Below are positions 1 through 64,000 of a stretch of DNA of 64,000 nucleotides, piece after piece. A program made the position numbers and the translations under genes. Position 1 is the first letter of the stretch. Every line of letters begins with the position of its first letter. The notes below the pieces were generated by a model, which searched no databases, was not told where the DNA came from, and saw nothing but the letters and a program-made list of their open reading frames with translations. Origin of the DNA: an uncultured Tateyamaria sp. (GTDB lineage Bacteria; Pseudomonadota; Alphaproteobacteria; Rhodobacterales; Rhodobacteraceae). The stretch spans positions 372,001 through 436,000 of the forward strand of contig NZ_CANMEU010000002.1 of NCBI RefSeq assembly GCF_947497045.1, given 5' to 3'.

Positions 1-470
1 TGGCCGCCATCGCTGACGCGCTCGGGCTCAGCGGGCTGCGCAAGGTGCGCTTTGGCGGGGCGATCTCGGGGCACGGCGCGCGCGACTGGCAACTTGACGG
101 CACATTGGGGGCCACCGTGACCCAACCCTGCGGCGTGACACTGGTGCCTGTCACCACCCGGCTCGATGTGCCCGTGCGCCGCCTGTTCGTGCATGACTTT
201 CGCCCGGATGAGGATGTGGCCGAGGGCGACGAGGTCGAAATACCCGAGGATGACACCATCGAACCCCTTGGCCAGTGGATTGACCCCGAGGCGATCCTGA
301 TCGAAGCGCTCAGCCTTTCGGTGCCTGAATATCCGCGCGCGCCGGATGCTGCATTGGGCGAAACGATTCTGAGCGAGCCGGGTGTGGCCCCCCTCACGGA
401 CGAGGCCATTCGCCCCTTTGCGGGGCTTGCGGGCCTCAAGGCGCAGATGGAGGACGACGCAGAGGACTGA
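1..470 (+). CDS. YceD/DUF177 family protein, C-terminal part
   Basis: The reading frame is open from the left edge (frame starting at base 3), so the N-terminus lies outside the window. The visible part is acidic and ends ...MEDDAED. It contains the conserved run of this family: a V-x-V-x-R-x-F block followed by an acidic loop (roughly bases 165-270) and then LGQWIDPEAILIEALSLSVP, the C-terminal core of DUF177. Members are linked to accumulation of 23S rRNA/50S subunits and usually lie directly before rpmF, as here. The call rests on both sequence and position. The GTG at base 45 is internal and should not be taken as the start. Confidence 0.85.
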   Translation, partial: AAIADALGLSGLRKVRFGGAISGHGARDWQLDGTLGATVTQPCGVTLVPVTTRLDVPVRRLFVHDFRPDEDVAEGDEVEIPEDDTIEPLGQWIDPEAILIEALSLSVPEYPRAPDAALGETILSEPGVAPLTDEAIRPFAGLAGLKAQMEDDAED

Positions 471-726
471 TTTGCCCTTGCACGTAAGGACGGATCGGGT
501 ATTTTGCGCCCTTCACGCAATTTTCGGTTGGACATAAGCTAGGCACTTGCCTAAACGCACGTCACACCTGATCAGGATGATCGAAACCGCGCCCCTTTGC
601 CGGGCAACCCAAACCGCGCCCCTTTGCCGGGCAATTTAAACCGCGCCCCTTTGCCGGGCGACCTGACAATCTCGCATCCCCATCGCTTTGCGATGCGGCT
701 CTGCCCAAATCCAAAGGCCCATTCCA
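471..726. other. Gap between YceD gene and rpmF
   Basis: 256 bp. Besides the three 27-bp repeats it has a small palindrome TAGGCA-CT-TGCCTA (540-553) just after a TTGGACATAAG sequence (527-537) that could belong to a promoter. Nothing coding is seen. Confidence 0.5.
584..664. repeat. Three tandem 27-bp repeats before rpmF
   Basis: Three back-to-back units (584-610, 611-637, 638-664) share the 21-base core AAACCGCGCCCCTTTGCCGGG almost in full (first 20 bases AAACCGCGCCCCTTTGCCGG) and differ mainly in the last five bases. Each unit can form a small GCCC/GGGC stem. They lie in the 256-bp gap between the YceD gene and rpmF, probably in the rpmF leader. No function is known to me. Confidence 0.9.
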
Positions 727-933
727 ATGGCTGTGCAACAGAATAAAGTGTCGAAATCGCGCCGCAACAACCGCCGCGCCCACGACAGCTTGACCGCCGC
801 AAACCCCAACGAATGCACCAATTGTGGCGAGCTGAAACGCCCCCACCACATCTGTGCTGCCTGCGGTCACTATGACGATAACGAAGTCGTCGCCCTGACC
901 GAAGAGATCGATCTGGAAGACGACGCGGCCTGA
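727..933 (+). CDS. rpmF: 50S ribosomal protein L32
   Basis: A 68-residue protein of the large ribosomal subunit. It begins [20 protein letters not shown], the usual basic N-terminus of L32, and carries the four zinc-type cysteines C30, C33, C43 and C46 as two CxxC pairs, followed by an acidic tail. The ATG at 727 gives the normal family length; the upstream in-frame ATG at 688 would add an unrelated extension. It lies after the YceD gene and 34 bp before plsX, the standard alphaproteobacterial order, which couples ribosome and lipid genes. Confidence 0.97.
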
Positions 934-967
934 GTGGATTGAAAGCGACACAGCAAAACACAGCTCA

Positions 968-2059
968 ATGACGGCCCCCCCATCCGATACGGCCGACACG
1001 AGGTCAGCGCTCGCTTTTCCGATCATACTTTCTGTTGACGCAATGGGCGGGGACGCGGGCCCCGCCGTTGTTGTGTCTGGCTGTGCGACATCTGCACAGA
1101 TCAACCCTAAACTCGGCTTTATCCTGCACGGCCCCAAAGTCGAGCTTGAACGGCTGGTGGCGCGCCGCAAGGGTCTGGCCGATCGTTGCGAGATTCGCGA
1201 CACCACAGACGTCGTCACCATGGAAGACAAGCCCAGCCACGTTGTGCGCAATGGCAAGGACACCTCCATGTGGTCGGCCATCGAATCGGTGCGCGCAGGC
1301 GAGGCCACCGTGGCCGTCAGTTGCGGCAACACCGGGGCCCTGATGGCCTTGTCGATGATCCGCCTGCGTAAACTGCCCGGCGTGAACCGCCCTGCCATCG
1401 CGGTTTTGTACCCCAGCTCGAACCCTCAAGGCTTCAACGTGATGCTGGATGTGGGTGCGGACGTGCGCGCCGATGCCGATGATCTGCTGCGGTTCGCGCT
1501 CATGGGCGCGTCCTATGCCCGCAACGGCCTTGACCTGCCGCGCCCCCGCATCGGGCTGCTGAATGTGGGCACCGAAGAACACAAGGGCCGCGCCGAGCTG
1601 AAAGAGGCATACGAGCTGATCAAGGATCACGCGGACGCAGCCGATTTCGAGTTTGTCGGCTTTGTCGAGGGCGGCGATATATCGGGTGATATGGCGGATG
1701 TTGTCATCACCGACGGATTTACCGGCAATGTGGCCATCAAGACCGGCGAAGGCACCGCGACCCTGATTGGCGAACGGTTGCGCGAAGCCTTCAAATTCTC
1801 GCCCCTGTCGCGCCTCGCCTCACTGCTGGCCTTTACCTCGCTGCGCCGCCTCAAAAAGCGGATCGATCCGCGCCGGGTCAATGGGGGCGTGTTCCTTGGC
1901 CTCAATGGCACGGTTGTCAAATCGCACGGGGGCGCAGATGCTACGGGTGTGTCGGCCGCCATCAAGCTTGCGGCCCAATTGGCCGAACTCGGCTTTAACG
2001 ATAAACTGGCCGCGCGCGTCGCCAAAGTGACCCCGCAGACCGAGGAGAGCGAAACATGA
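968..2059 (+). CDS. plsX: Phosphate acyltransferase PlsX
   Basis: Makes acyl-phosphate from acyl-ACP and phosphate, the first step of the PlsX/PlsY route to phosphatidic acid; a peripheral enzyme of the inner membrane. At 363 residues it has normal length. The glycine-rich N-terminal motif SVDAMGGDAGP is near residues 20-30, SCGNTGALMA near 118, and LNVGTEEHKG near 198. The start at 968 leaves a slightly long hydrophilic head (MTAPPSDTADTRS), so a later start cannot be excluded. The stop overlaps the fabH start by 4 bp (ATGA), which implies translational coupling. Confidence 0.97.
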   Translation: MTAPPSDTADTRSALAFPIILSVDAMGGDAGPAVVVSGCATSAQINPKLGFILHGPKVELERLVARRKGLADRCEIRDTTDVVTMEDKPSHVVRNGKDTSMWSAIESVRAGEATVAVSCGNTGALMALSMIRLRKLPGVNRPAIAVLYPSSNPQGFNVMLDVGADVRADADDLLRFALMGASYARNGLDLPRPRIGLLNVGTEEHKGRAELKEAYELIKDHADAADFEFVGFVEGGDISGDMADVVITDGFTGNVAIKTGEGTATLIGERLREAFKFSPLSRLASLLAFTSLRRLKKRIDPRRVNGGVFLGLNGTVVKSHGGADATGVSAAIKLAAQLAELGFNDKLAARVAKVTPQTEESET

Positions 2060-3027
2060 CCTTGCGTGCTGTTGTGCGCGGTGTCGGGCATTATCTGCCT
2101 GCGCGCGTGGTCGAAAACTCCGAATTTGAGGCCACGCTTGAGACCACGGATGAATGGATTCGGGCGCGCTCGGGCATTGAGCGGCGCCATTTCGCCACTG
2201 ACACCGACACCACATCGTCGATGGCAACCGCCGCCGCTCAGGCCGCGTTGGCCGATGCAGGCATGGATGTGGATCATATTGACGCCATCGTTCTGGCAAC
2301 CTCGACCCCCGATCTGACATTCCCCTCGGCGGCCACGATGGTGCAGGCCCAACTGGGCATGACGCACGGCTTTGCCTTTGACATTCAGGCGGTCTGTGCC
2401 GGGTTTGTCTATGCGCTGACCAATGCCAACGCGCTGATCGTGTCCGGTCAGGCCAAACGGGTGTTGGTCATCGGGGCCGAGACATTCTCCAAAATCATGG
2501 ACTGGACGGACCGCGCCACCTGCGTGCTGTTTGGCGACGGCGCGGGCGCGCTGGTGCTTGAGGCACAAGAGGGTGCCGGAACCGCGCAGGATCGCGGTAT
2601 TCTGGCCACCGACCTCAATTCGGACGGGCGTCACCGCGACCTTTTATATGTGGATGGGGGCGTCAGCACCGGCACCAGCGGCTATCTGCGGATGCAGGGC
2701 AATCAGGTGTTCCGCCATGCGGTCGAAAAATTGGCCAGCACCGCCCATACGGCCATGGACCGCGCAGGCGTTACAGCAGATGACGTCACATGGATCGTGC
2801 CCCATCAAGCCAATATCCGCATCATCCAGGGCACTGCCAAAAAGATGAAGGTGCCGATGGAGCGCGTCGTGGTCACCGTTCAGGATCACGGCAACACCTC
2901 GGCGGCTTCGATCCCGTTGGCGCTGTCGGTGGGGCGCGCACGCGGACAGATCAAGGACGGCGATCTGATCGTGACCGAAGCGATCGGAGGGGGGTTGGCC
3001 TGGGGTGCGGTGGTCCTGCGCTGGTAG
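2056..3027 (+). CDS. fabH: Beta-ketoacyl-ACP synthase III
   Basis: Condenses acetyl-CoA with malonyl-ACP to start type II fatty-acid synthesis. At 323 residues it has the family length. The catalytic triad is visible: Cys114 in AVCAGFVYAL, His250 in IVPHQANIRI and Asn280 in DHGNTSAASIP. The C-terminal GGGLAWGAVVLRW is typical. It is translationally coupled to plsX by a 4-bp overlap, and the next gene in the same direction is ihfA after a 130-bp gap carrying a likely promoter. Confidence 0.98.
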   Translation: MTLRAVVRGVGHYLPARVVENSEFEATLETTDEWIRARSGIERRHFATDTDTTSSMATAAAQAALADAGMDVDHIDAIVLATSTPDLTFPSAATMVQAQLGMTHGFAFDIQAVCAGFVYALTNANALIVSGQAKRVLVIGAETFSKIMDWTDRATCVLFGDGAGALVLEAQEGAGTAQDRGILATDLNSDGRHRDLLYVDGGVSTGTSGYLRMQGNQVFRHAVEKLASTAHTAMDRAGVTADDVTWIVPHQANIRIIQGTAKKMKVPMERVVVTVQDHGNTSAASIPLALSVGRARGQIKDGDLIVTEAIGGGLAWGAVVLRW

Positions 3028-3108
3028 CCGGGGGGTGCGCATTATGCTGCATCTCCGCAAAATTCCCGCCGAGATTGCATATTTCGTCGATTGCCCAAGC
3101 CATTGATA

Positions 3109-3137
3109 TTGACTCGGAATTTCCCCTCCACTTATGC
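3109..3137 (+). promoter_or_regulatory. Likely sigma-70-type promoter of ihfA
   Basis: TTGACT (3109-3114), a 17-bp spacer and TTATGC (3132-3137) lie 20 bp before the ihfA start codon. Spacing is ideal and the -35 is close to consensus; the -10 is weaker. Inferred from sequence only. Confidence 0.5.
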
Positions 3138-3157
3138 TTCAGCAAAGGGGAGTTCAC

Positions 3158-3460
3158 ATGACTGACAAGACTTTGACGCGAATGGACCTGAGCGAAGCGG
3201 TATTTCGCGAGGTGGGTTTGTCGCGGAACGAAAGCGCGCAATTGGTTGAAAGCGTGCTGGATCACATGTCTGATTCGCTGGTGAAGGGCGAGCAGGTCAA
3301 GATTTCATCCTTTGGCACATTCTCGGTACGCGACAAGTCGGCCCGTATCGGTCGCAACCCCAAAACGGGCGAAGAGGTGCCGATCAATCCCCGCCGGGTT
3401 CTGACCTTCCGCCCCTCGCATCTGATGAAAGATCGTGTGGCCAGCGGCAACAAGTCCTGA
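3158..3460 (+). CDS. ihfA: Integration host factor, alpha subunit
   Basis: DNA-bending nucleoid protein that acts as a heterodimer with IHF beta. At 100 residues it has normal length. The HU/IHF signature runs through [24 protein letters not shown] (split here across the beta-arm), with the proline that intercalates at the arm tip in GRNPKTGEE, and ends in the RVLTFRPS helix region. The ATG at 3158 is preceded by a strong ribosome-binding site (AAAGGGGAG). The merR-like gene starts 4 bp after its stop, so the two are likely co-transcribed. Confidence 0.95.
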
Positions 3461-3464
3461 GCTG

Positions 3465-4532
3465 ATGTCAAAATCCGCAGACGCCTTTCGCACCATCTCT
3501 GAAGTGGCTGACTGGTTGGGTGTGCAAACCCACGTGCTGCGGTTCTGGGAAAGCAAGTTTACCCAGGTCAAACCCGTCAAACGCGCTGGTGGGCGGCGGT
3601 ATTACCGCCCCGCCGATATGCTTCTTCTGGGCGGCATCCGCAAATTGCTGCATGATGACGGGCTGACCATCAAAGGCGTCCAGAAAATCCTGCGCGAAGA
3701 GGGCATGGCCCATGTCTCGGACATGTCCAAGGCCCTGGACGAGGAAACCGAGGCGCAGCTCGACAGCGATCTTGTGGCCCGTGCGGAGGATGATATCCCC
3801 CCTGCCCCGGCCCCAAGCGCACCGCCGCCGATCTCGCGCGAACCGACCGAGGCCAACGCGGCCTTTCTGTCCGAAACCGTGCTGTCCCCCGCGCCGGTGG
3901 AGCCACCCAAAGTGGACACGCCACCGCCCCCAACCATGCCCGACGTGTTGGCCGAACCCGTGCCACCGGCCGCGCCGACCCCACGTGCCGATCCGGCACC
4001 AGCAGCGGATGTCGCGCCACCTGCGCAGCCCGATCCTGTCACGCCGCCCGAGGACCCAACACCCGAGCCCGCCGCCCCTGACGCTGATATGGACCCGGTA
4101 CCGCCAACCCCGATCCCCGCAGATATGGAACCGGAGGCACCAGCAGTACCGCTTGACCCGCAGCCGGAACCGATCGCGGCCAGTGCACCCGAACCTGCCC
4201 CAGTGGTCGTCCCCGAGGTTGACCCCGAGCCCGCGCCAGACCCTCAGATGGCACCAGAGGCTCCCTCCGGACCTGCCCCTGCTGAAACGCACACCCTGCC
4301 CTCTTTCCTGACTGAACCGCTTGCGCCCGTGCCCACAAGCCCGCTCGCGCGTGTCGTGGATGTGCCCGACGATGCGGACCCGGCCAGCTATGAGGTTGCG
4401 CCCTCTGCGCTGACCCGTGTGAGCCAGATTGATCGGCTCAGCCCCGATCAGATCAGCGCGATCCGCCCCCTTGTCGCCCAGCTGTCCGCACTGCGCGATC
4501 AGATGGTGGGCACCCGCACCGACGCCCCCTAA
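3465..4532 (+). CDS. MerR-family regulator with long Pro/Ala-rich tail
   Basis: A 355-residue protein. The first 90 residues are a MerR-type winged helix-turn-helix: [20 protein letters not shown], then [35 protein letters not shown]. The remaining two thirds is a low-complexity tail rich in Pro, Ala, Glu and Asp (about residues 105-300), followed by a short ordered end ([28 protein letters not shown], about 325-352). Such merR genes after ihfA are widespread in Rhodobacterales, but the target is unknown. ATG 3465 is chosen over GTG 3435 because the latter lies inside ihfA. It is not a typical metal sensor: no cysteine cluster follows the DNA-binding domain. Confidence 0.8.
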
Positions 4533-4602
4533 GCCAAGAACGCCCATCCGTGCCAATTCCCCCTTGCCCCCGGCCAAAATTCGGTTATGACACGGGCAAA
4601 GT

Positions 4603-4679
4603 CGGGCTATGGCGCAGCCTGGTAGCGCGTCCGTCTGGGGGACGGAAGGTCGCAGGTTCGAGTCCTGCTAGCCCGACCA
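4603..4679 (+). tRNA. tRNA-Pro (anticodon GGG)
   Basis: A 77-nt cloverleaf. The acceptor stem CGGGCTA pairs with TAGCCCG. The D-arm is GGCGCAGCCTGGTAGCGC, the anticodon arm is TCCGT-CTGGGGG-ACGGA with anticodon GGG, the T-arm contains GGTTCGAGTCC, and the 3' CCA is encoded. It reads proline codons CCC/CCU. A second proline tRNA (TGG) lies at 40.4 kb. Confidence 0.98.
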
Positions 4680-4749
4680 TTTACAACGGCTTCCGCGCTA
4701 CGGGGCCACGCATCACCGCCCTGAAAGCCAACGATATCGAGGGGACGGG

Positions 4750-5829
4750 ATGACTGGCGTACTTGCAGACACACATCTGAAGACCATGATCGCGCACGAC
4801 GAAATTACGGCGGATGTGGCGGTCACCGATGCACAGGTGCAGCCCGCGAGCCTTGATCTGCGCCTTGGCCACGTGGCCTATCGCGTGCGCGCCTCGTTTC
4901 TGGCCGGGCATGGGCGCACCGTCACGGATCGTCTGGCCGAATTCGAAATGCACCGGGTCGATCTGTCAGACGGGGCCGTCCTTGAAAAAGGGTGTGTCTA
5001 TGTCGTCCCGTTGATGGAGCGGCTGGACCTGCCCGACGGCATCCAGGCGGTCGCCAACGCCAAAAGCTCGACCGGGCGGCTGGATCTGCTGACCCGGCTG
5101 ATCACCGATGGCGGGGCCGAATTTGATCGGATTGCGCCGGGCTATCAGGGGCCGCTTTATGCTGAAATCTGCCCGCGCTCGTTCTCTGTGCTGGTGCGGC
5201 CCGGCATGCGCCTGAACCAGATCCGGTTTCGCGCGGGCCAAGCGGTGTTGGGTGACGACGAACTGAACGTCCTGCACGCCGAGATGCCGCTGGTCGATGG
5301 CACGGCGGTGATCGACGAGGGGCTCGGCTTTTCCGTCGATCTGCGTCTGCCCGACACCACGCTGGTTGGTTACCGCGCCAAGCCGCACACGGGCGTCATC
5401 GATCTGGACAGGATCGGACATTATGACCCCACCGAATTCTGGGAAGAGGTCCACAGCGGCGATGGTCACATCATTCTGGACCCCGGTGCCTTCTATATTC
5501 TGGTGAGCCGCGAGGCGGTCCACATCCCGCCCGATTATGCCGCTGAAATGGCCCCCTACCTTGCCATGGTGGGTGAATTCCGGGTCCATTACGCAGGCTT
5601 TTTCGACCCCGGCTTTGGGCACGACCCTGCGGGTGGGGCCGGGTCGCGCGGTGTGCTTGAGGTGCGCTGCCATGAGGCCCCGTTCGTGCTGGAACATGGC
5701 CAGATCGTGGGTCGGCTGATCTACGAGCGTATGAAGGCGCGCCCGGCCCAGATGTATGGTGCAGGGATCGCCTCAAACTATCAGGGTCAGGGCCTGAAGC
5801 TCTCCAAGCACTTTGCCACGCCGCGCTAG
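4750..5829 (+). CDS. dcd: 2'-deoxycytidine 5'-triphosphate deaminase
   Basis: Converts dCTP to dUTP for thymidylate synthesis. At 359 residues this is the long, internally duplicated form found in alphaproteobacteria, about twice the classic 190-residue Dcd. The first half holds the active-site strand NAKSSTGRLDLLTRL (about residues 99-113) and QGPLYAEICPRSFSVLV (about 135-151) with the expected Ser and Glu. The second half repeats the fold with ILVSREAVHIP and EVRCHEAPFVLEHGQIVGRLIYERM. It converges with the next gene, the two stop codons overlapping by 4 bp, so no terminator fits between them. Confidence 0.92.
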   Translation: MTGVLADTHLKTMIAHDEITADVAVTDAQVQPASLDLRLGHVAYRVRASFLAGHGRTVTDRLAEFEMHRVDLSDGAVLEKGCVYVVPLMERLDLPDGIQAVANAKSSTGRLDLLTRLITDGGAEFDRIAPGYQGPLYAEICPRSFSVLVRPGMRLNQIRFRAGQAVLGDDELNVLHAEMPLVDGTAVIDEGLGFSVDLRLPDTTLVGYRAKPHTGVIDLDRIGHYDPTEFWEEVHSGDGHIILDPGAFYILVSREAVHIPPDYAAEMAPYLAMVGEFRVHYAGFFDPGFGHDPAGGAGSRGVLEVRCHEAPFVLEHGQIVGRLIYERMKARPAQMYGAGIASNYQGQGLKLSKHFATPR

Positions 5830-7031
5830 GCCGGGTCGCCTGCCTCGGGGGGGGGCACGTTGACCTCGCTTTCGTTGGGCGTGTCCCGCTTGAAGATACG
5901 CTTGCCCGCCGACTGGATCGAGGCAAAGGCATCTTCGGCCATGAACCCGGACAGGAATGCGATAAAGGCAACCGTATAGGGGCTGAGTTCAACGTCATTG
6001 GCTGTTCCCCCGCCTTGGGTCAGGGCCAGCATGCCCGCCCCCGAAAACAGAAAGATCGCGATGGCGGCGGCAATCCCTTCGCCCACATTCACGAACAGGC
6101 GCGACAGGGTCAGGGTATCGGCGTGCACCGAAGAATAGTATCGGCGCGAGAACGCGACCACGGTGCCCAGCCCCCCTGCCGCAATCGTCACAATCAGGGT
6201 AAGGAAGATGGTGGGAAAGCTGACCAGCCGCATCAACACGTCCGGGATCAGAGGGATGTTCATCGACAGAGCCGCCAGCCGGGCGCGGGTCACGGACCCG
6301 ATCGGCAGCACCTGGCGCAGCGCCATGATGCGCTCGTCATGCTGCCCCCGCTGCGCCTCAAGCGCCGTAATCTGGTTTTTGACGACATCGCGTTCTTGTT
6401 GCAGATCATGCGAGGCCTTGTTCGTGCGCTCAAGGGCGGCAAGCAAGTCATCCAGCTTGAGCCGTGACGCATTGGCCAGCGTGGTGAAGGCATCGCGGCT
6501 GTCCGCATCAAGGTCGGCGTCCCCGATCCCCTCCTCGACCACACTGATCAACGAGGTGACACGGGTATGCGGGCCAAGGCCGGTCTGGTTGAACACAAGC
6601 TCGTATTTGCTGCGCGCCGGGGCTTGCAGGGCGTATTGATACTCGGTCAGGTCCGCCACGATCAGGTCCGCCTGCACCCGCAGCGTCTCGCGGTCTCGGT
6701 TGATCGGGCCGTATGACAACAGGATCCGCGCCTCGTAATCGGCCACCTGTTCGCGCAGGTCGCGCAGGCTGCCGGCCAGTTGCAGCTTGGCATATTCGAG
6801 GTTCTGCTCGCGGCGCAGGATAAAGATCATGTTGTCGATATCCGCATCCTGTCCGGCGGCCGCGGTATCGCCTTCGATCTGGGTGCGCATCGGTTCGCTC
6901 TGCCATGCAGTGCGATAAATATAGCTGCCAAAGCCAAGCGTGACGAGCATCACAAACAACACATAAAGGGTAACGACCGTCACCCCCAAAGAAAGAGAGC
7001 CTACACGGTTTCCTGTCGTGTCATCGCCCAT
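5826..7031 (-). CDS. Membrane protein with periplasmic coiled coil, unknown function
   Basis: I do not recognise this 401-residue protein. It has an N-terminal transmembrane segment (about residues 17-41), a long hydrophilic helical stretch with heptad-like Leu/Ile spacing (about 60-245, including LEYAKLQLAGSLRDLREQV and KASHDLQQERDVVKNQITALEAQ), then two or three more hydrophobic segments (about 265-295, 320-345 and 355-370), and a charged, proline-rich tail. The layout suggests a sensor- or scaffold-like inner-membrane protein with a large extracytoplasmic coiled coil. It is last in a minus-strand series after scpB and an 89-residue protein, with its own upstream gap of 93 bp. Confidence 0.75.
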   Translation of the reverse strand: MGDDTTGNRVGSLSLGVTVVTLYVLFVMLVTLGFGSYIYRTAWQSEPMRTQIEGDTAAAGQDADIDNMIFILRREQNLEYAKLQLAGSLRDLREQVADYEARILLSYGPINRDRETLRVQADLIVADLTEYQYALQAPARSKYELVFNQTGLGPHTRVTSLISVVEEGIGDADLDADSRDAFTTLANASRLKLDDLLAALERTNKASHDLQQERDVVKNQITALEAQRGQHDERIMALRQVLPIGSVTRARLAALSMNIPLIPDVLMRLVSFPTIFLTLIVTIAAGGLGTVVAFSRRYYSSVHADTLTLSRLFVNVGEGIAAAIAIFLFSGAGMLALTQGGGTANDVELSPYTVAFIAFLSGFMAEDAFASIQSAGKRIFKRDTPNESEVNVPPPEAGDPA

Positions 7032-7124
7032 AGCTTAAATCCCCCACTTTATAGCAACGGGGTTACGCTAGGGCACGACCTGTGGTGGATCAACGGGGGT
7101 TTTCCTGACCGTGTTGAGATCGGG

Positions 7125-7394
7125 TCAGCTCCGATTGTTCTGGGCACGGGCCTGTTTGGCAGCCCGTCGGGCCGCGCGCACCTGCCGGATTTCCGCTTGG
7201 GTCGGCGGCGCATCATCCTCGATATCAAAGCTTTCAGCCATCTGGTTTTGCGGCTGGCGGACGCGGTTTTGTGCAGGGGGGTGTCCCGATTTCCGGCCCC
7301 GTCCGATGCGGTTCACGCCCGCATTGATCCCTGAATTGATCGCTTTGCGCATGATGATGCGCATGACCATGTTGATGATCTGATTGGCATTCAT
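7125..7394 (-). CDS. Small hypothetical protein, basic N-terminus and C-terminus
   Basis: An 89-residue protein of unknown function. It begins MNANQIINMVMRIIMRKAIN, an amphipathic Met/Ile-rich helix followed by a Gly/Arg-rich linker, and ends in an Ala/Arg/Gln-rich helix (RQVRAARRAAKQARAQ). The ATG at 7394 gives a compact protein; the earlier in-frame ATG at 7484 would overlap scpB. It follows scpB by 79 bp in the same direction and may be co-transcribed. A DNA- or membrane-surface-binding role would fit the charge pattern but is a guess. Confidence 0.65.
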   Translation of the reverse strand: MNANQIINMVMRIIMRKAINSGINAGVNRIGRGRKSGHPPAQNRVRQPQNQMAESFDIEDDAPPTQAEIRQVRAARRAAKQARAQNNRS

Positions 7395-7473
7395 GGCACT
7401 GCTCCTGCCCTGTTCGGCGTCCTGTGCATTCAATATAGCATCAAATGCGGCGAATTTCAGGCCCGTGGGGGCT

Positions 7474-8136
7474 CTAATCCTCAAAAAGCTCGGATTGGCC
7501 TTCGGTGTCTTCGGTCTCTTCTTCGGTCTCGGGGCCGGGGATCGTGCCGGGTGGTGGGCGGTTTTCCAGCAATCCGGCGGCGCGCAACTCCTTTAGGCCC
7601 GGCAAATCGCGCGCGTTCTCAAGGCCAAAGTGATCAAGGAAAGATTGCGTGACCACAAAGGTCACAGGCCGCCCTGGGGTCATCTTGCGCCGCCCAAACC
7701 GGATCCATTCCAGTTCAAGCAGTTGGTCCACCGTGCCGCGGCTGACGGACACGCCGCGGATCTCCTCGATCTCGGCGCGGGTAACGGGTTGGTGGTAGGC
7801 GATGATCGCAAGGGTTTCGATGGCCGCACGGGACAACTTGCGCGTCTCGACCGTTTCCTTTTGCATCAGAAACCCAAGGTCGGCGGCCGTGCGGATCGCC
7901 CAGGCATCACCGATCTTCATCACCTGCACGCCGCGCCCCTCATAGCGTTTGCGCAAGTAAACCAGCGCCTCCGCCGGGTCGCAGCCATGAGGCATCCGCG
8001 CCTCAAGTTCGCGCACGGTGATGGGTTCCGCCGTGGCAAACAGGATCGCCTCGATCATGCGTTCCTGTTCCGCCATCGGGGGGGCTTCAAACAGGCTTTC
8101 TTCTTTTTCTTCAAGTGCTTCTGTCACGAGGCTCAT
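7474..8136 (-). CDS. scpB: Segregation and condensation protein B
   Basis: Kleisin-associated winged-helix subunit of the SMC-ScpAB condensin that organises and segregates the chromosome. At 220 residues it contains MIEAILFATAEPITVRELEARMP (first winged helix) and LSRAAIETLAIIAYHQPVTRAEIEEIRGVSVSRGTVDQLLELEWI (second winged helix, split by the loop), followed by GRPVTFVVTQSFLDHFGL. The acidic C-terminal tail is common in alphaproteobacteria. ATG 8136 is chosen because it overlaps the end of scpA by 26 bp and places the conserved region at the normal distance from the start. Confidence 0.95.
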   Translation of the reverse strand: MSLVTEALEEKEESLFEAPPMAEQERMIEAILFATAEPITVRELEARMPHGCDPAEALVYLRKRYEGRGVQVMKIGDAWAIRTAADLGFLMQKETVETRKLSRAAIETLAIIAYHQPVTRAEIEEIRGVSVSRGTVDQLLELEWIRFGRRKMTPGRPVTFVVTQSFLDHFGLENARDLPGLKELRAAGLLENRPPPGTIPGPETEEETEDTEGQSELFED

Positions 8137-8914
8137 CTCTTTTACGCAATTGGATCGGGGCAAAGGTCTCGGTTTGGCGGATTTCAAGGTGACCTTCCTT
8201 GACCAGCTCCAGCGACGCGGCAAAAGTGGCCGCAGTAGCAGAACGGCGTTTGACCGGGTCTATCTCCCAGCCCTCGGGCAGATAGGACAGGATATCAGTC
8301 CACTCCCCCGCATAGCCGATCAGACCGCGCATCCGATCCAGCGCCTGTTCCATCGTGAACACCGCGTCGCGGTCCATCACGAAGGGGCGGAATTCGTCGC
8401 GGGTGCGGATACGCGCATAGCCTTGCATCAGATCAAGCAGAGTCGCGGAATAGGTCACCTTGCGCACCCGCGTGACCATCTCGGACTGGCCGCGCGCAAA
8501 GAAATCACGGCCCAATTGGTCGCGCGCCATCAGTCGCGCAGCGGCGTCCCGCATCGCCTGCAAGCGTTCAAGTTGGAATGCCAGATGGGCGGCCAGTTCT
8601 TCGCCCGATGGCCCCTCTTCGGTCGGATCGGGCGGCAGAAGCAGGCGGGATTTGAGGAAGGCGAGCCAGGCCGCCATCACCAGATAGTCGGCGGCCAGTT
8701 CGAGCCGCAACTGCTTCGCTTTTTCGACAAAGGCGAGGTATTGATGGGCGAGTTGCAGCACCGAAATCTTGCGCAGATCGACCTTTTGGGTTCGCGATAG
8801 GGTCAAGAGCAGGTCCAGCGGCCCCTCGTACCCGTCCACGTCAATGATCAGCGCCTCGGCAGCAAGGCGGTCGGCAACCGACACGCTGTCTTCTTCAAAG
8901 CTGTCTTCAGCCAT
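8111..8914 (-). CDS. scpA: Segregation and condensation protein A
   Basis: Kleisin subunit that bridges SMC heads. At 267 residues it has the family signature GYEGPLDLLLTLSRTQKVDLRKISV (residues about 28-52), LAADYLVMAAWLAFLKSRLLLP, and a C-terminal winged helix with FAASLELVKEGHLEIRQTETFAPI. The gene lies 12 bp after nagZ and overlaps scpB, so nagZ, scpA and scpB form one transcription unit. Confidence 0.96.
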   Translation of the reverse strand: MAEDSFEEDSVSVADRLAAEALIIDVDGYEGPLDLLLTLSRTQKVDLRKISVLQLAHQYLAFVEKAKQLRLELAADYLVMAAWLAFLKSRLLLPPDPTEEGPSGEELAAHLAFQLERLQAMRDAAARLMARDQLGRDFFARGQSEMVTRVRKVTYSATLLDLMQGYARIRTRDEFRPFVMDRDAVFTMEQALDRMRGLIGYAGEWTDILSYLPEGWEIDPVKRRSATAATFAASLELVKEGHLEIRQTETFAPIQLRKRDEPRDRST

Positions 8915-8926
8915 GCCTGCTCATCG

Positions 8927-9925
8927 TCACACGTCCCCGCCCAAAAGCGCCTCAAGTTCGGCGTTCAGGTCGACAATGTCAATGTCATCAGGGGTGCGCC
9001 GGGCGGCCAATGCGGCCTCGGCACGGCGTTGCGCGGTGTCACTCATGGGCCCTGCTGCGTTGGCAGAGGTGATTCGGCTGGCAAGCGGCGCATTGCAATG
9101 CAGGATCACATCGCAGCCCGCCTCCAACGACCGGCGCGCAATTTGATCAACCGTGCCACGCAGCGCCTTCATCCCGATATCATCCGTCATTATCAGCCCG
9201 TCAAAGCCGATCTCGTCGCGGATCAGGGTCATCGTGTCGCGCGACAGGGTGGCGGGCACCTCGTCCACGGCCTCGTAGACCACATGGGCAGTCATCCCCA
9301 TCGGCAGGTCGTTGAGTGCACGGAAAGGGGCAAAATCAGTCTCGCGCAGGGTATCAAGGCTTACATCCACACGCGGCAGATCATAGTGGCTGTCGAGATC
9401 GGTACGTCCATGGCCCGGGATGTGCTTGAGCACCGGCAATACGCCCCCATCCAGCATGCCGTTGGCCGCGGCCCGCCCAAGAAGCGCAATGTCAGCAGGC
9501 GAAGTGCCATAGCAGCGGTTGCGCAGGAAATCATGGGTCTGTTTGACGATGATATCGACCATTGGCGCGCAATTGCTGTCGATGCTGAGTGCTTTAAGTT
9601 CGTACGCTATATGTCTGTGGCGCAAGTACATTGCGCGTTCAGCGTTGTCTCCGGCCCGCTGCACAAAGTCGAGCGGTGGCAGATGTTCTGTCCAGGTGGG
9701 TCCACGCAGGCGCTGTACGCGCCCCCCTTCCTGATCAATGGTGATCGGGGCGTCACGGCCCACAGCATCGCGCATCTCACAGCACAACCCATAGACCTGA
9801 TCAGGCGTGTCGATATTGCGGGCAAACAGGATGAACCCAAACGGATCCGCTTCACGAAAGAACGCCTTTTCATCGATGCTGAGCGTCAGCCCATCCGCGT
9901 CGAGAATGGTCGCGCCAAAATTCAT
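8927..9925 (-). CDS. nagZ: Beta-N-acetylhexosaminidase
   Basis: Glycoside hydrolase family 3 enzyme that removes GlcNAc from cytoplasmic muropeptides in cell-wall recycling. At 332 residues it carries the diagnostic NagZ motif KHIPGHGRTDLDSHYDLP, which supplies the catalytic His and Asp loop, and later LIMTDDIGMKAL with the nucleophile Asp. No signal peptide is seen, in keeping with a cytosolic enzyme. ATG 9925 overlaps the SPOR-protein stop by 4 bp (ATGA), so the upstream in-frame extension is rejected. Confidence 0.96.
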   Translation of the reverse strand: MNFGATILDADGLTLSIDEKAFFREADPFGFILFARNIDTPDQVYGLCCEMRDAVGRDAPITIDQEGGRVQRLRGPTWTEHLPPLDFVQRAGDNAERAMYLRHRHIAYELKALSIDSNCAPMVDIIVKQTHDFLRNRCYGTSPADIALLGRAAANGMLDGGVLPVLKHIPGHGRTDLDSHYDLPRVDVSLDTLRETDFAPFRALNDLPMGMTAHVVYEAVDEVPATLSRDTMTLIRDEIGFDGLIMTDDIGMKALRGTVDQIARRSLEAGCDVILHCNAPLASRITSANAAGPMSDTAQRRAEAALAARRTPDDIDIVDLNAELEALLGGDV

Positions 9926-10917
9926 CGTGTGACGACCGGGATGCAATCCGCGCCTTCGGCGACAAGTGCCGAACAGAACCGACGCGCGTCGCTGAGGTCG
10001 GCAAAGCCATGGGCGCGCAGGCGGTAAAAGGTGCGCCCGCCCGATTGAGCCTGCTGCACGATCCGGTCCTTGCCCTTGAGGTAGTCGCCAAAGCGGCCTT
10101 GCATCTTGTCCCACTGTTCGCGCGCAATCTCGGGGCTGTCGAACGCGCCAAGCTGGACCAGACGGGTGCCCGTGGGAATCGTCGTCGCATCAAGGTCTTG
10201 CGTGCCTTGCGCTTCGGCAATAGCCGCGACAGGCACAACCACGGCGGGGGCAGTTTTGGGGCGCAATTGGGGACGTCTGGATTGGGACGGCCCGGGGCCT
10301 GTGACGGTCGGCGCGGGCGCTGTCACGGTGGGAACGGGTATGTCGGCGGCGGCAACACGTGCCGGGTCCGCCGCGATGGGGTCCGCCTCAATCGGGTCGG
10401 TATCGATCGCATCGACCCCGGCGGTAAGCTGGTTCACCAGGTCCTCAACACTGTCCGTCGCCAGAACGTCACTTGGCGCGGCCTCAAGGCTGGCAGACAC
10501 ATTCAACGGTTCGGGCTGTTGCACAGGGGCCACCGTTTCAGCCGTCATTGGCAAGTCTTCGTCGCTCAGATCCATGGGGCGCGGTGCCAGAACAAGCCGA
10601 TCCACGGGGCCGGATGCTTCACCGACAGCAGCCACTTCATTCACGGCAAGGCCGGTGTTCTGGGCCAGTTGTCCACCCGGCTCACTGGGACGGATACGCA
10701 TTTCACCCTCGGCCGCACGCACCACCGGAATACCCGAGACATCGCGCATCACCAGCTTGTACCCCCAGACCGATACGCCCGCGATCAGCGCCAGAGACAC
10801 GGCGGCCCCGGCCAGATTAGTCAGGTTCTTCAGTGGATTGGAGGGCGTTTCTGAAGCTGTATTGGGGGATGTATATCCCACGTGACCCACATGGTGGGTG
10901 AACTGCATATCTGCCAT
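9922..10917 (-). CDS. SPOR-domain membrane protein
   Basis: A 331-residue single-pass protein: a short cytoplasmic head, one transmembrane segment (about residues 35-55, AGAAVSLALIAGVSVWGYKLV), a long Pro/Ala/Val-rich linker, and a C-terminal SPOR domain (about 250-331; GTRLVQLGAFDSPEIAREQW, then FYRLRAHGFADLSDARRFC). SPOR domains bind denuded glycan strands at the division septum. It lies between argS and nagZ and is coupled to nagZ, a cell-wall recycling gene, which fits a peptidoglycan role. Confidence 0.9.
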   Translation of the reverse strand: MADMQFTHHVGHVGYTSPNTASETPSNPLKNLTNLAGAAVSLALIAGVSVWGYKLVMRDVSGIPVVRAAEGEMRIRPSEPGGQLAQNTGLAVNEVAAVGEASGPVDRLVLAPRPMDLSDEDLPMTAETVAPVQQPEPLNVSASLEAAPSDVLATDSVEDLVNQLTAGVDAIDTDPIEADPIAADPARVAAADIPVPTVTAPAPTVTGPGPSQSRRPQLRPKTAPAVVVPVAAIAEAQGTQDLDATTIPTGTRLVQLGAFDSPEIAREQWDKMQGRFGDYLKGKDRIVQQAQSGGRTFYRLRAHGFADLSDARRFCSALVAEGADCIPVVTR

Positions 10918-11028
10918 CTGTGCCTCGTTGTCCGCGCCGATACGTGCCCGCGCAGATCATCTGATTGTGGGTGCGCCCGAAAGAGGCGCAAGGGGAAGTC
11001 GGTGCCTGTTGTGCCCCTTTTGGCGGGG

Positions 11029-12792
11029 CTAACGCAGCTCTTTGGCTGGTTCTACGCCAAGAATATCAAGGCCAGCCGCAATTACAACGGCGCAGGCACG
11101 CGCAAGGGCGATTTTTGCCTGCGAGGTGGCCGCGTCCTCCTGCAGGAAGCGTAACGAAGCCACGTCGTTGCCCCGGTTCCACAGCCCGTGGAAGGTGCCC
11201 GCCAGGTCATAAAGGTAGAAGGCAACCCGGTGCGGTTCATTGCTGCGCGCCGCCGTTTCGACCAGCCGGGGCCATTCGGCGAGCTTGGCCGCCAGCGCCA
11301 GTTCCGCATCGTGATCGAGTTTGGACAGGTCGGCCTGCGCAAGCGTTTCATCATCCACCGCGACCCCCGCAGCCTCGGCCTTGCCCAGAACGGACGTCAC
11401 CCGGGCAAAGGCGTATTGGACGTAGAACACCGGGTTTTCGCGGCTTTGTTCCAGCACCTTGTCGAAATCGAAATCCAACGGTGCGTCGTTCTTGCGGGTC
11501 AGCATATGGAAGCGGGTCACGCCCGGCCCCACCTGATCGACCACATCGCGCAGGGTCACAAAGGTCCCTGCCCGTTTGGACATCTTGAAGGGTTGGCCGT
11601 TCTTGAACAGCTTGACCAGTTGGGTCAGCTTGATGTCGAGCGGGACCGTGCCCCCCGACAGTGCGCTGACAGCCGCCTTCATCCGTTTGACATAGCCGCC
11701 ATGATCGGCCCCGAACACGTCAATCAGCGCATCAAAGCCCGTCGTGCCATCCGGGTTCTTCCGCGTGATCTTGTCATAGTGGTAGGCGATGTCGGGCGCG
11801 AAATAGGTCCACGCCCCATCGGATTTCATCACTGGCCGGTCCACATCGTCGCCGTGATCGGTCGATTTGAACAGCGTCTGCTCGCGTGGCTCCCAATCCT
11901 CGGGCTTCTTGCCCTTGGGCGGTTCCAGCACACCTTCATAGATCAGCCCTTTGGCGCGCAGATCATCCAGCGCCGCTTCGATCCGGCCCGTGCCATAGAG
12001 CGACTTTTCGGAATAGAACACGTCCATCTCGACGCCAAGCGCTTTGAGGTCGGCGCGGATCAGGTCCATCATCGCTTCGGTCGCGTAGTCGCGCACCTCG
12101 TCCAGCCAGAATTGTTCACCCTTGTCGACAAACTTGTCGCCGACCTTCTCTTTCAGTGCTTGGCCGACCTCGATCAGGTAGTCACCCGGGTAGGTGCCAT
12201 CGGGAAAGGCGACCTCCTGCCCGTGCGCCTCAAGATAGCGCAGGTACACGGAGCGTGCGAGCACATCGACCTGAGCGCCGCCATCATTGATATAGTATTC
12301 GCGTGTCACATCGTGGCCGGCAAAATCCAGCAGCGAGGCCAGTGCATCGCCGAACACAGCACCGCGCGTATGCCCCACATGCAGCGGCCCGGTGGGGTTG
12401 GCCGAGACATATTCGACATTCACCCGTTTGCCCGCGCCCATGTCAGAGCGGCCAAAATCAGTGCCCTTCGCCAAAATGGCCCCCACGACCCCCTGCCAGA
12501 CGCTTGGTGCCAGCCGCAGATTCAGGAACCCCGGCCCGGCCACCTCGGCGCTGGTGATGCGCGGATCATTTGCCAACCGGGCGGCAAGGGTTTCGGCAAT
12601 ATCGCGCGGCTTCATCCCCGCAGGTTTGGCCAAAACCATCGCCGCGTTCGTTGCCATATCGCCGTGGGCCGCATCCCGCGGCGGCTCCACTGCGACGTTG
12701 TCAGTCGACAGTCCCTCGGGCAGCACGCCCTCTGCCACCATGGCGGCAAGGTCGGACAGCACAAGGGCGCGGATATCGGCGAAAAGGTTCAT
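11029..12792 (-). CDS. argS: Arginyl-tRNA synthetase
   Basis: Class I aminoacyl-tRNA synthetase charging tRNA-Arg. At 587 residues it has the N-terminal Add-1 domain, the HIGH-type signature [18 protein letters not shown] near residues 131-148, an MSKRAGTF signature in the KMSKS position near residue 400, and a C-terminal DALR anticodon-binding domain ([21 protein letters not shown]). The start ATG at 12792 is preceded by an 80-bp divergent promoter region shared with the disrupted channel gene. Confidence 0.98.
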
Positions 12793-12871
12793 AGTCTTCT
12801 TATCTTGAACGGTGTTGAAGTGCGTGTATCAACTATAAGTGCAAGGTCAACGCCAAGATTTACGGTCACAA

Positions 12872-13505
12872 ATGTCTTATGAAGTCGCATTCACCGCAAT
12901 TCTGCTTGTTTCGCTCGGGTTCTGTATCGGCATTCTGTCGGCGCTGAATGTAACCCGGGGTACGCCCGGCTCACTACCCGTCGAAGAAGTACAGGCCGAA
13001 CAGAGCCTGAAATTCGCGGGTGTCTTCCTGATTGGGCTGAGTGCGGCTTTGGTCCAGTCGGTGTATCTGGGCTTTCAGTTCAAGAATGACTGGAACACAA
13101 ACACATATTTCGCGCAGTTCCTTTATATGCTGTCGATCGGCTATGCGGCATTCGTCGCCCTTTTGATGCTCGGGCGGTGGCGGCGCAGGATTTCACTGGC
13201 CGCCTATATCGGCCATGTGTCACTTTCGGCGATCCTGATAATCCTGGGATCGGCCTGCATGTTCGTGGTGTTTGGACTGGTGCACACGCGCGAAGAAGGT
13301 CCTGTTTGAAGAAGGTCCTGTTTACAGTGACGAGGCGATGTATTTCTCTGCCGTGACGTTTTCGACCCTGGGCTTCGGCGATATCAAGCCTCAAGAGGGT
13401 CAATCGCGGTTCGTCGCCTCGTTTGGCGCAATTCTTGGCAATGTTCATCTGGCGCTGTTCGCAGCGGCCGCATTTGCGACACTGAGGGTCGAACCCGATC
13501 CCTAG
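12872..13505 (+). pseudogene. Potassium-channel-family gene broken by a 16-bp duplication
   Basis: The N-terminal frame (12872-13309) encodes about 145 residues with three or four hydrophobic segments and stops at a TGA. The second frame continues with SDEAMYFSAVTFSTLGFGDIKP, a pore helix and a GFGD selectivity filter as in two-transmembrane ion channels, then a last membrane helix, ending at 13505. Between them the 16-base unit GAAGAAGGTCCTGTTT occurs twice in tandem (13292-13307, 13308-13323). Removing one copy joins the frames exactly as HTREEGPVYSDEAMYF, giving an intact protein of about 205 residues. As written, the pore is not translated with the N-terminus. It could also be an assembly error. 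Confidence 0.85.
13292..13323 (+). repeat. Exact 16-bp tandem duplication
   Basis: Two identical adjacent copies of GAAGAAGGTCCTGTTT (13292-13307 and 13308-13323). Because 16 is not a multiple of three, the duplication shifts the channel gene's reading frame. It is a typical slipped-strand product and reversible in principle. Confidence 0.97.
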
Positions 13506-13648
13506 CCGACCAGAGCCGTCACGGTACCCAGAACGATCAGTATGGCAAGGATGCGAAATGCGTTCTTGTCCATGGAGATAGCCCAGTTGCGCACATTCGA
13601 CGCTACACGTTCATCCGTGCTCAGTGATGCAGTGGTTTTTCTGTTCAT
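13502..13648 (-). CDS. Small single-pass membrane protein (48 residues)
   Basis: A short gene that reads MNRKTTASLSTDERVASNVR at its N-terminus and ends in one transmembrane segment (about residues 30-47, AFRILAILIVLGTVTALVG). The ATG at 13648 is preceded by a good ribosome-binding site (AGAGG, 5 bp upstream). The stop overlaps the stop of the disrupted channel gene on the other strand by 2 bp. It has a positively charged cytoplasmic head and a C-terminal membrane anchor. No function can be assigned. Confidence 0.65.
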   Translation of the reverse strand: MNRKTTASLSTDERVASNVRNWAISMDKNAFRILAILIVLGTVTALVG

Positions 13649-13729
13649 GGCACCTCTTTAAAACTCTTTCGAGCTTTTGGGATATCGGATCATACTGTTG
13701 CTTAATATATGATGAAAAACTGACAAAAT

Positions 13730-14872
13730 TCAACTTGTATCGGCCATCAATCGCGCATGTTCCTGCAAGGCGTAGCGGTCCGTCATGCCCGAGATATAGT
13801 CCGACACCGCCCGCGCGAGCGCCGTTTTGTCGCCCCCCGTGGCGTGGCGGCGCCATTCCGGGGGCAGCAGGTCGGGTTGCCCCATGAACAACGGGAACAG
13901 ATCTTCGACCACCTGGGTGACCTCGGCGCGTTTTTCCATGACGCTTGGGGCGCGGTACATATTGGTGAACAGGAATGCGCGGATGTCTTGCAGGTCCGCC
14001 CAAAGGCGGTCGGAAAACCGGATCACGGGGCGACCGAGATGGCGGATATCCTCGACCGATTGCGCCCCGCTTGTGGCCAGCAAATCGCCCGAGGTTGCGA
14101 CCACATCGCTGACCATCTGCCCAAAGACCCGGCGCAAGGCTTCGTGGCGGCGTCGCATGGGGTCGAGGGTCCCATATTGCGCATCCACCTCGGCGTAGGC
14201 CGTGCCAATCATTGGCAGGTGCAGGATATCATCCTCATCAAACAGGCCAGCCCGCAGCCCGTCATGCAGATCGTGGTTGTTATAGGCGATATCGTCGGAC
14301 AAGGCCGCCACCTGCGCCTCGGCACTGGCATGGGTGTCCAGTTCCAGATCATACAGCGCGTTATATTCGGCCAGCGCAAAAGGCAGTTCACCGGTGACGG
14401 GGCCATTGTGTTTGGCGATGCCCTCAAGGCATTCCCACGTCAGGTTCAGCCCGTCAAAGTCGGCATAGTGACACTCAAGCTGTGTGACGATCTTGATGGC
14501 CTGGGCGTTGTGGTCAAAGCCGCCATAGGGGGTCATCAACGCCTGCAACGCATCCTCGCCGGTGTGCCCGAACGGCGGGTGGCCCAGATCGTGGGCCAGT
14601 GCGATGGCTTCGGTCAGGCAATCGTGCAGCCCCAACGCCCCTGCAATCGTGCGCGCCACCTGCGCCACCTCGATCGAGTGGGTCAGGCGCGTGCGATAAT
14701 AATCGCCCTCATGTTCGACAAAGACCTGCGTCTTGTGCTTGAGCCGCCGGAAGGCCGAGGCATGAATGATCCTGTCCCGGTCGCGCTGAAAACACGAGCG
14801 AAAGGGCAACTCTGTCTCCGGCACACGCCGTCCCCGGGCACGCGCAGGATCAGAGGCAAAGGGCGCAGTCAT
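13730..14872 (-). CDS. dgt: dGTP triphosphohydrolase-like HD-domain protein
   Basis: Hydrolyses dNTPs to nucleoside and triphosphate; controls nucleotide pools. At 380 residues it is the shorter, alphaproteobacterial type. HD metal ligands are visible: THSIEVAQVARTIAG gives the first His, and AHDLGHPPFGHTGEDAL the HD pair. NHDLHDGLRAGLF follows in the middle and MVSDVVATSG near the C-terminal part. The ATG at 14872 gives the standard N-terminus (MTAPFASDPARARGRRVPE). It is divergent from the Fe-S carrier gene, with 96 bp between them. Confidence 0.93.
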   Translation of the reverse strand: MTAPFASDPARARGRRVPETELPFRSCFQRDRDRIIHASAFRRLKHKTQVFVEHEGDYYRTRLTHSIEVAQVARTIAGALGLHDCLTEAIALAHDLGHPPFGHTGEDALQALMTPYGGFDHNAQAIKIVTQLECHYADFDGLNLTWECLEGIAKHNGPVTGELPFALAEYNALYDLELDTHASAEAQVAALSDDIAYNNHDLHDGLRAGLFDEDDILHLPMIGTAYAEVDAQYGTLDPMRRRHEALRRVFGQMVSDVVATSGDLLATSGAQSVEDIRHLGRPVIRFSDRLWADLQDIRAFLFTNMYRAPSVMEKRAEVTQVVEDLFPLFMGQPDLLPPEWRRHATGGDKTALARAVSDYISGMTDRYALQEHARLMADTS

Positions 14873-14968
14873 GTTGCTGATCCTTGTCGCCTGTTCCAAT
14901 GATCCATATATTGCACGTGCAGCGCGATTGAAACCGCCGCACCTGCAATCAGTGATCGGAGCCGACAG

Positions 14969-15292
14969 ATGCAATTGCCCCCCACCGTCACATCCCGTGC
15001 GTTTGAACGATTGGCTGAAATCGGGGCCGCAGATCAGGGTCAGGCCCTGCGCATCGCGGTTGAGGGGGGCGGATGTTCCGGCTTTCAGTACGAGATTGCG
15101 CTGGATCAGCCCAAAGAGGATGATCTGATCCTCGAAGGCTCCGGCCAGAAGGTCGTGGTGGACGCGATCAGCCTACCCTTCCTGTCCAACGCCACTATCG
15201 ACTTTTCCGAAGAGCTGATCGGCGCGCGTTTTGTAATCGAAAACCCCAACGCGACCAGTTCATGTGGCTGTGGCACATCCTTTTCGATGTAA
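14969..15292 (+). CDS. erpA: A-type iron-sulfur carrier protein
   Basis: Scaffold/carrier of the IscA/SufA/ErpA type that delivers Fe-S clusters to apo-proteins. At 107 residues it has the three invariant cysteines: Cys36 in EGGGCSGFQY, and Cys99 and Cys101 in SCGCGTSF. The ErpA name rests on the short length and stand-alone position away from isc/suf genes; a more general IscA-like name is equally safe. It lies tail to tail with the 354-residue protein, 4 bp apart. Confidence 0.9.
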   Translation: MQLPPTVTSRAFERLAEIGAADQGQALRIAVEGGGCSGFQYEIALDQPKEDDLILEGSGQKVVVDAISLPFLSNATIDFSEELIGARFVIENPNATSSCGCGTSFSM

Positions 15293-15296
15293 CGCC

Positions 15297-16361
15297 TCAG
15301 GCGGGCACGGCCCGCGCGAATTGTTCAAAGAAGGCGGCAAAATGGGGCGAGGACGCCTCGCTGATCCGCAATGTGGCTCCTGCATCCGGGTCCAGCATGT
15401 CATATAGGCCCGCCTGCATCTGACCCCAATCGGCACTTCGTGCATCCGCGAAACTCAGCAGTGCGGCCGACATCGGGCGCAGCGCCCCTGCCGCCGGAAC
15501 CGGGCGTTGAAACAAGGTCCGCCCTCCGGGCACGGCGCGGGCCATCTGGTCCTGACCCGCCGTGGCGCAGGCCCAGTTGGCCACCAGATATTCGTGATAA
15601 TCATCTGACAGCGGCGCATCGCCGTCTTGCCTGACGTCAAACCCATCAACGGTCTGGCGCACCGCCGCTTCCCATACCGGGTTTGCGGCCTGGCCAGCCT
15701 GACGCATGGCCACACAGACTTCGGCCAGCAAATCCATGTTCTGATCCAGATGCGCAAGAATGCCCGCATATTCCAGGCTGACCAGCGCCCGGGCATCAAG
15801 GCCAGGGTCCTTGCGCCCGTATTCGGACAGATAGAACACGATATGGGTCAACTCATAGGCCGCCTTTTTGTTGGGCAGTGCAAAGGTGGCCGGGCGATTG
15901 ATAAAGGCGTGCAGACGCTCATCCAGCGCCGGATCGGCCGCCGCCGTGCGCACGCCGCGCCGCGCCAGCAGGCGGCGCGCTTCGGCGCGTTGCAGATCGC
16001 TCAGCTCGGCTTCGGGCAGGCCCTGTTTGGCCACCCACCCACACAGCCGTTCCATCTGCGCGCCGGCAACGCCAAGGTCTTCGAGGTCGAGACCAATAGA
16101 CAACAGGAAGCGGTAATATTGAGGAAAGAATTGCAGCCGCTCGCTCAGACTGGCGTAAAAGGCCAGATGCGGGGTCAGCGCCTCTGGGGACACGCGCGTG
16201 CCGGTGCATTCCAGAATATTGAGCAGTTCGGCGTTCTCTTTCAGCCAGAACACATCATCCTGAATACGGCGATGGCGCGCGAACCCGTCGATAAGGGCAT
16301 CAGTTCGCTCGGCCAGACGCTGGCGGCGCGGCGGGACGTTGAGGGCAATGACATTTGACAT
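15297..16361 (-). CDS. Unknown 354-residue protein, partner of the repeat protein
   Basis: I cannot place this protein in a named functional family. It is predicted to be mainly alpha-helical and soluble, with no signal peptide or membrane segment. Recognisable stretches include LKENAELLNILECTGTRV (about residues 39-56), LSERLQFFPQYYRFLLSIGL (about 72-91) and KKAAYELTHIVFYLSEYGRKD (about 165-185). No nucleotide-binding loop or obvious metal-binding cluster is seen. It follows the FSSGS-repeat gene by 50 bp on the same strand, so the two are very likely one operon, with the repeat protein translated first. The pairing is the strongest clue to its role. Confidence 0.8.
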   Translation of the reverse strand: MSNVIALNVPPRRQRLAERTDALIDGFARHRRIQDDVFWLKENAELLNILECTGTRVSPEALTPHLAFYASLSERLQFFPQYYRFLLSIGLDLEDLGVAGAQMERLCGWVAKQGLPEAELSDLQRAEARRLLARRGVRTAAADPALDERLHAFINRPATFALPNKKAAYELTHIVFYLSEYGRKDPGLDARALVSLEYAGILAHLDQNMDLLAEVCVAMRQAGQAANPVWEAAVRQTVDGFDVRQDGDAPLSDDYHEYLVANWACATAGQDQMARAVPGGRTLFQRPVPAAGALRPMSAALLSFADARSADWGQMQAGLYDMLDPDAGATLRISEASSPHFAAFFEQFARAVPA

Positions 16362-16411
16362 GTAGGTTGTCCTTTTCTTTGCAATATTGCGTCCCGCCGC
16401 GGCAGCGACGT

Positions 16412-16930
16412 TTACGAGCCCGACGAGAAGAGACCGGTCACCGCACCGTCCGTTACAGTGCCCGTGACAGGGGCCGAGCCGGAGGAAAACATCTCGGTCG
16501 CATCCCCAGCACTGGCATCCGACGTGGTCGGGGCGGAGCCGGACGAGAACATGTGCGTCGCATCACCCGTCGTCGCATCCGAAGCGGTCGGCGCAGACCC
16601 GGAGGAGAACATTTCAGTGGCATCCCCCGCCGTGGCATCGCTGGCCATGGGGGCCGAACCGGACGAGAACATGTGCACGGCGTCGCCCGCGGCAGTGTGC
16701 GCCGTTGTCGCCGTCGAGCCGGAAGAGAACATCTCGACCGCATCCCCTGAGCTGGCGTCGCTGGCCATCGGCGCAGACCCCGAAGAGAACATCGAGATCG
16801 CATCCCCCATCAGCACATCACTCGCCGTGGGCGCAGAACCGGAGGAAAACATTTCAGTCGCATCGCCGCAGTGCAGGCCGTCGATTTCAGTGATAATGGT
16901 GGAGAAAGAAACTTTACGTTGAGCAGTCAT
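16412..16930 (-). CDS. Eight-unit FSSGS repeat protein
   Basis: A 172-residue protein with a 21-residue head (MTAQRKVSFSTIITEIDGLH, then Cys21) followed by seven full 20-residue repeats and one short final repeat (residues 22-172). The repeat pattern is GDA-x-x-MFSSGS-x-x-x-x-SDA-x-x; MFSSGS occurs seven times and LFSSGS once, at the very C-terminus. No signal peptide is evident. Codons for FSSGS differ in all eight copies, so the protein motif, not the DNA, is conserved. The head-plus-repeated-core layout resembles a multi-core modified-peptide precursor, but repeat scaffolds look similar. ATG 16930 has AAAGGA about 9 bp upstream. It is the first gene of a pair with the 354-residue protein. 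Confidence 0.85.
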   Translation of the reverse strand: MTAQRKVSFSTIITEIDGLHCGDATEMFSSGSAPTASDVLMGDAISMFSSGSAPMASDASSGDAVEMFSSGSTATTAHTAAGDAVHMFSSGSAPMASDATAGDATEMFSSGSAPTASDATTGDATHMFSSGSAPTTSDASAGDATEMFSSGSAPVTGTVTDGAVTGLFSSGS

Positions 16931-17276
16931 GTTGAGGTCCTTTTCATCTCTTGGTTGTGACCCTTCAACCATTGCTCGTTAAAAGTGTGTTGCGAAACAC
17001 AAATTCGCCTTAGGCGTGTTTTACCGCAGCTTATCCACATTAAGATCGCCTCGGAAGTTGCTGAGGTCAGGCCGGATGTTGCCAGCCGACTGGGGGCAAA
17101 AAAAATTTGCCCACAGCCCCGATTTCTCATGGATCTAGAACGGCTCGACCAGAATCAGCCTCAAGGCACCCCGAATCAGATCCTTGAAAAAGCGTTCACA
17201 GACCGCGCGGCGCAGCCTGCTTGCGATCCCCGAACGGATCGGTCACATCTGGATTATCAGGCAGCGGAGGCTCTCC
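16931..17276. other. Divergent regulatory region, repeat protein / xth
   Basis: 346 bp without a gene. It holds a perfect DnaA-box sequence TTATCCACA (17031-17039), a short inverted repeat GTGTTGCGAAACAC (16987-17000), and an A-run followed by TTTGCCC (17098-17112). The promoters of both flanking genes must lie here, but no -35/-10 pair is convincing. Confidence 0.5.
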
Positions 17277-18059
17277 ATGAAAATCGCGACGTTCAACATC
17301 AACGGGATCAAAGCGCGTGCCGAGGCGCTGCCGCGCTGGCTCGATGCGGCACAGCCCGACGTGGTGCTGATGCAGGAGATCAAATCCGTAGACGAAAATT
17401 TCCCCCGAGAGTTGTTCGAAGACCGGGGATATAACGTCGAAACCCATGGGCAAAAGTCGTTCAACGGGGTCGGCATTCTGTCCAAACTGCCGCTGGAAGA
17501 CATGAGCCGCGGCCTGCCCGGCGATGAGAGCGACGAACAGGCCCGCTATATAGAGGCCACGGTGATGGGTGAAAGCCAAGCGGTCCGCCTGTGCGGTCTC
17601 TACCTGCCCAACGGCAATCCGGCACCGGGGCCAAAATACGACTACAAACTGGCCTGGATGGAGCGGTTGCGCCTGCGCGCGCTGGAATTGCTGGCCGAAG
17701 AAACACCGTTTCTGATGGCGGGCGATTACAACATCATCCCGCAAGCCGAAGATGCCAAACGGCCCGACGCCTGGCGCGAGGACGCATTGTTCCGGCTGGA
17801 GAGCCGCACCGCCTATCGTCGCCTGATCAACCTCGGGCTGACCGAAGCCTTTCGCGCACGCAGCCTCGGGCCGGGTCACTATTCATTCTGGGACTATCAG
17901 GCGGGCGCTTGGAACCGCGATGACGGCATCCGTATCGACCATTTCCTGATGTCCCCTGCTTGCGCGGACATGATGACCGACTGCCAGATCGACAAACAGG
18001 TCCGCGCCGAGGAAAAACCCTCCGATCACGTGCCGGTCTGGATTGATCTGGCGGCCTAA
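17277..18059 (+). CDS. xth: Exodeoxyribonuclease III
   Basis: AP endonuclease and 3'-5' exonuclease of base-excision repair (EEP fold). At 260 residues it begins MKIATFNINGIKARAEAL with the catalytic Asn. It has LMQEIK with the metal-binding Glu (residues about 33-38), AGDYNIIP (Asp/Asn pair, about 149-156) and the C-terminal IRIDHFLMSP and PSDHVPV with the catalytic Asp-His. It converges with the HNH gene, with a 4-bp stop overlap. Confidence 0.95.
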   Translation: MKIATFNINGIKARAEALPRWLDAAQPDVVLMQEIKSVDENFPRELFEDRGYNVETHGQKSFNGVGILSKLPLEDMSRGLPGDESDEQARYIEATVMGESQAVRLCGLYLPNGNPAPGPKYDYKLAWMERLRLRALELLAEETPFLMAGDYNIIPQAEDAKRPDAWREDALFRLESRTAYRRLINLGLTEAFRARSLGPGHYSFWDYQAGAWNRDDGIRIDHFLMSPACADMMTDCQIDKQVRAEEKPSDHVPVWIDLAA

Positions 18060-18640
18060 GCCTCCAGTTCAGCGTCCCAATAGAGGAAATCCATCCAGCT
18101 TTCGTGCAGGTGGTTGGGCGGGAACTTGCGGCCCATATTGCGCAACTCTTCGGCGGCGGGCTGGCGGGGTGGCTTGCGCAGCCCCATGCCGGTGCGATGC
18201 AGCGGTTTGGACCCTTTGCGCAAGTTGCAGGGCGAACAGGCCGCCACCACGTTTTGCCAGCTTGTCACGCCCCCGCTGGCGCGCGGCACCACATGGTCAA
18301 AGGTCAGATCGCCCCGCGCCCCGCAATACTGGCAGCGAAATTCGTCCCTCAGAAATAAATTAAAGCGCGTGAAGGCCACGCGCTTTTGAGGTTTGACATA
18401 GTCTTTGAGGACGACAACCGACGGTATCCTGATTTCGGTACTCGGGCTTCGCACCACTTCATCATATTCGGCGACGATATCCACCCTGTCGAGCCAGGCC
18501 GCCTTGATCGCCTCCTGCCAGGGCCATAGCGACAGCGGGTAGTAACTGAGCGGTCGATAATCCGCATTCAGCACCAGCGCCGGGTGATGCCTGAGCGCGC
18601 CAGAACTGCGCACAAAATCTGTTCTGAAATCGCCGTCCAT
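18056..18640 (-). CDS. HNH endonuclease family protein
   Basis: A 194-residue protein with a C-terminal HNH nuclease fold: FLRDEFRCQYCG and CSPCNLRKGSKPL give two CxxC zinc-knuckle pairs, and LTFDHVVPRASGG with WQNVVAAC gives the His and Asn of the HNH motif. The N-terminal half (ALVLNADYRPLSYYPLSLWP) is highly conserved in alphaproteobacteria and sits apart from any restriction or toxin gene, so a housekeeping DNA role is likely but unknown. ATG 18640 has GGAG 9 bp upstream; the alternative ATG at 18655 has no properly spaced site. Confidence 0.85.
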   Translation of the reverse strand: MDGDFRTDFVRSSGALRHHPALVLNADYRPLSYYPLSLWPWQEAIKAAWLDRVDIVAEYDEVVRSPSTEIRIPSVVVLKDYVKPQKRVAFTRFNLFLRDEFRCQYCGARGDLTFDHVVPRASGGVTSWQNVVAACSPCNLRKGSKPLHRTGMGLRKPPRQPAAEELRNMGRKFPPNHLHESWMDFLYWDAELEA

Positions 18641-18985
18641 CTCGCGTGACTCCATCCTTGCCCGGTCCGCCAAAACTGACACCAGAGCGGGGAGCCGCCC
18701 CAGCCTTATATCGCGACTATATCTTGTGGAAACCGATCTGCAAGAGCGCAGTCCACCACGACATGTCGCATGTTGGATAGGGCGCTTGCGTAACAGGCAA
18801 GTGACGCATGACCTCTGGCGGCCTGGGCCAAGAAAAAGCGCCGCATGTATCAAAGGTAAGGAATACACCACTCGCCTGCGACGCCATCACGGCGCAAGAT
18901 AGGCGCAATTCAAGGTGGATGCCCTTTCGACGTCATTATCGTCAATGTGATCGATCCACCGCCGCCACAGATCTGGAGCCCACAC
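18641..18985. other. Divergent intergenic region without a gene
   Basis: 345 bp between the HNH gene and a hypothetical gene. I see no coding frame, tRNA or clear terminator. A short imperfect inverted repeat lies around GCGCTTGCGTAACAGGCAAG (about 18781-18800). Confidence 0.5.
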
Positions 18986-19600
18986 ATGTCATTGCCTGCC
19001 TCTGCCAAGCGCACGGCCCGCCTGTTCAAACGCTTGCACGCCGCACGCCCCATGCCGGACAAGCGGGGTGCGGCCCGCACCAAGTTTGTCCATGACAGAA
19101 CACATGCAGTGACCCTGTGGTATGATCCAGCCAATGCGATCCGGTCCAATTTCGGCACCATGACCGCCTACCGCGCGATCACCACGGGGGGTGATTTGCT
19201 GTGGCATGTGGTGTTTGAAAACGGGGCGTCGGTCTATCACGCCCAATGCGATGATCCCTATGTTGCGATGACCCAAGCCTCCGAAGCGCAGTGCGCGCAG
19301 CGCCAGTTGATGGATCAGTGGCACTCGGTTCAGGCCATCGCCCGTGATTTGCTGGCGGGCCGGCAGGCGTTTGACGTCACCCTTGAGGATGCACGCCACG
19401 CCCCCATGTGCCCGCTTGGGTTTCGCGCAGTGATGACCTCGGCCGGGCTGTTCGGGCTGAAACGGATATCGGGCAAGACGGCAGCGCGGTTGATGCGCGC
19501 CGAACCGCAGATCGGTTTTGTGATCTATGCGGTGTGGAAACGGACGCAGGTATCGCAAGAGGGCAGCACCCGCCGTGTTCCCTTCGGAGCAGTCTGCTAA
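18986..19600 (+). CDS. Hypothetical protein
   Basis: A 204-residue protein I do not recognise. It has no signal peptide or membrane helix. The N-terminus is basic (MSLPASAKRTARLFKRLHAA). The core has alternating hydrophobic strands (HAVTLWYDPANAIRSNFGTM, DLLWHVVFENGASVYHAQC) and a C-terminal helix-strand unit (SGKTAARLMRAEPQIGFVIY). ATG 18986 is preferred over ATG 18947, which would add a proline-rich stretch. It lies alone, divergent from the HNH gene and converging with the periplasmic protein. Confidence 0.65.
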   Translation: MSLPASAKRTARLFKRLHAARPMPDKRGAARTKFVHDRTHAVTLWYDPANAIRSNFGTMTAYRAITTGGDLLWHVVFENGASVYHAQCDDPYVAMTQASEAQCAQRQLMDQWHSVQAIARDLLAGRQAFDVTLEDARHAPMCPLGFRAVMTSAGLFGLKRISGKTAARLMRAEPQIGFVIYAVWKRTQVSQEGSTRRVPFGAVC

Positions 19601-19613
19601 CGCGGTCGCGGAT

Positions 19614-20270
19614 TTATTCGACCGGGCGCGCCGTCATGTCGGCCACGCTGGTCCAGCCTTGTGTCCCACAGGACCGCCAGTCGGTCCCCGGCCCCCTCGT
19701 TGCGGTCGAAAACTGGTCCTGATTGTGCGAAAACCGTGCGATATCGTGCAGCATCATCGACAGGCAGAACGGCGTGATCTGGGTCAACCCGGACCGGTTG
19801 CCCAGCACCACCTGCACCGGGTGCCCCGACCCGTCCGACAGGTTCAGCGTCACCGAGAACCAGCGCATGCCGACATCGTTGCTCACCCCTTCAAGGTTGG
19901 CCACCATCACGTTGTGCAGCACGTGCGAGGACATGGCCCGCACCGCATCCCAGTTGTCGGCCATCAGCACATAGGCATCAACATCCAGCAGGCTTTGCGG
20001 CGCTGCGGCAAAGTTCCACCCGCCTGTTGCCGCATCAAGTTGCAGCATGTTGGGCAGGATCAGCGGCGATTGCACCCCTTCCAGCAGCAACACGAATTGG
20101 CGCTCAAGCGTGGTTTCCAGCGGCACCATGGGGGTGGCGGGCGTTTCGGGTGTCGTCTGTTCCTGGGTGGTGTCCTGGGCGGATACGGGCGTGCCCATCC
20201 AGTGCGGACCCGCCGTCGCACCAAGCCCTGCCAACGCCAGAACCCACGCCACCTTGCGCAAGTTTGCCAT
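19614..20270 (-). CDS. Periplasmic hypothetical protein
   Basis: A 218-residue protein with a classic signal peptide (MANLRKVAWVLALAGLGATA, cleavage near VSAQD). After a Thr/Pro-rich linker it contains a mixed alpha/beta domain (TTLERQFVLLLEGVQSPLILP, MRWFSVTLNLSDGSGHPVQV) and two cysteines near the C-terminus (ITPFCLSMML, WRSCGTQGW) that may form a disulfide. The family is unknown to me. ATG 20270 lies just after the esterase stop, with GGGG suitably spaced; a GTG 6 bp upstream overlaps that stop and is the alternative start. Confidence 0.7.
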   Translation of the reverse strand: MANLRKVAWVLALAGLGATAGPHWMGTPVSAQDTTQEQTTPETPATPMVPLETTLERQFVLLLEGVQSPLILPNMLQLDAATGGWNFAAAPQSLLDVDAYVLMADNWDAVRAMSSHVLHNVMVANLEGVSNDVGMRWFSVTLNLSDGSGHPVQVVLGNRSGLTQITPFCLSMMLHDIARFSHNQDQFSTATRGPGTDWRSCGTQGWTSVADMTARPVE

Positions 20271-20272
20271 CC

Positions 20273-20938
20273 TCACAGCCCCAGCTTGTCACGCATAAAG
20301 GCGAGCGCAACGCTCAAGCCGTCCTGCGCGATCCCGTGTGCGGTGCCTTCCATGACGTGGGCATAGACATCCTTCCACCCCGCCTCTTGCAGGGCCTCGG
20401 CTGCCTGGGGCAGTGATTGGGGCGGCACCACATCGTCCTGATCGCCGTGCACCAGCAGGATCGGCGGGCGGCTCACCACCTCATCGGCCAGCACCTCGGG
20501 ATTCAGCAGGCGGCCTGAAAAGGCCACGATCCCCGCCACCGGGTCTTCGCGGCGCGGAGCCACATGCAGTGACATCATCGTGCCTTGGGAAAAGCCGAAC
20601 AGCACGACCTGTTCGGGCAGCACATCCTCGTCCACCATCAGCGCGTCCAGAAATGCGTTCAGGTCTTCGCTGGCCGCATTCAACCCGCGCTCGGCCTCTT
20701 CCTCGCTGCTGCCGTCAATCCACGGGATCGGAAACCACTGATACCCACCCGCATAGCCCGGAATCTGTTCGGGCGCGTCGGGGGCCACAAAAAGCGTGTC
20801 GGGCAGATGATCTTTCAGCGGCTCGGCTAGCCCGAGCAGATCGGCCCCGTTGGCCCCGTAGCCATGCAGAAATACGACGATCGAGCGCAGATCGCCCGAT
20901 TGCGGTTCGACCCGCCCTGCTTGCAACACCCGTGTCAT
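20273..20938 (-). CDS. Alpha/beta-hydrolase carboxylesterase
   Basis: A 221-residue serine hydrolase of the carboxylesterase/phospholipase group. The oxyanion region FLHGYGANGADLL is near residue 23, the nucleophile elbow GFSQGTMMSL has Ser near position 116, and the acid and base follow in HGDQDDVVP and GTAHGI. It is cytosolic with no signal peptide. Its start overlaps the stop of the glycosylase gene by 4 bp, so the genes are coupled; the substrate is unknown. Confidence 0.9.
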   Translation of the reverse strand: MTRVLQAGRVEPQSGDLRSIVVFLHGYGANGADLLGLAEPLKDHLPDTLFVAPDAPEQIPGYAGGYQWFPIPWIDGSSEEEAERGLNAASEDLNAFLDALMVDEDVLPEQVVLFGFSQGTMMSLHVAPRREDPVAGIVAFSGRLLNPEVLADEVVSRPPILLVHGDQDDVVPPQSLPQAAEALQEAGWKDVYAHVMEGTAHGIAQDGLSVALAFMRDKLGL

Positions 20939-21564
20939 GCGATCCCTTCCCGGCCCTTGGCCACCCGGTAATAGGTAAAGAACAGGCGCGCGGCAACCGC
21001 CCGCCACGGGCTCCAGTCGGCGGCCATGGCGCGCAAGGCCTTTTCGGTGGGGCGTGCGGGCAAATCATAGATCAGGCGCGCGGCCTCTTGCAGGGCCAGA
21101 TCACCCGGTGCGAACACATCCGCGCGCCCGAGGGCGAACATCGCATAGATCTCCGCCGTCCAGACCCCGATCCCCTTCACGGCTGTGAGGGTCTTAATAA
21201 CGTCAGCATCGGGTGCTGCGCGCAGGGCGTCATAATCAATGCCCGCCCCGGCCAGCGCCAGCGCATAGGCGATCTTTTGGCGGCTGAGGCCCGCAGCGCG
21301 CAAACCATCCTCTCCGGCAGCGATCACCGGGGCCGGAGACGTCAGCCCGCCCGCCTCAAGCCGCGCCCAGATCGCCGCCGCGGATGCGGTGCTGACCTGC
21401 TGTCCGATGATCGCATTGAAGAGTGCCGCAAACCCGTCCGGGCGACGACGCAGCGGCAGCGGGCCTGCGATCTTGATCGCGCGGGCAAGGGCCGGGTCAT
21501 AGGCTGCCAGCCACGCCGCCCCTTCGGCCACATCCGCCTCTGTTTCGATGATGCGTCCGCTCAT
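20935..21564 (-). CDS. DNA-3-methyladenine glycosylase II type
   Basis: HhH-GPD superfamily base-excision glycosylase of the AlkA type, 209 residues. The start of the domain is FAALFNAIIGQQVSTASAAAIW. The helix-hairpin-helix is TLTAVKGIGVWTAEIYAMFALG, with the catalytic Asp in FAPGDLALQEA. No Fe-S cysteine cluster is present, which separates it from Nth/MutY. Start and stop both overlap neighbours by 4 bp (cobK upstream, esterase downstream), so cobK, this gene, the esterase and probably the periplasmic protein are one operon. Confidence 0.9.
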   Translation of the reverse strand: MSGRIIETEADVAEGAAWLAAYDPALARAIKIAGPLPLRRRPDGFAALFNAIIGQQVSTASAAAIWARLEAGGLTSPAPVIAAGEDGLRAAGLSRQKIAYALALAGAGIDYDALRAAPDADVIKTLTAVKGIGVWTAEIYAMFALGRADVFAPGDLALQEAARLIYDLPARPTEKALRAMAADWSPWRAVAARLFFTYYRVAKGREGIA

Positions 21565-22253
21565 AAGGTCTTGAGCCAATCGGCCATCTGTTCGGCACTG
21601 CGCAACCGTGGCCCGGACGGCAATCCGGGTGGGCGCAACATCACCACCGGCAAGCCCAGATCACGGGCCGCGCGCACCTTGGGAAAGGCATCCGGTCCCC
21701 CGATATTGCGGGCCAGAACCACGTCAATCTCAAGACGTTTCAGCAGATCAGCCTCGCCCGCCGCATCCAGAGGGGCAGGCCCAAACACGAATTCGCAATT
21801 GCCAAAGCCTGTCGGCTCGCGGTGCGTGTTCAGTTGACGCAGGAACACACGGCCCGGATGACGGGCAAGTTCGCTGAGGCTGCCGCGTCCGGTGGCGGCA
21901 AACACCCGCACACCGGACGGCAAGGCGGCGACGGCCTGTTCGATGGTGTTGACCTGTTGCCAGTTGTCCCCCACCCCCGGCACCCACAGATCGCGGCCCA
22001 CTCGGGCATATGCGGCCTGCGGAACAGCCGCCAGTGCGCCAATCCGCGTGAACACATCAAAGGCGTGGCTTACATCCAGAATGGCGCGGGTGTCGGCAGG
22101 CACGGTGGCATGTTCAGGCAGCCCAAGCGGCACCGCTTCGCCCTCGCGCCCCCACACCACACAGGCCCGCGCATCCGCCGCCTTCAGCCACGCAACCGCG
22201 TCGTGCACCTCGCGGGCACCGGGCAGAACAGCGATCAACGGGGATGTGGTCAT
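21561..22253 (-). CDS. cobK: Precorrin-6A reductase
   Basis: NAD(P)H-dependent reduction of precorrin-6A (or the cobalt form) in corrin-ring synthesis. At 230 residues it contains the CobK/CbiJ features VFAATGRGSLSELA in the middle and DVVLARNIGGPDAFPKVRAARDLGLPVVMLRPP at the end (split here). It stands apart from other cob genes and heads an operon with a DNA glycosylase, so corrin synthesis genes must lie elsewhere. Confidence 0.9.
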   Translation of the reverse strand: MTTSPLIAVLPGAREVHDAVAWLKAADARACVVWGREGEAVPLGLPEHATVPADTRAILDVSHAFDVFTRIGALAAVPQAAYARVGRDLWVPGVGDNWQQVNTIEQAVAALPSGVRVFAATGRGSLSELARHPGRVFLRQLNTHREPTGFGNCEFVFGPAPLDAAGEADLLKRLEIDVVLARNIGGPDAFPKVRAARDLGLPVVMLRPPGLPSGPRLRSAEQMADWLKTL

Positions 22254-22354
22254 GGCCCCACCCTAGTGCCATCCCTGCCCTGCGCAACCGTTTGTGCGCC
22301 CCTGCGGGACACAGGGCGCTTGCCGCGCACAGGCAACGGGTCTAGTCAGTGCTT

Positions 22355-23578
22355 ATGACCCAAGTTGATGATACCCGCGCCAGGCGCAATGTAGCCGTGC
22401 TGGTGGCCGCGCAAGCCTTTCTGGGCAGCCAGATCACCATGATGTTTGTTGTTGCCGGACTGGCGGGTCAGCAGCTTTCACCCATTGCCTGTCTGGCCAC
22501 CTTGCCGATCTCGCTGATCGTGTTCGGGTCCATGACGACCGCACCGTGGTTGTCGAACGTGATGCAACAGTTCGGGCGCAAGACCGGGTTCATACTGGGT
22601 GCCCTTGGTGGGCTTGTGGGGGCTGCTATCGGGGTATGGGCGCTGAGCATCGGCAGCTTCTGGTTGTTCCTTGTGGGCAGCTACATGACGGGTATCTATA
22701 TGTCGGCGCAAGGGTTTTACCGCTTTGCCGCTGCCGACACCGCGTCGGACGCGTTCCGGCCCAAGGCGATTTCATACGTGATGGCGGGGGGCTTGCTGTC
22801 GGCGATCATCGGCCCCCAGGTTGTCGCTTACGTCACCGCGGGGGCCGTCGATGCCACGGTGTCGCGCTATATCCCGATCTACTGGGTCGCGATGGGGTTC
22901 AACCTGATGGGCATGGCGCTGTTCCTGCTGCTCGATATCCCCAAGCCACCACCGCCTTCGGCCACGGATGGCCCCGGACGCAGCCGCGCCGAATTGCTCG
23001 CCAGCCCGCGCATCGCCGTCGCGGTGATCTGTGCGGCGGTGTCCTACGCGCTGATGAACCTTGTGATGACCTCGACACCGCTGGCGGTTGTGGGTTGCGG
23101 GTTCACTGAGCCGGACGCAGCCAATGTGGTCACGGTCCACGTACTTGCGATGTTCGCGCCGTCCTTTTTCACGGGTCACCTGATCACCCGGTTCGGGGTC
23201 GAGCGGATCATGGGCCTTGGCCTCGCGATCCTTGGCGGGGCCGGAGTCGTGGCACTGAACGGGGTCGAGTTGAGCAACTTTTACGTGGCACTGTTCCTGC
23301 TTGGCCTTGGCTGGAATTTCGGGTTCATCGGAGCCACCACCATGCTCGCCGGTGCCCACACCCCGCAAGAGCGGGGCCGGATGCAAGGCATGAACGACCT
23401 GATCGTCTTTGGAGGCGTGACTGTGGCCTCGCTGGCCTCGGGCGGGTTGATGAACTGCATCGGGGGCGACCCGGTCGAGGGCTGGGCGGCGGTCAACATC
23501 GCTATGGTCCCCTTCCTCGTGCTGGCGGGGGCCTCGATCATCTGGCTGGTGATGCGCCAGCGCGCCGCCACAGCCTAG
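22355..23578 (+). CDS. MFS transporter
   Basis: A 407-residue major-facilitator protein with about twelve hydrophobic segments in two halves joined by a charged loop near residues 193-212 (PKPPPPSATDGPGRSRAEL). The segment between helices 2 and 3 (MQQFGRKTGFILGALGG) matches the MFS motif A region. The substrate cannot be predicted. ATG 22355 is preferred over GTG 22349. It is divergent from cobK (101 bp) and converges with the next gene, with a 4-bp overlap. Confidence 0.88.
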   Translation: MTQVDDTRARRNVAVLVAAQAFLGSQITMMFVVAGLAGQQLSPIACLATLPISLIVFGSMTTAPWLSNVMQQFGRKTGFILGALGGLVGAAIGVWALSIGSFWLFLVGSYMTGIYMSAQGFYRFAAADTASDAFRPKAISYVMAGGLLSAIIGPQVVAYVTAGAVDATVSRYIPIYWVAMGFNLMGMALFLLLDIPKPPPPSATDGPGRSRAELLASPRIAVAVICAAVSYALMNLVMTSTPLAVVGCGFTEPDAANVVTVHVLAMFAPSFFTGHLITRFGVERIMGLGLAILGGAGVVALNGVELSNFYVALFLLGLGWNFGFIGATTMLAGAHTPQERGRMQGMNDLIVFGGVTVASLASGGLMNCIGGDPVEGWAAVNIAMVPFLVLAGASIIWLVMRQRAATA

Positions 23579-24342
23579 AGCATCAAGCGCCCGGTTGTGG
23601 CGCTCACCGCCAGGCGCAGCGGCGTGAGGGGCACAGGCAGCGTCCCCTCACTCACGACTTGTGGAGTGCCGATCACCTGATCCAGCACTTTGGCAGCGCC
23701 GATTGCAGGCCATAAGGCCGGACGCGCGGCCTTGGGCAGGTGAGGCCGAGTGATCCGTGCTCTGGCCCGTTTGGCGAGCGCAATCAGCCCCTTATACGTC
23801 CCGTCCAGCAGCGGAATACGGCCCGCCGCAGCCAAGGCGGGGACGGCCCGCAGAAACGCCGCCATACCGGCCGCAAAGGCCAGATCACGCACGTCACTCT
23901 CTGCCTCTGCTGGCGCGCCGAGGGCGGCGCTGGCCGTCCACATCAGATGCCCCGCAGTCTGGTCGATATAGGCGTCCAAGTGCGCCTCGTCCTCGAACGG
24001 CTCGCGGTAGATATCCCATCGGCGCGCGGCCACGCTTTCATCCAGCATCTTGGCCTGCGCAGGCGTGAGGATCTGCGCCAGAGGCGTCGTCACCTCGTGT
24101 TTGCGCACCGCTGATGCTGCCGCGATCTCTTCCAGCGCATCGCGCCACCATTGCAGGCGCATTTCGGCAATCATCGCCTCTTGGGTGACCCAGGGCGCAC
24201 GCGAGATTTCCACGTTCATTGCATAGATCGGGAACAGCACCGCACGGGCCGTGACCGGGGCCGCCATAACAGTGCGAAACCGGTCCGGATCGCCCTGTTC
24301 GACGATGCGCGCGCAGGCGATTGTATCGGGGCCAAGGCTCAC
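23575..24342 (-). CDS. Squalene/phytoene-synthase-like protein (NDUFAF6-like)
   Basis: About 255 residues of the trans-isoprenyl head-to-head synthase fold. The region RAVLFPIYAMNVEISRAPW ... IAEMRLQWWRDALEEI resembles the group related to the mitochondrial complex I assembly factor NDUFAF6 more than true phytoene synthases; the usual paired DxxxD motifs are not clear. No carotenoid genes lie nearby. The start is uncertain: GTG 24342 gives the best N-terminus (SLGPDTIACARIVEQGDPDRF) but has no ribosome-binding site, because a REP-like hairpin occupies the preceding bases. Confidence 0.75.
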   Translation of the reverse strand: MSLGPDTIACARIVEQGDPDRFRTVMAAPVTARAVLFPIYAMNVEISRAPWVTQEAMIAEMRLQWWRDALEEIAAASAVRKHEVTTPLAQILTPAQAKMLDESVAARRWDIYREPFEDEAHLDAYIDQTAGHLMWTASAALGAPAEAESDVRDLAFAAGMAAFLRAVPALAAAGRIPLLDGTYKGLIALAKRARARITRPHLPKAARPALWPAIGAAKVLDQVIGTPQVVSEGTLPVPLTPLRLAVSATTGRLML

Positions 24343-24345
24343 GCG

Positions 24346-24364
24346 GGCGCACCACAGGTGCGCC
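24346..24364 (-). repeat. REP-like hairpin, copy 1
   Basis: Perfect palindrome GGCGCACC-ACA-GGTGCGCC followed by TTGC, a weakened form of the TTAC foot seen in the other copies. It lies between cimA and the squalene-synthase-like gene, directly before the latter's likely start codon. Confidence 0.85.
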
Positions 24365-24376
24365 TTGCGGCCCCCC

Positions 24377-25993
24377 TCATGCCACCCCGTCCTGCACCAG
24401 TTTCCAGCGGATCGCGTCCAGAAGTGCTTCGAAGCTTGCATCCACTATGTTGGCGGACACGCCCACCGTGGACCAGCGCCGCCCCTGCCCGTCCTCGCTG
24501 TCGATGATGACGCGGGTGACGGCTTCGGTGCCGCCCTGGGTGATGCGCACCTTGAAATCGACAAGCCTTATGTCCTCGACATTGGACTGATAGCGGCCCA
24601 GATCCTTGGCCAGGGCCTTGAACAGCGCATTGACGGGGCCGCGATCGGTGCCCTGTTCGTCCATGGACTCGCTGACCGACAGCATCTTTTTGCCATCGAC
24701 CTTCACCACCACAACGGCCTCGGAGAGCGACACCATACGATTACGTTTGTTCTTGCGCCGCTCAATGGTGACGCGGTAGCGCTTGACCTCGAAGAATTCC
24801 GGCATCAACCCCAAGGCATCCCGCGCCAGCAGCTCGAACGAGGCCTGAGCGGTGTCATAGCTGTACCCGTCCGCCTCGCGCGTCTTGATCCGGTCGAGGA
24901 TCACCGACAGCGCCGGGTCCTTTGGCGCAACCTCAAGCCCCATATCGCCAAGCCGTTTGCGCAGATTGGACTGGCCCGCCTGATTGGACATGGGGATGAC
25001 GCGTGCATTGCCGACAAGGCTGGGGTCGATATGTTCGTATGTGGTCGGATCCTTGAGGATCGCGCTGGCATGCAGCCCCGCCTTGTGCGCAAAGGCCGAG
25101 CCCCCCACGAAGGCCGCCTGTTTCTGCGGCACCCGGTTCAGGATATCATCGAGCATGCGCGAGGTTTTGGTCAGCCCTTTGAGGGCCTCAAGGCTCACCC
25201 CCGTCTCGAACTGGCTCGCATAGGGTTCTTTCAGCAACAGGATCGGGATCAGCGCCGTCAGGTTGGCATTGCCGCAGCGCTCACCAAGGCCGTTGAGGGT
25301 CCCTTGAATCTGGCGCGCACCTGCATCCACGGCCGCTAGCGACCCGGCCACCGCGCTTTCGGTGTCATTATGGGTGTGGATGCCAAGACGGTCGCCGGAA
25401 ATGCCCGACGCGATGACCGCTTTGGTGATCCGGTGGATGTCATGGGGCAACGTGCCGCCATTGGTGTCACACAGCGCAATCCAGCGCGCGCCCGCATCAT
25501 GGGCAGCATGGATCGCCTGTAACGCATAGTCGGGATTGGAGGCGTAGCCATCAAAGAAGTGTTCAGCGTCAAACACCGCCTCGCGCTCCTGTGCCACCAC
25601 ATGGGCAAAGGACTGGGCAATGTTGGCGGTATTTTCGTCCAGCGAGATGCCGAGAGCGGTTTTGACGTGAAAGTCATGTGTTTTGCCCACAAGGCAGACG
25701 CCCGGCGTGCCTGCGTTGAGTACGGCGGCCAGCACATCATCATTCTCCGCACTGATGCCAGCGCGCTTGGTCATGCCAAAGGCGGTGAAGGTCGCGCGGG
25801 TTTTCGGAGGGGCCTCGAAAAACGCGCTGTCGGTGGGGTTCGCCCCGGGCCAGCCGCCTTCGATATAGTCTACACCGAGGGTGTCGAGGGCGGTGGCGAT
25901 CTGGAGCTTGTCCGAGGTGGAGAACTGGACCCCTTGGGTTTGTTGCCCATCGCGCAGGGTGGTGTCGAAGAGGGAAAGGCGTTCGCGGGTCAT
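24377..25993 (-). CDS. cimA: Citramalate synthase
   Basis: Condenses pyruvate and acetyl-CoA to (R)-citramalate in the threonine-independent isoleucine pathway. It is 538 residues, the long form of the LeuA-like family. The metal-binding N-terminus is LSLFDTTLRDGQQTQGVQF; GIHTHNDTESAVAGSLAAVDAG supplies the HxH metal ligands, and GLGERCGNANL is the lid region. The C-terminal LeuA dimer/regulatory domain is present (DFKVRITQGGTEAVTRVIID). ATG 25993 is chosen to match the family N-terminus. It follows cysS on the minus strand across a REP pair. Confidence 0.93.
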   Translation of the reverse strand: MTRERLSLFDTTLRDGQQTQGVQFSTSDKLQIATALDTLGVDYIEGGWPGANPTDSAFFEAPPKTRATFTAFGMTKRAGISAENDDVLAAVLNAGTPGVCLVGKTHDFHVKTALGISLDENTANIAQSFAHVVAQEREAVFDAEHFFDGYASNPDYALQAIHAAHDAGARWIALCDTNGGTLPHDIHRITKAVIASGISGDRLGIHTHNDTESAVAGSLAAVDAGARQIQGTLNGLGERCGNANLTALIPILLLKEPYASQFETGVSLEALKGLTKTSRMLDDILNRVPQKQAAFVGGSAFAHKAGLHASAILKDPTTYEHIDPSLVGNARVIPMSNQAGQSNLRKRLGDMGLEVAPKDPALSVILDRIKTREADGYSYDTAQASFELLARDALGLMPEFFEVKRYRVTIERRKNKRNRMVSLSEAVVVVKVDGKKMLSVSESMDEQGTDRGPVNALFKALAKDLGRYQSNVEDIRLVDFKVRITQGGTEAVTRVIIDSEDGQGRRWSTVGVSANIVDASFEALLDAIRWKLVQDGVA

Positions 25994-26010
25994 GGCATCA
26001 CCAACATATC

Positions 26011-26065
26011 GGCGCACCACAGGTACGCCTTACATACACGCGGTAAGGCGCACGTGTCGTGCGCC
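26011..26065. repeat. REP-like inverted pair, copies 2 and 3
   Basis: Two hairpins in opposite orientation: GGCGCACC-ACA-GGTACGCC-TTAC (26011-26033, one mismatch) and GTAA-GGCGCACG-TGT-CGTGCGCC (26043-26065), separated by 9 bases. The GTAAGG feet face each other, the arrangement of a BIME. It fills most of the 91-bp gap between cysS and cimA. Confidence 0.9.
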
Positions 26066-26084
26066 ACGAGCAGCATAGGTTTGT

Positions 26085-27470
26085 TCATGTCAGCTCCTCC
26101 AGTCGCACCGGATCAAAGCCGGGGCCGGGCAGCAACTCAACACCCGCCTTGCTCATCCGCACCTCAACCCCTGCGGCAGTCAATCGGGCCTTCATCGCAT
26201 CGACCGGGGCAAAGTCTTTGCTTTGCATCGCGGCATCCCGCGCCGCGCTCAGTGCCGCCGTCCACTCCGACAAGTCCGCGTGCGACGCTTCCACCCACGC
26301 CCCCATATGGGTATCCAACAGCCCGATCATATGCCCCGTGGCCTTTAAGGCCCCCGCGTTATTCTCAGAGGCCAGCCGGTGCATCCGCATGATCACCTCG
26401 GACACATTCAGATCATCAGACAGCGCCTCCGCCGCCTGCTCTTGTGTCAGGTCCAGATCGATCCCATCCGTCATCGCCCGCCACTTGCGCAACGTCGCCT
26501 CTGCCTCCGCCCGCTTCTTCTCGGTCCAGTCCATCGGCTTGCGGTAATGCGTGCTCAGCATCACAAACCGGATCACCTCCCCCGGCACGCCCTGATCCAG
26601 GAGATCCCGCACGGTAAAGAAATTGCCCAGGGACTTGGACATCTTCTTGCCCTCGACCTGCAACATCTCATTGTGCAGCCACACATTGGCGAACCTGTGA
26701 CCCGCACATTTGCTCTGCGCGATCTCGTTTTCGTGGTGGGGAAATTGCAGATCATTGCCACCGCCGTGAATGTCGAATTGGTCGCCGAGCAACTCATAGG
26801 CCATGGCCGAACACTCGATATGCCAGCCCGGTCGACCCCGCCCCCATGGGCTGTCCCATCCGGGCAAGTCATCGCTTGAGGGTTTCCACAGGACAAAGTC
26901 CATCGGGTCTTCTTTATAAGGTGCCACCTCGACCCGCGCGCCCGCGATCATGTCGTCGACCGACCGGCCCGACAGCGCGCCATAAGCCTCGTAGGCGCGC
27001 ACCCGAAACAGCACGTGGCCCTCGCGCGCATAGGCGAAATCATCCGCGATCAGCCCTTCAATCATGGCGATCATCTGCGCGATATACTGGGTCGCGCGGG
27101 GTTCGTGATCAGGGCGCAAAGCCCCAAGCGCATCCATATCCGCGTGATACCACGCGATGGTCTCGTCCGTGCGCTCGGCCGCCAAATCCTCAAGTGATCC
27201 GCGCGCCCCGGCCTCGCGTCGGGCCAAAGCAGTCGCGTTGATCTTGTCATCCACATCCGTGAAATTGCGCACATAGGTCACAGCATCTGTCCCATAAACA
27301 TGGCGCAGCAACCGGTTGAGCACATCAAAGACCAGCACCGGGCGCGCATTGCCCAGATGGGCGCGGTCATACACCGTAGGGCCACACAGATACATGCGCA
27401 CATTCGCAGGATCGATTGGCACAAACGGCGCTTTGGCGCGTGTGGCGGTGTTGTAAAGAGTGATGGACAT
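26085..27470 (-). CDS. cysS: Cysteinyl-tRNA synthetase
   Basis: Class I synthetase charging tRNA-Cys. At 461 residues it has the [16 protein letters not shown] stretch with the first zinc Cys and the HLGN signature (about residues 28-43), FTDVDDKI, and the zinc-region [16 protein letters not shown] with [13 protein letters not shown] (about 274-286). Start ATG 27470 is supported by MSITLYNT, the standard beginning. Confidence 0.97.
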
Positions 27471-27671
27471 AAAGGCGGTCTCGCGCAGATGGGTTGGCGC
27501 GGGCCTATCAAGTCTCAGATGCTATGAAAACAGTGAACCGGCCCGCTGAGGTGCTCAGCAGATAATGCAGCAGGAAATGCAAATCATCCGGGTCATGGGC
27601 ATAGGCGTAACGCGCGACACGACTTGGGGTCAAGGCTTGTTTCAAGGCTCGGTTCGCGCCACTCTGTGCCC

Positions 27672-28028
27672 ATGAGCCGCGAAACCGTCGATGCGATCTG
27701 TGCTGCGCTGCCCGGCGCGCACTGGGCCAGCCACCACGAGGGTGGGCTGGACGCTTGGAAAGTGGGGGACAAAATGTTCGCCTGCATCGGGATGGCAAAT
27801 GATGGGGTATCGGTGAAATGCGCGGATGTGGACAGCGCGCAGTTTCTGATCGAAATCGGGGCAGCGACCAAGGCGAAATACTTTCACCGTTCGTGGGTGC
27901 GCATCCCCTTTGACGGCAAGGACGCAAACGAAATGCGGGACCGGATCCTGACATCCTACAGCATTGTCCGCGCCAGCCTGCCCAAAAAGCTGCAAGCCAC
28001 CCTCGGCCCTGTGCAGCTGCCCGACTGA
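27672..28028 (+). CDS. MmcQ/YjbR family protein
   Basis: A 118-residue protein of the MmcQ/YjbR family (CyaY-like DNA-binding fold), with function not firmly established. Marks are the N-terminal ETVDAICAALPGAHWASHH, WKVGDKMFACIG in the middle and KYFHRSWVRIPF before a final helix with SYSIVRASLPKK. ATG 27672 gives the usual length. It is divergent from cysS with a 201-bp gap. Confidence 0.88.
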   Translation: MSRETVDAICAALPGAHWASHHEGGLDAWKVGDKMFACIGMANDGVSVKCADVDSAQFLIEIGAATKAKYFHRSWVRIPFDGKDANEMRDRILTSYSIVRASLPKKLQATLGPVQLPD

Positions 28029-28038
28029 GCACACCAGT

Positions 28039-28090
28039 TTCTTTTGACCAGAAATACCGCGGGGGAGGCGCAGCCGGGGGCAGAGCCCCC
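28039..28090 (+). repeat. Intergenic repeat family B, copy 1
   Basis: TTCTTTTGACCAGAAATACC followed by GCGGGG and a hairpin GGGGGC-AGA-GCCCCC (28076-28090), lying 10 bp after the MmcQ gene. The same block occurs at 53326-53374. It may act as a terminator, but the run of T lies before the stem, not after it. Confidence 0.8.
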
Positions 28091-28188
28091 TCGATAATGA
28101 AACAGCACGCCCCGCACGTCGCCTGCATATTGACAAACCATCCCCCCTCTGCCCCCTTGGACCAAACCTCAAAGCCTCCGAGACGCGC

Positions 28189-29379
28189 ATGACCATCCAC
28201 ACCCCCATGTCCAAGCGGATCACCACTCTCACCGGAGGCGGCTCCGACGGGTGGGACGTCTTTATCAAGGCGCGCAAGATGATTGCGGCAGGCACGCCCG
28301 TGACAGAGTTGACCATCGGCGAACACGACATCCGCACCGCTGCACCCATCCTGCAGGACATGCACCGCGCAGCCATGGACGGGCACACAGGATACGCCAT
28401 GGTACCGGGCACCGACGCCTTGCGCGATACCGTCGCGCGGCGCACGCAAGAGCGCACAGGCGTGCCCACCACCCGCGACAATGTGCTGATCACGCCGGGC
28501 GGACAATCCGCGCTTTTTGCAGCCCACGCCGCAACCTGCGATCCCGGGGACACCGCACTGTATCTCGATCCCTACTATGCAACCTATCCTGGCACATTGC
28601 GCGGGGTGTCTGCCATCCCGCACGCGATCAAGACGCGGGCCGAGGACGCGTTTCAGCCCCGCGCCAGCGACATCGATACCGCCGCACGCGCCGTCAAGAA
28701 CGCCAAAAGCCTGCTGATCAACTCGCCCAACAATCCAACAGGCACCGTCTATTCCCAAAGCACGATGGAGGGGATCGCCCAAGCCTGCCAGAGCCACGGG
28801 TTGTGGCTGATCTCGGACGAGGTCTATGACACGCAAATCTGGGAGGGGACGCATATAAGCCCACGCGCCCTGCCCGACATGGCCGGGCGCACGCTGGTTG
28901 TGGGCTCCATGTCCAAAAGCCACGCAATGACCGGCTCACGCTGCGGCTGGCTGATCGCACCACCCGAGGTGATCGACCACCTGATCACCTTTGCCACGCA
29001 CACGACCTACGGGGTGCCGGGGTTTATTCAGGACGCAAGCGCCTATGCGCTCTCACAAGGGTCCGCGTTTGAGGCCGAGATTGCAGCCCCCTTCAAACGG
29101 CGGCGCGCATTGGCGCGCAACGTACTGGCACAGCAGAACACTGTGGGGCTGATCCCGGCGCAGGGGGCGATGTACCTGATGCTCGACATCCGCGCGACCG
29201 GGCTCAGCGGGGACGCGTTCGCCAATGCCCTGCTCGACACGCATCATATCGCCGTCATGCCCGGTGAAAGTTTCGGAGAGTCCGCCGCAGGCCATGTACG
29301 GGTTGCGATGACAATTGAGGACGAAGCCTTTGAGACGGCCTTGAAAACCCTCTGCCATTTCGCCGAAACGCGGGCCTGA
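28189..29379 (+). CDS. PLP-dependent aminotransferase
   Basis: A 396-residue fold-type I, class I/II aminotransferase. SPNNPTGTVYS (about residues 182-192) binds the substrate carboxylate and PLP ring. LISDEVYDTQIWEG follows with the PLP-pyridine Asp, and GSMSKSHAMTGSRCGW (about 243-258) holds the Schiff-base Lys. The specificity is unknown. A REP pair starts at the base directly after its TGA. Confidence 0.92.
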   Translation: MTIHTPMSKRITTLTGGGSDGWDVFIKARKMIAAGTPVTELTIGEHDIRTAAPILQDMHRAAMDGHTGYAMVPGTDALRDTVARRTQERTGVPTTRDNVLITPGGQSALFAAHAATCDPGDTALYLDPYYATYPGTLRGVSAIPHAIKTRAEDAFQPRASDIDTAARAVKNAKSLLINSPNNPTGTVYSQSTMEGIAQACQSHGLWLISDEVYDTQIWEGTHISPRALPDMAGRTLVVGSMSKSHAMTGSRCGWLIAPPEVIDHLITFATHTTYGVPGFIQDASAYALSQGSAFEAEIAAPFKRRRALARNVLAQQNTVGLIPAQGAMYLMLDIRATGLSGDAFANALLDTHHIAVMPGESFGESAAGHVRVAMTIEDEAFETALKTLCHFAETRA

Positions 29380-29435
29380 GGCGCACCACAGGTACGCCTT
29401 ACGGCAAGCAGCGTAAGGCGGAGGTGTCCTCCGCC
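29380..29435. repeat. REP-like inverted pair, copies 4 and 5
   Basis: GGCGCACC-ACA-GGTACGCC-TTAC (29380-29402) and GTAA-GGCGGAGG-TGT-CCTCCGCC (29413-29435) face each other across 10 bases. They sit between the aminotransferase and the MttB-like gene, whose stops converge, and may serve as a two-way terminator. Confidence 0.9.
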
Positions 29436-29445
29436 CTGCCCCGTC

Positions 29446-30987
29446 CTAACGCGCCGGCAAATGGATGTTGAACCGCGCCCGCACGGCGGCATCCAGCCCC
29501 GGATCAAGCGCGGCGGCGGGTTTGGCCGCCAAGATCTCCTCCTTGCGTGCGGCGGCACGGGCCAGCAGGTCGGGCTTTCCCAGTTCCACCCACTCCTTGG
29601 GAGAGGTGCGATCGCCAAAGGCGGGATAGACCATGTCCGACTGCATCCGGTTCAGCGTCTGCTCGGTGCCCAGATAATGACCGGGACCGTTCATGCACAC
29701 ATCCGCAATCTGATCGAGGGCGAGCGTTTCATCCGTCACCTCGATGCCCCGCACGCAGCGCAAGGCCTGTCCAATCACATCATCCGCCAAAATCAACGAC
29801 TCGTGGCAAAACCCCAGCAAGGAGGCATGCATGCCCGCCGCCTCATAGACCATGTTCACTCCCGATAGTCCCGCAGTGAGGTTGGAACACATCTGTTCCC
29901 ACCCGGCCTGCATGTTGGGCAGTTTGGAATCCGACGCGCCCCCGGCGGACCCGCCGGGCAGATCGTAAAACCGGTGCATCTGACCACAGCCCGCCGTCAG
30001 CAAGGCTTGCTCACCCGACCCGATGGACATGGCCCCTGTGCGCAGATCAAGGCCAAAGGGCCATGTACCAAAGATCGCAGGCGCACCGGGTTTGACGGCG
30101 TTGACATAGACAAGGCCCGCCAGACACTCCGCCGTGGCCTGTACAATCGCGCCTGCGATGGTCGAAGGGGCGGTCGCCCCGGCCATGCCTGCGGATAACA
30201 GCAACACGGGCATGCCATGTTTGATGCACTCCTCCATCACAAGGCAGCTTTCAGGGGCGAATTTCATCGGGGGCACGACAAAGCAGTTCGAATTGGACAC
30301 GAAGGGGCGCTCGCGCCACTTGTCCTCACCACCCGCAATCATGTGCAGCATCTCCATCGCGGGGGCGACGAATTCGGGCTCGGAAAAGCTGGTGCCCACA
30401 TGTTTGGTGGTGCCCGACACGCAGGCAAAGATCGAGTTGTACTCCATCTCGCACGTGTCGGGGATGTCGCGGCAGATCATCGGGCGTTGCAGGAAATGGA
30501 TGTTGTCGAGCGTGTCGGCAATGCGGGCCGCATCGTGCAGATCCTGCACGCCACACTCGCGATAGTTTTCACCGTCCACTTCGACAAGGTTCACTGCGGC
30601 GCCGGCGGTGCCATAATGGACGCGGGCCCCCGACAGATGCAAATCATGCGCCGGATCGCGGCCATGCAGGGTCAATGTGCGGTTGGCCCGCGCCAAGGTG
30701 TCTTCGACCAGCGCGCGGGGAAAACGGATACGGCCATCCGCGCCCTGCACGGCCCCGGCGGCGGTGAGGTATGCCACCCCGCTTGGCGGCGCATCCGCAA
30801 GGCCGATGGTTTCAAGCGCATCAAGTGCTGCGACATGGATGCGCTGGACTTCGGCCTCGGTCAGGGGGTTATAGCGCCCCCCTTCCATACCCGCGCGAAT
30901 GGGGCGCAGATGGTCAGCCAAAGGGGCAGCACGGGCTGCACGACGGGCGGCACGGCCACCTGTACGCAAGGGGGTCTGTTCGTTCAT
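29446..30987 (-). CDS. MttB-family (trimethylamine methyltransferase-like) protein
   Basis: A 513-residue member of the MttB superfamily, which transfers methyl groups from quaternary amines to a corrinoid protein. Marks include NPLTEAEVQRIHVAALDALETIG, VHYGTAGAAVNLVE, and the glycine-rich GSGEQALLTAGCGQMHRFYDLP. The frame is fully open with no in-frame TAG, so it is the non-pyrrolysine type, as in betaine demethylases. No corrinoid-protein gene or activator lies beside it. Substrate unknown; quaternary amines such as betaine are the best guess. Start ATG 30987 follows the normal basic head (RTGGRAARRAARAAP). Confidence 0.88.
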   Translation of the reverse strand: MNEQTPLRTGGRAARRAARAAPLADHLRPIRAGMEGGRYNPLTEAEVQRIHVAALDALETIGLADAPPSGVAYLTAAGAVQGADGRIRFPRALVEDTLARANRTLTLHGRDPAHDLHLSGARVHYGTAGAAVNLVEVDGENYRECGVQDLHDAARIADTLDNIHFLQRPMICRDIPDTCEMEYNSIFACVSGTTKHVGTSFSEPEFVAPAMEMLHMIAGGEDKWRERPFVSNSNCFVVPPMKFAPESCLVMEECIKHGMPVLLLSAGMAGATAPSTIAGAIVQATAECLAGLVYVNAVKPGAPAIFGTWPFGLDLRTGAMSIGSGEQALLTAGCGQMHRFYDLPGGSAGGASDSKLPNMQAGWEQMCSNLTAGLSGVNMVYEAAGMHASLLGFCHESLILADDVIGQALRCVRGIEVTDETLALDQIADVCMNGPGHYLGTEQTLNRMQSDMVYPAFGDRTSPKEWVELGKPDLLARAAARKEEILAAKPAAALDPGLDAAVRARFNIHLPAR

Positions 30988-31412
30988 GTTCGGGGGGTGT
31001 CCATTTGTCTGGGCGTCAATTGAAAGGCAATGGGTCAACCAGATAAGGGGCGCCCCCGGGCCGCACGGCCACGCTCGGCTCCGATGGTCCGCGCCACCAG
31101 CGCGATCTTGCTGCGACATCCTTGCATGACAAGCCTCCCTGCTCATCACCAGATCAATGGACCAACACCGGCTCGCGGTTGTGTCCGGGTCCTCGGGCCA
31201 GCCTAATGCACCGGTTTGCGCCAATCTGTCCTGTTTGCGACGCCCGACAGGCGGCCCCTTGCGCAGCACATAGCGGGAATGTGCAAGGGACCGCCCACTG
31301 CCACGGCACCAACAACACGAGGGGTGAAACTGACGTTATTTCCCCCCAATTGATCATCAGGAATGGTCAAAACAGACACGCACCAGCCATCCGAAGCAAA
31401 GGAGCAGAGAAC
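30988..31412. other. Divergent leader region with a long hairpin
   Basis: 425 bp between the MttB-like gene and the outer-membrane gene. The main structure is an imperfect inverted repeat: 31250-31265 (GGCGGCCCCTTGCGCA) against 31280-31295 (TGTGCAAGGGACCGCC), pairing 14 of 16 positions with a 14-base loop. It has no T-run, so it is more likely an mRNA leader or processing structure than a terminator. No gene is supported here. Confidence 0.55.
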
Positions 31413-32021
31413 ATGATACGAGCCAATCTGATCACCGCCAGCACGGTCACTGCACTGACACTCGCAGCCGGCCCGGTCCTTGCAGGCAGCGTCGGTGCGC
31501 CCGCGCCCGATGCCGCAGCCCCGATACCCGCTGCCCCGGTCCCTTCCGCGCCGCCTCCGGCCTTGGGCGGCGACTGGACCGGTGGATATGCTGGTGTGCA
31601 ACTTGGATACGGCGATGTAGATGCCTCAGGTGGCGCGGACGGGGACGATTTCCTTTACGGTGTGCATGTCGGTTACAACTACGACTTCGGCACATTCGTT
31701 CTGGGCGGCGAACTCGACTACGACTTTACCGATATCGATCTGGGCGGTGGTGTCGATGTGGACGATGTCGCACGGCTTAAACTCAAAGCCGGTTACGACT
31801 TCGGGCAGACGCTTGGATATTTCACCGCAGGTGTCGCGGAAGTGGACACCTCGCTCGGCTCGGAATCCGGTGAGTTTTACGGCATCGGTGTATCCTACCA
31901 GATCACGGACCAGTATACTGTCGGCGCCGAGCTGCTTGAGCACAATTTTGACGACATCAGTGGTACGGGCGTAGACGCCGACGCTACGACGCTGACCGTG
32001 CGCGGCGCGATCCGCTTCTAG
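31413..32021 (+). CDS. Outer-membrane beta-barrel protein
   Basis: A 202-residue Omp25/OmpA-like small barrel. It has a signal peptide (MIRANLITASTVTALTLAAG, cleavage near LAGS), a Pro/Ala linker (residues about 30-50), then alternating aromatic beta-strands (GDWTGGYAGVQLGYGDV, VHVGYNYDFGTFVLGGELDYDF, YFTAGVAEVDT) and a terminal ...LTVRGAIRF ending in Phe, the BAM recognition end. The long upstream leader and a strong terminator suggest high expression. The start has AAAGGAG about 8 bp upstream. Confidence 0.92.
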   Translation: MIRANLITASTVTALTLAAGPVLAGSVGAPAPDAAAPIPAAPVPSAPPPALGGDWTGGYAGVQLGYGDVDASGGADGDDFLYGVHVGYNYDFGTFVLGGELDYDFTDIDLGGGVDVDDVARLKLKAGYDFGQTLGYFTAGVAEVDTSLGSESGEFYGIGVSYQITDQYTVGAELLEHNFDDISGTGVDADATTLTVRGAIRF

Positions 32022-32040
32022 GCAGAACATGAAGCAAGAA

Positions 32041-32082
32041 ACGAAAGCGCGCAGGCGATGCAAATGGCCTGCGCGCTTTCGT
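32041..32082 (+). terminator. Strong hairpin after the outer-membrane gene
   Basis: A perfect 16-bp stem: 32041-32056 against 32067-32082, both spelling ACGAAAGCGCGCAGGC and its complement, with a 10-base loop. It lies 19 bp after the stop. No long T-tract follows, only TCGT, so it may act as an RNA-stabilising 3' end. Confidence 0.8.
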
Positions 32083-32104
32083 CGTATGCGCTTACGCTCA
32101 AACA

Positions 32105-32127
32105 GGCGGACGACACGTCCGCCTTAC
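32105..32127. repeat. REP-like hairpin, copy 6
   Basis: GGCGGAC-GACAC-GTCCGCC followed by the TTAC foot, in the intergenic region after the outer-membrane gene. Same family as the copies at 24.3, 26.0, 29.4 and 56.7 kb. Confidence 0.85.
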
Positions 32128-32301
32128 GCGTGCCCCGCCCTATTCATTGTCCCAAAAGTTCCACAAATTTCCCGGAGGACGCCGCCAGAGCGGAGACAGA
32201 GCGCCCTGGATATTGACGCCAAGCCTCTGGCGCGCGCCTGTGCCCTCCAGATAACGACCCCGGTGCCCTCGGGCCGCAGGGCAGCCCCAAACACATCCAC
32301 G

Positions 32302-32342
32302 AAAAAAATGAGGCCCGGCCCCTGGGGGGAGACCGGACCTCA
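32302..32342 (-). terminator. Rho-independent terminator of the EF-hand gene
   Basis: On the minus strand, a stem TGAGGTCCGG / CCGGGCCTCA (one mismatch; arms 32333-32342 and 32309-32318) is followed by a seven-T run (32308-32302). It lies 47 bp after the EF-hand stop. The 32128-32301 stretch beyond it contains no gene I can support. Confidence 0.85.
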
Positions 32343-32389
32343 CAGCCTACTGATCATCCAGAAATACCCGGACGGATCAGCAAGTCCCG

Positions 32390-32638
32390 TTAGCCGTCGG
32401 TGGCAGGCATGAGGCCCGCCTCTTGTGCGGCTGCGACCTCATCTGCATCCAGCGCACCGTCCGCATTCAGGTCCATCGCGGTGAATGCATCTGATGTCAC
32501 CTCTGGAAAGCTGGCCTGAACCTCGTCAATGGTCAGAACCCCATCGCCGTTCACATCCAGCCCGGACGCACTTTGTCCCATTGCGAGGGCAGGAATGGCC
32601 AGCGCGGCCATGAACGTCAGCGAAGCAATTTTGGTCAT
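32390..32638 (-). CDS. Small periplasmic EF-hand protein
   Basis: An 82-residue exported protein: signal peptide MTKIASLTFMAALAIPALA, then two EF-hand loops DVNGDGVLTIDE (about residues 29-40) and DLNADGALDADE (about 57-68), with canonical Asp/Asn/Asp and final Glu ligands. A calcium-binding role is likely; the partner is unknown. ATG 32638 lies about 10 bp after a GGGAG-type site. It is divergent from an ECF sigma factor with 233 bp between them and has its own terminator. Confidence 0.88.
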   Translation of the reverse strand: MTKIASLTFMAALAIPALAMGQSASGLDVNGDGVLTIDEVQASFPEVTSDAFTAMDLNADGALDADEVAAAQEAGLMPATDG

Positions 32639-32871
32639 TGGAAACTCCCTTTGAGTTTTGCATTGCGAGGGTCCGTGAGTGGTACCCTCACAGTGTATGA
32701 GCCGCAAAGGGCCTCACGCATCCAACACTTGCATACGTATCCGAAAACCCGCGAGGCCACGCCGATTGGTGCCTCAGACATGGGCGGGGCTTTGCCCAAA
32801 AAGGGGCATTCCGGTGATCGGCAAAAACCCCCGGGCTAGGCAGAGAGCCTGCAAAGGCGCACCTTATCTTT

Positions 32872-33348
32872 ATGACACACACCATGCATAACACCCCGCC
32901 CCGCCTTGTGCCGCTGATCCCGATGCTGACCCGACGGGCCAGACGCCTGGCCCGCTCGCGCACCGAAGCTGAGGATATCGTGCAGGACACATTGCTCAGC
33001 CTGTGCCAGCGGATCGCGGATGGCAAAAACATCGACGACCTGAACGCCTATGCGATGCGCACCCTCACCAACCGCGCCCGGCGCGACTGGCGGCGCGTGG
33101 CCACGGACGAGTTGGAAGAGGATCACGCCATGACCGAACCCGACGCGCTGATCCGGCTGGATTGCGCGGACACGCTGGCGGCGATCACGATGCTGCCCAC
33201 GCCGCAGCGGCAACTGCTGGATCTGGTGATCGCAGGCGAAACCTCCCCCCGCGCACTGGCCCGCGCCACGGGGCTGCCGCTTGGGACGGTCATGTCACGG
33301 CTGGCACGGGCGCGGGCACGGTTGCGGGTAACGCTGGCGGAAGATTGA
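32872..33348 (+). CDS. ECF-type RNA polymerase sigma factor
   Basis: A 158-residue two-domain sigma factor. Region 2 is TEAEDIVQDTLLSLCQRIADGKNIDDLNAYAMRTLTNRARRDWRR (split here), and region 4 is LPTPQRQLLDLVIAGETSPRALARATGLPLGTVMSRLARARARLR. No anti-sigma gene adjoins it, which is unusual for this class. The divergent EF-hand gene is the nearest possible target. The start could also be the Met at codon 5. Confidence 0.9.
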   Translation: MTHTMHNTPPRLVPLIPMLTRRARRLARSRTEAEDIVQDTLLSLCQRIADGKNIDDLNAYAMRTLTNRARRDWRRVATDELEEDHAMTEPDALIRLDCADTLAAITMLPTPQRQLLDLVIAGETSPRALARATGLPLGTVMSRLARARARLRVTLAED

Positions 33349-33603
33349 GGGTGCGGCGACTGGGTTTGGGGATTTGCTGCGGGCAACATGTCCACGCCTA
33401 AGCGATGGAGTGCACGCGCTGGTCAGAGCCTGACGGACTTGGGGCACGCCATTGATGACGGAAACAAAGCGCCTCCAAGAACCGATGCCGAAAGTAGCGC
33501 GCCCCTTGCTTCGCCCAAATCTCCTAAATCGAAAGGCAAGGTCAACGCATTGGTCATTGGCGCGCATGATGAGGCAGGCTGACGTCCCAAACACAGAGCT
33601 GGT
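33349..33603. other. Gap without a supported gene
   Basis: 255 bp between the sigma-factor gene and the next membrane protein gene, whose stops converge. Short open frames occur on both strands, but none has a ribosome-binding site or protein-like composition. Confidence 0.4.
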
Positions 33604-34263
33604 TTACTCACCCTCTGACCGTCTTATCATCTTGATCATGGCGGGCGCGATAGACCCCAACATAATCGGCAGGAACTCGAGCCGTAGGTACCCATAATAC
33701 CAGATCCAGTTCGACAGTGATAAGTTGTGCCTACAGTACTCGCTGATCCCTAGCGCAATTAGGCAAGTAGCAAGTATGCCATAACGGGCCAGTTTCACCT
33801 CTTCTTTCGAAAAACCTGTTTCGCTGTTTTCGCCGAAGAGCTGGGTCTTCTTCAATATCAGTGCAACCAATTGCTCCAAAGCGTTCAGCGCACACCAGGC
33901 GCTCGGAATAAGCTGAAAGTACAAGTAATTTTCCGTGAACAAGGTCAGGCCCGCACCAAGCGGCAACACCAACAAGCGCCAGTCAGCGCTCGCCCCTATT
34001 TTGCCTCGGTAAAACTCCAAGCAACGCGAAAACAGCCACATAGCGAGCGCGACAACGACTGCCGGTATGAACCCGAAAACATAAAAGGCGAAAATAATCG
34101 GGACCGGCCTAAGAAACAGACTTGCCAGCGTCAAAAGACAGCCATGCTGCCCAGACTCGAGATTTTCCTCGTCACGCGGGTAGGTTGAGGCAAACCTGAA
34201 ACTGACAAAGGCGATGCAACTGAGCATAAAGAACAGTGCGATGGGAATAATGAGATAAATCAT
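33604..34263 (-). CDS. Polytopic membrane protein, unknown, AT-richer than neighbours
   Basis: About 219 residues with hydrophobic segments near residues 1-24 (MIYLIIPIALFFMLSCIAFV), 44-78, 100-130, 160-180 and 195-210. It has no match I recognise. Codon use is visibly more A/T at third positions than in surrounding genes, suggesting transfer. The start is uncertain: ATG 34263 is used, while a TTG at 34302 preceded by AAGGG is the alternative and would add 13 residues. Next to a candidate RNA and a 47-residue basic protein, it looks like part of an accessory patch. Confidence 0.6.
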   Translation of the reverse strand: MIYLIIPIALFFMLSCIAFVSFRFASTYPRDEENLESGQHGCLLTLASLFLRPVPIIFAFYVFGFIPAVVVALAMWLFSRCLEFYRGKIGASADWRLLVLPLGAGLTLFTENYLYFQLIPSAWCALNALEQLVALILKKTQLFGENSETGFSKEEVKLARYGILATCLIALGISEYCRHNLSLSNWIWYYGYLRLEFLPIMLGSIAPAMIKMIRRSEGE

Positions 34264-34492
34264 ATATTTCTGGGGTCGATATACCTGACTGAGTACCCTC
34301 AACCCTTACTGGCACGTCAAAATCAATGCCAGCTCTACTCCGCCCTAACCCGCTACCAAACAGAAAAACGGAGAGCCGAAGCCCTTCGTTGTCGTTTCGC
34401 CGTTCTGCGGGTATTTGCACCGCAAATGCACGCTCCCCCGACTCCGGGCTTGGCGCAGCCGAACCCGGAGTCAGCGCACAAATATCCCGCAC
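34264..34492. other. Gap with an inverted repeat
   Basis: 229 bp between the membrane protein gene and the candidate RNA terminator. A 9-bp perfect inverted repeat GACTCCGGG / CCCGGAGTC (34440-34448, 34464-34472) is present. Nothing else is evident. Confidence 0.4.
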
Positions 34493-34518
34493 AAAAAAGG
34501 GGAGCGCGAACGCTCCCC
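34493..34518 (-). terminator. Rho-independent terminator of the candidate RNA
   Basis: An 8-bp perfect stem GGGGAGCG/CGCTCCCC with a four-base loop (34499-34518), followed on the minus strand by six T (34498-34493). Confidence 0.85.
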
Positions 34519-34680
34519 GTTAGTTTCGCCGTTCAGGCTCAATATGTTAACCGCCCGGTACTTTTTTTGCCTGCGGCCTGAACGTCGTCAGGGGCGAGCG
34601 CACCCGCCCCGTGTAAAGGTGGGGGGACAAAGTACCGCCCCACCCTATCTTCGTCGGGGACCAGACCGGCGAACCGCCCC
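34493..34680 (-). ncRNA. Candidate structured RNA with loop-loop pairing and terminator
   Basis: Read on the minus strand. A hairpin closed by GGTGGGG/CCCCACC (34618-34624, 34638-34644) carries AAAGTACCG in its loop (34629-34637). A second hairpin is closed by CGTTCAGGC/GCCTGAACG (34530-34538, 34576-34584), and its loop contains CGGTACTTT (34556-34564), a perfect 9-bp complement of the first loop. A third stem GGGGCG/CGCCCC (34591-34596, 34605-34610) lies between them. The 3' end is a GGGGAGCG-CGAA-CGCTCCCC stem with a six-T run. The 5' end is unknown. I cannot match it to tmRNA, RNase P, SRP or 6S RNA. Confidence 0.5.
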
Positions 34681-34720
34681 AGCCCCCTCGCGCCCCTTCC
34701 CCGGGACACGTATTTTGGTT

Positions 34721-34748
34721 GAGATGCCCCCATTTAGTGGGGCATCTC
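34721..34748. terminator. Hairpin after the 47-residue gene
   Basis: Perfect 10-bp stem GAGATGCCCC / GGGGCATCTC (34721-34730, 34739-34748) with an 8-base loop, 16 bp beyond the small gene's stop. It lacks a T-run on the minus strand, so it may be a processing or weak termination site between that gene and the candidate RNA. Confidence 0.55.
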
Positions 34749-34764
34749 GGTCATTTCAGAAGAA

Positions 34765-34908
34765 TTACTTCTTCTTGTTCGGTCGCTGCGTGAGCGCCGA
34801 CGCGGCTGCCATCTTGGCAGCCTTAGAAGACTTCGGATTACGTAATACTTTAGCTGCAGCAGATGCAGCTTTGGCACTCGTTACTTCCGAATTCCTGCGT
34901 CGAGCCAT
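34765..34908 (-). CDS. Small basic Ala/Lys-rich protein (47 residues)
   Basis: Begins MARRRNSEVTSAKAASAAAK and continues with VLRNPKSSKAAKMAAASALTQ before a KKK end. The ATG at 34908 has an excellent ribosome-binding site (GGAGGG, 6 bp upstream), which strongly supports expression. Its high charge and Ala-rich helix suggest a nucleic-acid-binding peptide. Similar short hypothetical proteins (Ala-rich helix, S-A-L-T-Q near the end) are, as far as I recall, scattered in proteobacteria without a known role. Confidence 0.75.
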   Translation of the reverse strand: MARRRNSEVTSAKAASAAAKVLRNPKSSKAAKMAAASALTQRPNKKK

Positions 34909-35143
34909 ATTTAGCCCTCCACTTATCCACCGAAGACTGTGGGCAATTCAGGTATGTTCTCTGTATCGCCATGTATCTTCTGTGGAACGGCAGCGCGTCA
35001 TTGAACGCAGTTTCCGACCGTGTATCTCCTCTCATTACGGCCGACTCAGGCCGATCTGCTTTGTCTCTCGCCCGCGCTGTTGAAGCGGGAGACCGAGCTG
35101 GGGGGTGGTGTTGGCGCACCGCTCCCCACCAACTCTCAATTTC
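34909..35143. other. nrdJ 3' region with imperfect hairpin
   Basis: 235 bp after the nrdJ stop. An imperfect inverted repeat TCTCGCCCGC / GCGGGAGA (35066-35075, 35085-35092) is the best terminator candidate, without a T-run. A near-consensus DnaA box TTATCCAC lies at 34923-34930, close to the small gene's start. Confidence 0.45.
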
Positions 35144-38100
35144 TCAGCTACACCCTGACGTTCCGCCGCAGGTGTTGCATTTCATGCAGGTGCCGTTGCG
35201 CACCAGGGTGTAGTTGCCGCATTCGCCGCATGCCTCGCCCTCATAACCCTGCATTTTCGCCTTGGTGCGCGCATCCAGACCTACCGCTCCTGATGAGACT
35301 GCCGTGGTCGTCGCGCTGACCGCAACACCGCCGCTGACCGCCACTTCGGGCACGAGGGTTTCGAGGGCGACGGCTGCGTCTACGGCCATCCCGCTCGTCT
35401 CGGCCATGCCGCCCTGCAACACCACCAGATCCTGTGGCAGACGCTTGCGTAGATAGCCGGTCGAGCTGATTTGTTTCAGCACTTCCAAGGACTTGGATGC
35501 CGCCGTCTCGCTGAGTTCGGAGAGGTTGGACACGCCCTCCTCTTCGCCCTGCCCCAGTGTGTCGAACGTGGCACCTTCTGGTTTCACATGCGCCAGATCG
35601 GTGCGATCCAGATAGCTGACGGCCAGTTCGCGGAACACATAGTCCAGAATGGATGTCGCGTTCTTGATGCTGTCATTGCCCTGTACCATGCCCGCAGGTT
35701 CGAACTTGGTGAAGGTGAAGGCATCGACGAACTCTTCGAGCGGCACACCGTATTGAAGCCCAACCGACACCGCGATGGCGAAGTTGTTCATCATGGCACG
35801 GAAGCCCGCCCCTTCCTTGTGCATGTCGATGAAGATTTCACCGAGGTTGCCGTCTTCATACTCACCGGTGCGCAGATAGACCTTGTGGCCGCCCACAATC
35901 GCCTTTTGGGTATAGCCCTTGCGGCGCTGCGGCATCTTCTCGCGGTGCGATTTGACGATTTCCTTGACGATGATCTTCTCGACAATCTTTTCTGCCAACA
36001 CAGCCGCCTTTTCGGAGGGTGCGCCGCTTTCCAGCACCTCCTGCGCATCCTCGTCATCCTCGACCAGGGCCGCCGCCAGTGGTTGCGAGAGTTTCGAGCC
36101 GTCGCGGTAGAGCGCGTTGGCCTTGACCCCGAGGGACCAGCTGAGTTCGTATGCTTTCTGACAGTCCTCGATGGTCGCATCATTGGGCATGTTGATCGTC
36201 TTGGAGATCGCACCCGAGATGAACGATTGGGCCGCGGCCATCATGGTGATGTGGCTGTCGACGTTCAGGAACCGCTTGCCCTTCTTGCCGCACGGGTTGG
36301 CGCAGTCAAAGATGTGGTAGTGGCTTTCGTTGAGGTGCGGTGCCCCTTCGAGGGTCATGGTGCCGCACACGTGGTCGTTGGCCGCGTCGATATCCGCCTT
36401 GGAAAAACCAAGCGATTTCAACAAGTCAAAGGTCGGATCGTTCAGTTTTTCCGCAGGGATACCAAGGGCTTGGGTGCAGAACTCTTCGCCAAGCGTCCAC
36501 TGGTTGAACACGAACCGGATGTCGAAGGCCGACTCGAGGGCCGCATCCACCTTGGCCAACTCGTTGGGGCCGAAACCGTGGCCGGTCAACGTGGTGTGGT
36601 TGATCGCAGGGCTGTTCCCGATGGAGCCGTGACCGACCGCGTAGGACACGATTTCCTCGATCTGAGCCGAACCGTAGCCAAGGTTTTCCAGCGCGGCTGG
36701 CACCGAGCGGTTGATGATCTTGAAGTACCCACCGCCCGCAAGCTTCTTGAACTTCACCAGTGCAAAGTCAGGCTCGATCCCTGTCGTGTCGCAGTCCATG
36801 ACCAGACCGATGGTGCCGGTGGGCGCGATCACGGTGGACTGCGCGTTGCGATAGCCGTGCGCCTCGCCCAGTTTCAGCGCCTCGTCCCATGTGGACATGG
36901 CCAGATCAATCAGACGCGGATCAGGGCAGTTGGCATGATCCAGCGCGACGGGCTTCACCGCCAGCTTTTCGTAGCCTTCTGTCGACCCATACGCAGCTGT
37001 GCGGTGGTTGCGCATGACCCGCAGCATGTGATCAGCGTTTTTCTTGTAGCCGGGGAATGGCCCCAACTCGCCCGCCATTTCGGCCGATGTTGCATAGGCC
37101 ACGCCGGTCATAATCGCGGTCAACGCACCACAAAGCGCACGGCCCTCTTCACTGTCATAGCCATGGCCCATGTTCATCAGCAGACCGCCAATATTGGCAT
37201 AGCCCAGACCAAGCGTGCGGAAGTCATAGGACCGCTGCGCGATTTCCTTGGAGGGGAACTGCGCCATCATCACCGAGATTTCCAGCGTCACGGTCCACAG
37301 ACGCGATGCGTGCATGTAATCCTCGACCTGAAACTGGCCGTCCTTGAGGAAGGTCAGCAGGTTCATCGACGCCAGGTTACAGGCCGTGTCATCAAGGAAC
37401 ATGTATTCCGAACAAGGATTCGAGCCGCGGATCGCACCATCTTCGGGGCATGTGTGCCAATCGTTGACGGTGTCGTGGTACTGGATGCCGGGATCGGCGC
37501 AGGCCCAGGCCGCGTGGCCGACTTGCGCCCACAGATCGCGCGCCTTGACGGTTTTTTGAACCTTGCCGTTCACCCGGTTGATCAGTTCCCAATCAGCGTC
37601 CTTTTCGACCGCCGTCAGGAAGGCATTGGTGACGCGGATCGAGTTGTTGGAGTTCTGACCCGAAACGGAATTGTAGGCCTCGCTATCCCAATCGGTGTCG
37701 TATGTGGGGAACTCGATGCTGGTGTGGCCCTGGCGCGCATAGTCGAGCACACGCTTGACGTAAGTCTCGGGGATCGCGACCTTTTTGGCGGCACGCACGG
37801 CGTCTTTCAAGGCGTCGTTCTTCTTGGGATCATAGGCGTCTTCAATCGCCCCGTCCCATGCCTTGATGGCTGCAAAGAGGCCATTCAGCTTCTCTTCGTG
37901 CATCTTGGAGCCTGCGACGATGCTCGCCACCTTCTGCTCTTCGATGACCTTCCAGTTGATGAAGTCTTCGATATCGGGATGGTCGGCATCGACGATCACC
38001 ATCTTGGCCGCACGGCGGGTTGTGCCACCGGATTTAATCGCGCCAGCGGCCCGGTCACCGATTTTCAGGAAGCCCATGAGGCCCGAGGACTTGCCGCCAC

Positions 38101-38815
38101 CCGACAGGCTTTCGCCCTCACCGCGCAGCGAGGAGAAGTTGGTGCCGGTGCCGGAGCCGTATTTGAACAGACGCGCCTCGCGGACCCACAGATCCATGAT
38201 GCCACCGTCATTGACCAGATCGTCGGACACGGACTGGATAAAGCAGGCATGCGGTTGCGGATGTTCGTAAGAGGACCTGGATTTGGTCAGCTTGCCGGTC
38301 TTGTAATCGACATAGTGGTGGCCTTGGGCCGGCCCGTCGATGCCGTATGCCCAGTGCAGACCCGTATTGAACCATTGGGGCGAATTGGGCGCGGCGCGCT
38401 GCGTCGCCAGCATGTGGCGCATCTCGTCATAATAGGCGCGCGCGTCCTCTTCGGTGGTGAAATAGCCCCCCTTCCAGCCCCAATAGGCCCAGGCACCGGC
38501 CAGACGGTCAAACACCTGCTTGGAGGACGTCTCACCGCCCATTTCGGCACCCTCAGCCGCCGTTGAACGCCACAGGAACTCGGGCACGCCGGCCTCTTTG
38601 ACCTTCACCAGTTCGGATGGCACGCCCGCTTTGCGGAAGTATTTCTGCGCGATGACATCGCTAGCCACCTGCGACCACTTGGCAGGCACTTCGACCTCGT
38701 CCAGACGAAAGACGATCGTACCGTCCGGATTGCGAATTTCGGACACTGTGGTCACGAAATCAAGGTCGGCATAGGCGTCCTGACCGGTCTTGGTGAATTG
38801 ACGTTCAATTTTCAT
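35144..38815 (-). CDS. nrdJ: B12-dependent ribonucleotide reductase (class II)
   Basis: Makes deoxyribonucleotides with an adenosylcobalamin radical, independent of oxygen. At 1223 residues it is the long class II form. The active-site stretch [21 protein letters not shown] (split) near residue 463 holds the Asn-Cys-Glu set, [21 protein letters not shown] lies near residue 661, and a C-terminal cysteine cluster ([22 protein letters not shown], split; about 1195-1217) supplies the reducing thiols. Upstream are a NrdR-box-like site and two DnaA-box-like sites, but no B12 riboswitch motif. No class I nrdAB genes are in view. Confidence 0.96.
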
Positions 38816-39013
38816 CGCGCTGCCTCGTTTCCAGCATGTGTCGTTTCCAAGGGCTGGCCCGACGTTGCGGAGGCCCTCATGTGGTGCCGATACGTACGGA
38901 CAAACAAAACGATATGGGTGTGCGCAGATGGAAATCTGGCATACGGATCGAAAAGCCTATGAATTGGCGTGTATGTGTGTCCCTCGCACCTGACCCATCG
39001 CCCCTAGTGTTAG

Positions 39014-39029
39014 CCACTAAATGTTGTGG
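39014..39029. promoter_or_regulatory. Candidate NrdR box upstream of nrdJ
   Basis: CCACTAAATGTTGTGG keeps every strongly conserved position of the bacterial NrdR box (C-w-A-x-A-T-x-T-w-G at the centre of a 16-bp near-palindrome). NrdR represses ribonucleotide reductase genes. NrdR boxes usually come in pairs, and no good second copy is seen at the expected spacing, so this is tentative. Confidence 0.4.
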
Positions 39030-39231
39030 TGATCGATCCGGCTTGCACAAGGTGACGTATCGGAGGGGGCATCGTCAACGTAATTTTAAAACTTTTTTGA
39101 CAACTTTTGCCTTGACCGGACGCACTTCGCCTCTCCCGTTCACCTAAGCGTGATTCACTTCGTTAACGCCGCGTAAATCCATCCCCCGACCGGACCCGGA
39201 TTTCTCAAGGAAAGGGGCTGACTTAGGTGGT

Positions 39232-39262
39232 CCTGTGGATGTTTCACTTCAGGTTATCCACA
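39232..39262. promoter_or_regulatory. DnaA-box pair between nrdJ and lipoprotein gene
   Basis: A perfect TTATCCACA (39254-39262) and an inverted near-match CTGTGGATG (39232-39240; complement CATCCACAG) lie 13 bp apart. DnaA is known to control ribonucleotide reductase genes in other bacteria; here the link is inference. Confidence 0.45.
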
Positions 39263-39346
39263 GATCACGCACGCTTGAGGAGAAAGCTTTTGCCGCGCTG
39301 CGGAAAATATGATCATCTGTCTGCACCCCCCATCCAAAGGCCCCAC

Positions 39347-39805
39347 ATGCGATCCATTTTGCCCCTTTTGTTGGTCGCCCTTGGCGCCTGCGCGCCACAA
39401 TATGTAGAGAGAACGGTCAGCTCAGAACAAGACCTGCCCGTTCGCCGTGCGTTTTTTGCCACAATGCCCGAGCCGCTAGATTCGGCTTTCCGTGCCTCGT
39501 GCGACGCGCCGGGCGATGTTCTGCGTGAGGTCTCCAGCGACGTTTTACAGTGCCGCATCCTGCCCCCACCCGATGTGGCGGCGTTCCTGCTGCTGCAATA
39601 TGACGGCGCACTTGAGGCCCCCACCCTTGTGGTTCAAAAAAAGACGGATGAGGATGCAGGCAACTTCGTGGTCGAATTGTCCTATTTTGCCGAGGTGGTG
39701 CAGAAATCTGGCAATGCGCGGCGCATCTATTTCAAGCAGCGCGCGCTGGATGGGTTGATGGACCGCCTGCTTGCGGCGACGGGCGGCACGGCGGCGAATA
39801 GCTGA
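39347..39805 (+). CDS. Putative lipoprotein
   Basis: A 152-residue protein with a lipoprotein signal: MRSILPLLLVALGAC, lipobox LGAC with Cys15. The mature part has a paired-cysteine region (FRASCDAPGDVLREVSSDVL, then QC) and ends in a helical QRALDGLMDRLLAATGG. The family is unknown. Start ATG 39347 is fixed by the signal sequence; the frame is open further upstream, but that part is not protein-like. Confidence 0.75.
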   Translation: MRSILPLLLVALGACAPQYVERTVSSEQDLPVRRAFFATMPEPLDSAFRASCDAPGDVLREVSSDVLQCRILPPPDVAAFLLLQYDGALEAPTLVVQKKTDEDAGNFVVELSYFAEVVQKSGNARRIYFKQRALDGLMDRLLAATGGTAANS

Positions 39806-39909
39806 AAACTGACGCACCCTCCGGGTGCAGCGCCACGGCGCGTGTGTGGTCTGATACAATGTTGTATCCTCAAGGCCAGACCGAAACCTGCCAAAAGGAC
39901 ACAAACCGC

Positions 39910-40326
39910 ATGATTGCCTATGTCACCGTCGGTGCTGATGACATTGCCCAAGCGAAACGGTTTTACGATGCGTTCCTGCCAGCCCTCGACTACGGGCTCT
40001 CAGAGGGGCCCGAAGGTCTGAGCTATGCGCTGCCCGTCACCCCCGGCCAGCGTCCCGTTCTGCCAGACTTTTACGTCAAGCCAACATTTGACGGGCATCC
40101 CGCCTCTGCCGGGAATGGTGTGATGGTGGCTTTTGAGGCGGGCAGTCAACGTCAGGTGCGCGACCTGCATGCCGCCGCGCTGGCGGCCGGTGGGATTGAT
40201 GAGGGGCAGCCCGGCTTTCGCGCATCCTACGGCCCCCATTTCTATGTCAGTTATCTGCGCGACCCCCAAGGCAACAAGATCGCACTGTTTTCCAGCGATC
40301 CGGATGAACCGGGACGAGACGACTAG
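39910..40326 (+). CDS. VOC (glyoxalase/bleomycin-resistance) family protein
   Basis: A 138-residue single-domain vicinal-oxygen-chelate protein. The beta-alpha-beta start MIAYVTVGADDIAQAKRFYDAFL and the ending SYLRDPQGNKIALF are typical, with metal-ligand positions in the second half (YGPHFYVSYLRDPQGNKI). The substrate is unknown. ATG 39910 gives the family N-terminus. Confidence 0.88.
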   Translation: MIAYVTVGADDIAQAKRFYDAFLPALDYGLSEGPEGLSYALPVTPGQRPVLPDFYVKPTFDGHPASAGNGVMVAFEAGSQRQVRDLHAAALAAGGIDEGQPGFRASYGPHFYVSYLRDPQGNKIALFSSDPDEPGRDD

Positions 40327-40410
40327 CACGCCGCTTGCGAGCGACAGCATCCGACCCAATCAGCGTATAATGGCCTGCTGCGGACCGTATCACATCAGAT
40401 TTCTGGAAAC

Positions 40411-40487
40411 TGGTCGGAGCGAGAGGATTCGAACCTCCGACCCCCTGTACCCAAAACAGGTGCGCTACCAGGCTGCGCCACGCTCCG
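40411..40487 (-). tRNA. tRNA-Pro (anticodon TGG)
   Basis: A 77-nt cloverleaf on the minus strand: acceptor CGGAGCG/CGCTCCG, D-arm GGCGCAGCCTGGTAGCGC, anticodon arm CCTGT-TTTGGGT-ACAGG with anticodon TGG, T-arm GGAGGTTCGAATCCTC, encoded CCA. The body resembles the GGG isoacceptor at 4.6 kb. Confidence 0.98.
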
Positions 40488-40530
40488 ACCGTGCGCCTCT
40501 CTTAGACGTGCTTTGCGCGATTGAAAAGAC

Positions 40531-41019
40531 CTAACACGCCCAAGCCGCGTCCATCTGATCAAAGCTGGGGTGGCGCAGCGCATCACCCACCGAAATTCCC
40601 AACTGGCCCGCCAACCCGCCATTGATTTCAAGCACATGGGTCAACCCATCGCCGCCGTGGATCGGCGTTTCATCAAGCGGAATCGCGTTTTCATGGATGT
40701 GGCGGATCACACCTGTTTCGTCGGCAAACAGCATATCAAGCGGAATAAGCGTGTTGCGCATCCAGAATGACAGCCGAGTCGGCGCAGGATAGATGAACAG
40801 CATTCCGGCGGACGTCGCCATCTGAGGGCGATTCATCAGCCCCAGGGCGCGCGTTGCATCATCATCCGCTATTTCGACATTGAAACGGGCCTGACCGAAC
40901 TCGCCCCGCACCCAAACCTGGGCGTCATTGCATTGCGCCGCAGCCTGAGCCGCGCACCACACGAGCGCGACAAGTGCCGCCACCATCCGGATCCGTAAAA
41001 CGCAGCCGTTACTCATCAT
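40531..41019 (-). CDS. DUF192 family exported protein
   Basis: A 162-residue protein with a signal peptide (MVAALVALVWCAAQAAAQ, after a short head) and a complete DUF192 domain: FNVEIADDDATRALGLMNR, MLFIYPAPTRLSFWMRNTLIPLDMLF (split), and VLEINGGLAGQLGISVGD. The role of the family is not established. Its first codons overlap the cold-shock gene's stop by 11 bp, so the two are translated from one message. Confidence 0.9.
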   Translation of the reverse strand: MMSNGCVLRIRMVAALVALVWCAAQAAAQCNDAQVWVRGEFGQARFNVEIADDDATRALGLMNRPQMATSAGMLFIYPAPTRLSFWMRNTLIPLDMLFADETGVIRHIHENAIPLDETPIHGGDGLTHVLEINGGLAGQLGISVGDALRHPSFDQMDAAWAC

Positions 41020-41545
41020 CGCGTATCAGAGCCGCTTCCCATGCCAATACCTCTGCCGCCATACGCCCGCGCTTGCCATCGATGACCCGCATCGCCAGCG
41101 CCTCGCCCGGTTGCAAATCCGACAGGCCCGAGCGGCGCAGCACTTCGACATGCAGGAACACGTCCTCGGTCAGTCCAAACACATTGGCAAAACCAAACCC
41201 CTTGCCCTTGTCGAACCACTTGACCCGCCCTGGCTGCAACGGCGCATTGGACACTTCCAACATGTCCAGATCGGCAATGTCGCTCAGCGGGGCACCGTCT
41301 TCCTGATGGGGCGGGACGATCTGGACCACTTCGACCGCCTGCACACCCCGGTCGGTCTTTTGCACGCGCACATCAATGGCCGTCCCGTCCGCGATGGAGG
41401 ACTGGCCAAAATTGCGCAGCACATTGACGTGCAACAAGATGTCCGGCCCCCCGGAGGTCGCAACAATAAAGCCGAACCCTTTGACCGGATCGAACCATTT
41501 AACTGTACCTGCAACCAGGTCCGGGTCTTCCATGTGATCTGACAC
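41009..41545 (-). CDS. Double cold-shock-domain protein
   Basis: A 178-residue protein with two cold-shock domains: GTVKWFDPVKGFGFI (about residues 12-26) and GRVKWFDKGKGFGFANVFG (about 106-124), each with the RNP1-like KGFGF motif, joined by an acidic linker. Duplicated CSD proteins of this length are common in Rhodobacterales; they bind single-stranded RNA/DNA. GTG 41545 is preferred since AGGGAAAG lies about 8 bp before it; the long ORF upstream overlaps pdxH and is not protein-like. Confidence 0.88.
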   Translation of the reverse strand: MSDHMEDPDLVAGTVKWFDPVKGFGFIVATSGGPDILLHVNVLRNFGQSSIADGTAIDVRVQKTDRGVQAVEVVQIVPPHQEDGAPLSDIADLDMLEVSNAPLQPGRVKWFDKGKGFGFANVFGLTEDVFLHVEVLRRSGLSDLQPGEALAMRVIDGKRGRMAAEVLAWEAALIRDDE

Positions 41546-41664
41546 TGCGTGTCTTTCCCTGAGTGTCTTATGACATACCACTAGACTTGCGCTATTTTGC
41601 ACACCGGTTTCAACCCGAAAAAGTTGTTTACTTACAGTCAATTGCATTTCATGTCGCATGAAAT

Positions 41665-42270
41665 TCAGGGGTTCAGACGTATAATTTGCCAAGGTTCTCC
41701 GGGATTTAGGCGGCTCCAGCGGAACCGGTCATGCAGTCGAAATGCGCCGTCTGCCCAGAATTCGATCTCGGTCGGAATGATGCGGTACCCGCCCCAAAAC
41801 GGCGGGCGCTTGGGGTTGGGGCCATGTTTGGCGGTGACCTTGGCGACCTCTGCCATCAGTGTGGCGCGGCTGTCGAGCGGCGCGCTTTGATCCGACGCCC
41901 ACGCCCCAAGCCGTGATTTCAGCGACCGCGAGGCATAATAGGCATCCGCCCTCGGGCCGTCCTCTTTCTCCACATGGCCGCGCACCCGCACCTGTCGGCG
42001 CAGCGACTTCCAGTGCATCACAAAGGCCGCCTTTTGGGCGCTGTCCAACTCTCCCGCCTTGGCGGAGGTGTAATTGGTGTAAAAGACAAACGCGTCATCC
42101 TCGACATCTTTCAACAGCACCATGCGCACATTGGGCATGCTCGAAGCATCCACCGTGCTGAGCGCTATGGCGTTTGGATCGTTGACCTCGGTGCCCTCGG
42201 CCTCTGCCATCCACGCGCGCACGATCTCAAACGGGCTGTCGCCTGCAAATTTTCCGTCCCGGTCCGCCAC
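41665..42270 (-). CDS. pdxH: Pyridoxamine 5'-phosphate oxidase
   Basis: FMN-dependent oxidase forming pyridoxal 5'-phosphate. 201 residues with [20 protein letters not shown] (FMN binding), [30 protein letters not shown] and the C-terminal [16 protein letters not shown] and RLNP ending. GTG 42270 is chosen: GAGGAG lies 7 bp upstream and the N-terminus ([16 protein letters not shown]) matches the family, whereas the upstream ATG 42312 adds an unrelated piece. Confidence 0.94.
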
Positions 42271-42406
42271 TTCACATCTCCTCAAGGGTTTGCGCACAGC
42301 TAGCGTTGTCACAGCCCCGCTTCAACCGCGCTGCCCTCTCTTGATGCGTCTGGGGCAATGGCCTAAAGCTGTGCGTCATAAAACAAGGGGACGGGACGCG
42401 CAGCAT

Positions 42407-43213
42407 ATGGCAAGCAATTTGATGGCGGGCAAACGGGGCCTTATTATGGGGCTGGCCAACGACAAGTCGATCGCATGGGGCATTGCACGCACCCTGTACG
42501 AGGCAGGCGCGGAACTGGCGTTTTCCTATCAGGGCGATGCGCTGAAGAAGCGGGTCGACCCGTTGGCAGGTCAACTTGACAGCGACATCGTCCTGCCCTG
42601 CGATGTGGGCGACGAGGCGTCAATAGATGCGCTGTTTTCCAGCCTGAAAGAGCGGTGGGACAGCCTTGACTTTGTCGTCCATGCCATTGGGTTCTCGGAC
42701 AAAAATGAATTGCGCGGGCGCTATGTCGACACCAGCCGGGGCAACTTTGCCCTGACGATGGATATTTCCGTCTATTCCTTCACCGCCATCATGCAGCGCG
42801 CCGAAAAGATGATGAACCCGGGCGCAAGTGCGCTGACCCTCACCTATTACGGGGCCGAGCAGGTCATGCCGCATTACAACGTCATGGGCGTGGCCAAGGC
42901 CGCGCTTGAGGCGTCGGTGAAATATCTGGCCGAGGATCTGGGCAAGGACGGTATCCGCGTCAACGCCATCAGCGCCGGACCGATCAAGACGCTGGCCGCC
43001 TCCGGCATCGGCGACTTTCGCTACATTATGAAGTGGAACGAATATAATTCGCCCCTGCGCCGCAATGTGACCATCGATGATGTGGGCAAATCCGCGCTCT
43101 ACCTGCTTTCGGACCTTGGCTCGGGCACAACGGGCGAGAACCTGCATGTGGACGCAGGCTATCACGTGGTCGGCATGAAGGCGGTCGACGCCCCTGACAT
43201 TTCCAAGGGTTAA
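42407..43213 (+). CDS. fabI: Enoyl-ACP reductase (NADH)
   Basis: Last reductive step of each fatty-acid elongation cycle. At 268 residues it has GLANDKSIAWGIARTLYEAG as the cofactor-binding loop, the catalytic Tyr/Lys in HYNVMGVAKAALEASVKYLA, and SAGPIKTLAASGIGDF with the substrate loop. It ends ...GYHVVGM plus a short tail. The ATG at 42407 matches the family; the frame upstream is not coding. It is divergent from pdxH across 136 bp. Confidence 0.96.
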   Translation: MASNLMAGKRGLIMGLANDKSIAWGIARTLYEAGAELAFSYQGDALKKRVDPLAGQLDSDIVLPCDVGDEASIDALFSSLKERWDSLDFVVHAIGFSDKNELRGRYVDTSRGNFALTMDISVYSFTAIMQRAEKMMNPGASALTLTYYGAEQVMPHYNVMGVAKAALEASVKYLAEDLGKDGIRVNAISAGPIKTLAASGIGDFRYIMKWNEYNSPLRRNVTIDDVGKSALYLLSDLGSGTTGENLHVDAGYHVVGMKAVDAPDISKG

Positions 43214-43216
43214 GCT

Positions 43217-43825
43217 ATGGGCCTGACCCTTCCCGATCTGCTGGCTTTCAACGCTGTTTTGCTGGCCGCCCTCGCCTCACCGGGGGCGGCGATGCTCTAT
43301 ATTACGCGGATGACAGTCGCCTCGGGGCGGATGGCGGGTCTGGCCACGGGCGTTGGACTTGGCACAGCGGCGGCCCTTTGGACGCTGGCGGCTTTTCTGG
43401 GGCTTGAGGCGGTGTTCACCCTGTTTCCATGGACCTATACCGCGCTGAAACTCGGGGGCGCGGCCTATCTGATCTGGATCGCGATCCAGACGTGGCGCAA
43501 CGCCCGTCAGCCTTTGGGGGATGCCCCGACGCCGAAAGGGCGCGCCTTTGCATCCGGGCTGCTGGTCAATGCGGGCAATCCGAAATCCATGCTGTTCGCT
43601 GCCGCTGTCATCGTGGTCATCTTCCCCCAAGGGCTGGCGGCGCGAGATATCGCACTGATCGTGCTGAACCACTGGATGCTCGAACTGGTCTTTTACGGCC
43701 TCCTTGCGACCCTGCTCAGTTCGGGGCCTGCGCGTGCGGGCTATGTCAGCCTCAAACCCCTGCTTGACCGCATTGCCGCCACCTTGCTGGGTGCGCTTGG
43801 CCTGCGCCTGATTCTGGAGAAATAA
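43217..43825 (+). CDS. LysE-family amino-acid exporter
   Basis: A 202-residue inner-membrane protein with five or six hydrophobic segments and the family marks [18 protein letters not shown] near the N-terminus and [23 protein letters not shown] near residue 115-137. The substrate is unknown. It starts 3 bp after the fabI stop and ends 1 bp before gpt, so the three are probably one operon. Confidence 0.9.
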
Positions 43826-43826
43826 C

Positions 43827-44342
43827 ATGCCCTCTGACGACCAAAGCCGCCTGCCCCACGAAAAAGGGTTCCACATCAGTTGGGATCAGATCCACCGCGA
43901 CAGCCGCGCGCTGGCATGGCGACTGGACGGCAAAGGGCCGGATGAGGGCATCTGGCGTGGCATCGTGGCCATTACGCGGGGCGGCATGGCCCCGGCCATG
44001 ATTATTGCGCGCGAGTTGGACGTGCGCACGGTCGACACGATTTCAGTCAAATCCTATGACCACCAATCCCAAGGCGACGCACAGGTGCTCAAATCTCCCG
44101 ATGCGGACCTCATGGGCGATGGCAGCGGCATCCTGATCATCGACGATCTGGTGGATTCGGGCAAAACACTCGAAGTGGTCCGCGCGCTTTATCCCAAGGC
44201 CCATTTCGCGACCGTCTATGCCAAGCCCAAGGGCGAACCGATGGTAGACACGTTCATCACGGGCGTCAGTCAGGACACATGGATCTTCTTTCCCTGGGAC
44301 ATGGCCCTGCAATACGTCCAACCCTATCGCGGCACCGATTAA
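43827..44342 (+). CDS. gpt: Xanthine phosphoribosyltransferase
   Basis: Salvages xanthine and guanine with PRPP. 171 residues; PRPP-binding signature [17 protein letters not shown] (about residues 102-118), [16 protein letters not shown] for the purine/pyrophosphate loop (about 49-64) and [15 protein letters not shown] as the flexible loop. Sequence is of the XGPRT (Gpt) type rather than HPRT. Confidence 0.93.
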
Positions 44343-44420
44343 GGCACGCCGCCTCCCCCCTTTTCTCAGTTCCCAAGAAATCCCGCCGGAGGCTCCGGTG
44401 CCATCGAGACGGAGGCCATC

Positions 44421-45596
44421 ATGCCGATCACCCGCACCGCCGCCACATTCCCACCCCCGGTGATGGAGGCGCGGCGCTGGCTTGAAGGGGCCACCTTTGC
44501 GCCCGAACGCCCCCTGATCAACGTCAGCCAAGCCGCCCCGATTGATCCACCCCCACCCGCGCTGCGCCAAGCCATGGCGGACGCAGTTCTGACGCAGGAC
44601 GACGCACATCTCTACGGCCCGGTTCTGGGGATGCCCGCATTGCGCGCGAGCCTCAGCACGCAGATCAATGCCCATTACGGCGCGCGCACCACCCCGGATC
44701 AGGTGGCCATCACCTCGGGCTGCAATCAGGCTTTTGCCGCTGCACTGTCTTCGCTGTGTGCCGAAGGGGATGAGGTTATCCTGCCAACCCCTTGGTATTT
44801 CAATCATAAAATGTGGCTGGATATGACCGGTGTGAATGCTATCGCCCTGCCTGTCGCCGCTGGCATGCTGCCGGACGTTGATGCGGCGCGCGCCCTGATC
44901 ACACCGCGCACGCGCGCCATCGCCCTTGTCACCCCCAACAACCCGGCGGGCGTCGAATATCCCACCGATCTGGCGCTGGCCTTTTTCAAACTGGCGCAGG
45001 ATCACGGCATCGCGTTGATCGTGGACGAAACCTATCGCGATTTCGACAGCCGCAGCGGCGCGCCCCACCCGCTCTTTTCTCAAGACAAGTGGGACGAGAC
45101 GTTTATTCACCTCTATTCCTTTTCCAAAGCCTACCGCCTGACAGGGCACCGCGTGGGTGCGCTGGTCACATCCGCGCAGCGGCTGGCAGAGGCGGAAAAG
45201 TTCCTCGACACAGTCGCGATCTGCCCCGGCCAGATCGGGCAATACGCCGCCCTCTGGGGCTTGGAAAACCTCAGCCAGTGGGTCGCGGGGGAACGCGATG
45301 AAATCCTTTCACGTCGCGCCGCCATCGCGGGCGGCTTTGACACACTCAGGGCCAAAGGCTGGACCTTGCTCGGCCTCGGTGCCTATTTCGCCTATCTCGA
45401 ACACCCGTTCGACATCTCCTCGGCCGACCTTGCGCTCCAACTGGTGAAGGATGCCGGCATCCTGTGCCTGCCGGGCACGATGTTCTGGCCTGACGGATCG
45501 CCCGAAGGCGCGCGACAGTTGCGCATCGCCTTCGCAAATCTCGACACACGCGGCATTGCCGATCTTTACGCGAGGCTCTCGGCACTGGACCTCTGA
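44421..45596 (+). CDS. PLP-dependent aminotransferase
   Basis: A 391-residue class I/II aminotransferase. LVTPNNPAGVEYP (about residues 171-183), IVDETYRDFD with the PLP-ring Asp, and YSFSKAYRLTGHRVGA with the Schiff-base Lys (about 235-250). It begins downstream of gpt after a 78-bp gap whose CCCGCCGGAGGCTCCGG segment may be a degenerate relative of repeat family B. Specificity unknown. Confidence 0.92.
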   Translation: MPITRTAATFPPPVMEARRWLEGATFAPERPLINVSQAAPIDPPPPALRQAMADAVLTQDDAHLYGPVLGMPALRASLSTQINAHYGARTTPDQVAITSGCNQAFAAALSSLCAEGDEVILPTPWYFNHKMWLDMTGVNAIALPVAAGMLPDVDAARALITPRTRAIALVTPNNPAGVEYPTDLALAFFKLAQDHGIALIVDETYRDFDSRSGAPHPLFSQDKWDETFIHLYSFSKAYRLTGHRVGALVTSAQRLAEAEKFLDTVAICPGQIGQYAALWGLENLSQWVAGERDEILSRRAAIAGGFDTLRAKGWTLLGLGAYFAYLEHPFDISSADLALQLVKDAGILCLPGTMFWPDGSPEGARQLRIAFANLDTRGIADLYARLSALDL

Positions 45597-45671
45597 GCGC
45601 AACGACCCTTGCCCGCCCCCGCGTGCGCGGATAGACAACGCGAAACCCGTTTCTTACCCAAGAGAGCACGC

Positions 45672-47516
45672 ATGGCCAAGGGCACGAACTCCTTTTCGAA
45701 AACCGCAGTCTGGATCCTGTTGGGTCTGCTTATTCTGGCACTTGGCGGCTTTGGGGCGACCAACCTCAGCGGCACGATCCGCACCGTGGGTCAGGTGGGC
45801 GATAAATATATCGACGTGCAGGACTATGCCCGCAATCTCCAGCAGGAAATCCAGGCCGTCAGCCAGCAAACCGGCAACCAATTGACCTTTGCGCGCGCCC
45901 AAGCCATCGGGCTTGATCAGGCGGTTCTGTCCCAACTGGTACGCGCCCGCGCGCTTGATCACGAAGCCGATCAGATGGGCCTGAGTGTGGGGGACGAAAC
46001 CCTGCGTGATGAAATCCTGAACATCCCCTCCTTCCGCGGCCTCGATGGCAGCTTTGATCGTGAGGCCTACAGCTTTGCGCTCAGCAATTCGGGCAGCAGC
46101 GAAGCAGAGTTCGAACAACAATTGCGCGACGAGGTGGCACGGTCGCTGCTGCAAGGTGCGATCATGTCGGGGATTTCGATGCCCGACACCTACGCCGAAA
46201 CGCTCGTGGCCTTTCTGGGCGAGACCCGTGACTTCACGTGGGTCCGCCTTGATCAAAGCGATCTGACCACCCCGCTTGATACGCCCACGGACGAGGTGCT
46301 GCGCGCCTTTTACGACGAGAACATTGACGACTACGAACTGCCCGAGACCAAGCGGATCACCTATGCAAGCCTCCTGCCTGACATGATCCTCGACAGTGTC
46401 GAGGTCGAAGAAGCGACCTTGCGCGCCGAATACGAGGCGCGCGCCGACGAGTATAACCGCCCCGAGCGGCGGCTGGTTGAACGACTGGTCTATCTGGACG
46501 AGGCGTCAGCCGATCAGGCCGCCGCACAGCTTGAGGTGAACGGCACCACGTTTGACGCGCTGGTGCAGGACCGTGGCCTGACGCTTGCGGATGTGGATCT
46601 GGGCGATGTGTCCCGCCTTGAACTGGATGCAGCGGGTGAGGCCGTGTTTACCGCAGAGGTCGGCGATGTGGTCGGCCCCCTGCCCTCGACCCTCGGGCCA
46701 GCGCTGTTCCGGGTGAATGGTGTTCTGGCCGCCCAACAAACCTCGTTCGAGGATGCGCGCGCCGAGATTCAGCAGGAAATGGCATTGGATGCCGCCAGCC
46801 GTCAGGTCGCCTTTTCAGCCGAGGAATATGACGATCTGCTGGCCGGGGGTGCCACGCTCGAAGAGTTGGGTGCCGAGACGGACATGCAGCTTGGAACTGT
46901 GGACTGGTTTCCAGCGCAGGACGAAGGCATCGCGGCCTATGACGATTTCCGCACAGCTGCAGCCGCCCTGACAATCGACGATTTCCCCGAGATCATCGCG
47001 CTGGACGAAGGTGGCATCGTCGCCTTGCGCCTTGACGAAATCCTGCCGCCGCGCCCTGCCCCCTTCGAGGATGTCAGGGACGACGTACGCACCAACTGGG
47101 AGGCCGCGCAGGCCGAGACCGCACTGGCCGCGCAAGCCGAGGCGATCCTGCCCGCATTGCAAGAAGGGCAGAGTTTCGCCAGCCAATCCCTTGATTCCAT
47201 TATCGAAGAAGATCAGGATCGCAGCGCCTTTGTCCAAGGCACCCCGCCCTCCTTTATGAGCACCGTCTTCGAGATGGAGGCGGGTGACGTGCGCGTTGTT
47301 CCTGATTTCGGGGCGGTCCTGATCGTGCGTCTGGATGCGATCAACCCTGTGACCGAAAATAACGACTTGCAGGGTGAAACCGAAGGGCTGAGCGCGGAAG
47401 TGGGCCAGATGGTTGCGACCGAGTTGTTCAATATCTTTTCCGAGGACGTGGTCGTGCGCGCCAGCCCACAGATCAACCAGCAGGCGCTGGACGCTGTGCA
47501 TGTGAACTTTCCCTAA
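45672..47516 (+). CDS. PpiD-like peptidyl-prolyl isomerase / foldase
   Basis: A 614-residue inner-membrane chaperone. A short cytoplasmic head (MAKGTNSFSKTAVW), one transmembrane segment (ILLGLLILALGGFGATNL), a SurA-N-like domain (VGDKYIDVQDYARNLQQEIQ; residues about 40-190) and a long periplasmic part with a parvulin-like region around 255-370 (RRLVERLVYLDEASADQAAA). Parvulin active-site residues are weak, as in many PpiD proteins, which act mainly as chaperones. Its TAA overlaps the trpE ATG by one base. Confidence 0.85.
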   Translation: MAKGTNSFSKTAVWILLGLLILALGGFGATNLSGTIRTVGQVGDKYIDVQDYARNLQQEIQAVSQQTGNQLTFARAQAIGLDQAVLSQLVRARALDHEADQMGLSVGDETLRDEILNIPSFRGLDGSFDREAYSFALSNSGSSEAEFEQQLRDEVARSLLQGAIMSGISMPDTYAETLVAFLGETRDFTWVRLDQSDLTTPLDTPTDEVLRAFYDENIDDYELPETKRITYASLLPDMILDSVEVEEATLRAEYEARADEYNRPERRLVERLVYLDEASADQAAAQLEVNGTTFDALVQDRGLTLADVDLGDVSRLELDAAGEAVFTAEVGDVVGPLPSTLGPALFRVNGVLAAQQTSFEDARAEIQQEMALDAASRQVAFSAEEYDDLLAGGATLEELGAETDMQLGTVDWFPAQDEGIAAYDDFRTAAAALTIDDFPEIIALDEGGIVALRLDEILPPRPAPFEDVRDDVRTNWEAAQAETALAAQAEAILPALQEGQSFASQSLDSIIEEDQDRSAFVQGTPPSFMSTVFEMEAGDVRVVPDFGAVLIVRLDAINPVTENNDLQGETEGLSAEVGQMVATELFNIFSEDVVVRASPQINQQALDAVHVNFP

Positions 47517-49024
47517 TGGCACTGGTCCCTGATTTCGACAGGTTTGCCGCGGCCTATGACGCGGGGCACAATCAGGTGGTCTATACCCGGCTGGCGGCGG
47601 ATCTGGACACGCCGGTGTCGCTGATGCTCAAGCTGACGGGCGCGCAGAAAGATGCGTTTGTGCTTGAGTCGGTGACGGGTGGTGAGGTGCGGGGGCGCTA
47701 TTCCATCGTGGGGATGAAACCCGATCTGATCTGGCGCTGTCGCGGCACAACCTCGGCCATCAACCGCACGGCCCGCTATGACGGGGACGCGTTTCAGGAC
47801 GTCACGGGCGACCCGCTGGATGTGCTGCGCGATCTGATCGCCGAAAGCCGCATCGATCTGCCAGACGATCTGCCCCAGGCTGCGGCGGGCCTGTTTGGCT
47901 ATCTGGGCTATGACATGGTGCGCCTTGTCGAACATCTGCCCGATGTGAACCCTGACCCGCTTGGCCTGCCGGACGCAATCATGCTGCGCCCCTCGGTCAT
48001 TGCGGTGCTTGATGGGGTCAAGGGCGAGGTCACCGTGGTCTCACCCGCATGGATCAGCGAAGGACAATCGGCCCGCGCCGCTTATGCCCAGGCCGCCGAG
48101 CGGGTGATGGACGCCGTGCGCGATCTGGAGCGCGCAATGCCCTCCGAAACCCGCGATCTGGGCGATGCGGGCACCATGGCCGACCCGGTGTCGAACTTCA
48201 CCAAGTCGGGATATATGGAGGCGGTTGAGGCGGCGCGCGACTATATCAAGGCGGGCGACATTTTTCAGGTGGTCCCGGCGCAACGCTGGACGCAGGAGTT
48301 TCGCGAACCGCCCTTTGCGCTCTATCGCTCATTGCGCCGCACGAACCCGTCGCCCTTCATGTTCTATTTCAACTTCGGCGGCTTTCAGGTGATCGGGGCC
48401 AGCCCGGAAATCCTTGTCCGGGTCTTTGGCAACGAGGTCACGATCCGCCCCATCGCAGGCACCCGCAAACGCGGAGCCACCCCGGAAGAGGACCGCGCGC
48501 TCGAAGCCGATCTGCTGGCCGACAAGAAGGAATTGGCCGAGCATCTGATGCTGCTTGATCTGGGGCGCAACGATGTGGGCCGCGTGGCAAAGATCGGCAC
48601 CGTGCGCCCGACCGAGGAATTCATCGTCGAGCGTTATTCCCACGTGATGCACATTGTCTCCAACGTCGTGGGCGAATTGGCCGAGGGCAAGGACGCGCTC
48701 GATGCGTTTTTCGCAGGCATGCCAGCGGGCACCGTGTCTGGCGCGCCCAAGGTCCGCGCGATGGAGATCATCGACGAGTTGGAACCCGAAAAGCGCGGCG
48801 TCTATGGCGGCGGCGTCGGTTATTTCAGCGCGGGCGGCGACATGGACATGTGCATCGCGCTGCGCACCGCCGTGGTGCAGGACCAAAAGCTTTATATTCA
48901 GGCCGGGGGTGGCGTGGTCTACGACAGCGACCCCGAGGCCGAATTCATGGAAACCGTGCACAAATCCGGCGCGATCCGGCGCGCGGCCGAGGATGCGGCG
49001 CGCTTTGCCGGAGGCAATCGGTGA
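47516..49024 (+). CDS. trpE: Anthranilate synthase component I
   Basis: Forms anthranilate from chorismate with glutamine-derived ammonia from TrpG. At 502 residues it has the chorismate-binding C-terminal domain: QVVPAQRWTQEF, RPIAGTRKRGATPEEDRALE, ERYSHVMHIVSNVVGEL and GTVSGAPKVRAMEIIDELE (split). The first codon overlaps the stop of the PpiD-like gene (TAATG), leaving no room for a trp leader or attenuator. trpG-D-C lie 2.7 kb further on. Confidence 0.96.
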   Translation: MALVPDFDRFAAAYDAGHNQVVYTRLAADLDTPVSLMLKLTGAQKDAFVLESVTGGEVRGRYSIVGMKPDLIWRCRGTTSAINRTARYDGDAFQDVTGDPLDVLRDLIAESRIDLPDDLPQAAAGLFGYLGYDMVRLVEHLPDVNPDPLGLPDAIMLRPSVIAVLDGVKGEVTVVSPAWISEGQSARAAYAQAAERVMDAVRDLERAMPSETRDLGDAGTMADPVSNFTKSGYMEAVEAARDYIKAGDIFQVVPAQRWTQEFREPPFALYRSLRRTNPSPFMFYFNFGGFQVIGASPEILVRVFGNEVTIRPIAGTRKRGATPEEDRALEADLLADKKELAEHLMLLDLGRNDVGRVAKIGTVRPTEEFIVERYSHVMHIVSNVVGELAEGKDALDAFFAGMPAGTVSGAPKVRAMEIIDELEPEKRGVYGGGVGYFSAGGDMDMCIALRTAVVQDQKLYIQAGGGVVYDSDPEAEFMETVHKSGAIRRAAEDAARFAGGNR

Positions 49025-49054
49025 TGTGTCTGATCGCTGCGACTGTCCCCTCCG

Positions 49055-50104
49055 ATGAAGACTGCCGTGCCTGTTGAGCCGTTTACCCTGGGCGGCGTCC
49101 AAGTCGCCCCCGGAACGCGCGCGACGGTCGCTTTGCCTGTGTCGGCGCTGCCCGATCACACGCCCATCAACCTGAGCGTCGAGGTCATTCATGGCAAGCG
49201 CCCCGGCCCCACGATGTTTGTCAGCGCCGCAGTGCATGGCGATGAAGTGATCGGCGTCGAGATCGTGCGCCGGCTGCTGCGCGCGCCGCAAATCAACGCC
49301 CTGCGCGGCACCCTGCTGGTGGTGCCGGTCGTCAACAGTTTCGGCTTTCTTGCCCGCTCGCGCTATCTGCCGGATCGGCGCGATTTGAACCGCTGTTTTC
49401 CCGGCTCGTCATCGGGGTCGCTTGGGTCACGATTGGCGCATATTTTCCTGCACGAAGTCGTGCTGCGCTGTGATTTCGGCATTGATCTGCACTCTGCCGC
49501 CGAGCACCGCACCAACCTGCCCCAGATCCGGGTCACACCGCGCGATCAGACCACCGCGCGCATGGCGCAGGCCTTTGGCGCGCCAGTGATCCTGACCTCG
49601 CCCTTGCGCGACGGGTCCCTGCGCGGCGAGGCGGCAGAGCGTGGCACGCCCGTGTTGCTTTATGAAGCGGGCGAAGGATTGCGGTTTGACGAGTTCGCGG
49701 TACGCGTCGGGCTGGCGGGCATTCTGCGGGTGATGCGCGATCAGGGGATGGTGGCCTCCAAAGGCATCGCCAAGGCCCGCGCTCCGTCGCTGATCTGTCT
49801 TGCCTCATCCTGGTTGCGCGCGCCCGTGGGGGGGCTGCTGCGCACCTTCCGTGCAGAGGGGGACATCGTTGAAAAGGGCGATGTGCTGGCCGCCGTCTCT
49901 GATCCCGCAGGCGAGGTCGAAACCGAATTGCTGGCCCCAGCCCCCGGCATCCTGATCGGGCGGGCGGTTCTGCCTGTCGTGAACGAGGGCGACGCGGTGT
50001 TTCACCTCGCTGCCCTCAGCCCCAAGGCGGATGAGGACACGGTCGAGGCGTTGACCGCGCAGCTCGACACCGATCCCCTGTTTGACGAAGACGAGATTAT
50101 CTGA
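49055..50104 (+). CDS. Succinylglutamate desuccinylase/aspartoacylase-family protein
   Basis: A 349-residue zinc carboxypeptidase-like hydrolase (AstE/AspA family). Zinc ligands are in AAVHGDEVIGVEI (His and Glu, about residues 58-70) and FGIDLHSAAEHR (His); RDLNRCFPG binds substrate carboxylate, and LLYEAGEGLRF holds the catalytic Glu. A C-terminal beta-barrel with GDIVEKGDVLAAVSD resembles a biotinyl-lipoyl-like fold without a modified Lys. Substrate unknown. It lies 30 bp after trpE in the same direction. Confidence 0.87.
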   Translation: MKTAVPVEPFTLGGVQVAPGTRATVALPVSALPDHTPINLSVEVIHGKRPGPTMFVSAAVHGDEVIGVEIVRRLLRAPQINALRGTLLVVPVVNSFGFLARSRYLPDRRDLNRCFPGSSSGSLGSRLAHIFLHEVVLRCDFGIDLHSAAEHRTNLPQIRVTPRDQTTARMAQAFGAPVILTSPLRDGSLRGEAAERGTPVLLYEAGEGLRFDEFAVRVGLAGILRVMRDQGMVASKGIAKARAPSLICLASSWLRAPVGGLLRTFRAEGDIVEKGDVLAAVSDPAGEVETELLAPAPGILIGRAVLPVVNEGDAVFHLAALSPKADEDTVEALTAQLDTDPLFDEDEII

Positions 50105-50107
50105 GGT

Positions 50108-51553
50108 TTATTGCGCCGCGTTCAGCGTGGTCAGCACCGCCGAGATCGGCGCAAGCGCGACCCGCTCGGCCCGGTCCTGCAACCCCCAAAGCAACAGTGC
50201 CGAAATCGTATCGGGACGCACGCGACCCACCATGATCACGCCCCCCTCCTGACCGGCGCGAAACGCGGCCTGATCCAGAAAACGGCGGATCACCGTCGGG
50301 GTCTGATCCGCACTGTCAAAGTCGCGAAAGACCAGGCCTGCAGGCACGCCATCCCGCGCCGCAAGTTTTTGCGCAGTGTTGAGCCCCTTGGATTGCAGCA
50401 CAAGACCATGACCCGAGGCCAACAGCGCCTCGGTGATCTGGTCCGACACGTCGCGGCTGGCCTGCACCCCCTCGCCTGTCCCTTCCATCACCGCAACCGC
50501 TTCAGGCACGGCGTCAAGGGCAGCGGACAGGGCGACTTCGGCATCACTCGCCGTGGCCCCCGCTGGCAAATCCATCAGCGCCATGACCTCGAACCCTTCG
50601 GCGCGGTAGTCTGCCATGCGGGCCTGCGCATCCGGCAAGGTCGCCTCGACCGCAAAACTCAGCGGATAAGGAAAGGTCCGCAAGGCGGCGAGGCCCACCG
50701 GCCCACTTGTCAGGTCAACGCCACTGTCGATCAGCACGATGGACATCAGCGGCTTGGCATCCGGGTTCTCGAATTGTGCGGCGAAGGCCACGATGGGCGG
50801 GGCATCAGATGGGCTTGCCTCGGTTTCGGCGGGGGTATCGGCGGTCGCGGGAACCTCGGGATTGCGATCCACCAGCGATCCCGCTGGTTCACCAATCGTT
50901 GGTCGGCCCGGTTGCACCTCGTCCTCGGGGGCCGGGGCCGCAATGTCGTCAGCGGGCGGATCTGCCGGGGCATCAGCCACATCAGGTGCACTGGGTGCAG
51001 GTGTTGTATCAGGTGCCTGTGGCGCGGGATCTTCGGACGCCGGGCTGTCTGGCGCGGCGTCCGCCTCGGGGGCAAACGCGGTGGAGGTATCCGACACTTC
51101 AGGGGCCGGAGGCTGCGCAGGATCGGTCGAGATCGACAATTCGGTTTCGGAGCCGGGCACCACAGGCGCGTCCCCTTGGGTCGAGGGTTGCACAGGGGCC
51201 ACATCGCCCACATCGACGGCACCTGTTTCGGCAGCCTCGGCGGGGCCAGCCAGATCATCCGCAGCACCTGTTTCAGGCACCACAGCCGTGTCCGATCCCG
51301 CCTCGGCAACGGAGGCCACATCGTCCGCCTCCGGCTCCGTCACTTCGGGCGCGTTTGCGTCGCGGGCCAGATCCGCGTCAGTGACCCCCGCCGCCGTACT
51401 CGCCTCTCCGGCCTCGGGGGCCCGGGTTTCAGTCGGAGCCTCGATAACCGCATCGGGCCGCGATGGGCCGTCCGCCACGACCGACACAACCCCGGCCCCC
51501 AGCACACTGGCCACGCCGCCCCATACCAAGCCGCTCAGAAATCCCCGTGCCAT
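50108..51553 (-). CDS. Divergent polysaccharide deacetylase (YibQ-like), acidic linker
   Basis: 481 residues: an N-terminal hydrophobic anchor (LSGLVWGGVASVLGAGVVSVV), an Ala/Pro/Asp/Glu low-complexity stretch (about residues 30-240), then a divergent polysaccharide deacetylase domain (about 250-481) with IVLIDSGVDLTSGP, LSFAVEATLPDAQARMADYRAEG (split) and GLVFRDFDSADQ. The catalytic metal set of true deacetylases is incomplete, as is usual in this branch. It is likely a periplasmic cell-envelope protein. It is inserted in the opposite orientation inside the trp region, with its stop 3 bp from that of the plus-strand gene. Confidence 0.85.
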   Translation of the reverse strand: MARGFLSGLVWGGVASVLGAGVVSVVADGPSRPDAVIEAPTETRAPEAGEASTAAGVTDADLARDANAPEVTEPEADDVASVAEAGSDTAVVPETGAADDLAGPAEAAETGAVDVGDVAPVQPSTQGDAPVVPGSETELSISTDPAQPPAPEVSDTSTAFAPEADAAPDSPASEDPAPQAPDTTPAPSAPDVADAPADPPADDIAAPAPEDEVQPGRPTIGEPAGSLVDRNPEVPATADTPAETEASPSDAPPIVAFAAQFENPDAKPLMSIVLIDSGVDLTSGPVGLAALRTFPYPLSFAVEATLPDAQARMADYRAEGFEVMALMDLPAGATASDAEVALSAALDAVPEAVAVMEGTGEGVQASRDVSDQITEALLASGHGLVLQSKGLNTAQKLAARDGVPAGLVFRDFDSADQTPTVIRRFLDQAAFRAGQEGGVIMVGRVRPDTISALLLWGLQDRAERVALAPISAVLTTLNAAQ

Positions 51554-51723
51554 GTCGCTGTCTCCGCCCGTTTCGTGGCCGCCCCCGCTTTGCGGTGTAG
51601 CGTGCCGTCTGCTTTATCCCGTGGTCCAGACTGCGCGTCCCCTTGACGGTCACGGGCAAGCCTGAGCATGTATGCGCGCAACTATAAGGCCCTATGCGCC
51701 CCCTTGGAACACGAGATTTCACG

Positions 51724-52305
51724 ATGCTGCTGCTGATCGACAATTACGACAGTTTTACCTACAATCTGGTCCACTATCTGGGCGAATTGGGCGCGGACGT
51801 GGTGGTGCGCCGCAATGATGCGCTGGACGTTCAAGAGGCAATGGGGATGCGTCCCGAAGGGATCTTGCTGTCTCCGGGCCCATGCGATCCGGATCAGGCA
51901 GGGATTTGTCTGGCACTGACCCAGGCGGCGGCTGAAACCCGCGTGCCGCTCATGGGGGTGTGCCTTGGACACCAGACCATCGGGCAGGCCTTCGGGGGCA
52001 AAGTGGTGCGCGCGCCCGATATCGTGCATGGCAAGATGGGCACGATGCATCACACCGGCACCGGGCTGTTCGCAGACCTGCCCACCCCGTTCGAGGCAAC
52101 GCGCTATCACTCGCTCACGGTGGACCGGACCACCCTGCCCGACTGCCTCGAGATCACGGCCGAGATCGAGGATGGCACGATCATGGGCCTTGCTCATCGC
52201 GAGTTGCCGATCCACGGGGTGCAATTCCATCCCGAATCCATCCGCTCCGAACACGGGCACGCACTGCTTCGGAATTTTACAGATCTGATGGCGGTGCCGG
52301 CATGA
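51724..52305 (+). CDS. trpG: Anthranilate synthase component II (glutaminase)
   Basis: Glutamine amidotransferase class I subunit for TrpE; may also serve PabB. 193 residues; [19 protein letters not shown] at the start, the nucleophile in [15 protein letters not shown] (Cys near residue 80), and the His-Glu pair in [17 protein letters not shown] 51724 is preferred to ATG 51694. Its stop overlaps trpD by 4 bp. Confidence 0.96.
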
Positions 52306-53321
52306 GTGACGCTCTCAAACCCCTCATCGATGCGGCCGCCAACGGGCCGCTGACCCGCGCACAGGCCGAGGCCGCCTTCCAGATTCTCTTTGACGGCGAG
52401 GCCACGCCAAGCCAGATCGGCGGGCTGCTCATGGCCCTGCGCACCCGCGGTGAAACGGTCGATGAATACGCCGCCGCCGCCGCCGTCATGCGCGCCAAGT
52501 GCAACGCGGTGAAGGCCCCCGAGGGCGCGATGGACATTGTCGGCACCGGCGGAGATGGCAAAGGCACGCTGAATATCTCGACCGCGACCGCCTTCGTGGT
52601 GGCCGGTGCAGGCGTGCCCGTGGCCAAACATGGCAACCGCAACCTCAGCTCCAAATCCGGCGCGGCAGATGCGCTGACCCAGATGGGGATCAACGTGATG
52701 GTCGGCCCAAAGGTCGTTGAAAAGGCAATCCATGAGGCCGGGATCGGCTTTATGATGGCCCCCATGCACCACCCGGCCATCGCCCATGTCATGCCGACAC
52801 GGGCGGAACTTGGGACGCGCACGATCTTCAATATTCTGGGGCCCCTGACCAACCCCGCAGGGGTCAAACGGCAACTGACGGGCGCGTTCTCGCGGGATCT
52901 GATCCGCCCCATGGCCGAGACACTCGGGCAACTCGGCTCGGACGCGGCATGGCTTGTGCACGGCTCGGATGGGACCGACGAACTCACCATCACGGGTGTG
53001 TCCTGGGTGTCTGCGCTGGAAAACGGCACCGTGACCGACTTCGAACTCCACCCCGAAGAGGCCGGGCTGCCAACCCACCCGTTCGAGGACATCGTGGGCG
53101 GCACACCCGAAGACAACGCCAAGGCCTTCGATGCGCTGCTGAACGGGGTGCAAAGCGCCTATCGCGACGCTGTACTGCTCAATGCGGCCGCAGCACTCAG
53201 GGTCGCGGGGCACGCGGACACACTCAAGGACGGAGTGGAACAGGCGCGCGTCAGCATCGACAGCGGCGCGGCACACGCTAAACTAAAGGCAGTCGCAGAG
53301 ATCACACAAAGTACCGCCTGA
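52302..53321 (+). CDS. trpD: Anthranilate phosphoribosyltransferase
   Basis: Adds phosphoribose from PRPP to anthranilate. 339 residues; the PRPP-binding [19 protein letters not shown] is near residue 80-98, [17 protein letters not shown] near 107-123 and [19 protein letters not shown] near 173-191. ATG 52302 overlaps trpG by 4 bp, which confirms coupling. Confidence 0.97.
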
Positions 53322-53325
53322 CCTC

Positions 53326-53374
53326 TTCTTTTGACCAAAAATACCGCGGGGAGCCCGAGGGGCAGGCCCCTCGG
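53326..53374 (+). repeat. Intergenic repeat family B, copy 2
   Basis: TTCTTTTGACCAAAAATACC, then GCGGGG and a hairpin CCGAGGGGC-AG-GCCCCTCGG (53355-53374). 19 of the first 20 bases match copy 1 at 28.0 kb. It sits between trpD and trpC, inside an apparent operon, so full termination would be costly; partial termination or RNA stabilisation is more likely. Confidence 0.8.
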
Positions 53375-53403
53375 TCCCACTCCATCCGCAAGGACCACCG
53401 CCC

Positions 53404-54219
53404 ATGACCGACACGATCCTCGACAAAATCAAGGCCTACAAGCTCGAAGAGATCGCCGCCGACAAGGCCGCCAAACCGCTTGAGACGGTCGAGGCCGAAG
53501 CCCACGAGGCAGGCCCCGTCCGCCCCTTTGCCGAGGCGTTGCAATATGCCAGCCGCGAAGCCTATGGGCTGATCGCCGAGATCAAGAAGGCAAGCCCCTC
53601 CAAAGGGTTGATCCGCGAAGACTTTGACCCCACGGCCCTCGCTGCTGCCTATGCCGAAGGCGGGGCCACCTGTCTGTCGGTCCTGACCGACACGCCTAGT
53701 TTTCAGGGGGCCAAGGACTTCCTCACCCAGGCGCGCAACGCCTGCGACCTGCCCGCCTTGCGCAAGGATTTCATGTACGACACCTATCAGGTCGCCGAGG
53801 CGCGCGCCCTTGGTGCGGACTGTATCCTGATCATCATGGCCTCGGTCAGCGATGCACAGGCCCATGAGCTGGAAGAGGCGGCCACAAGCTGGGGTATGGA
53901 CGCCCTTATCGAAGTCCATGACGCCGCCGAACTGGAACGGGCCTCTGCCCTCAAAAGCCCGCTGATCGGCATCAACAACCGTAATCTCAAGACCTTTGAG
54001 GTCACGCTGGACACCACGCGTATGCTGTCAAAACAGGTGCCGATAGATCGGATGATCGTAGCCGAAAGCGGGCTGAACACCCCCGCCGATCTGGCTGATC
54101 TGGCCATGTATGGCGCGCGCACCTTCCTGATTGGCGAAGGCCTGATGCGGCAGGATGATGTGGCCTCAGCCACCCGTACGCTGCTCGCCAATCCGCTCAC
54201 CTCAGGCGGGGGCATGTGA
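53404..54219 (+). CDS. trpC: Indole-3-glycerol phosphate synthase
   Basis: Ring closure of the phosphoribosyl-anthranilate product to indole-glycerol phosphate. 271 residues, TIM barrel: [15 protein letters not shown] (about residues 57-71) with catalytic Lys, [24 protein letters not shown] and AESGL at the phosphate-binding end. It is a single-function protein, not fused to TrpF. The moaC start is 1 bp beyond its stop. Confidence 0.97.
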
Positions 54220-54220
54220 T

Positions 54221-54694
54221 ATGGCGCTGACCCATTTCGACGCCTCGGGGGCCGCGCATATGGTCGATGTGTCCGACAAGGATGTCACGGACCGCATTGC
54301 CATGGCCGAGACATGGATCAAGATGAACCCTGAAACCCTTGATATCATTACCGAAGGGCGCGCCAAGAAGGGCGATGTGATCGGGGTGGCCCGCCTCGCC
54401 GGGATCATGGGAGCCAAGCAGACATCGACCCTCATTCCCCTGTGTCACCCCCTGCCCATCACCAAGGTGTCGGTCGAGATCGACCCTGACGCGGACCTGC
54501 CCGGCTTGCGCATCACCGCGACAGTCAAAACCACGGGCCAGACCGGGGTCGAGATGGAGGCACTGACCGCCGCCTCCACCGCTGCACTGACAGTCTACGA
54601 CATGGCCAAGGCCGTCGATAAGGGTATGGAAATCGGCGGGCTGCGCGTGCGCCTGAAGGATGGCGGAAAATCAGGACGGTACGAGGCACCATGA
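54221..54694 (+). CDS. moaC: Cyclic pyranopterin monophosphate synthase
   Basis: Early step of molybdenum cofactor synthesis, partner of MoaA. 157 residues; [14 protein letters not shown] near the start, [20 protein letters not shown] (about residues 67-86), and [23 protein letters not shown] with the active-site residues. It overlaps moeA by 4 bp. Its place inside a trp/lexA cluster is common in Rhodobacterales. Confidence 0.97.
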
Positions 54695-55866
54695 TCACTG
54701 TTGCCCAAGCGCTTGACCACCTCTTTGCCCTTGCCGACCCTTTGCCCGTCGAAACGGTCCCGCTGCGCGCCGCGCATGGCCGCATCCTCGCCGAAACGGT
54801 CAAAGCCCGGCGCACCCAGCCCCCTTTCGCCGCCTCCTCCATGGATGGCTACGCGCTCAAGAGCGTTGAGGCCGACCTGCACGCCCAGTTCAAAGTCGTT
54901 GGCGAAGCAGCTGCCGGGCACCGCTGGACCGGCACGCTTGGCGCAGGTCAGGCGGTGCGGATATTCACCGGCGCACCTGTGCCCGAGGGGGCCGACAAGG
55001 TTGTCATCCAGGAGGACGTGACCCGCACAGGCGATCTGATCACCATCACCGACGGTCCCGGCCCGAAGGACAACATCCGCCCCGCTGGCGTTGATTTCGC
55101 CGCAGGCATGGCGCTTGAGGCCCCCCGCCGCCTGTCGCCCGGCGACATCGCCTTGCTGGCGGCCATGAATATCGCGGCGGTGCCCGTACATCGCGCGCCC
55201 GTGGTGGCCATCATCTCGACCGGGGATGAATTGGTGCAGCCGGGTGACGACCCCGGCCCGGACCAGATCATCGCCTCCAACACGTTCGGACTGGCGGCGA
55301 TGCTGGAGAATGTCGGCGCACAAACCCGCATGCTGCCGATTGCGCGAGACCGCGACAGTGCGCTGCGTACCGTCTTTGCGCTCGCGGACGGGGCTGATCT
55401 TATCGTCACAATCGGCGGCGCATCGGTGGGGGATCACGATCTGGTCGCCGGGGTGGCCGCTGATCTGGGCATGGAACAATCGTTTTACAAAGTGGCCATG
55501 CGCCCCGGCAAACCGCTGATGGCGGGGCGTCTGAACGGCACGCCTATGGTGGGCCTGCCCGGCAATCCGGTGTCGGCCATGGTTTGCGGCACCGTATTTC
55601 TGACGCCGATGATCAGCGCAATGCTGGGTTTGGGGCACACACCTGCGGCGCGGGTCCCTTTGCCGCTCTCGGCCCCTTTGGATCAGAACGGGCCACGCGA
55701 GCACTACATGCGCAGCTCGATCCAAGGCGGCACGGTGCAGGGTGCAGGCGCGCAAGACAGCTCGCTTTTGTCGGTGCTTGCCCGCTCCAACGCGCTGATC
55801 GTGCGCCCCCCACACGATCCCGCCCGCGCCCCCGGCGATCTGGTCGATACCATCGCTTTGTCCTGA
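54691..55866 (+). CDS. moeA: Molybdopterin molybdenumtransferase
   Basis: Inserts molybdate into molybdopterin-AMP. 391 residues with [11 protein letters not shown] near residue 48, [14 protein letters not shown] (about 172-185), [12 protein letters not shown], and the molybdate/MPT site [13 protein letters not shown] near 242-254. The C-terminal [23 protein letters not shown] is diagnostic. It is followed by lexA after 80 bp with its own promoter. Confidence 0.96.
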
Positions 55867-55870
55867 ACAG

Positions 55871-55899
55871 TTGACACAAAACAAGAACGTCCGTAGAAC
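55871..55899 (+). promoter_or_regulatory. lexA promoter with SOS box
   Basis: TTGACA (55871-55876), 17 bp, then TAGAAC (55894-55899). The alphaproteobacterial LexA box GAAC-GTCCGTA-GAAC (55885-55899) covers the -10 element, so LexA should repress its own gene. The distance to the start codon is 47 bp. Confidence 0.85.
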
Positions 55900-55946
55900 A
55901 AACGCAAACCACGGTCGTTGGTACGCGACAAAACGGAGGACAGGGC

Positions 55947-56645
55947 ATGTTGACGAAAAAGCAGTTGGATCTGCTGGAGTTCATTCATAAACGGGTGCAG
56001 CGCGACGGCGTGCCGCCCAGTTTTGACGAGATGAAAGAGGCGCTTGATCTGCGCTCCAAATCCGGGATCCACCGGCTGATCACAGCCCTTGAGGAGCGTG
56101 GGTTCATCCGCCGCCTTGCCCACCGTGCACGCGCCATCGAGGTGGTGCGCCTGCCCGAAGCGCTTGGCGGCGCGGCTTCTGGCTTTACGCCCAAGGTCAT
56201 TGATGGCGACCGTCCCGATGTGCCCCCGCCCCCCTCTGCCCTGTCGGTCGAGGCAGCCCATGCTGTTGAGTTGCCCGTGATGGGCCGGATCGCGGCTGGT
56301 GTGCCCATCTCTGCCATTTCGGAAGTGTCCCATTCGGTGGCTGTGCCGGGGCAGATGCTGTCCGGGCAAGGCGATCACTATGCCCTTGAAGTCAAAGGGG
56401 ATTCGATGATCGATGCCGGGATCAATGACGGCGATGTCGTTGTGATCCGCGAGACCTCTGCCGCGGACAATGGCGATATCGTCGTTGCGCTGGTCGAAGA
56501 TCACGAGGCGACCCTGAAACGATATATGCGGCGGGGCGATACGATTGCGCTGGAAGCAGCCAACCCCGCCTACGAGACCCGCGTGTTCCCGGTCGGACAT
56601 GTAAAGGTGCAAGGCAAGCTGGTCGGACTGATCCGGACATATTGA
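55947..56645 (+). CDS. lexA: SOS repressor LexA
   Basis: Represses DNA-damage genes and cleaves itself when RecA is active. 232 residues: N-terminal winged helix ([40 protein letters not shown]), a linker longer than in E. coli, cleavage site Ala117-Gly118 in RIAAGVPIS, and the Ser153/Lys191 dyad in KGDSMIDAG and ATLKRYM. An SOS box covers its promoter. Confidence 0.98.
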
Positions 56646-56673
56646 TCAGACGTGTTTGGATGACCAAGGCGAG

Positions 56674-56697
56674 GGCGGACCAACAGGTCCGCCTTAC
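56674..56697. repeat. REP-like hairpin, copy 7
   Basis: GGCGGACC-AACA-GGTCCGCC followed by the TTAC foot. It lies between the converging lexA and comEC genes; its foot forms the comEC stop codon (GAGTAAGG on the minus strand). It probably ends transcription from one or both sides. Confidence 0.9.
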
Positions 56698-58769
56698 TCT
56701 TGCGACAGTGCCAGCGTCAAATCCGTGTGCGATATCACCAAGGCAGGTGCCGCATAGCGCCGCCACCCGGACCACATCCGATCCCCCGTCACATCCCGTG
56801 CGGTGATCAGTTTGGCGTCCGCGCCCTGCCCCAGCACCGCAACCGATCCGGTTTTCCGCAGCACCGTCGCATCCAGTACCAGACATTCCGCTTCTTGTGC
56901 GCCCTCAAGCGTGCCGTTGACCACCACGATCTGCCCCGGAGCGCAGCCGCTGAAGGCCGCAAGTGCCCGCTTACCGCTCAGGTGGATCACCGGCACGTCA
57001 TCCGGCCAACGTGCGGCGGCGGCCTCCTGGTCGATCCCTTCGCCGTCATTTTCCAACCAGTTGCGCGCGACGAACCCGGCCCCTTTGGGTTTGCTGAGCG
57101 CCCGCCCTGCATCGGTCATCACGCCGACAAGCCCCCCGGTATCCGCAATCAACACCGTCGGACGTCCCCCCGACTGCCACAGCATCAACGCGCCCACCAT
57201 CGCCACACCTCCGGCAAAACGGACCCGCCCTTGCCAGAGGATCACGAACAGCGCGCCCACCGCCATCAGGGGCAGCACCCATGGCCCCGGCCCCGGCACA
57301 TAACCACGTGCGCCCTCAAGCGATGATACCCAATCGGCCACCCACAAGATCCACTGCAACCCCGCCCCCATGAGCCACAGGCCCACCGCCTCCGCCCCGA
57401 ACGGAGCCAAGACCAGTGCCAGCACCGCTGCGGGGATGATAAGCACTCCCATCAAGGGCACGCTGGCAAGGTTCGCGATCAGCCCGTAATGGGCGATGGC
57501 GTTGAAATGTGCGGCCCCGATAGGTGCGGTCGCCAGCCCCGCAATGGCCGAGGACAGCACCACGCCAATGATCGGCTGCGCCCATTTCGGCCCCAACTGC
57601 CACTGCGCATCGCGCATCCAGCCGAACACGGCGACAAGCGCGGTGGTGGCCGCAAAGGACATCTGAAACCCCGGCCCCATCAGCGCCTCGGGGCGCAGGG
57701 ACAGCACGATCAGCGCGGCGATCGCCACCGCCCGCAGGCTGATGGCGCGCCGGTCAATCAGGATCGCGCACAAGGCCACCGCAACCATGACAAAGGCCCG
57801 CTCGGTCGCAACATTGCCCCCTGACAGGGCGAGGTAGATCGAAGCCGCCGCCAATGCCCCCACTGCCGCCATCTTACGCGCAGGCCAATGCAGGGCAATC
57901 AACGGGATCAGCGCAAAGATGAGCCGCAACAGGCCGAACACAAACCCGCTGAGCAAGCCCATGTGCAGCCCCGAGATTGCCAGCAAATGCGCTGTATTGG
58001 ACGCGCGCAAATCGTCCAGCCCGTCTTGAGAAATGCCGCTGCGATCCCCGGTGGTGACGGCAGCCGCAAAGCCTCCCACATCGCCGGGCAGCACCTCCTG
58101 GACCCGAGCGGAGGCGCGCATGCGGATGCCGAACACCACTTGCCGCAGATCAAACCGGGGCGCAGAAATGGCGACCAGAGGCACGCGGGTATACCCCACG
58201 GCCCCCAGTTCAGCAAACCACGCATGGCGCTGGAAATCAAAGCCGCCCGGTTCGACCGGCCCGCCCGGCGGGCTGAGATGTGCGGTGGTCATCACCCGCA
58301 GGCCGGGGCTTGGCACCACCCCGAGGGTGGCGTCGCCGTGCAGGGAAATCCGCACGCGGGTGGGCGTCTCATCGGGCGACACCCGGTCGAGTTTGACCCG
58401 GTCAAGCGTCAGGCGTACCGCATCCGAACCACTGCGATCCATGCCCACGATCCGCCCCTCGACCGGACCATAATAGCGCCAGTCGATCACCGGCCCCGCC
58501 ACGCTTTGCGCACGCCAGCCCGCCAGCACAAAGCCAAGGGCGATCATCGCACCCAGAACCAGCAGCGGCGACACCCTTTCATCCACGTACCGCACCGACA
58601 GCGACGCAATGCCGCCGGCCGCGAGGACGGTGGCGATCAGCACCACAGATGGCTCGAACCGCAACCCGAAGAATACCGCAATCCCGATGGCCATGCCGAC
58701 GGGCAGCCAGCCGAACAGATGGCCGCGCTGGTACAGAAACGTGTCGCGAATGGATTGGCCAAGGCCCAT
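56694..58769 (-). CDS. comEC: ComEC/Rec2-type DNA-uptake channel
   Basis: Inner-membrane channel for single-stranded DNA in natural transformation. 691 residues: two or three N-terminal helices, an OB-like soluble domain (VEGRIVGMDRSGSDAVRLTLDRV), the multi-helix competence core (GDRSGISQDGLDDLRASNTAHLLAISGLHMG, split) and a C-terminal soluble part that resembles a degenerate metallo-beta-lactamase fold lacking the HxHxDH metal motif. Its presence suggests competence potential, but no other com gene is in view. Confidence 0.92.
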   Translation of the reverse strand: MGLGQSIRDTFLYQRGHLFGWLPVGMAIGIAVFFGLRFEPSVVLIATVLAAGGIASLSVRYVDERVSPLLVLGAMIALGFVLAGWRAQSVAGPVIDWRYYGPVEGRIVGMDRSGSDAVRLTLDRVKLDRVSPDETPTRVRISLHGDATLGVVPSPGLRVMTTAHLSPPGGPVEPGGFDFQRHAWFAELGAVGYTRVPLVAISAPRFDLRQVVFGIRMRASARVQEVLPGDVGGFAAAVTTGDRSGISQDGLDDLRASNTAHLLAISGLHMGLLSGFVFGLLRLIFALIPLIALHWPARKMAAVGALAAASIYLALSGGNVATERAFVMVAVALCAILIDRRAISLRAVAIAALIVLSLRPEALMGPGFQMSFAATTALVAVFGWMRDAQWQLGPKWAQPIIGVVLSSAIAGLATAPIGAAHFNAIAHYGLIANLASVPLMGVLIIPAAVLALVLAPFGAEAVGLWLMGAGLQWILWVADWVSSLEGARGYVPGPGPWVLPLMAVGALFVILWQGRVRFAGGVAMVGALMLWQSGGRPTVLIADTGGLVGVMTDAGRALSKPKGAGFVARNWLENDGEGIDQEAAAARWPDDVPVIHLSGKRALAAFSGCAPGQIVVVNGTLEGAQEAECLVLDATVLRKTGSVAVLGQGADAKLITARDVTGDRMWSGWRRYAAPALVISHTDLTLALSQE

Positions 58770-58851
58770 GCTTGCCCCTGTGGCCCATGCTGAGTATCAG
58801 GAGCCCGAACCCTATCCCTCCCATGGTTACTGAAAGGTAAACGGCCTCCTT

Positions 58852-60252
58852 ATGTCTCAGCCCGTTGTCACCCGTTTCGCCCCCTCGCCCACCGGCTTTC
58901 TGCATATTGGCGGCGCGCGCACGGCGCTGTTCAACTGGCTGTTTGCGCGGGGCCGCGGCGGCAAGTTCCTGCTGCGGATCGAGGATACGGACCGCGCCCG
59001 TTCCACGCCCGAGGCGACGCAGGCGATCCTTGATGGAATGGCATGGCTGGGATTGGACCATGACGGTGAGGTGATCAGCCAGTTCGCCCGCGCCGACCGG
59101 CACGCCGAGGTGGCCAACAGGTTGCTGGCAGAGGGCAAGGCCTACAAATGCTTTGCCACTCAGGACGAGATCGCCGCCTTTCGCGAGGCGGCCAAGGCCG
59201 AGGGGCGTTCGACGCTGTATCAGTCACCGTGGCGCGACGCGGACCCAGACACGCATCCCGACATGCCCCATGTGGTACGGATCAAGGCACCCCGGGACGG
59301 CGAGACCGTAATCCGCGACGCGGTGCAGGGCGACGTGACCATCCGTAACAGCCAGCTTGACGATATGGTGCTGCTGCGCGGCGATGGCACGCCGGTCTAT
59401 ATGCTGGCCGTCGTCGTGGATGATCACGATATGGGTGTGACGCACGTGATCCGGGGCGATGATCACCTTAACAACGCGGCGCGCCAGATGATGATCTACG
59501 GCGCGATGGGCTGGAATGTGCCGACCTGGGCGCATATTCCGCTTATCCACGGGCCGGACGGCAAAAAACTGTCCAAACGGCACGGCGCACTTGGGGCCCA
59601 GGAATATCAGGTGATGGGCTATCCGGCGGCGGGGATGCGCAACTATCTGACCCGGCTCGGATGGAGCCACGGGGACGATGAATTCTTTGATGATGCGCAG
59701 GCGAAAGAGTGGTTTGATCTCAACGGGATCGGCAAGAGCCCGGCGCGGTTCGACCTCAAAAAGCTGGAAAACCTGTGCGGGCAGCACATGGCCGGGATGG
59801 ATGATGCCGCATTGCAGCAGGAAATCAGCGCATTTCTGACAGCGGCGGGTCAGCCCGCGTTGAAACAATCGCAGGCCGAGGGACTTCTGGCGGCGATGCC
59901 ATTTGTCAAGGAACGGTCCAAAACCTTCCCCGAACTCCTTGATAAAGCGCACTTTATCCTGACGGGACGTCCCATCACGCCGGACGACAAGGCATCAAAA
60001 GCACTTGATACGGTATCCCGTGGTATGCTGAGCCAATTGACGCCGCATTTGCAAACCGTTACTTGGGATCGTAACAGTTTGGAGGCCGTCCTGAACGATT
60101 TCGCAGTAGATCAGGGCACCAAATTCGGCAAATTGGCGGGCCCGCTGCGGGCAGCGCTTGCTGGCCGGGCCGTAACGCCTTCTGTTTTTGACATGATGCT
60201 GGTTCTGGGGCGCAAAGAAACCCTTGCCAGACTGACGGATGCTGCCGCCTGA
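58852..60252 (+). CDS. gltX: Glutamyl-tRNA synthetase
   Basis: Charges tRNA-Glu (and possibly tRNA-Gln). 466 residues; [20 protein letters not shown] holds the HIGH-type signature (His18-Gly21), [15 protein letters not shown] the ATP/substrate loop, and KLSKRHGA the KMSKS-type loop near residue 239-246. It starts 82 bp from comEC in a divergent arrangement. Confidence 0.97.
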
Positions 60253-60388
60253 CGCGGGGTCTTAACCCATCGTTACATGCGCGCAGTCTAACGATGGGGC
60301 CGCGACACCCGCTGTCGCCCCCGGCAAGCACGCTTGCATTGTGACGATCGGCAAGCCGCCCTTGCCCTGTGACGAAAAGGAAAACCTG

Positions 60389-61684
60389 ATGGCTGACGCA
60401 CCCAAATCTGCATCGCTGACGATTGGCGACAACACTTACGATCTGCCCATTCACTCCCCCACCGCTGGCCCCGATGTTCTGGACATCCGCAAGCTCTATG
60501 GACAGGCGGGCGTATTCACCTACGATCCCGGCTTTACCTCGACGGCAAGCTGCGACAGCACCATCACCTTTATCGACGGGGGCGAAGGCGTGCTGCTGCA
60601 CCGCGGCTACCCCATCGAGCAACTGGCTGCAAAGTCTCACTATCTCGAAGTGTGTTACCTGCTGCTCTATGGCGAATTGCCATCCGCAAAAGAGCTGGAA
60701 GAATTCGAAAGCCTCGTGACAAACCACACGATGCTTCACGAGCAGATGACCTATTTCTTCCGTGGGTTCCGCCGTGACGCGCACCCTATGGCCATTATGA
60801 CCGGAGTCGTCGGCGCAATGTCCGCGTTCTACCATGACAGCACCGATATCCATGACGCGCACCAGCGCGAGGTGGCCTCGATCCGCCTGATTGCCAAGAT
60901 GCCGACCATTGCGGCATGGGCCTACAAGTTCTCCATCGGACAGCCCTTTGTCTATCCGCGCAATGATCTGGATTATGCCTCCAACTTCCTGCGCATGTGC
61001 TTTGCGGTGCCTGCCGAGGATTACGAGGTCAACCCAATCCTCAGCCGGGCGATGGACCGTATCTTTACGCTGCATGCCGATCACGAACAGAACGCATCAA
61101 CCTCGACCGTGCGACTGGCCTCGTCCTCGGGTGCGAACCCGTTTGCCTGTATCGCTGCCGGAATTGCCTGCCTATGGGGTCCGGCCCATGGCGGTGCCAA
61201 CCAGGCCTGCCTTGAGATGCTCAAGGAAATCGGCACGGTCGATAAAATTCCCGAATACATCGCCCGCGCCAAGGACAAGGACGACCCCTTCCGCCTGATG
61301 GGCTTTGGGCACCGCGTCTACAAGAACTTCGACCCCCGCGCGACGGTGATGAAACAGTCCGCCGACGAGGTGCTGGAACTGCTTGGCGTGGAAAACAACC
61401 CCGTGCTGCAAGTCGCCAAGGAACTGGAAAAGGCCGCGCTCGAAGATCCGTATTTCGCCGAGAAAAAGCTGTTCCCGAACGTCGATTTCTATTCGGGCAT
61501 CATTCTTGAGGCGATGGGCTTTCCAACGTCAATGTTCACGCCGATCTTCGCACTAAGCCGCACCGTGGGCTGGATTTCGCAGTGGAAAGAAATGATCGCA
61601 GACCCACAAAACAAAATCGGGCGTCCCCGTCAGCTGTATCTGGGCGAGATCACGCGCAATTATATCGACATCGAAAGCCGCTAG
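60389..61684 (+). CDS. gltA: Citrate synthase
   Basis: Condenses oxaloacetate and acetyl-CoA, entry to the TCA cycle. 431 residues, the large type II form regulated by NADH in Gram-negatives. Catalytic residues: His in [16 protein letters not shown], His in [15 protein letters not shown], Asp in [18 protein letters not shown] 60389 has an AAAGGAAA site upstream. It ends at a strong terminator. Confidence 0.97.
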
Positions 61685-61693
61685 GGTTTTCTC

Positions 61694-61722
61694 GCGCCCC
61701 GGCTGAACGCCGGGGCGCTTTT
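61694..61722 (+). terminator. Rho-independent terminator of gltA
   Basis: A 10-bp perfect stem GCGCCCCGGC / GCCGGGGCGC with a five-base loop, followed by TTTT, 10 bp after the gltA stop. Confidence 0.93.
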
Positions 61723-61842
61723 CCATCCGGTTCAACCATTTACCTGAGCTTGTGTCGATTTAGGAAACAGCGCCGGACTGACGTTTGATCGCGTCATCTG
61801 CACCCGCTTGGCTGGCTTCATATATCTTGGGGGAGATGTGTG

Positions 61843-62268
61843 ATGGGCTTTGGAATTGTAATTCTGGCGCTGTTGAGTGCCACGCTTTTGGTCAGCGTCT
61901 TTGAGGGTTACGACAGCGGGACGTAAAATAACGTGCCCTCTGACGCACCCGACATGACCGGGGTTGCAGTCGACGATGAAACCTTTATCGGCCCTGATCA
62001 ACCTCCCCGGCGACACAGGTTTCAGCGATGCGCTGAATGGCACCACGCAGCACGACATCCTGTTTCTGAGCAGCACGATATCGCAACGGGCGACACCCTT
62101 GTGCTGGGTAACTGGATGGGTTCAAGCCAGCCTGTGACCATCACCGATGAGAGGGGCACCGCCACCTCGTGCGTTGCCGGAACGATCTATGCGAACCTGA
62201 TCGGCCTTGACGCGGCCTCGACCACGCCTGCCTTTCTCGCCAACATAGCTGCCGTGCCCATCAAATAG
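61843..62268 (+). pseudogene. Probable remnant of an RTX-like secreted protein gene
   Basis: A start with GGGGGAG 7 bp upstream begins MGFGIVILALLSATLLVSVF, a hydrophobic head, and stops after 27 codons. Protein-like sequence then continues in changing frames: [12 protein letters not shown] in the first frame, LPGDTGFSDALNGTTQHDIL in the next (about 62003-62062), then IATGDTLVLGNWMGSSQPVT back in the first, ending at 62268. These resemble the N-D-x-L and D-T-L-V-L-G stretches of RTX/calcium-binding exoproteins. Reading it as one decayed gene needs a stop and two frameshifts; it could instead be a 27-residue peptide gene plus unrelated sequence. Confidence 0.4.
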
Positions 62269-62272
62269 CGGC

Positions 62273-63049
62273 TCAGCGCCCCTCAAAGCCGGGTTTGCGT
62301 TTTTCGACAAAGGCCAGTACGCCCTCGCGGAAGTCTCTGCTTTGACCGCAATCGCCCTGTTCGGCGGCTTCCATGGCAAGCTGGCCTTCAAAATTGTTGG
62401 CCCAGCTTCCCCGGATGACCCGTTTGGCCGCAGCATAGGCTTTGGTGGGTCCGTTGGCGAGATGGGCGGCCCGGGCGCGCCAATGCGCATCAAAACCTTC
62501 ATCCGCCACCGCTTCCCAGATCATACCCCAATCATCGGCCTGGCGGGCGGTGATCTTGTCGGCAAACAGCGCAGCACCCATCGTCTTGGCCATGCCCATG
62601 GTGCGCGGCATCACATAGGTGCCGCCCGCATCCGGGATCAGGCCGATTCGGGTAAAGGCTTGCAAAAAATACGCTTTTTCCGATGCGATCACCACATCAC
62701 AAGCCAACGCAAGGTTCGCCCCCGCCCCGGCTGCCGCCCCATTCACCGCCGCAATCGTTGGCACGGGACAGTCGACAATCGCGTTCAACATCGGGGTATA
62801 TTCATCACGCAGGGTGCGTTCCAGATCAAGGTTCGCGGCATTCGCCCGGTCCCCCAGATCCTGCCCCGAACAAAAGGCCCGGCCAGCGCCAGTCAGGACA
62901 ACCACCCGTGCAACCTTGCCCGCCTCTGTCACGGCCACTTCAATCTCGGCCCGCATTTGCGTGGTCAGCGCGTTCATCACATCCGGACGGTTCAGCGTGA
63001 TCAGGGCCACACCATCTGTCAGGTCATATGTCAGCGTCTCGTAGTTCAT
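62273..63049 (-). CDS. Enoyl-CoA hydratase/isomerase (PaaG-like)
   Basis: A 258-residue crotonase-fold enzyme. ALITLNRPDVMNALT at the start, GRAFCSGQDLGDRA (oxyanion hole, about residues 57-70), AAVNGAAAGAGANLALACDVVIAS (about 98-121) and FTRIGLIPDAGGTYVMPRTMG. The SGQDL and FxxxGLxPDxG pattern fits PaaG-type epoxyphenylacetyl-CoA isomerases, but no paa genes adjoin it, so the substrate is open. ATG 63049 has GGGAGAG 8 bp upstream; the TTG at 63055 is not used. Confidence 0.87.
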   Translation of the reverse strand: MNYETLTYDLTDGVALITLNRPDVMNALTTQMRAEIEVAVTEAGKVARVVVLTGAGRAFCSGQDLGDRANAANLDLERTLRDEYTPMLNAIVDCPVPTIAAVNGAAAGAGANLALACDVVIASEKAYFLQAFTRIGLIPDAGGTYVMPRTMGMAKTMGAALFADKITARQADDWGMIWEAVADEGFDAHWRARAAHLANGPTKAYAAAKRVIRGSWANNFEGQLAMEAAEQGDCGQSRDFREGVLAFVEKRKPGFEGR

Positions 63050-63122
63050 GCCCAAAGCTCTCCCATGTGGGTATCAGCCTTGCATATCAAACCGATCCGT
63101 CTGGAACAGCCCCGACGCGCCG

Positions 63123-63578
63123 TCACTCATCCATAATCTCGCGCAAGCGTCTGGTTTCAGCCTCATTCAGGCCCGCATCCATGACAGCCGGGGCCGTGCT
63201 GCGCCCGCGCAGGTACACAAACCCCATGATCGCGGCCATCAGCAGCATCAGTGGACCCGCGGCCCATAACAGCCAGTTCGATCCAGACACGCGCGGGTTC
63301 ATCAACACAAACTCGCCATAGCGTTCGACGAAAAAGTCGGTGATCTGGGCGTTGGTCTGCCCTGCGGCCACCTGCTCGCGGATCACGCGGCGGGTGTCCA
63401 CGGCCCATTGCGCATTGGACGACGCGACGGATTCGGACTGACACACAACACAGCGCAATGCGTGATCCAGTTCGCGCGCCTGCGCTTCAAGGGCCGGATC
63501 CTCCAGCATCTCGGACGGATCAAGCGCAAGGGCCGCCCCGCTCAACACAAACCACAAGGTAACGGTAAGCCACCTCAT
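63123..63578 (-). CDS. ccmH: Cytochrome c-type biogenesis protein CcmH
   Basis: Thiol-redox component of the system I haem lyase; reduces apocytochrome c cysteines. 151 residues: signal segment MRWLTVTLWFVLSGAALA, the CxxC motif LRCVVCQSESV with Cys43 and Cys46, the conserved FFVERYGEFVLMNP, and a C-terminal transmembrane helix (WAAGPLMLLMAAIMGFVYLRG). ATG 63578 overlaps the ccmF stop by 4 bp. Confidence 0.95.
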   Translation of the reverse strand: MRWLTVTLWFVLSGAALALDPSEMLEDPALEAQARELDHALRCVVCQSESVASSNAQWAVDTRRVIREQVAAGQTNAQITDFFVERYGEFVLMNPRVSGSNWLLWAAGPLMLLMAAIMGFVYLRGRSTAPAVMDAGLNEAETRRLREIMDE

Positions 63579-64000
63579 TCCGCAGGCACCGGCTTGGCCA
63601 TTTTGCGCGCCCCAACGGCGACGCGAAACCGGCGGTCCGTCAGGCTGAGGAAACCCCCAAGCGCCATCAGCGCACACCCGATCCAGATCCAGTTGGTCAA
63701 CGGCTTGATATAGGTGCGCACCGCCCAGCCTCCGTTGGCTTGTGCATCCCCGATCACCACATAGACGTCGCGCGCCAGATTATAGTCGATGGCCGCTTCG
63801 GTTGTCGGCATCTGCGCCACGGGGTAGATTCGTTTTTCCGGCTTCAGTGTCGCGATAAACCGGCCATCCTTGGCCAGGGTCAGCGTGCCGACCGTAGCCA
63901 GAAAGTTCGGCCCCTCGACATCCTCGACCCCGTCAAGGGTCAGCGTGTAACCCCCGACCTCGAACGGTGCCCCAATCTGGGCCACGCGAATGTCCTCGGA
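63575..64000 (-). CDS. ccmF: Cytochrome c haem lyase CcmF, C-terminal part
   Basis: The frame runs to the right edge, so only the last 141 residues are present. It shows the periplasmic loop of CcmF (PTTEAAIDYNLARDVYVVIGD), the last transmembrane helix (WIWIGCALMALGGFLSLTDRR) and a basic tail. It is followed directly by ccmH, with a 4-bp overlap, as in standard ccm operons. Confidence 0.93.
   Translation of the reverse strand, partial: SEDIRVAQIGAPFEVGGYTLTLDGVEDVEGPNFLATVGTLTLAKDGRFIATLKPEKRIYPVAQMPTTEAAIDYNLARDVYVVIGDAQANGGWAVRTYIKPLTNWIWIGCALMALGGFLSLTDRRFRVAVGARKMAKPVPAE

Follow-up and report, generated by a model that had tools for sequence, protein, structure and literature searches.

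Cyanobactin precursors hold several cores per precursor, with conserved recognition elements between them, and yeast prohormones of the alpha-factor type hold many copies of one peptide per precursor, varying between species. The gene pair described here, a repeat protein and a partner of the Pfam family DUF6902 from an uncultured Tateyamaria sp. of the Rhodobacteraceae, can be set beside both. Compared with cyanobactin precursors, repeat proteins of this type carry up to 20 copies, nearly all of one core, and are accompanied by a different putative modifying enzyme. Compared with the yeast prohormones, the repeat protein is bacterial and comes with a putative modifying enzyme, and inspection by eye revealed neither a secretion signal nor a processing site in it.

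The closest described enzymes act on lasso peptides. A DUF6895-family epimerase has been reported in lasso-peptide modification, according to the title of the report (Shi et al., ACS Catal. 2026, 16, 1757; cited in PMC13352647, a review of interlocked peptides), and another account (PMC10406935) describes MslH as a metal-dependent lasso-peptide epimerase with a calcineurin-like fold and two His/Asp pairs for acid/base chemistry. DUF6902 resembles the former in that it passes the DUF6895 Pfam cut-off and in that the motifs YxLTHxxFY, DLLxE, and YHxxLV occur in both families, but it constitutes a separate Pfam family and is paired with a long, putative repeat precursor. The likeness to MslH lies in two conserved histidines and several conserved Asp or Glu residues; unlike the calcineurin-like MslH, the DUF6902 protein is modeled as nearly all-helical and has no PDB match at E <= 0.001.

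We consider the pair to be, with a probability of about 0.6, a multi-core RiPP-like cassette in which DUF6902 modifies every core, most likely by epimerisation. Although RiPPs as a kind are known, the combination of a multi-core precursor with a DUF6895-related putative enzyme appears to be new. A literature search at the level of listings, including Roseobacter and Ruegeria systems, returned no description of the cassette and no paper naming DUF6902, and returned DUF6895 only in a reference list.

The gene pair and its chromosomal setting

The window, that is, the whole stretch of 64,000 nucleotides that was analysed, contains both of the genes described in an earlier, sequence-only reading, with products of 172 and 354 residues and a gap of 50 bp, on the minus strand. 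Their parts and neighbors are as follows.

16412..16930 including the stop codon, minus strand: repeat protein of 172 aa, putative multi-core precursor (ORF and translation)
16868..16930, minus strand: head or putative leader, residues 1-21 (MTAQRK... type)
16835..16849, minus strand: core copy 1, FSSGS
16775..16789, minus strand: core copy 2, FSSGS
16715..16729, minus strand: core copy 3, FSSGS
16655..16669, minus strand: core copy 4, FSSGS
16595..16609, minus strand: core copy 5, FSSGS
16535..16549, minus strand: core copy 6, FSSGS
16475..16489, minus strand: core copy 7, FSSGS
16415..16429, minus strand: core copy 8, FSSGS, the extreme C-terminus
16362..16411, minus strand: intergenic spacer of 50 nt; contains a weakly significant GC hairpin and, resembling a ribosome-binding site, an AAGGA
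15297..16361, minus strand: DUF6902 protein of 354 aa, putative core-modifying enzyme and DUF6895 homologue (Pfam; AF2 model)
15843..15845, minus strand: His173 codon, YELTH motif (alignment of 160 loci)
15732..15734, minus strand: Asp210 codon, DLLAE motif (alignment of 160 loci)
15594..15596, minus strand: His256 codon, DDYHEYLV motif (alignment of 160 loci)
17277..18059, plus strand: xth, exodeoxyribonuclease III, divergent neighbor kept in relatives (NCBIfam TIGR00195/TIGR00633, above cut-off)
14969..15292, plus strand: ErpA-like Fe-S cluster gene, convergent neighbor

Copies 1-7 of the core read MFSSGS and copy 8 reads LFSSGS. TRF detects only part of the array, because the DNA copies have diverged. 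The hairpin between the genes has a z of -1.26 in the window, with a mean of -0.75 over 71 loci (mononucleotide shuffles). The window genome contains a single match to the repeat protein, and its DUF6902 protein is 94% identical to the counterpart in an uncultured Tateyamaria isolate.

Co-occurrence of the two proteins, which the sequence-only reading had proposed as a check, is borne out across the family. DUF6902 is present in 82 of 295 genomes sampled from it, and a repeat profile built from 41 proteins matches 76 of the 295, all of them within those 82; none of the 213 DUF6902-negative genomes matches the profile, the opposite of the repeat gene occurring mostly without its partner, which that reading had named as its refutation. 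The six DUF6902 genomes without a profile match are three with adjoining divergent arrays (G142, G306, and G325, with MMCCS twice, MMSCS twice, and LSPSC eight times), one with DUF6902 on a short piece at a contig end (G182), and two in which DUF6902 stands without an array (G082 and G330). Within the genus, both genes occur in 18 of the 19 other genomes and neither occurs in the last (G019). A query with the window protein gave a weak repeat match in one DUF6902-negative genome (G035; E 8.9e-4, 24% identity, internal stop), which the repeat profile did not confirm.

Of the 80 loci that were read, which are those of the 82 DUF6902 genomes less G182 and G082, 79 carry an array upstream of DUF6902 and in the same orientation, with 50-80 nt between the two in 53 of the 78 measured. 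An automatic rule assigned arrays to 157 of 160 loci, wrongly taking in L121 and falling off-register or on the wrong motif in L118, L120, L131, L134, L135, and L166. The arrays in L086 and L214 (the same stretch, with masked letters) and in L201 and L118, which lie at contig ends, were judged by reading, with only 201 nt present upstream in L201. The loci L151-L230 are not independent of L058-L137, with which they have genomes in common. In the GTDB contigs, relatives of the partner are encoded by 381 stretches, of which 80 were kept. In adjacency and in co-occurrence alike, the pair has the arrangement of a RiPP locus, a small precursor gene beside the gene of what would be a modifying enzyme.

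The surroundings of the pair are also conserved. In 74 of the 80 loci xth is divergent to the cassette, a contig end cutting five of the other six, and erpA lies within 3.5 kb in 68. Of 20 DUF6902-negative genomes, 15, with G019 among them, have erpA no more than about 1.2 kb from xth; for the other five, no erpA was found in the stretch retrieved. In 51 of the 80 loci the start of an EamA-like ORF coincides with the DUF6902 stop or lies close to it, with an overlap of 4 nt in 44, and one such member was confirmed as PF00892; the remaining 29 loci are without it, it occurs in none of the 15 loci of Tateyamaria, the genus of the window, and a look at the 1.5 kb surrounding xth in the 20 DUF6902-negative genomes detected none. 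The recurrent neighbors look by eye like ordinary chromosomal genes, and neither a protease nor a lasso-type gene was recognised among them. The conserved pairing and the comparison of the locus with DUF6902-negative genomes speak against chance neighborhood as an account of the pair. A mobile element was likewise rejected, as the partner has no match in a plasmid collection and the chromosomal locus is conserved.

Cores, spacers, and heads of the arrays

The repeat protein has no Pfam match, and its only NCBIfam match is far below the cut-off (E 0.17). Assignment to a described repeat family was rejected after scans of six relatives gave no or weak matches only; the CRAM_rpt match of L135 is barely above the cut-off (20.4 versus 19.8 bits) and was taken as compositional. 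In the heads of 41 aligned relatives, which represent 41 of the 77 arrays and form the alignment A2, M1 is invariant and K6 is conserved in at least 90%. The arrays comprise 2-20 units of varying length, each with a core of four or five residues preceded by G-[DE]-x-x-x-x-F, often followed by [AG]-P, and joined by a variable spacer; in L040 (the same gene as L070) the cores are only about 8 residues apart. In 47 of 77 loci the last residue of a core is also the last residue of the protein. Two distant arrays, L316 and L317, in which Met replaces Phe (MMTSVA, LMPTSN), extend the family beyond the F-x-S pattern.

Variation is distributed very differently within and between arrays. Over 72 arrays with at least three copies, nearly every one from a different genus, identity at core positions c2-c5 is 0.97-1.00 within an array versus 0.35-0.70 between arrays, while the Gly six residues ahead of the core Phe is near-constant on both scales (0.94 within, 0.92 between) and the spacers are 0.26-0.35 identical within arrays and 0.08-0.20 between them. 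The underlying count covered 77 of the 80 loci (L086, L118, and L121 were left out) and accepted copies with at most two mismatches to the dominant core. Because copies are thus picked by their likeness to that core, the count was repeated with a core-blind anchor (G, five residues, F or Y), which yielded 505 copies; of 78 loci, 74 contain one or more of them. For the 70 arrays compared in this manner, the same tetrapeptide is shared by 0.921 of pairs taken within arrays but by 0.078 of pairs taken between arrays, and the highest value among 500 shuffles was 0.143. Uniformity is incomplete, as only 46 of the 72 arrays have all their copies equal, and on average 91% of copies carry the commonest core. 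The conserved head and G..F element, set against a core that is uniform within arrays and variable between them, may reflect a leader and recognition layout.

The 34 dominant cores, which include FTSWS, FTSGL, FSTSC, FTNWC, FITSC, and FASGS, usually take the form F-x-[ST]-[GWSAC]-[SALMC], and Ser, Thr, and Cys are frequent in them. When placed on a DUF6902 tree of 79 rows (L130, at a contig end, was left out), for 77 of which the core is known, they require at least 50 changes over the 77 rows, a rough figure because this quick tree is poorly resolved, leaving 35 of its 76 inner branches open, and because the cores of L120, L131, and L134 are off-register or ambiguous.

Two core types in one array were observed in L101, L113, L178, and L184 and in the FSTSS-type Tateyamaria loci L005, L006, L008, and L010, the minority type lying mostly at the last copies and in L101 also at the first. 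The species of Tateyamaria differ in this respect: some use FSSGS almost throughout, and in others FSTSS fills nearly every copy up to the final one or two, where FSSGS stands instead. It is as if one precursor might give two products. In L134, two different small repeat genes lie in tandem ahead of DUF6902, at -773 to -494 and -380 to -119, one with FTSGS-like copies and the other with FGSSC copies.

Copies with the same core differ in their codons, with a mean of 2.35 silent differences per 15 nt over 59 arrays and every copy distinct in 21 of the 59; DNA homogenisation alone therefore does not account for core uniformity, and the silent differences argue for selection on the peptide. In the array of the window, two copies differ on average by 3.0 silent changes. 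Several claims of the sequence-only reading are sharpened by these comparisons. Its eight FSSGS copies at 20-residue spacing, the last at the C-terminus, are all present in the window protein, and its observation that their codon strings all differ holds for the eight distinct 15-nt strings counted there. The exact 20-residue period is likewise a property of the window from which some relatives deviate, and the 21-residue head does contain one Cys, but that Cys is not conserved among relatives. The exclusion of recent DNA expansion stands for the window, with its eight distinct strings, but does not generalize, since the arrays of L081 and L105 have few silent differences and look recently expanded. 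Finally, the selection that it saw on the peptide motif agrees with the silent differences, but FSSGS varies between genera, and what is conserved is the repetition of one core in each array.

The DUF6902 partner and its DUF6895 relatives

The partner, for which the sequence-only reading had found no known family, belongs to Pfam PF21843 (DUF6902), which it matches with 517.4 bits against a cut-off of 27 over model positions 1-351 of 351. It also matches PF21836 (DUF6895) less well, with 80.6 bits against a cut-off of 23.8 over residues 29-232; an NCBIfam scan assigned no model. An hhalign comparison of 21 DUF6902 and 9 DUF6895 proteins gave a probability of 97.7 and an E of 1.7e-12 over 183 columns with 19% identity. 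Common to both families are the blocks YxLTHxxFYxxEYG, DLLxE, and YHxxLV, and with them both histidines and DxxxE; the TH and YH blocks were found in 10 of 10 DUF6895 proteins by reading the sequences. The AF2 model of the partner, built on an alignment (A1) of 68 sequences, the window plus 67 of the 80 loci, is helical except for two short strands (pLDDT 95.1, pTM 0.92). A fold search of the PDB with this model returned nothing at E <= 0.001, the best match having an E of 0.22 and the non-significant matches including helical repeat proteins such as armadillo proteins, and a PDB sequence search with the partner returned no credible relative (best E 0.41).

Residues H173, D210, E214, and H256 are nearly invariant across 160 DUF6902 loci. 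His173 is present in 159, the sole exception being L121, which is without an array; Asp210 is present in 159; and His256 is present in 159, the remaining row having a gap and being taken as the contig-cut L130. By analogy, the two conserved histidines and the conserved acids of DUF6902 would suit acid/base chemistry of the MslH type.

Loss of the array and loss of this site occur together. L121, in which His173 is replaced by Arg, is the only one of the 160 loci with a readable upstream region and no array, and it is also the most changed, with substitutions at 15 of the 66 positions that are conserved in at least 97% of other loci; the second most changed row, with 10 of the 66, is contig-cut. 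L241 (in G082, outside the 160) is likewise without an array and has His173 replaced by Gln, His256 replaced by Thr, and 35 conserved positions changed. Comparison of 79 intact loci with an array and 2 decayed loci without one gives a Fisher p of 3e-4, in a test picked after the data had been seen. Such joint decay, in two genomes only, could reflect either an enzyme or a mere binder, in each case with conserved sites decaying after array loss. The divergent DUF6902 gene of L241 (129 bits), beside xth, is still an open frame of 365 aa and has perhaps been re-purposed. L314 (in G805), with its DUF6902 gene in pieces and its array reduced to two imperfect copies, is on sequence a decaying cassette.

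DUF6895-type genes are found behind small ORFs in two other families of the class (G439 and G676), in another family of the phylum (G515), and on a Pseudalkalibacillus plasmid, two Streptomyces plasmids, and a Kitasatospora plasmid, so that the phyla represented are Pseudomonadota, Bacillota, and Actinomycetota. One genome of the family of the window (G823) also has such a pairing of a DUF6895-type gene with a small ORF, and in L249 two DUF6895-like ORFs stand without an evident small ORF. Further matches in H5 (Gemmatirosa), G411, and G422 lie outside the loci read, with ORFs listed for G411 and G422. The small ORFs have a loosely similar head, [SA]G[ILA][ILV][ND]..., and several have an aromatic tail, such as GPWYAY, GPWFVL, or NYVYKG, which is present in two copies within a single ORF in L232 and L233 and in two ORFs in L231, at the following positions.

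L232 9937-10368, minus strand: DUF6895-linked small ORF with a twofold repeat
L233 8700-9185, plus strand: DUF6895-linked small ORF with a twofold repeat
L231 about 8.6-9.2 kb: DUF6895-linked pair of paralogous small ORFs

Three of the DUF6895-linked small ORFs were compared with Pfam, and none scored above cut-off. These twofold-repeat or paralogous ORFs, from outside the Roseobacter group, may constitute another undescribed precursor family.

A probable multi-core cassette and competing explanations

In the mechanism that we infer, which extends to recognition, reaction, cleavage, export, and use, the repeat protein would serve as a precursor with a short head followed by 2-20 units of recognition element, spacer, and core. 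DUF6902 would bind every unit and act on every core through a site comprising His173, Asp210, Glu214, and Tyr255-His256. Given the homology to DUF6895 and the title of one paper on a member of that family, DUF6902 would most likely epimerise a core residue to the D form. The product would likely be a short peptide, freed by an unlinked protease and probably exported, where the overlapping EamA gene is present, by its product. The retention of the polar site as the cores change, and the parallel decay of site and substrate, are consistent with an enzyme that modifies a multi-core substrate. Of the two explanations offered by the sequence-only reading, a multi-core modified peptide and a repeat scaffold recognised by the partner, the former is largely supported and the better of the two, backed by the pairing, by the behavior of the cores, by DUF6895 homology, by the precursor-like ORFs beside DUF6895 in other phyla, and by the joint loss of array and conserved site.

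The cassette could be a RiPP system without being an epimerase system, if DUF6902 acts on the cores by some other chemistry, for example ring, ester, or backbone modification. Such an outcome is possible but unlikely: the relationship of DUF6902 to DUF6895 is distant, at 19% identity over 183 columns, its usual cores do not resemble the tails seen in the small ORFs beside DUF6895, and the Ser, Thr, and Cys frequent in cores would fit other reactions, but both histidines and DxxxE are common to the two families, suggesting that the chemistry is the same. A further departure from the epimerase model would make DUF6902 a non-catalytic binder (a chaperone, receptor, or assembly factor), with an uncleaved multivalent scaffold as the role of the repeat protein and the core as the epitope that is bound. 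A multivalent ligand also predicts near-uniform cores and variable spacers, and the helical DUF6902 model, with armadillo proteins among its non-significant PDB matches, is in keeping with a binding role. At least 50 core changes against a near-invariant H173, D210, E214, and H256, however, are better explained by a catalytic site than by a specificity pocket, and the DUF6895 relatives are paired with unrelated small ORFs, making a scaffold decidedly unlikely.

That the repeat protein is itself a structural or surface protein, a beta-solenoid with DUF6902 as its accessory, is very improbable. Its single-sequence AF2 model does show short strands recurring in each 20-residue unit, but with low confidence (pLDDT 54.4, pTM 0.48), and AF2 is reported to give unrealistic beta-solenoids for repeats (PMC11795689); moreover, unit length varies, and in some arrays, such as L040, the cores are about 8 residues apart. 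With respect to the use of the modified peptide, one doubtful proposal is a lineage-specific pentapeptide signal or self-recognition tag, in which DUF6902 would make one D residue in each of up to 20 copies and the peptides would then be released and exported.

If the multi-core epimerase reading is true, 82 of the 295 sampled genomes of the family, more than a quarter, carry an undescribed peptide factory whose putative enzyme had carried only the label of a "domain of unknown function," and the DUF6895/DUF6902 superfamily would, in at least three phyla, provide a handle for the mining of modified peptides. With its 34 natural dominant cores, the cassette would offer a ready substrate panel for asking how a small helical protein might switch the handedness of a residue in a ribosomal peptide. 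That all or nearly all cores of an array change together affords an unusual view of the evolution of multi-copy peptides, and should the signal proposal hold, the cassette would represent a bacterial counterpart, in the Roseobacter group, to multi-copy pheromone precursors.
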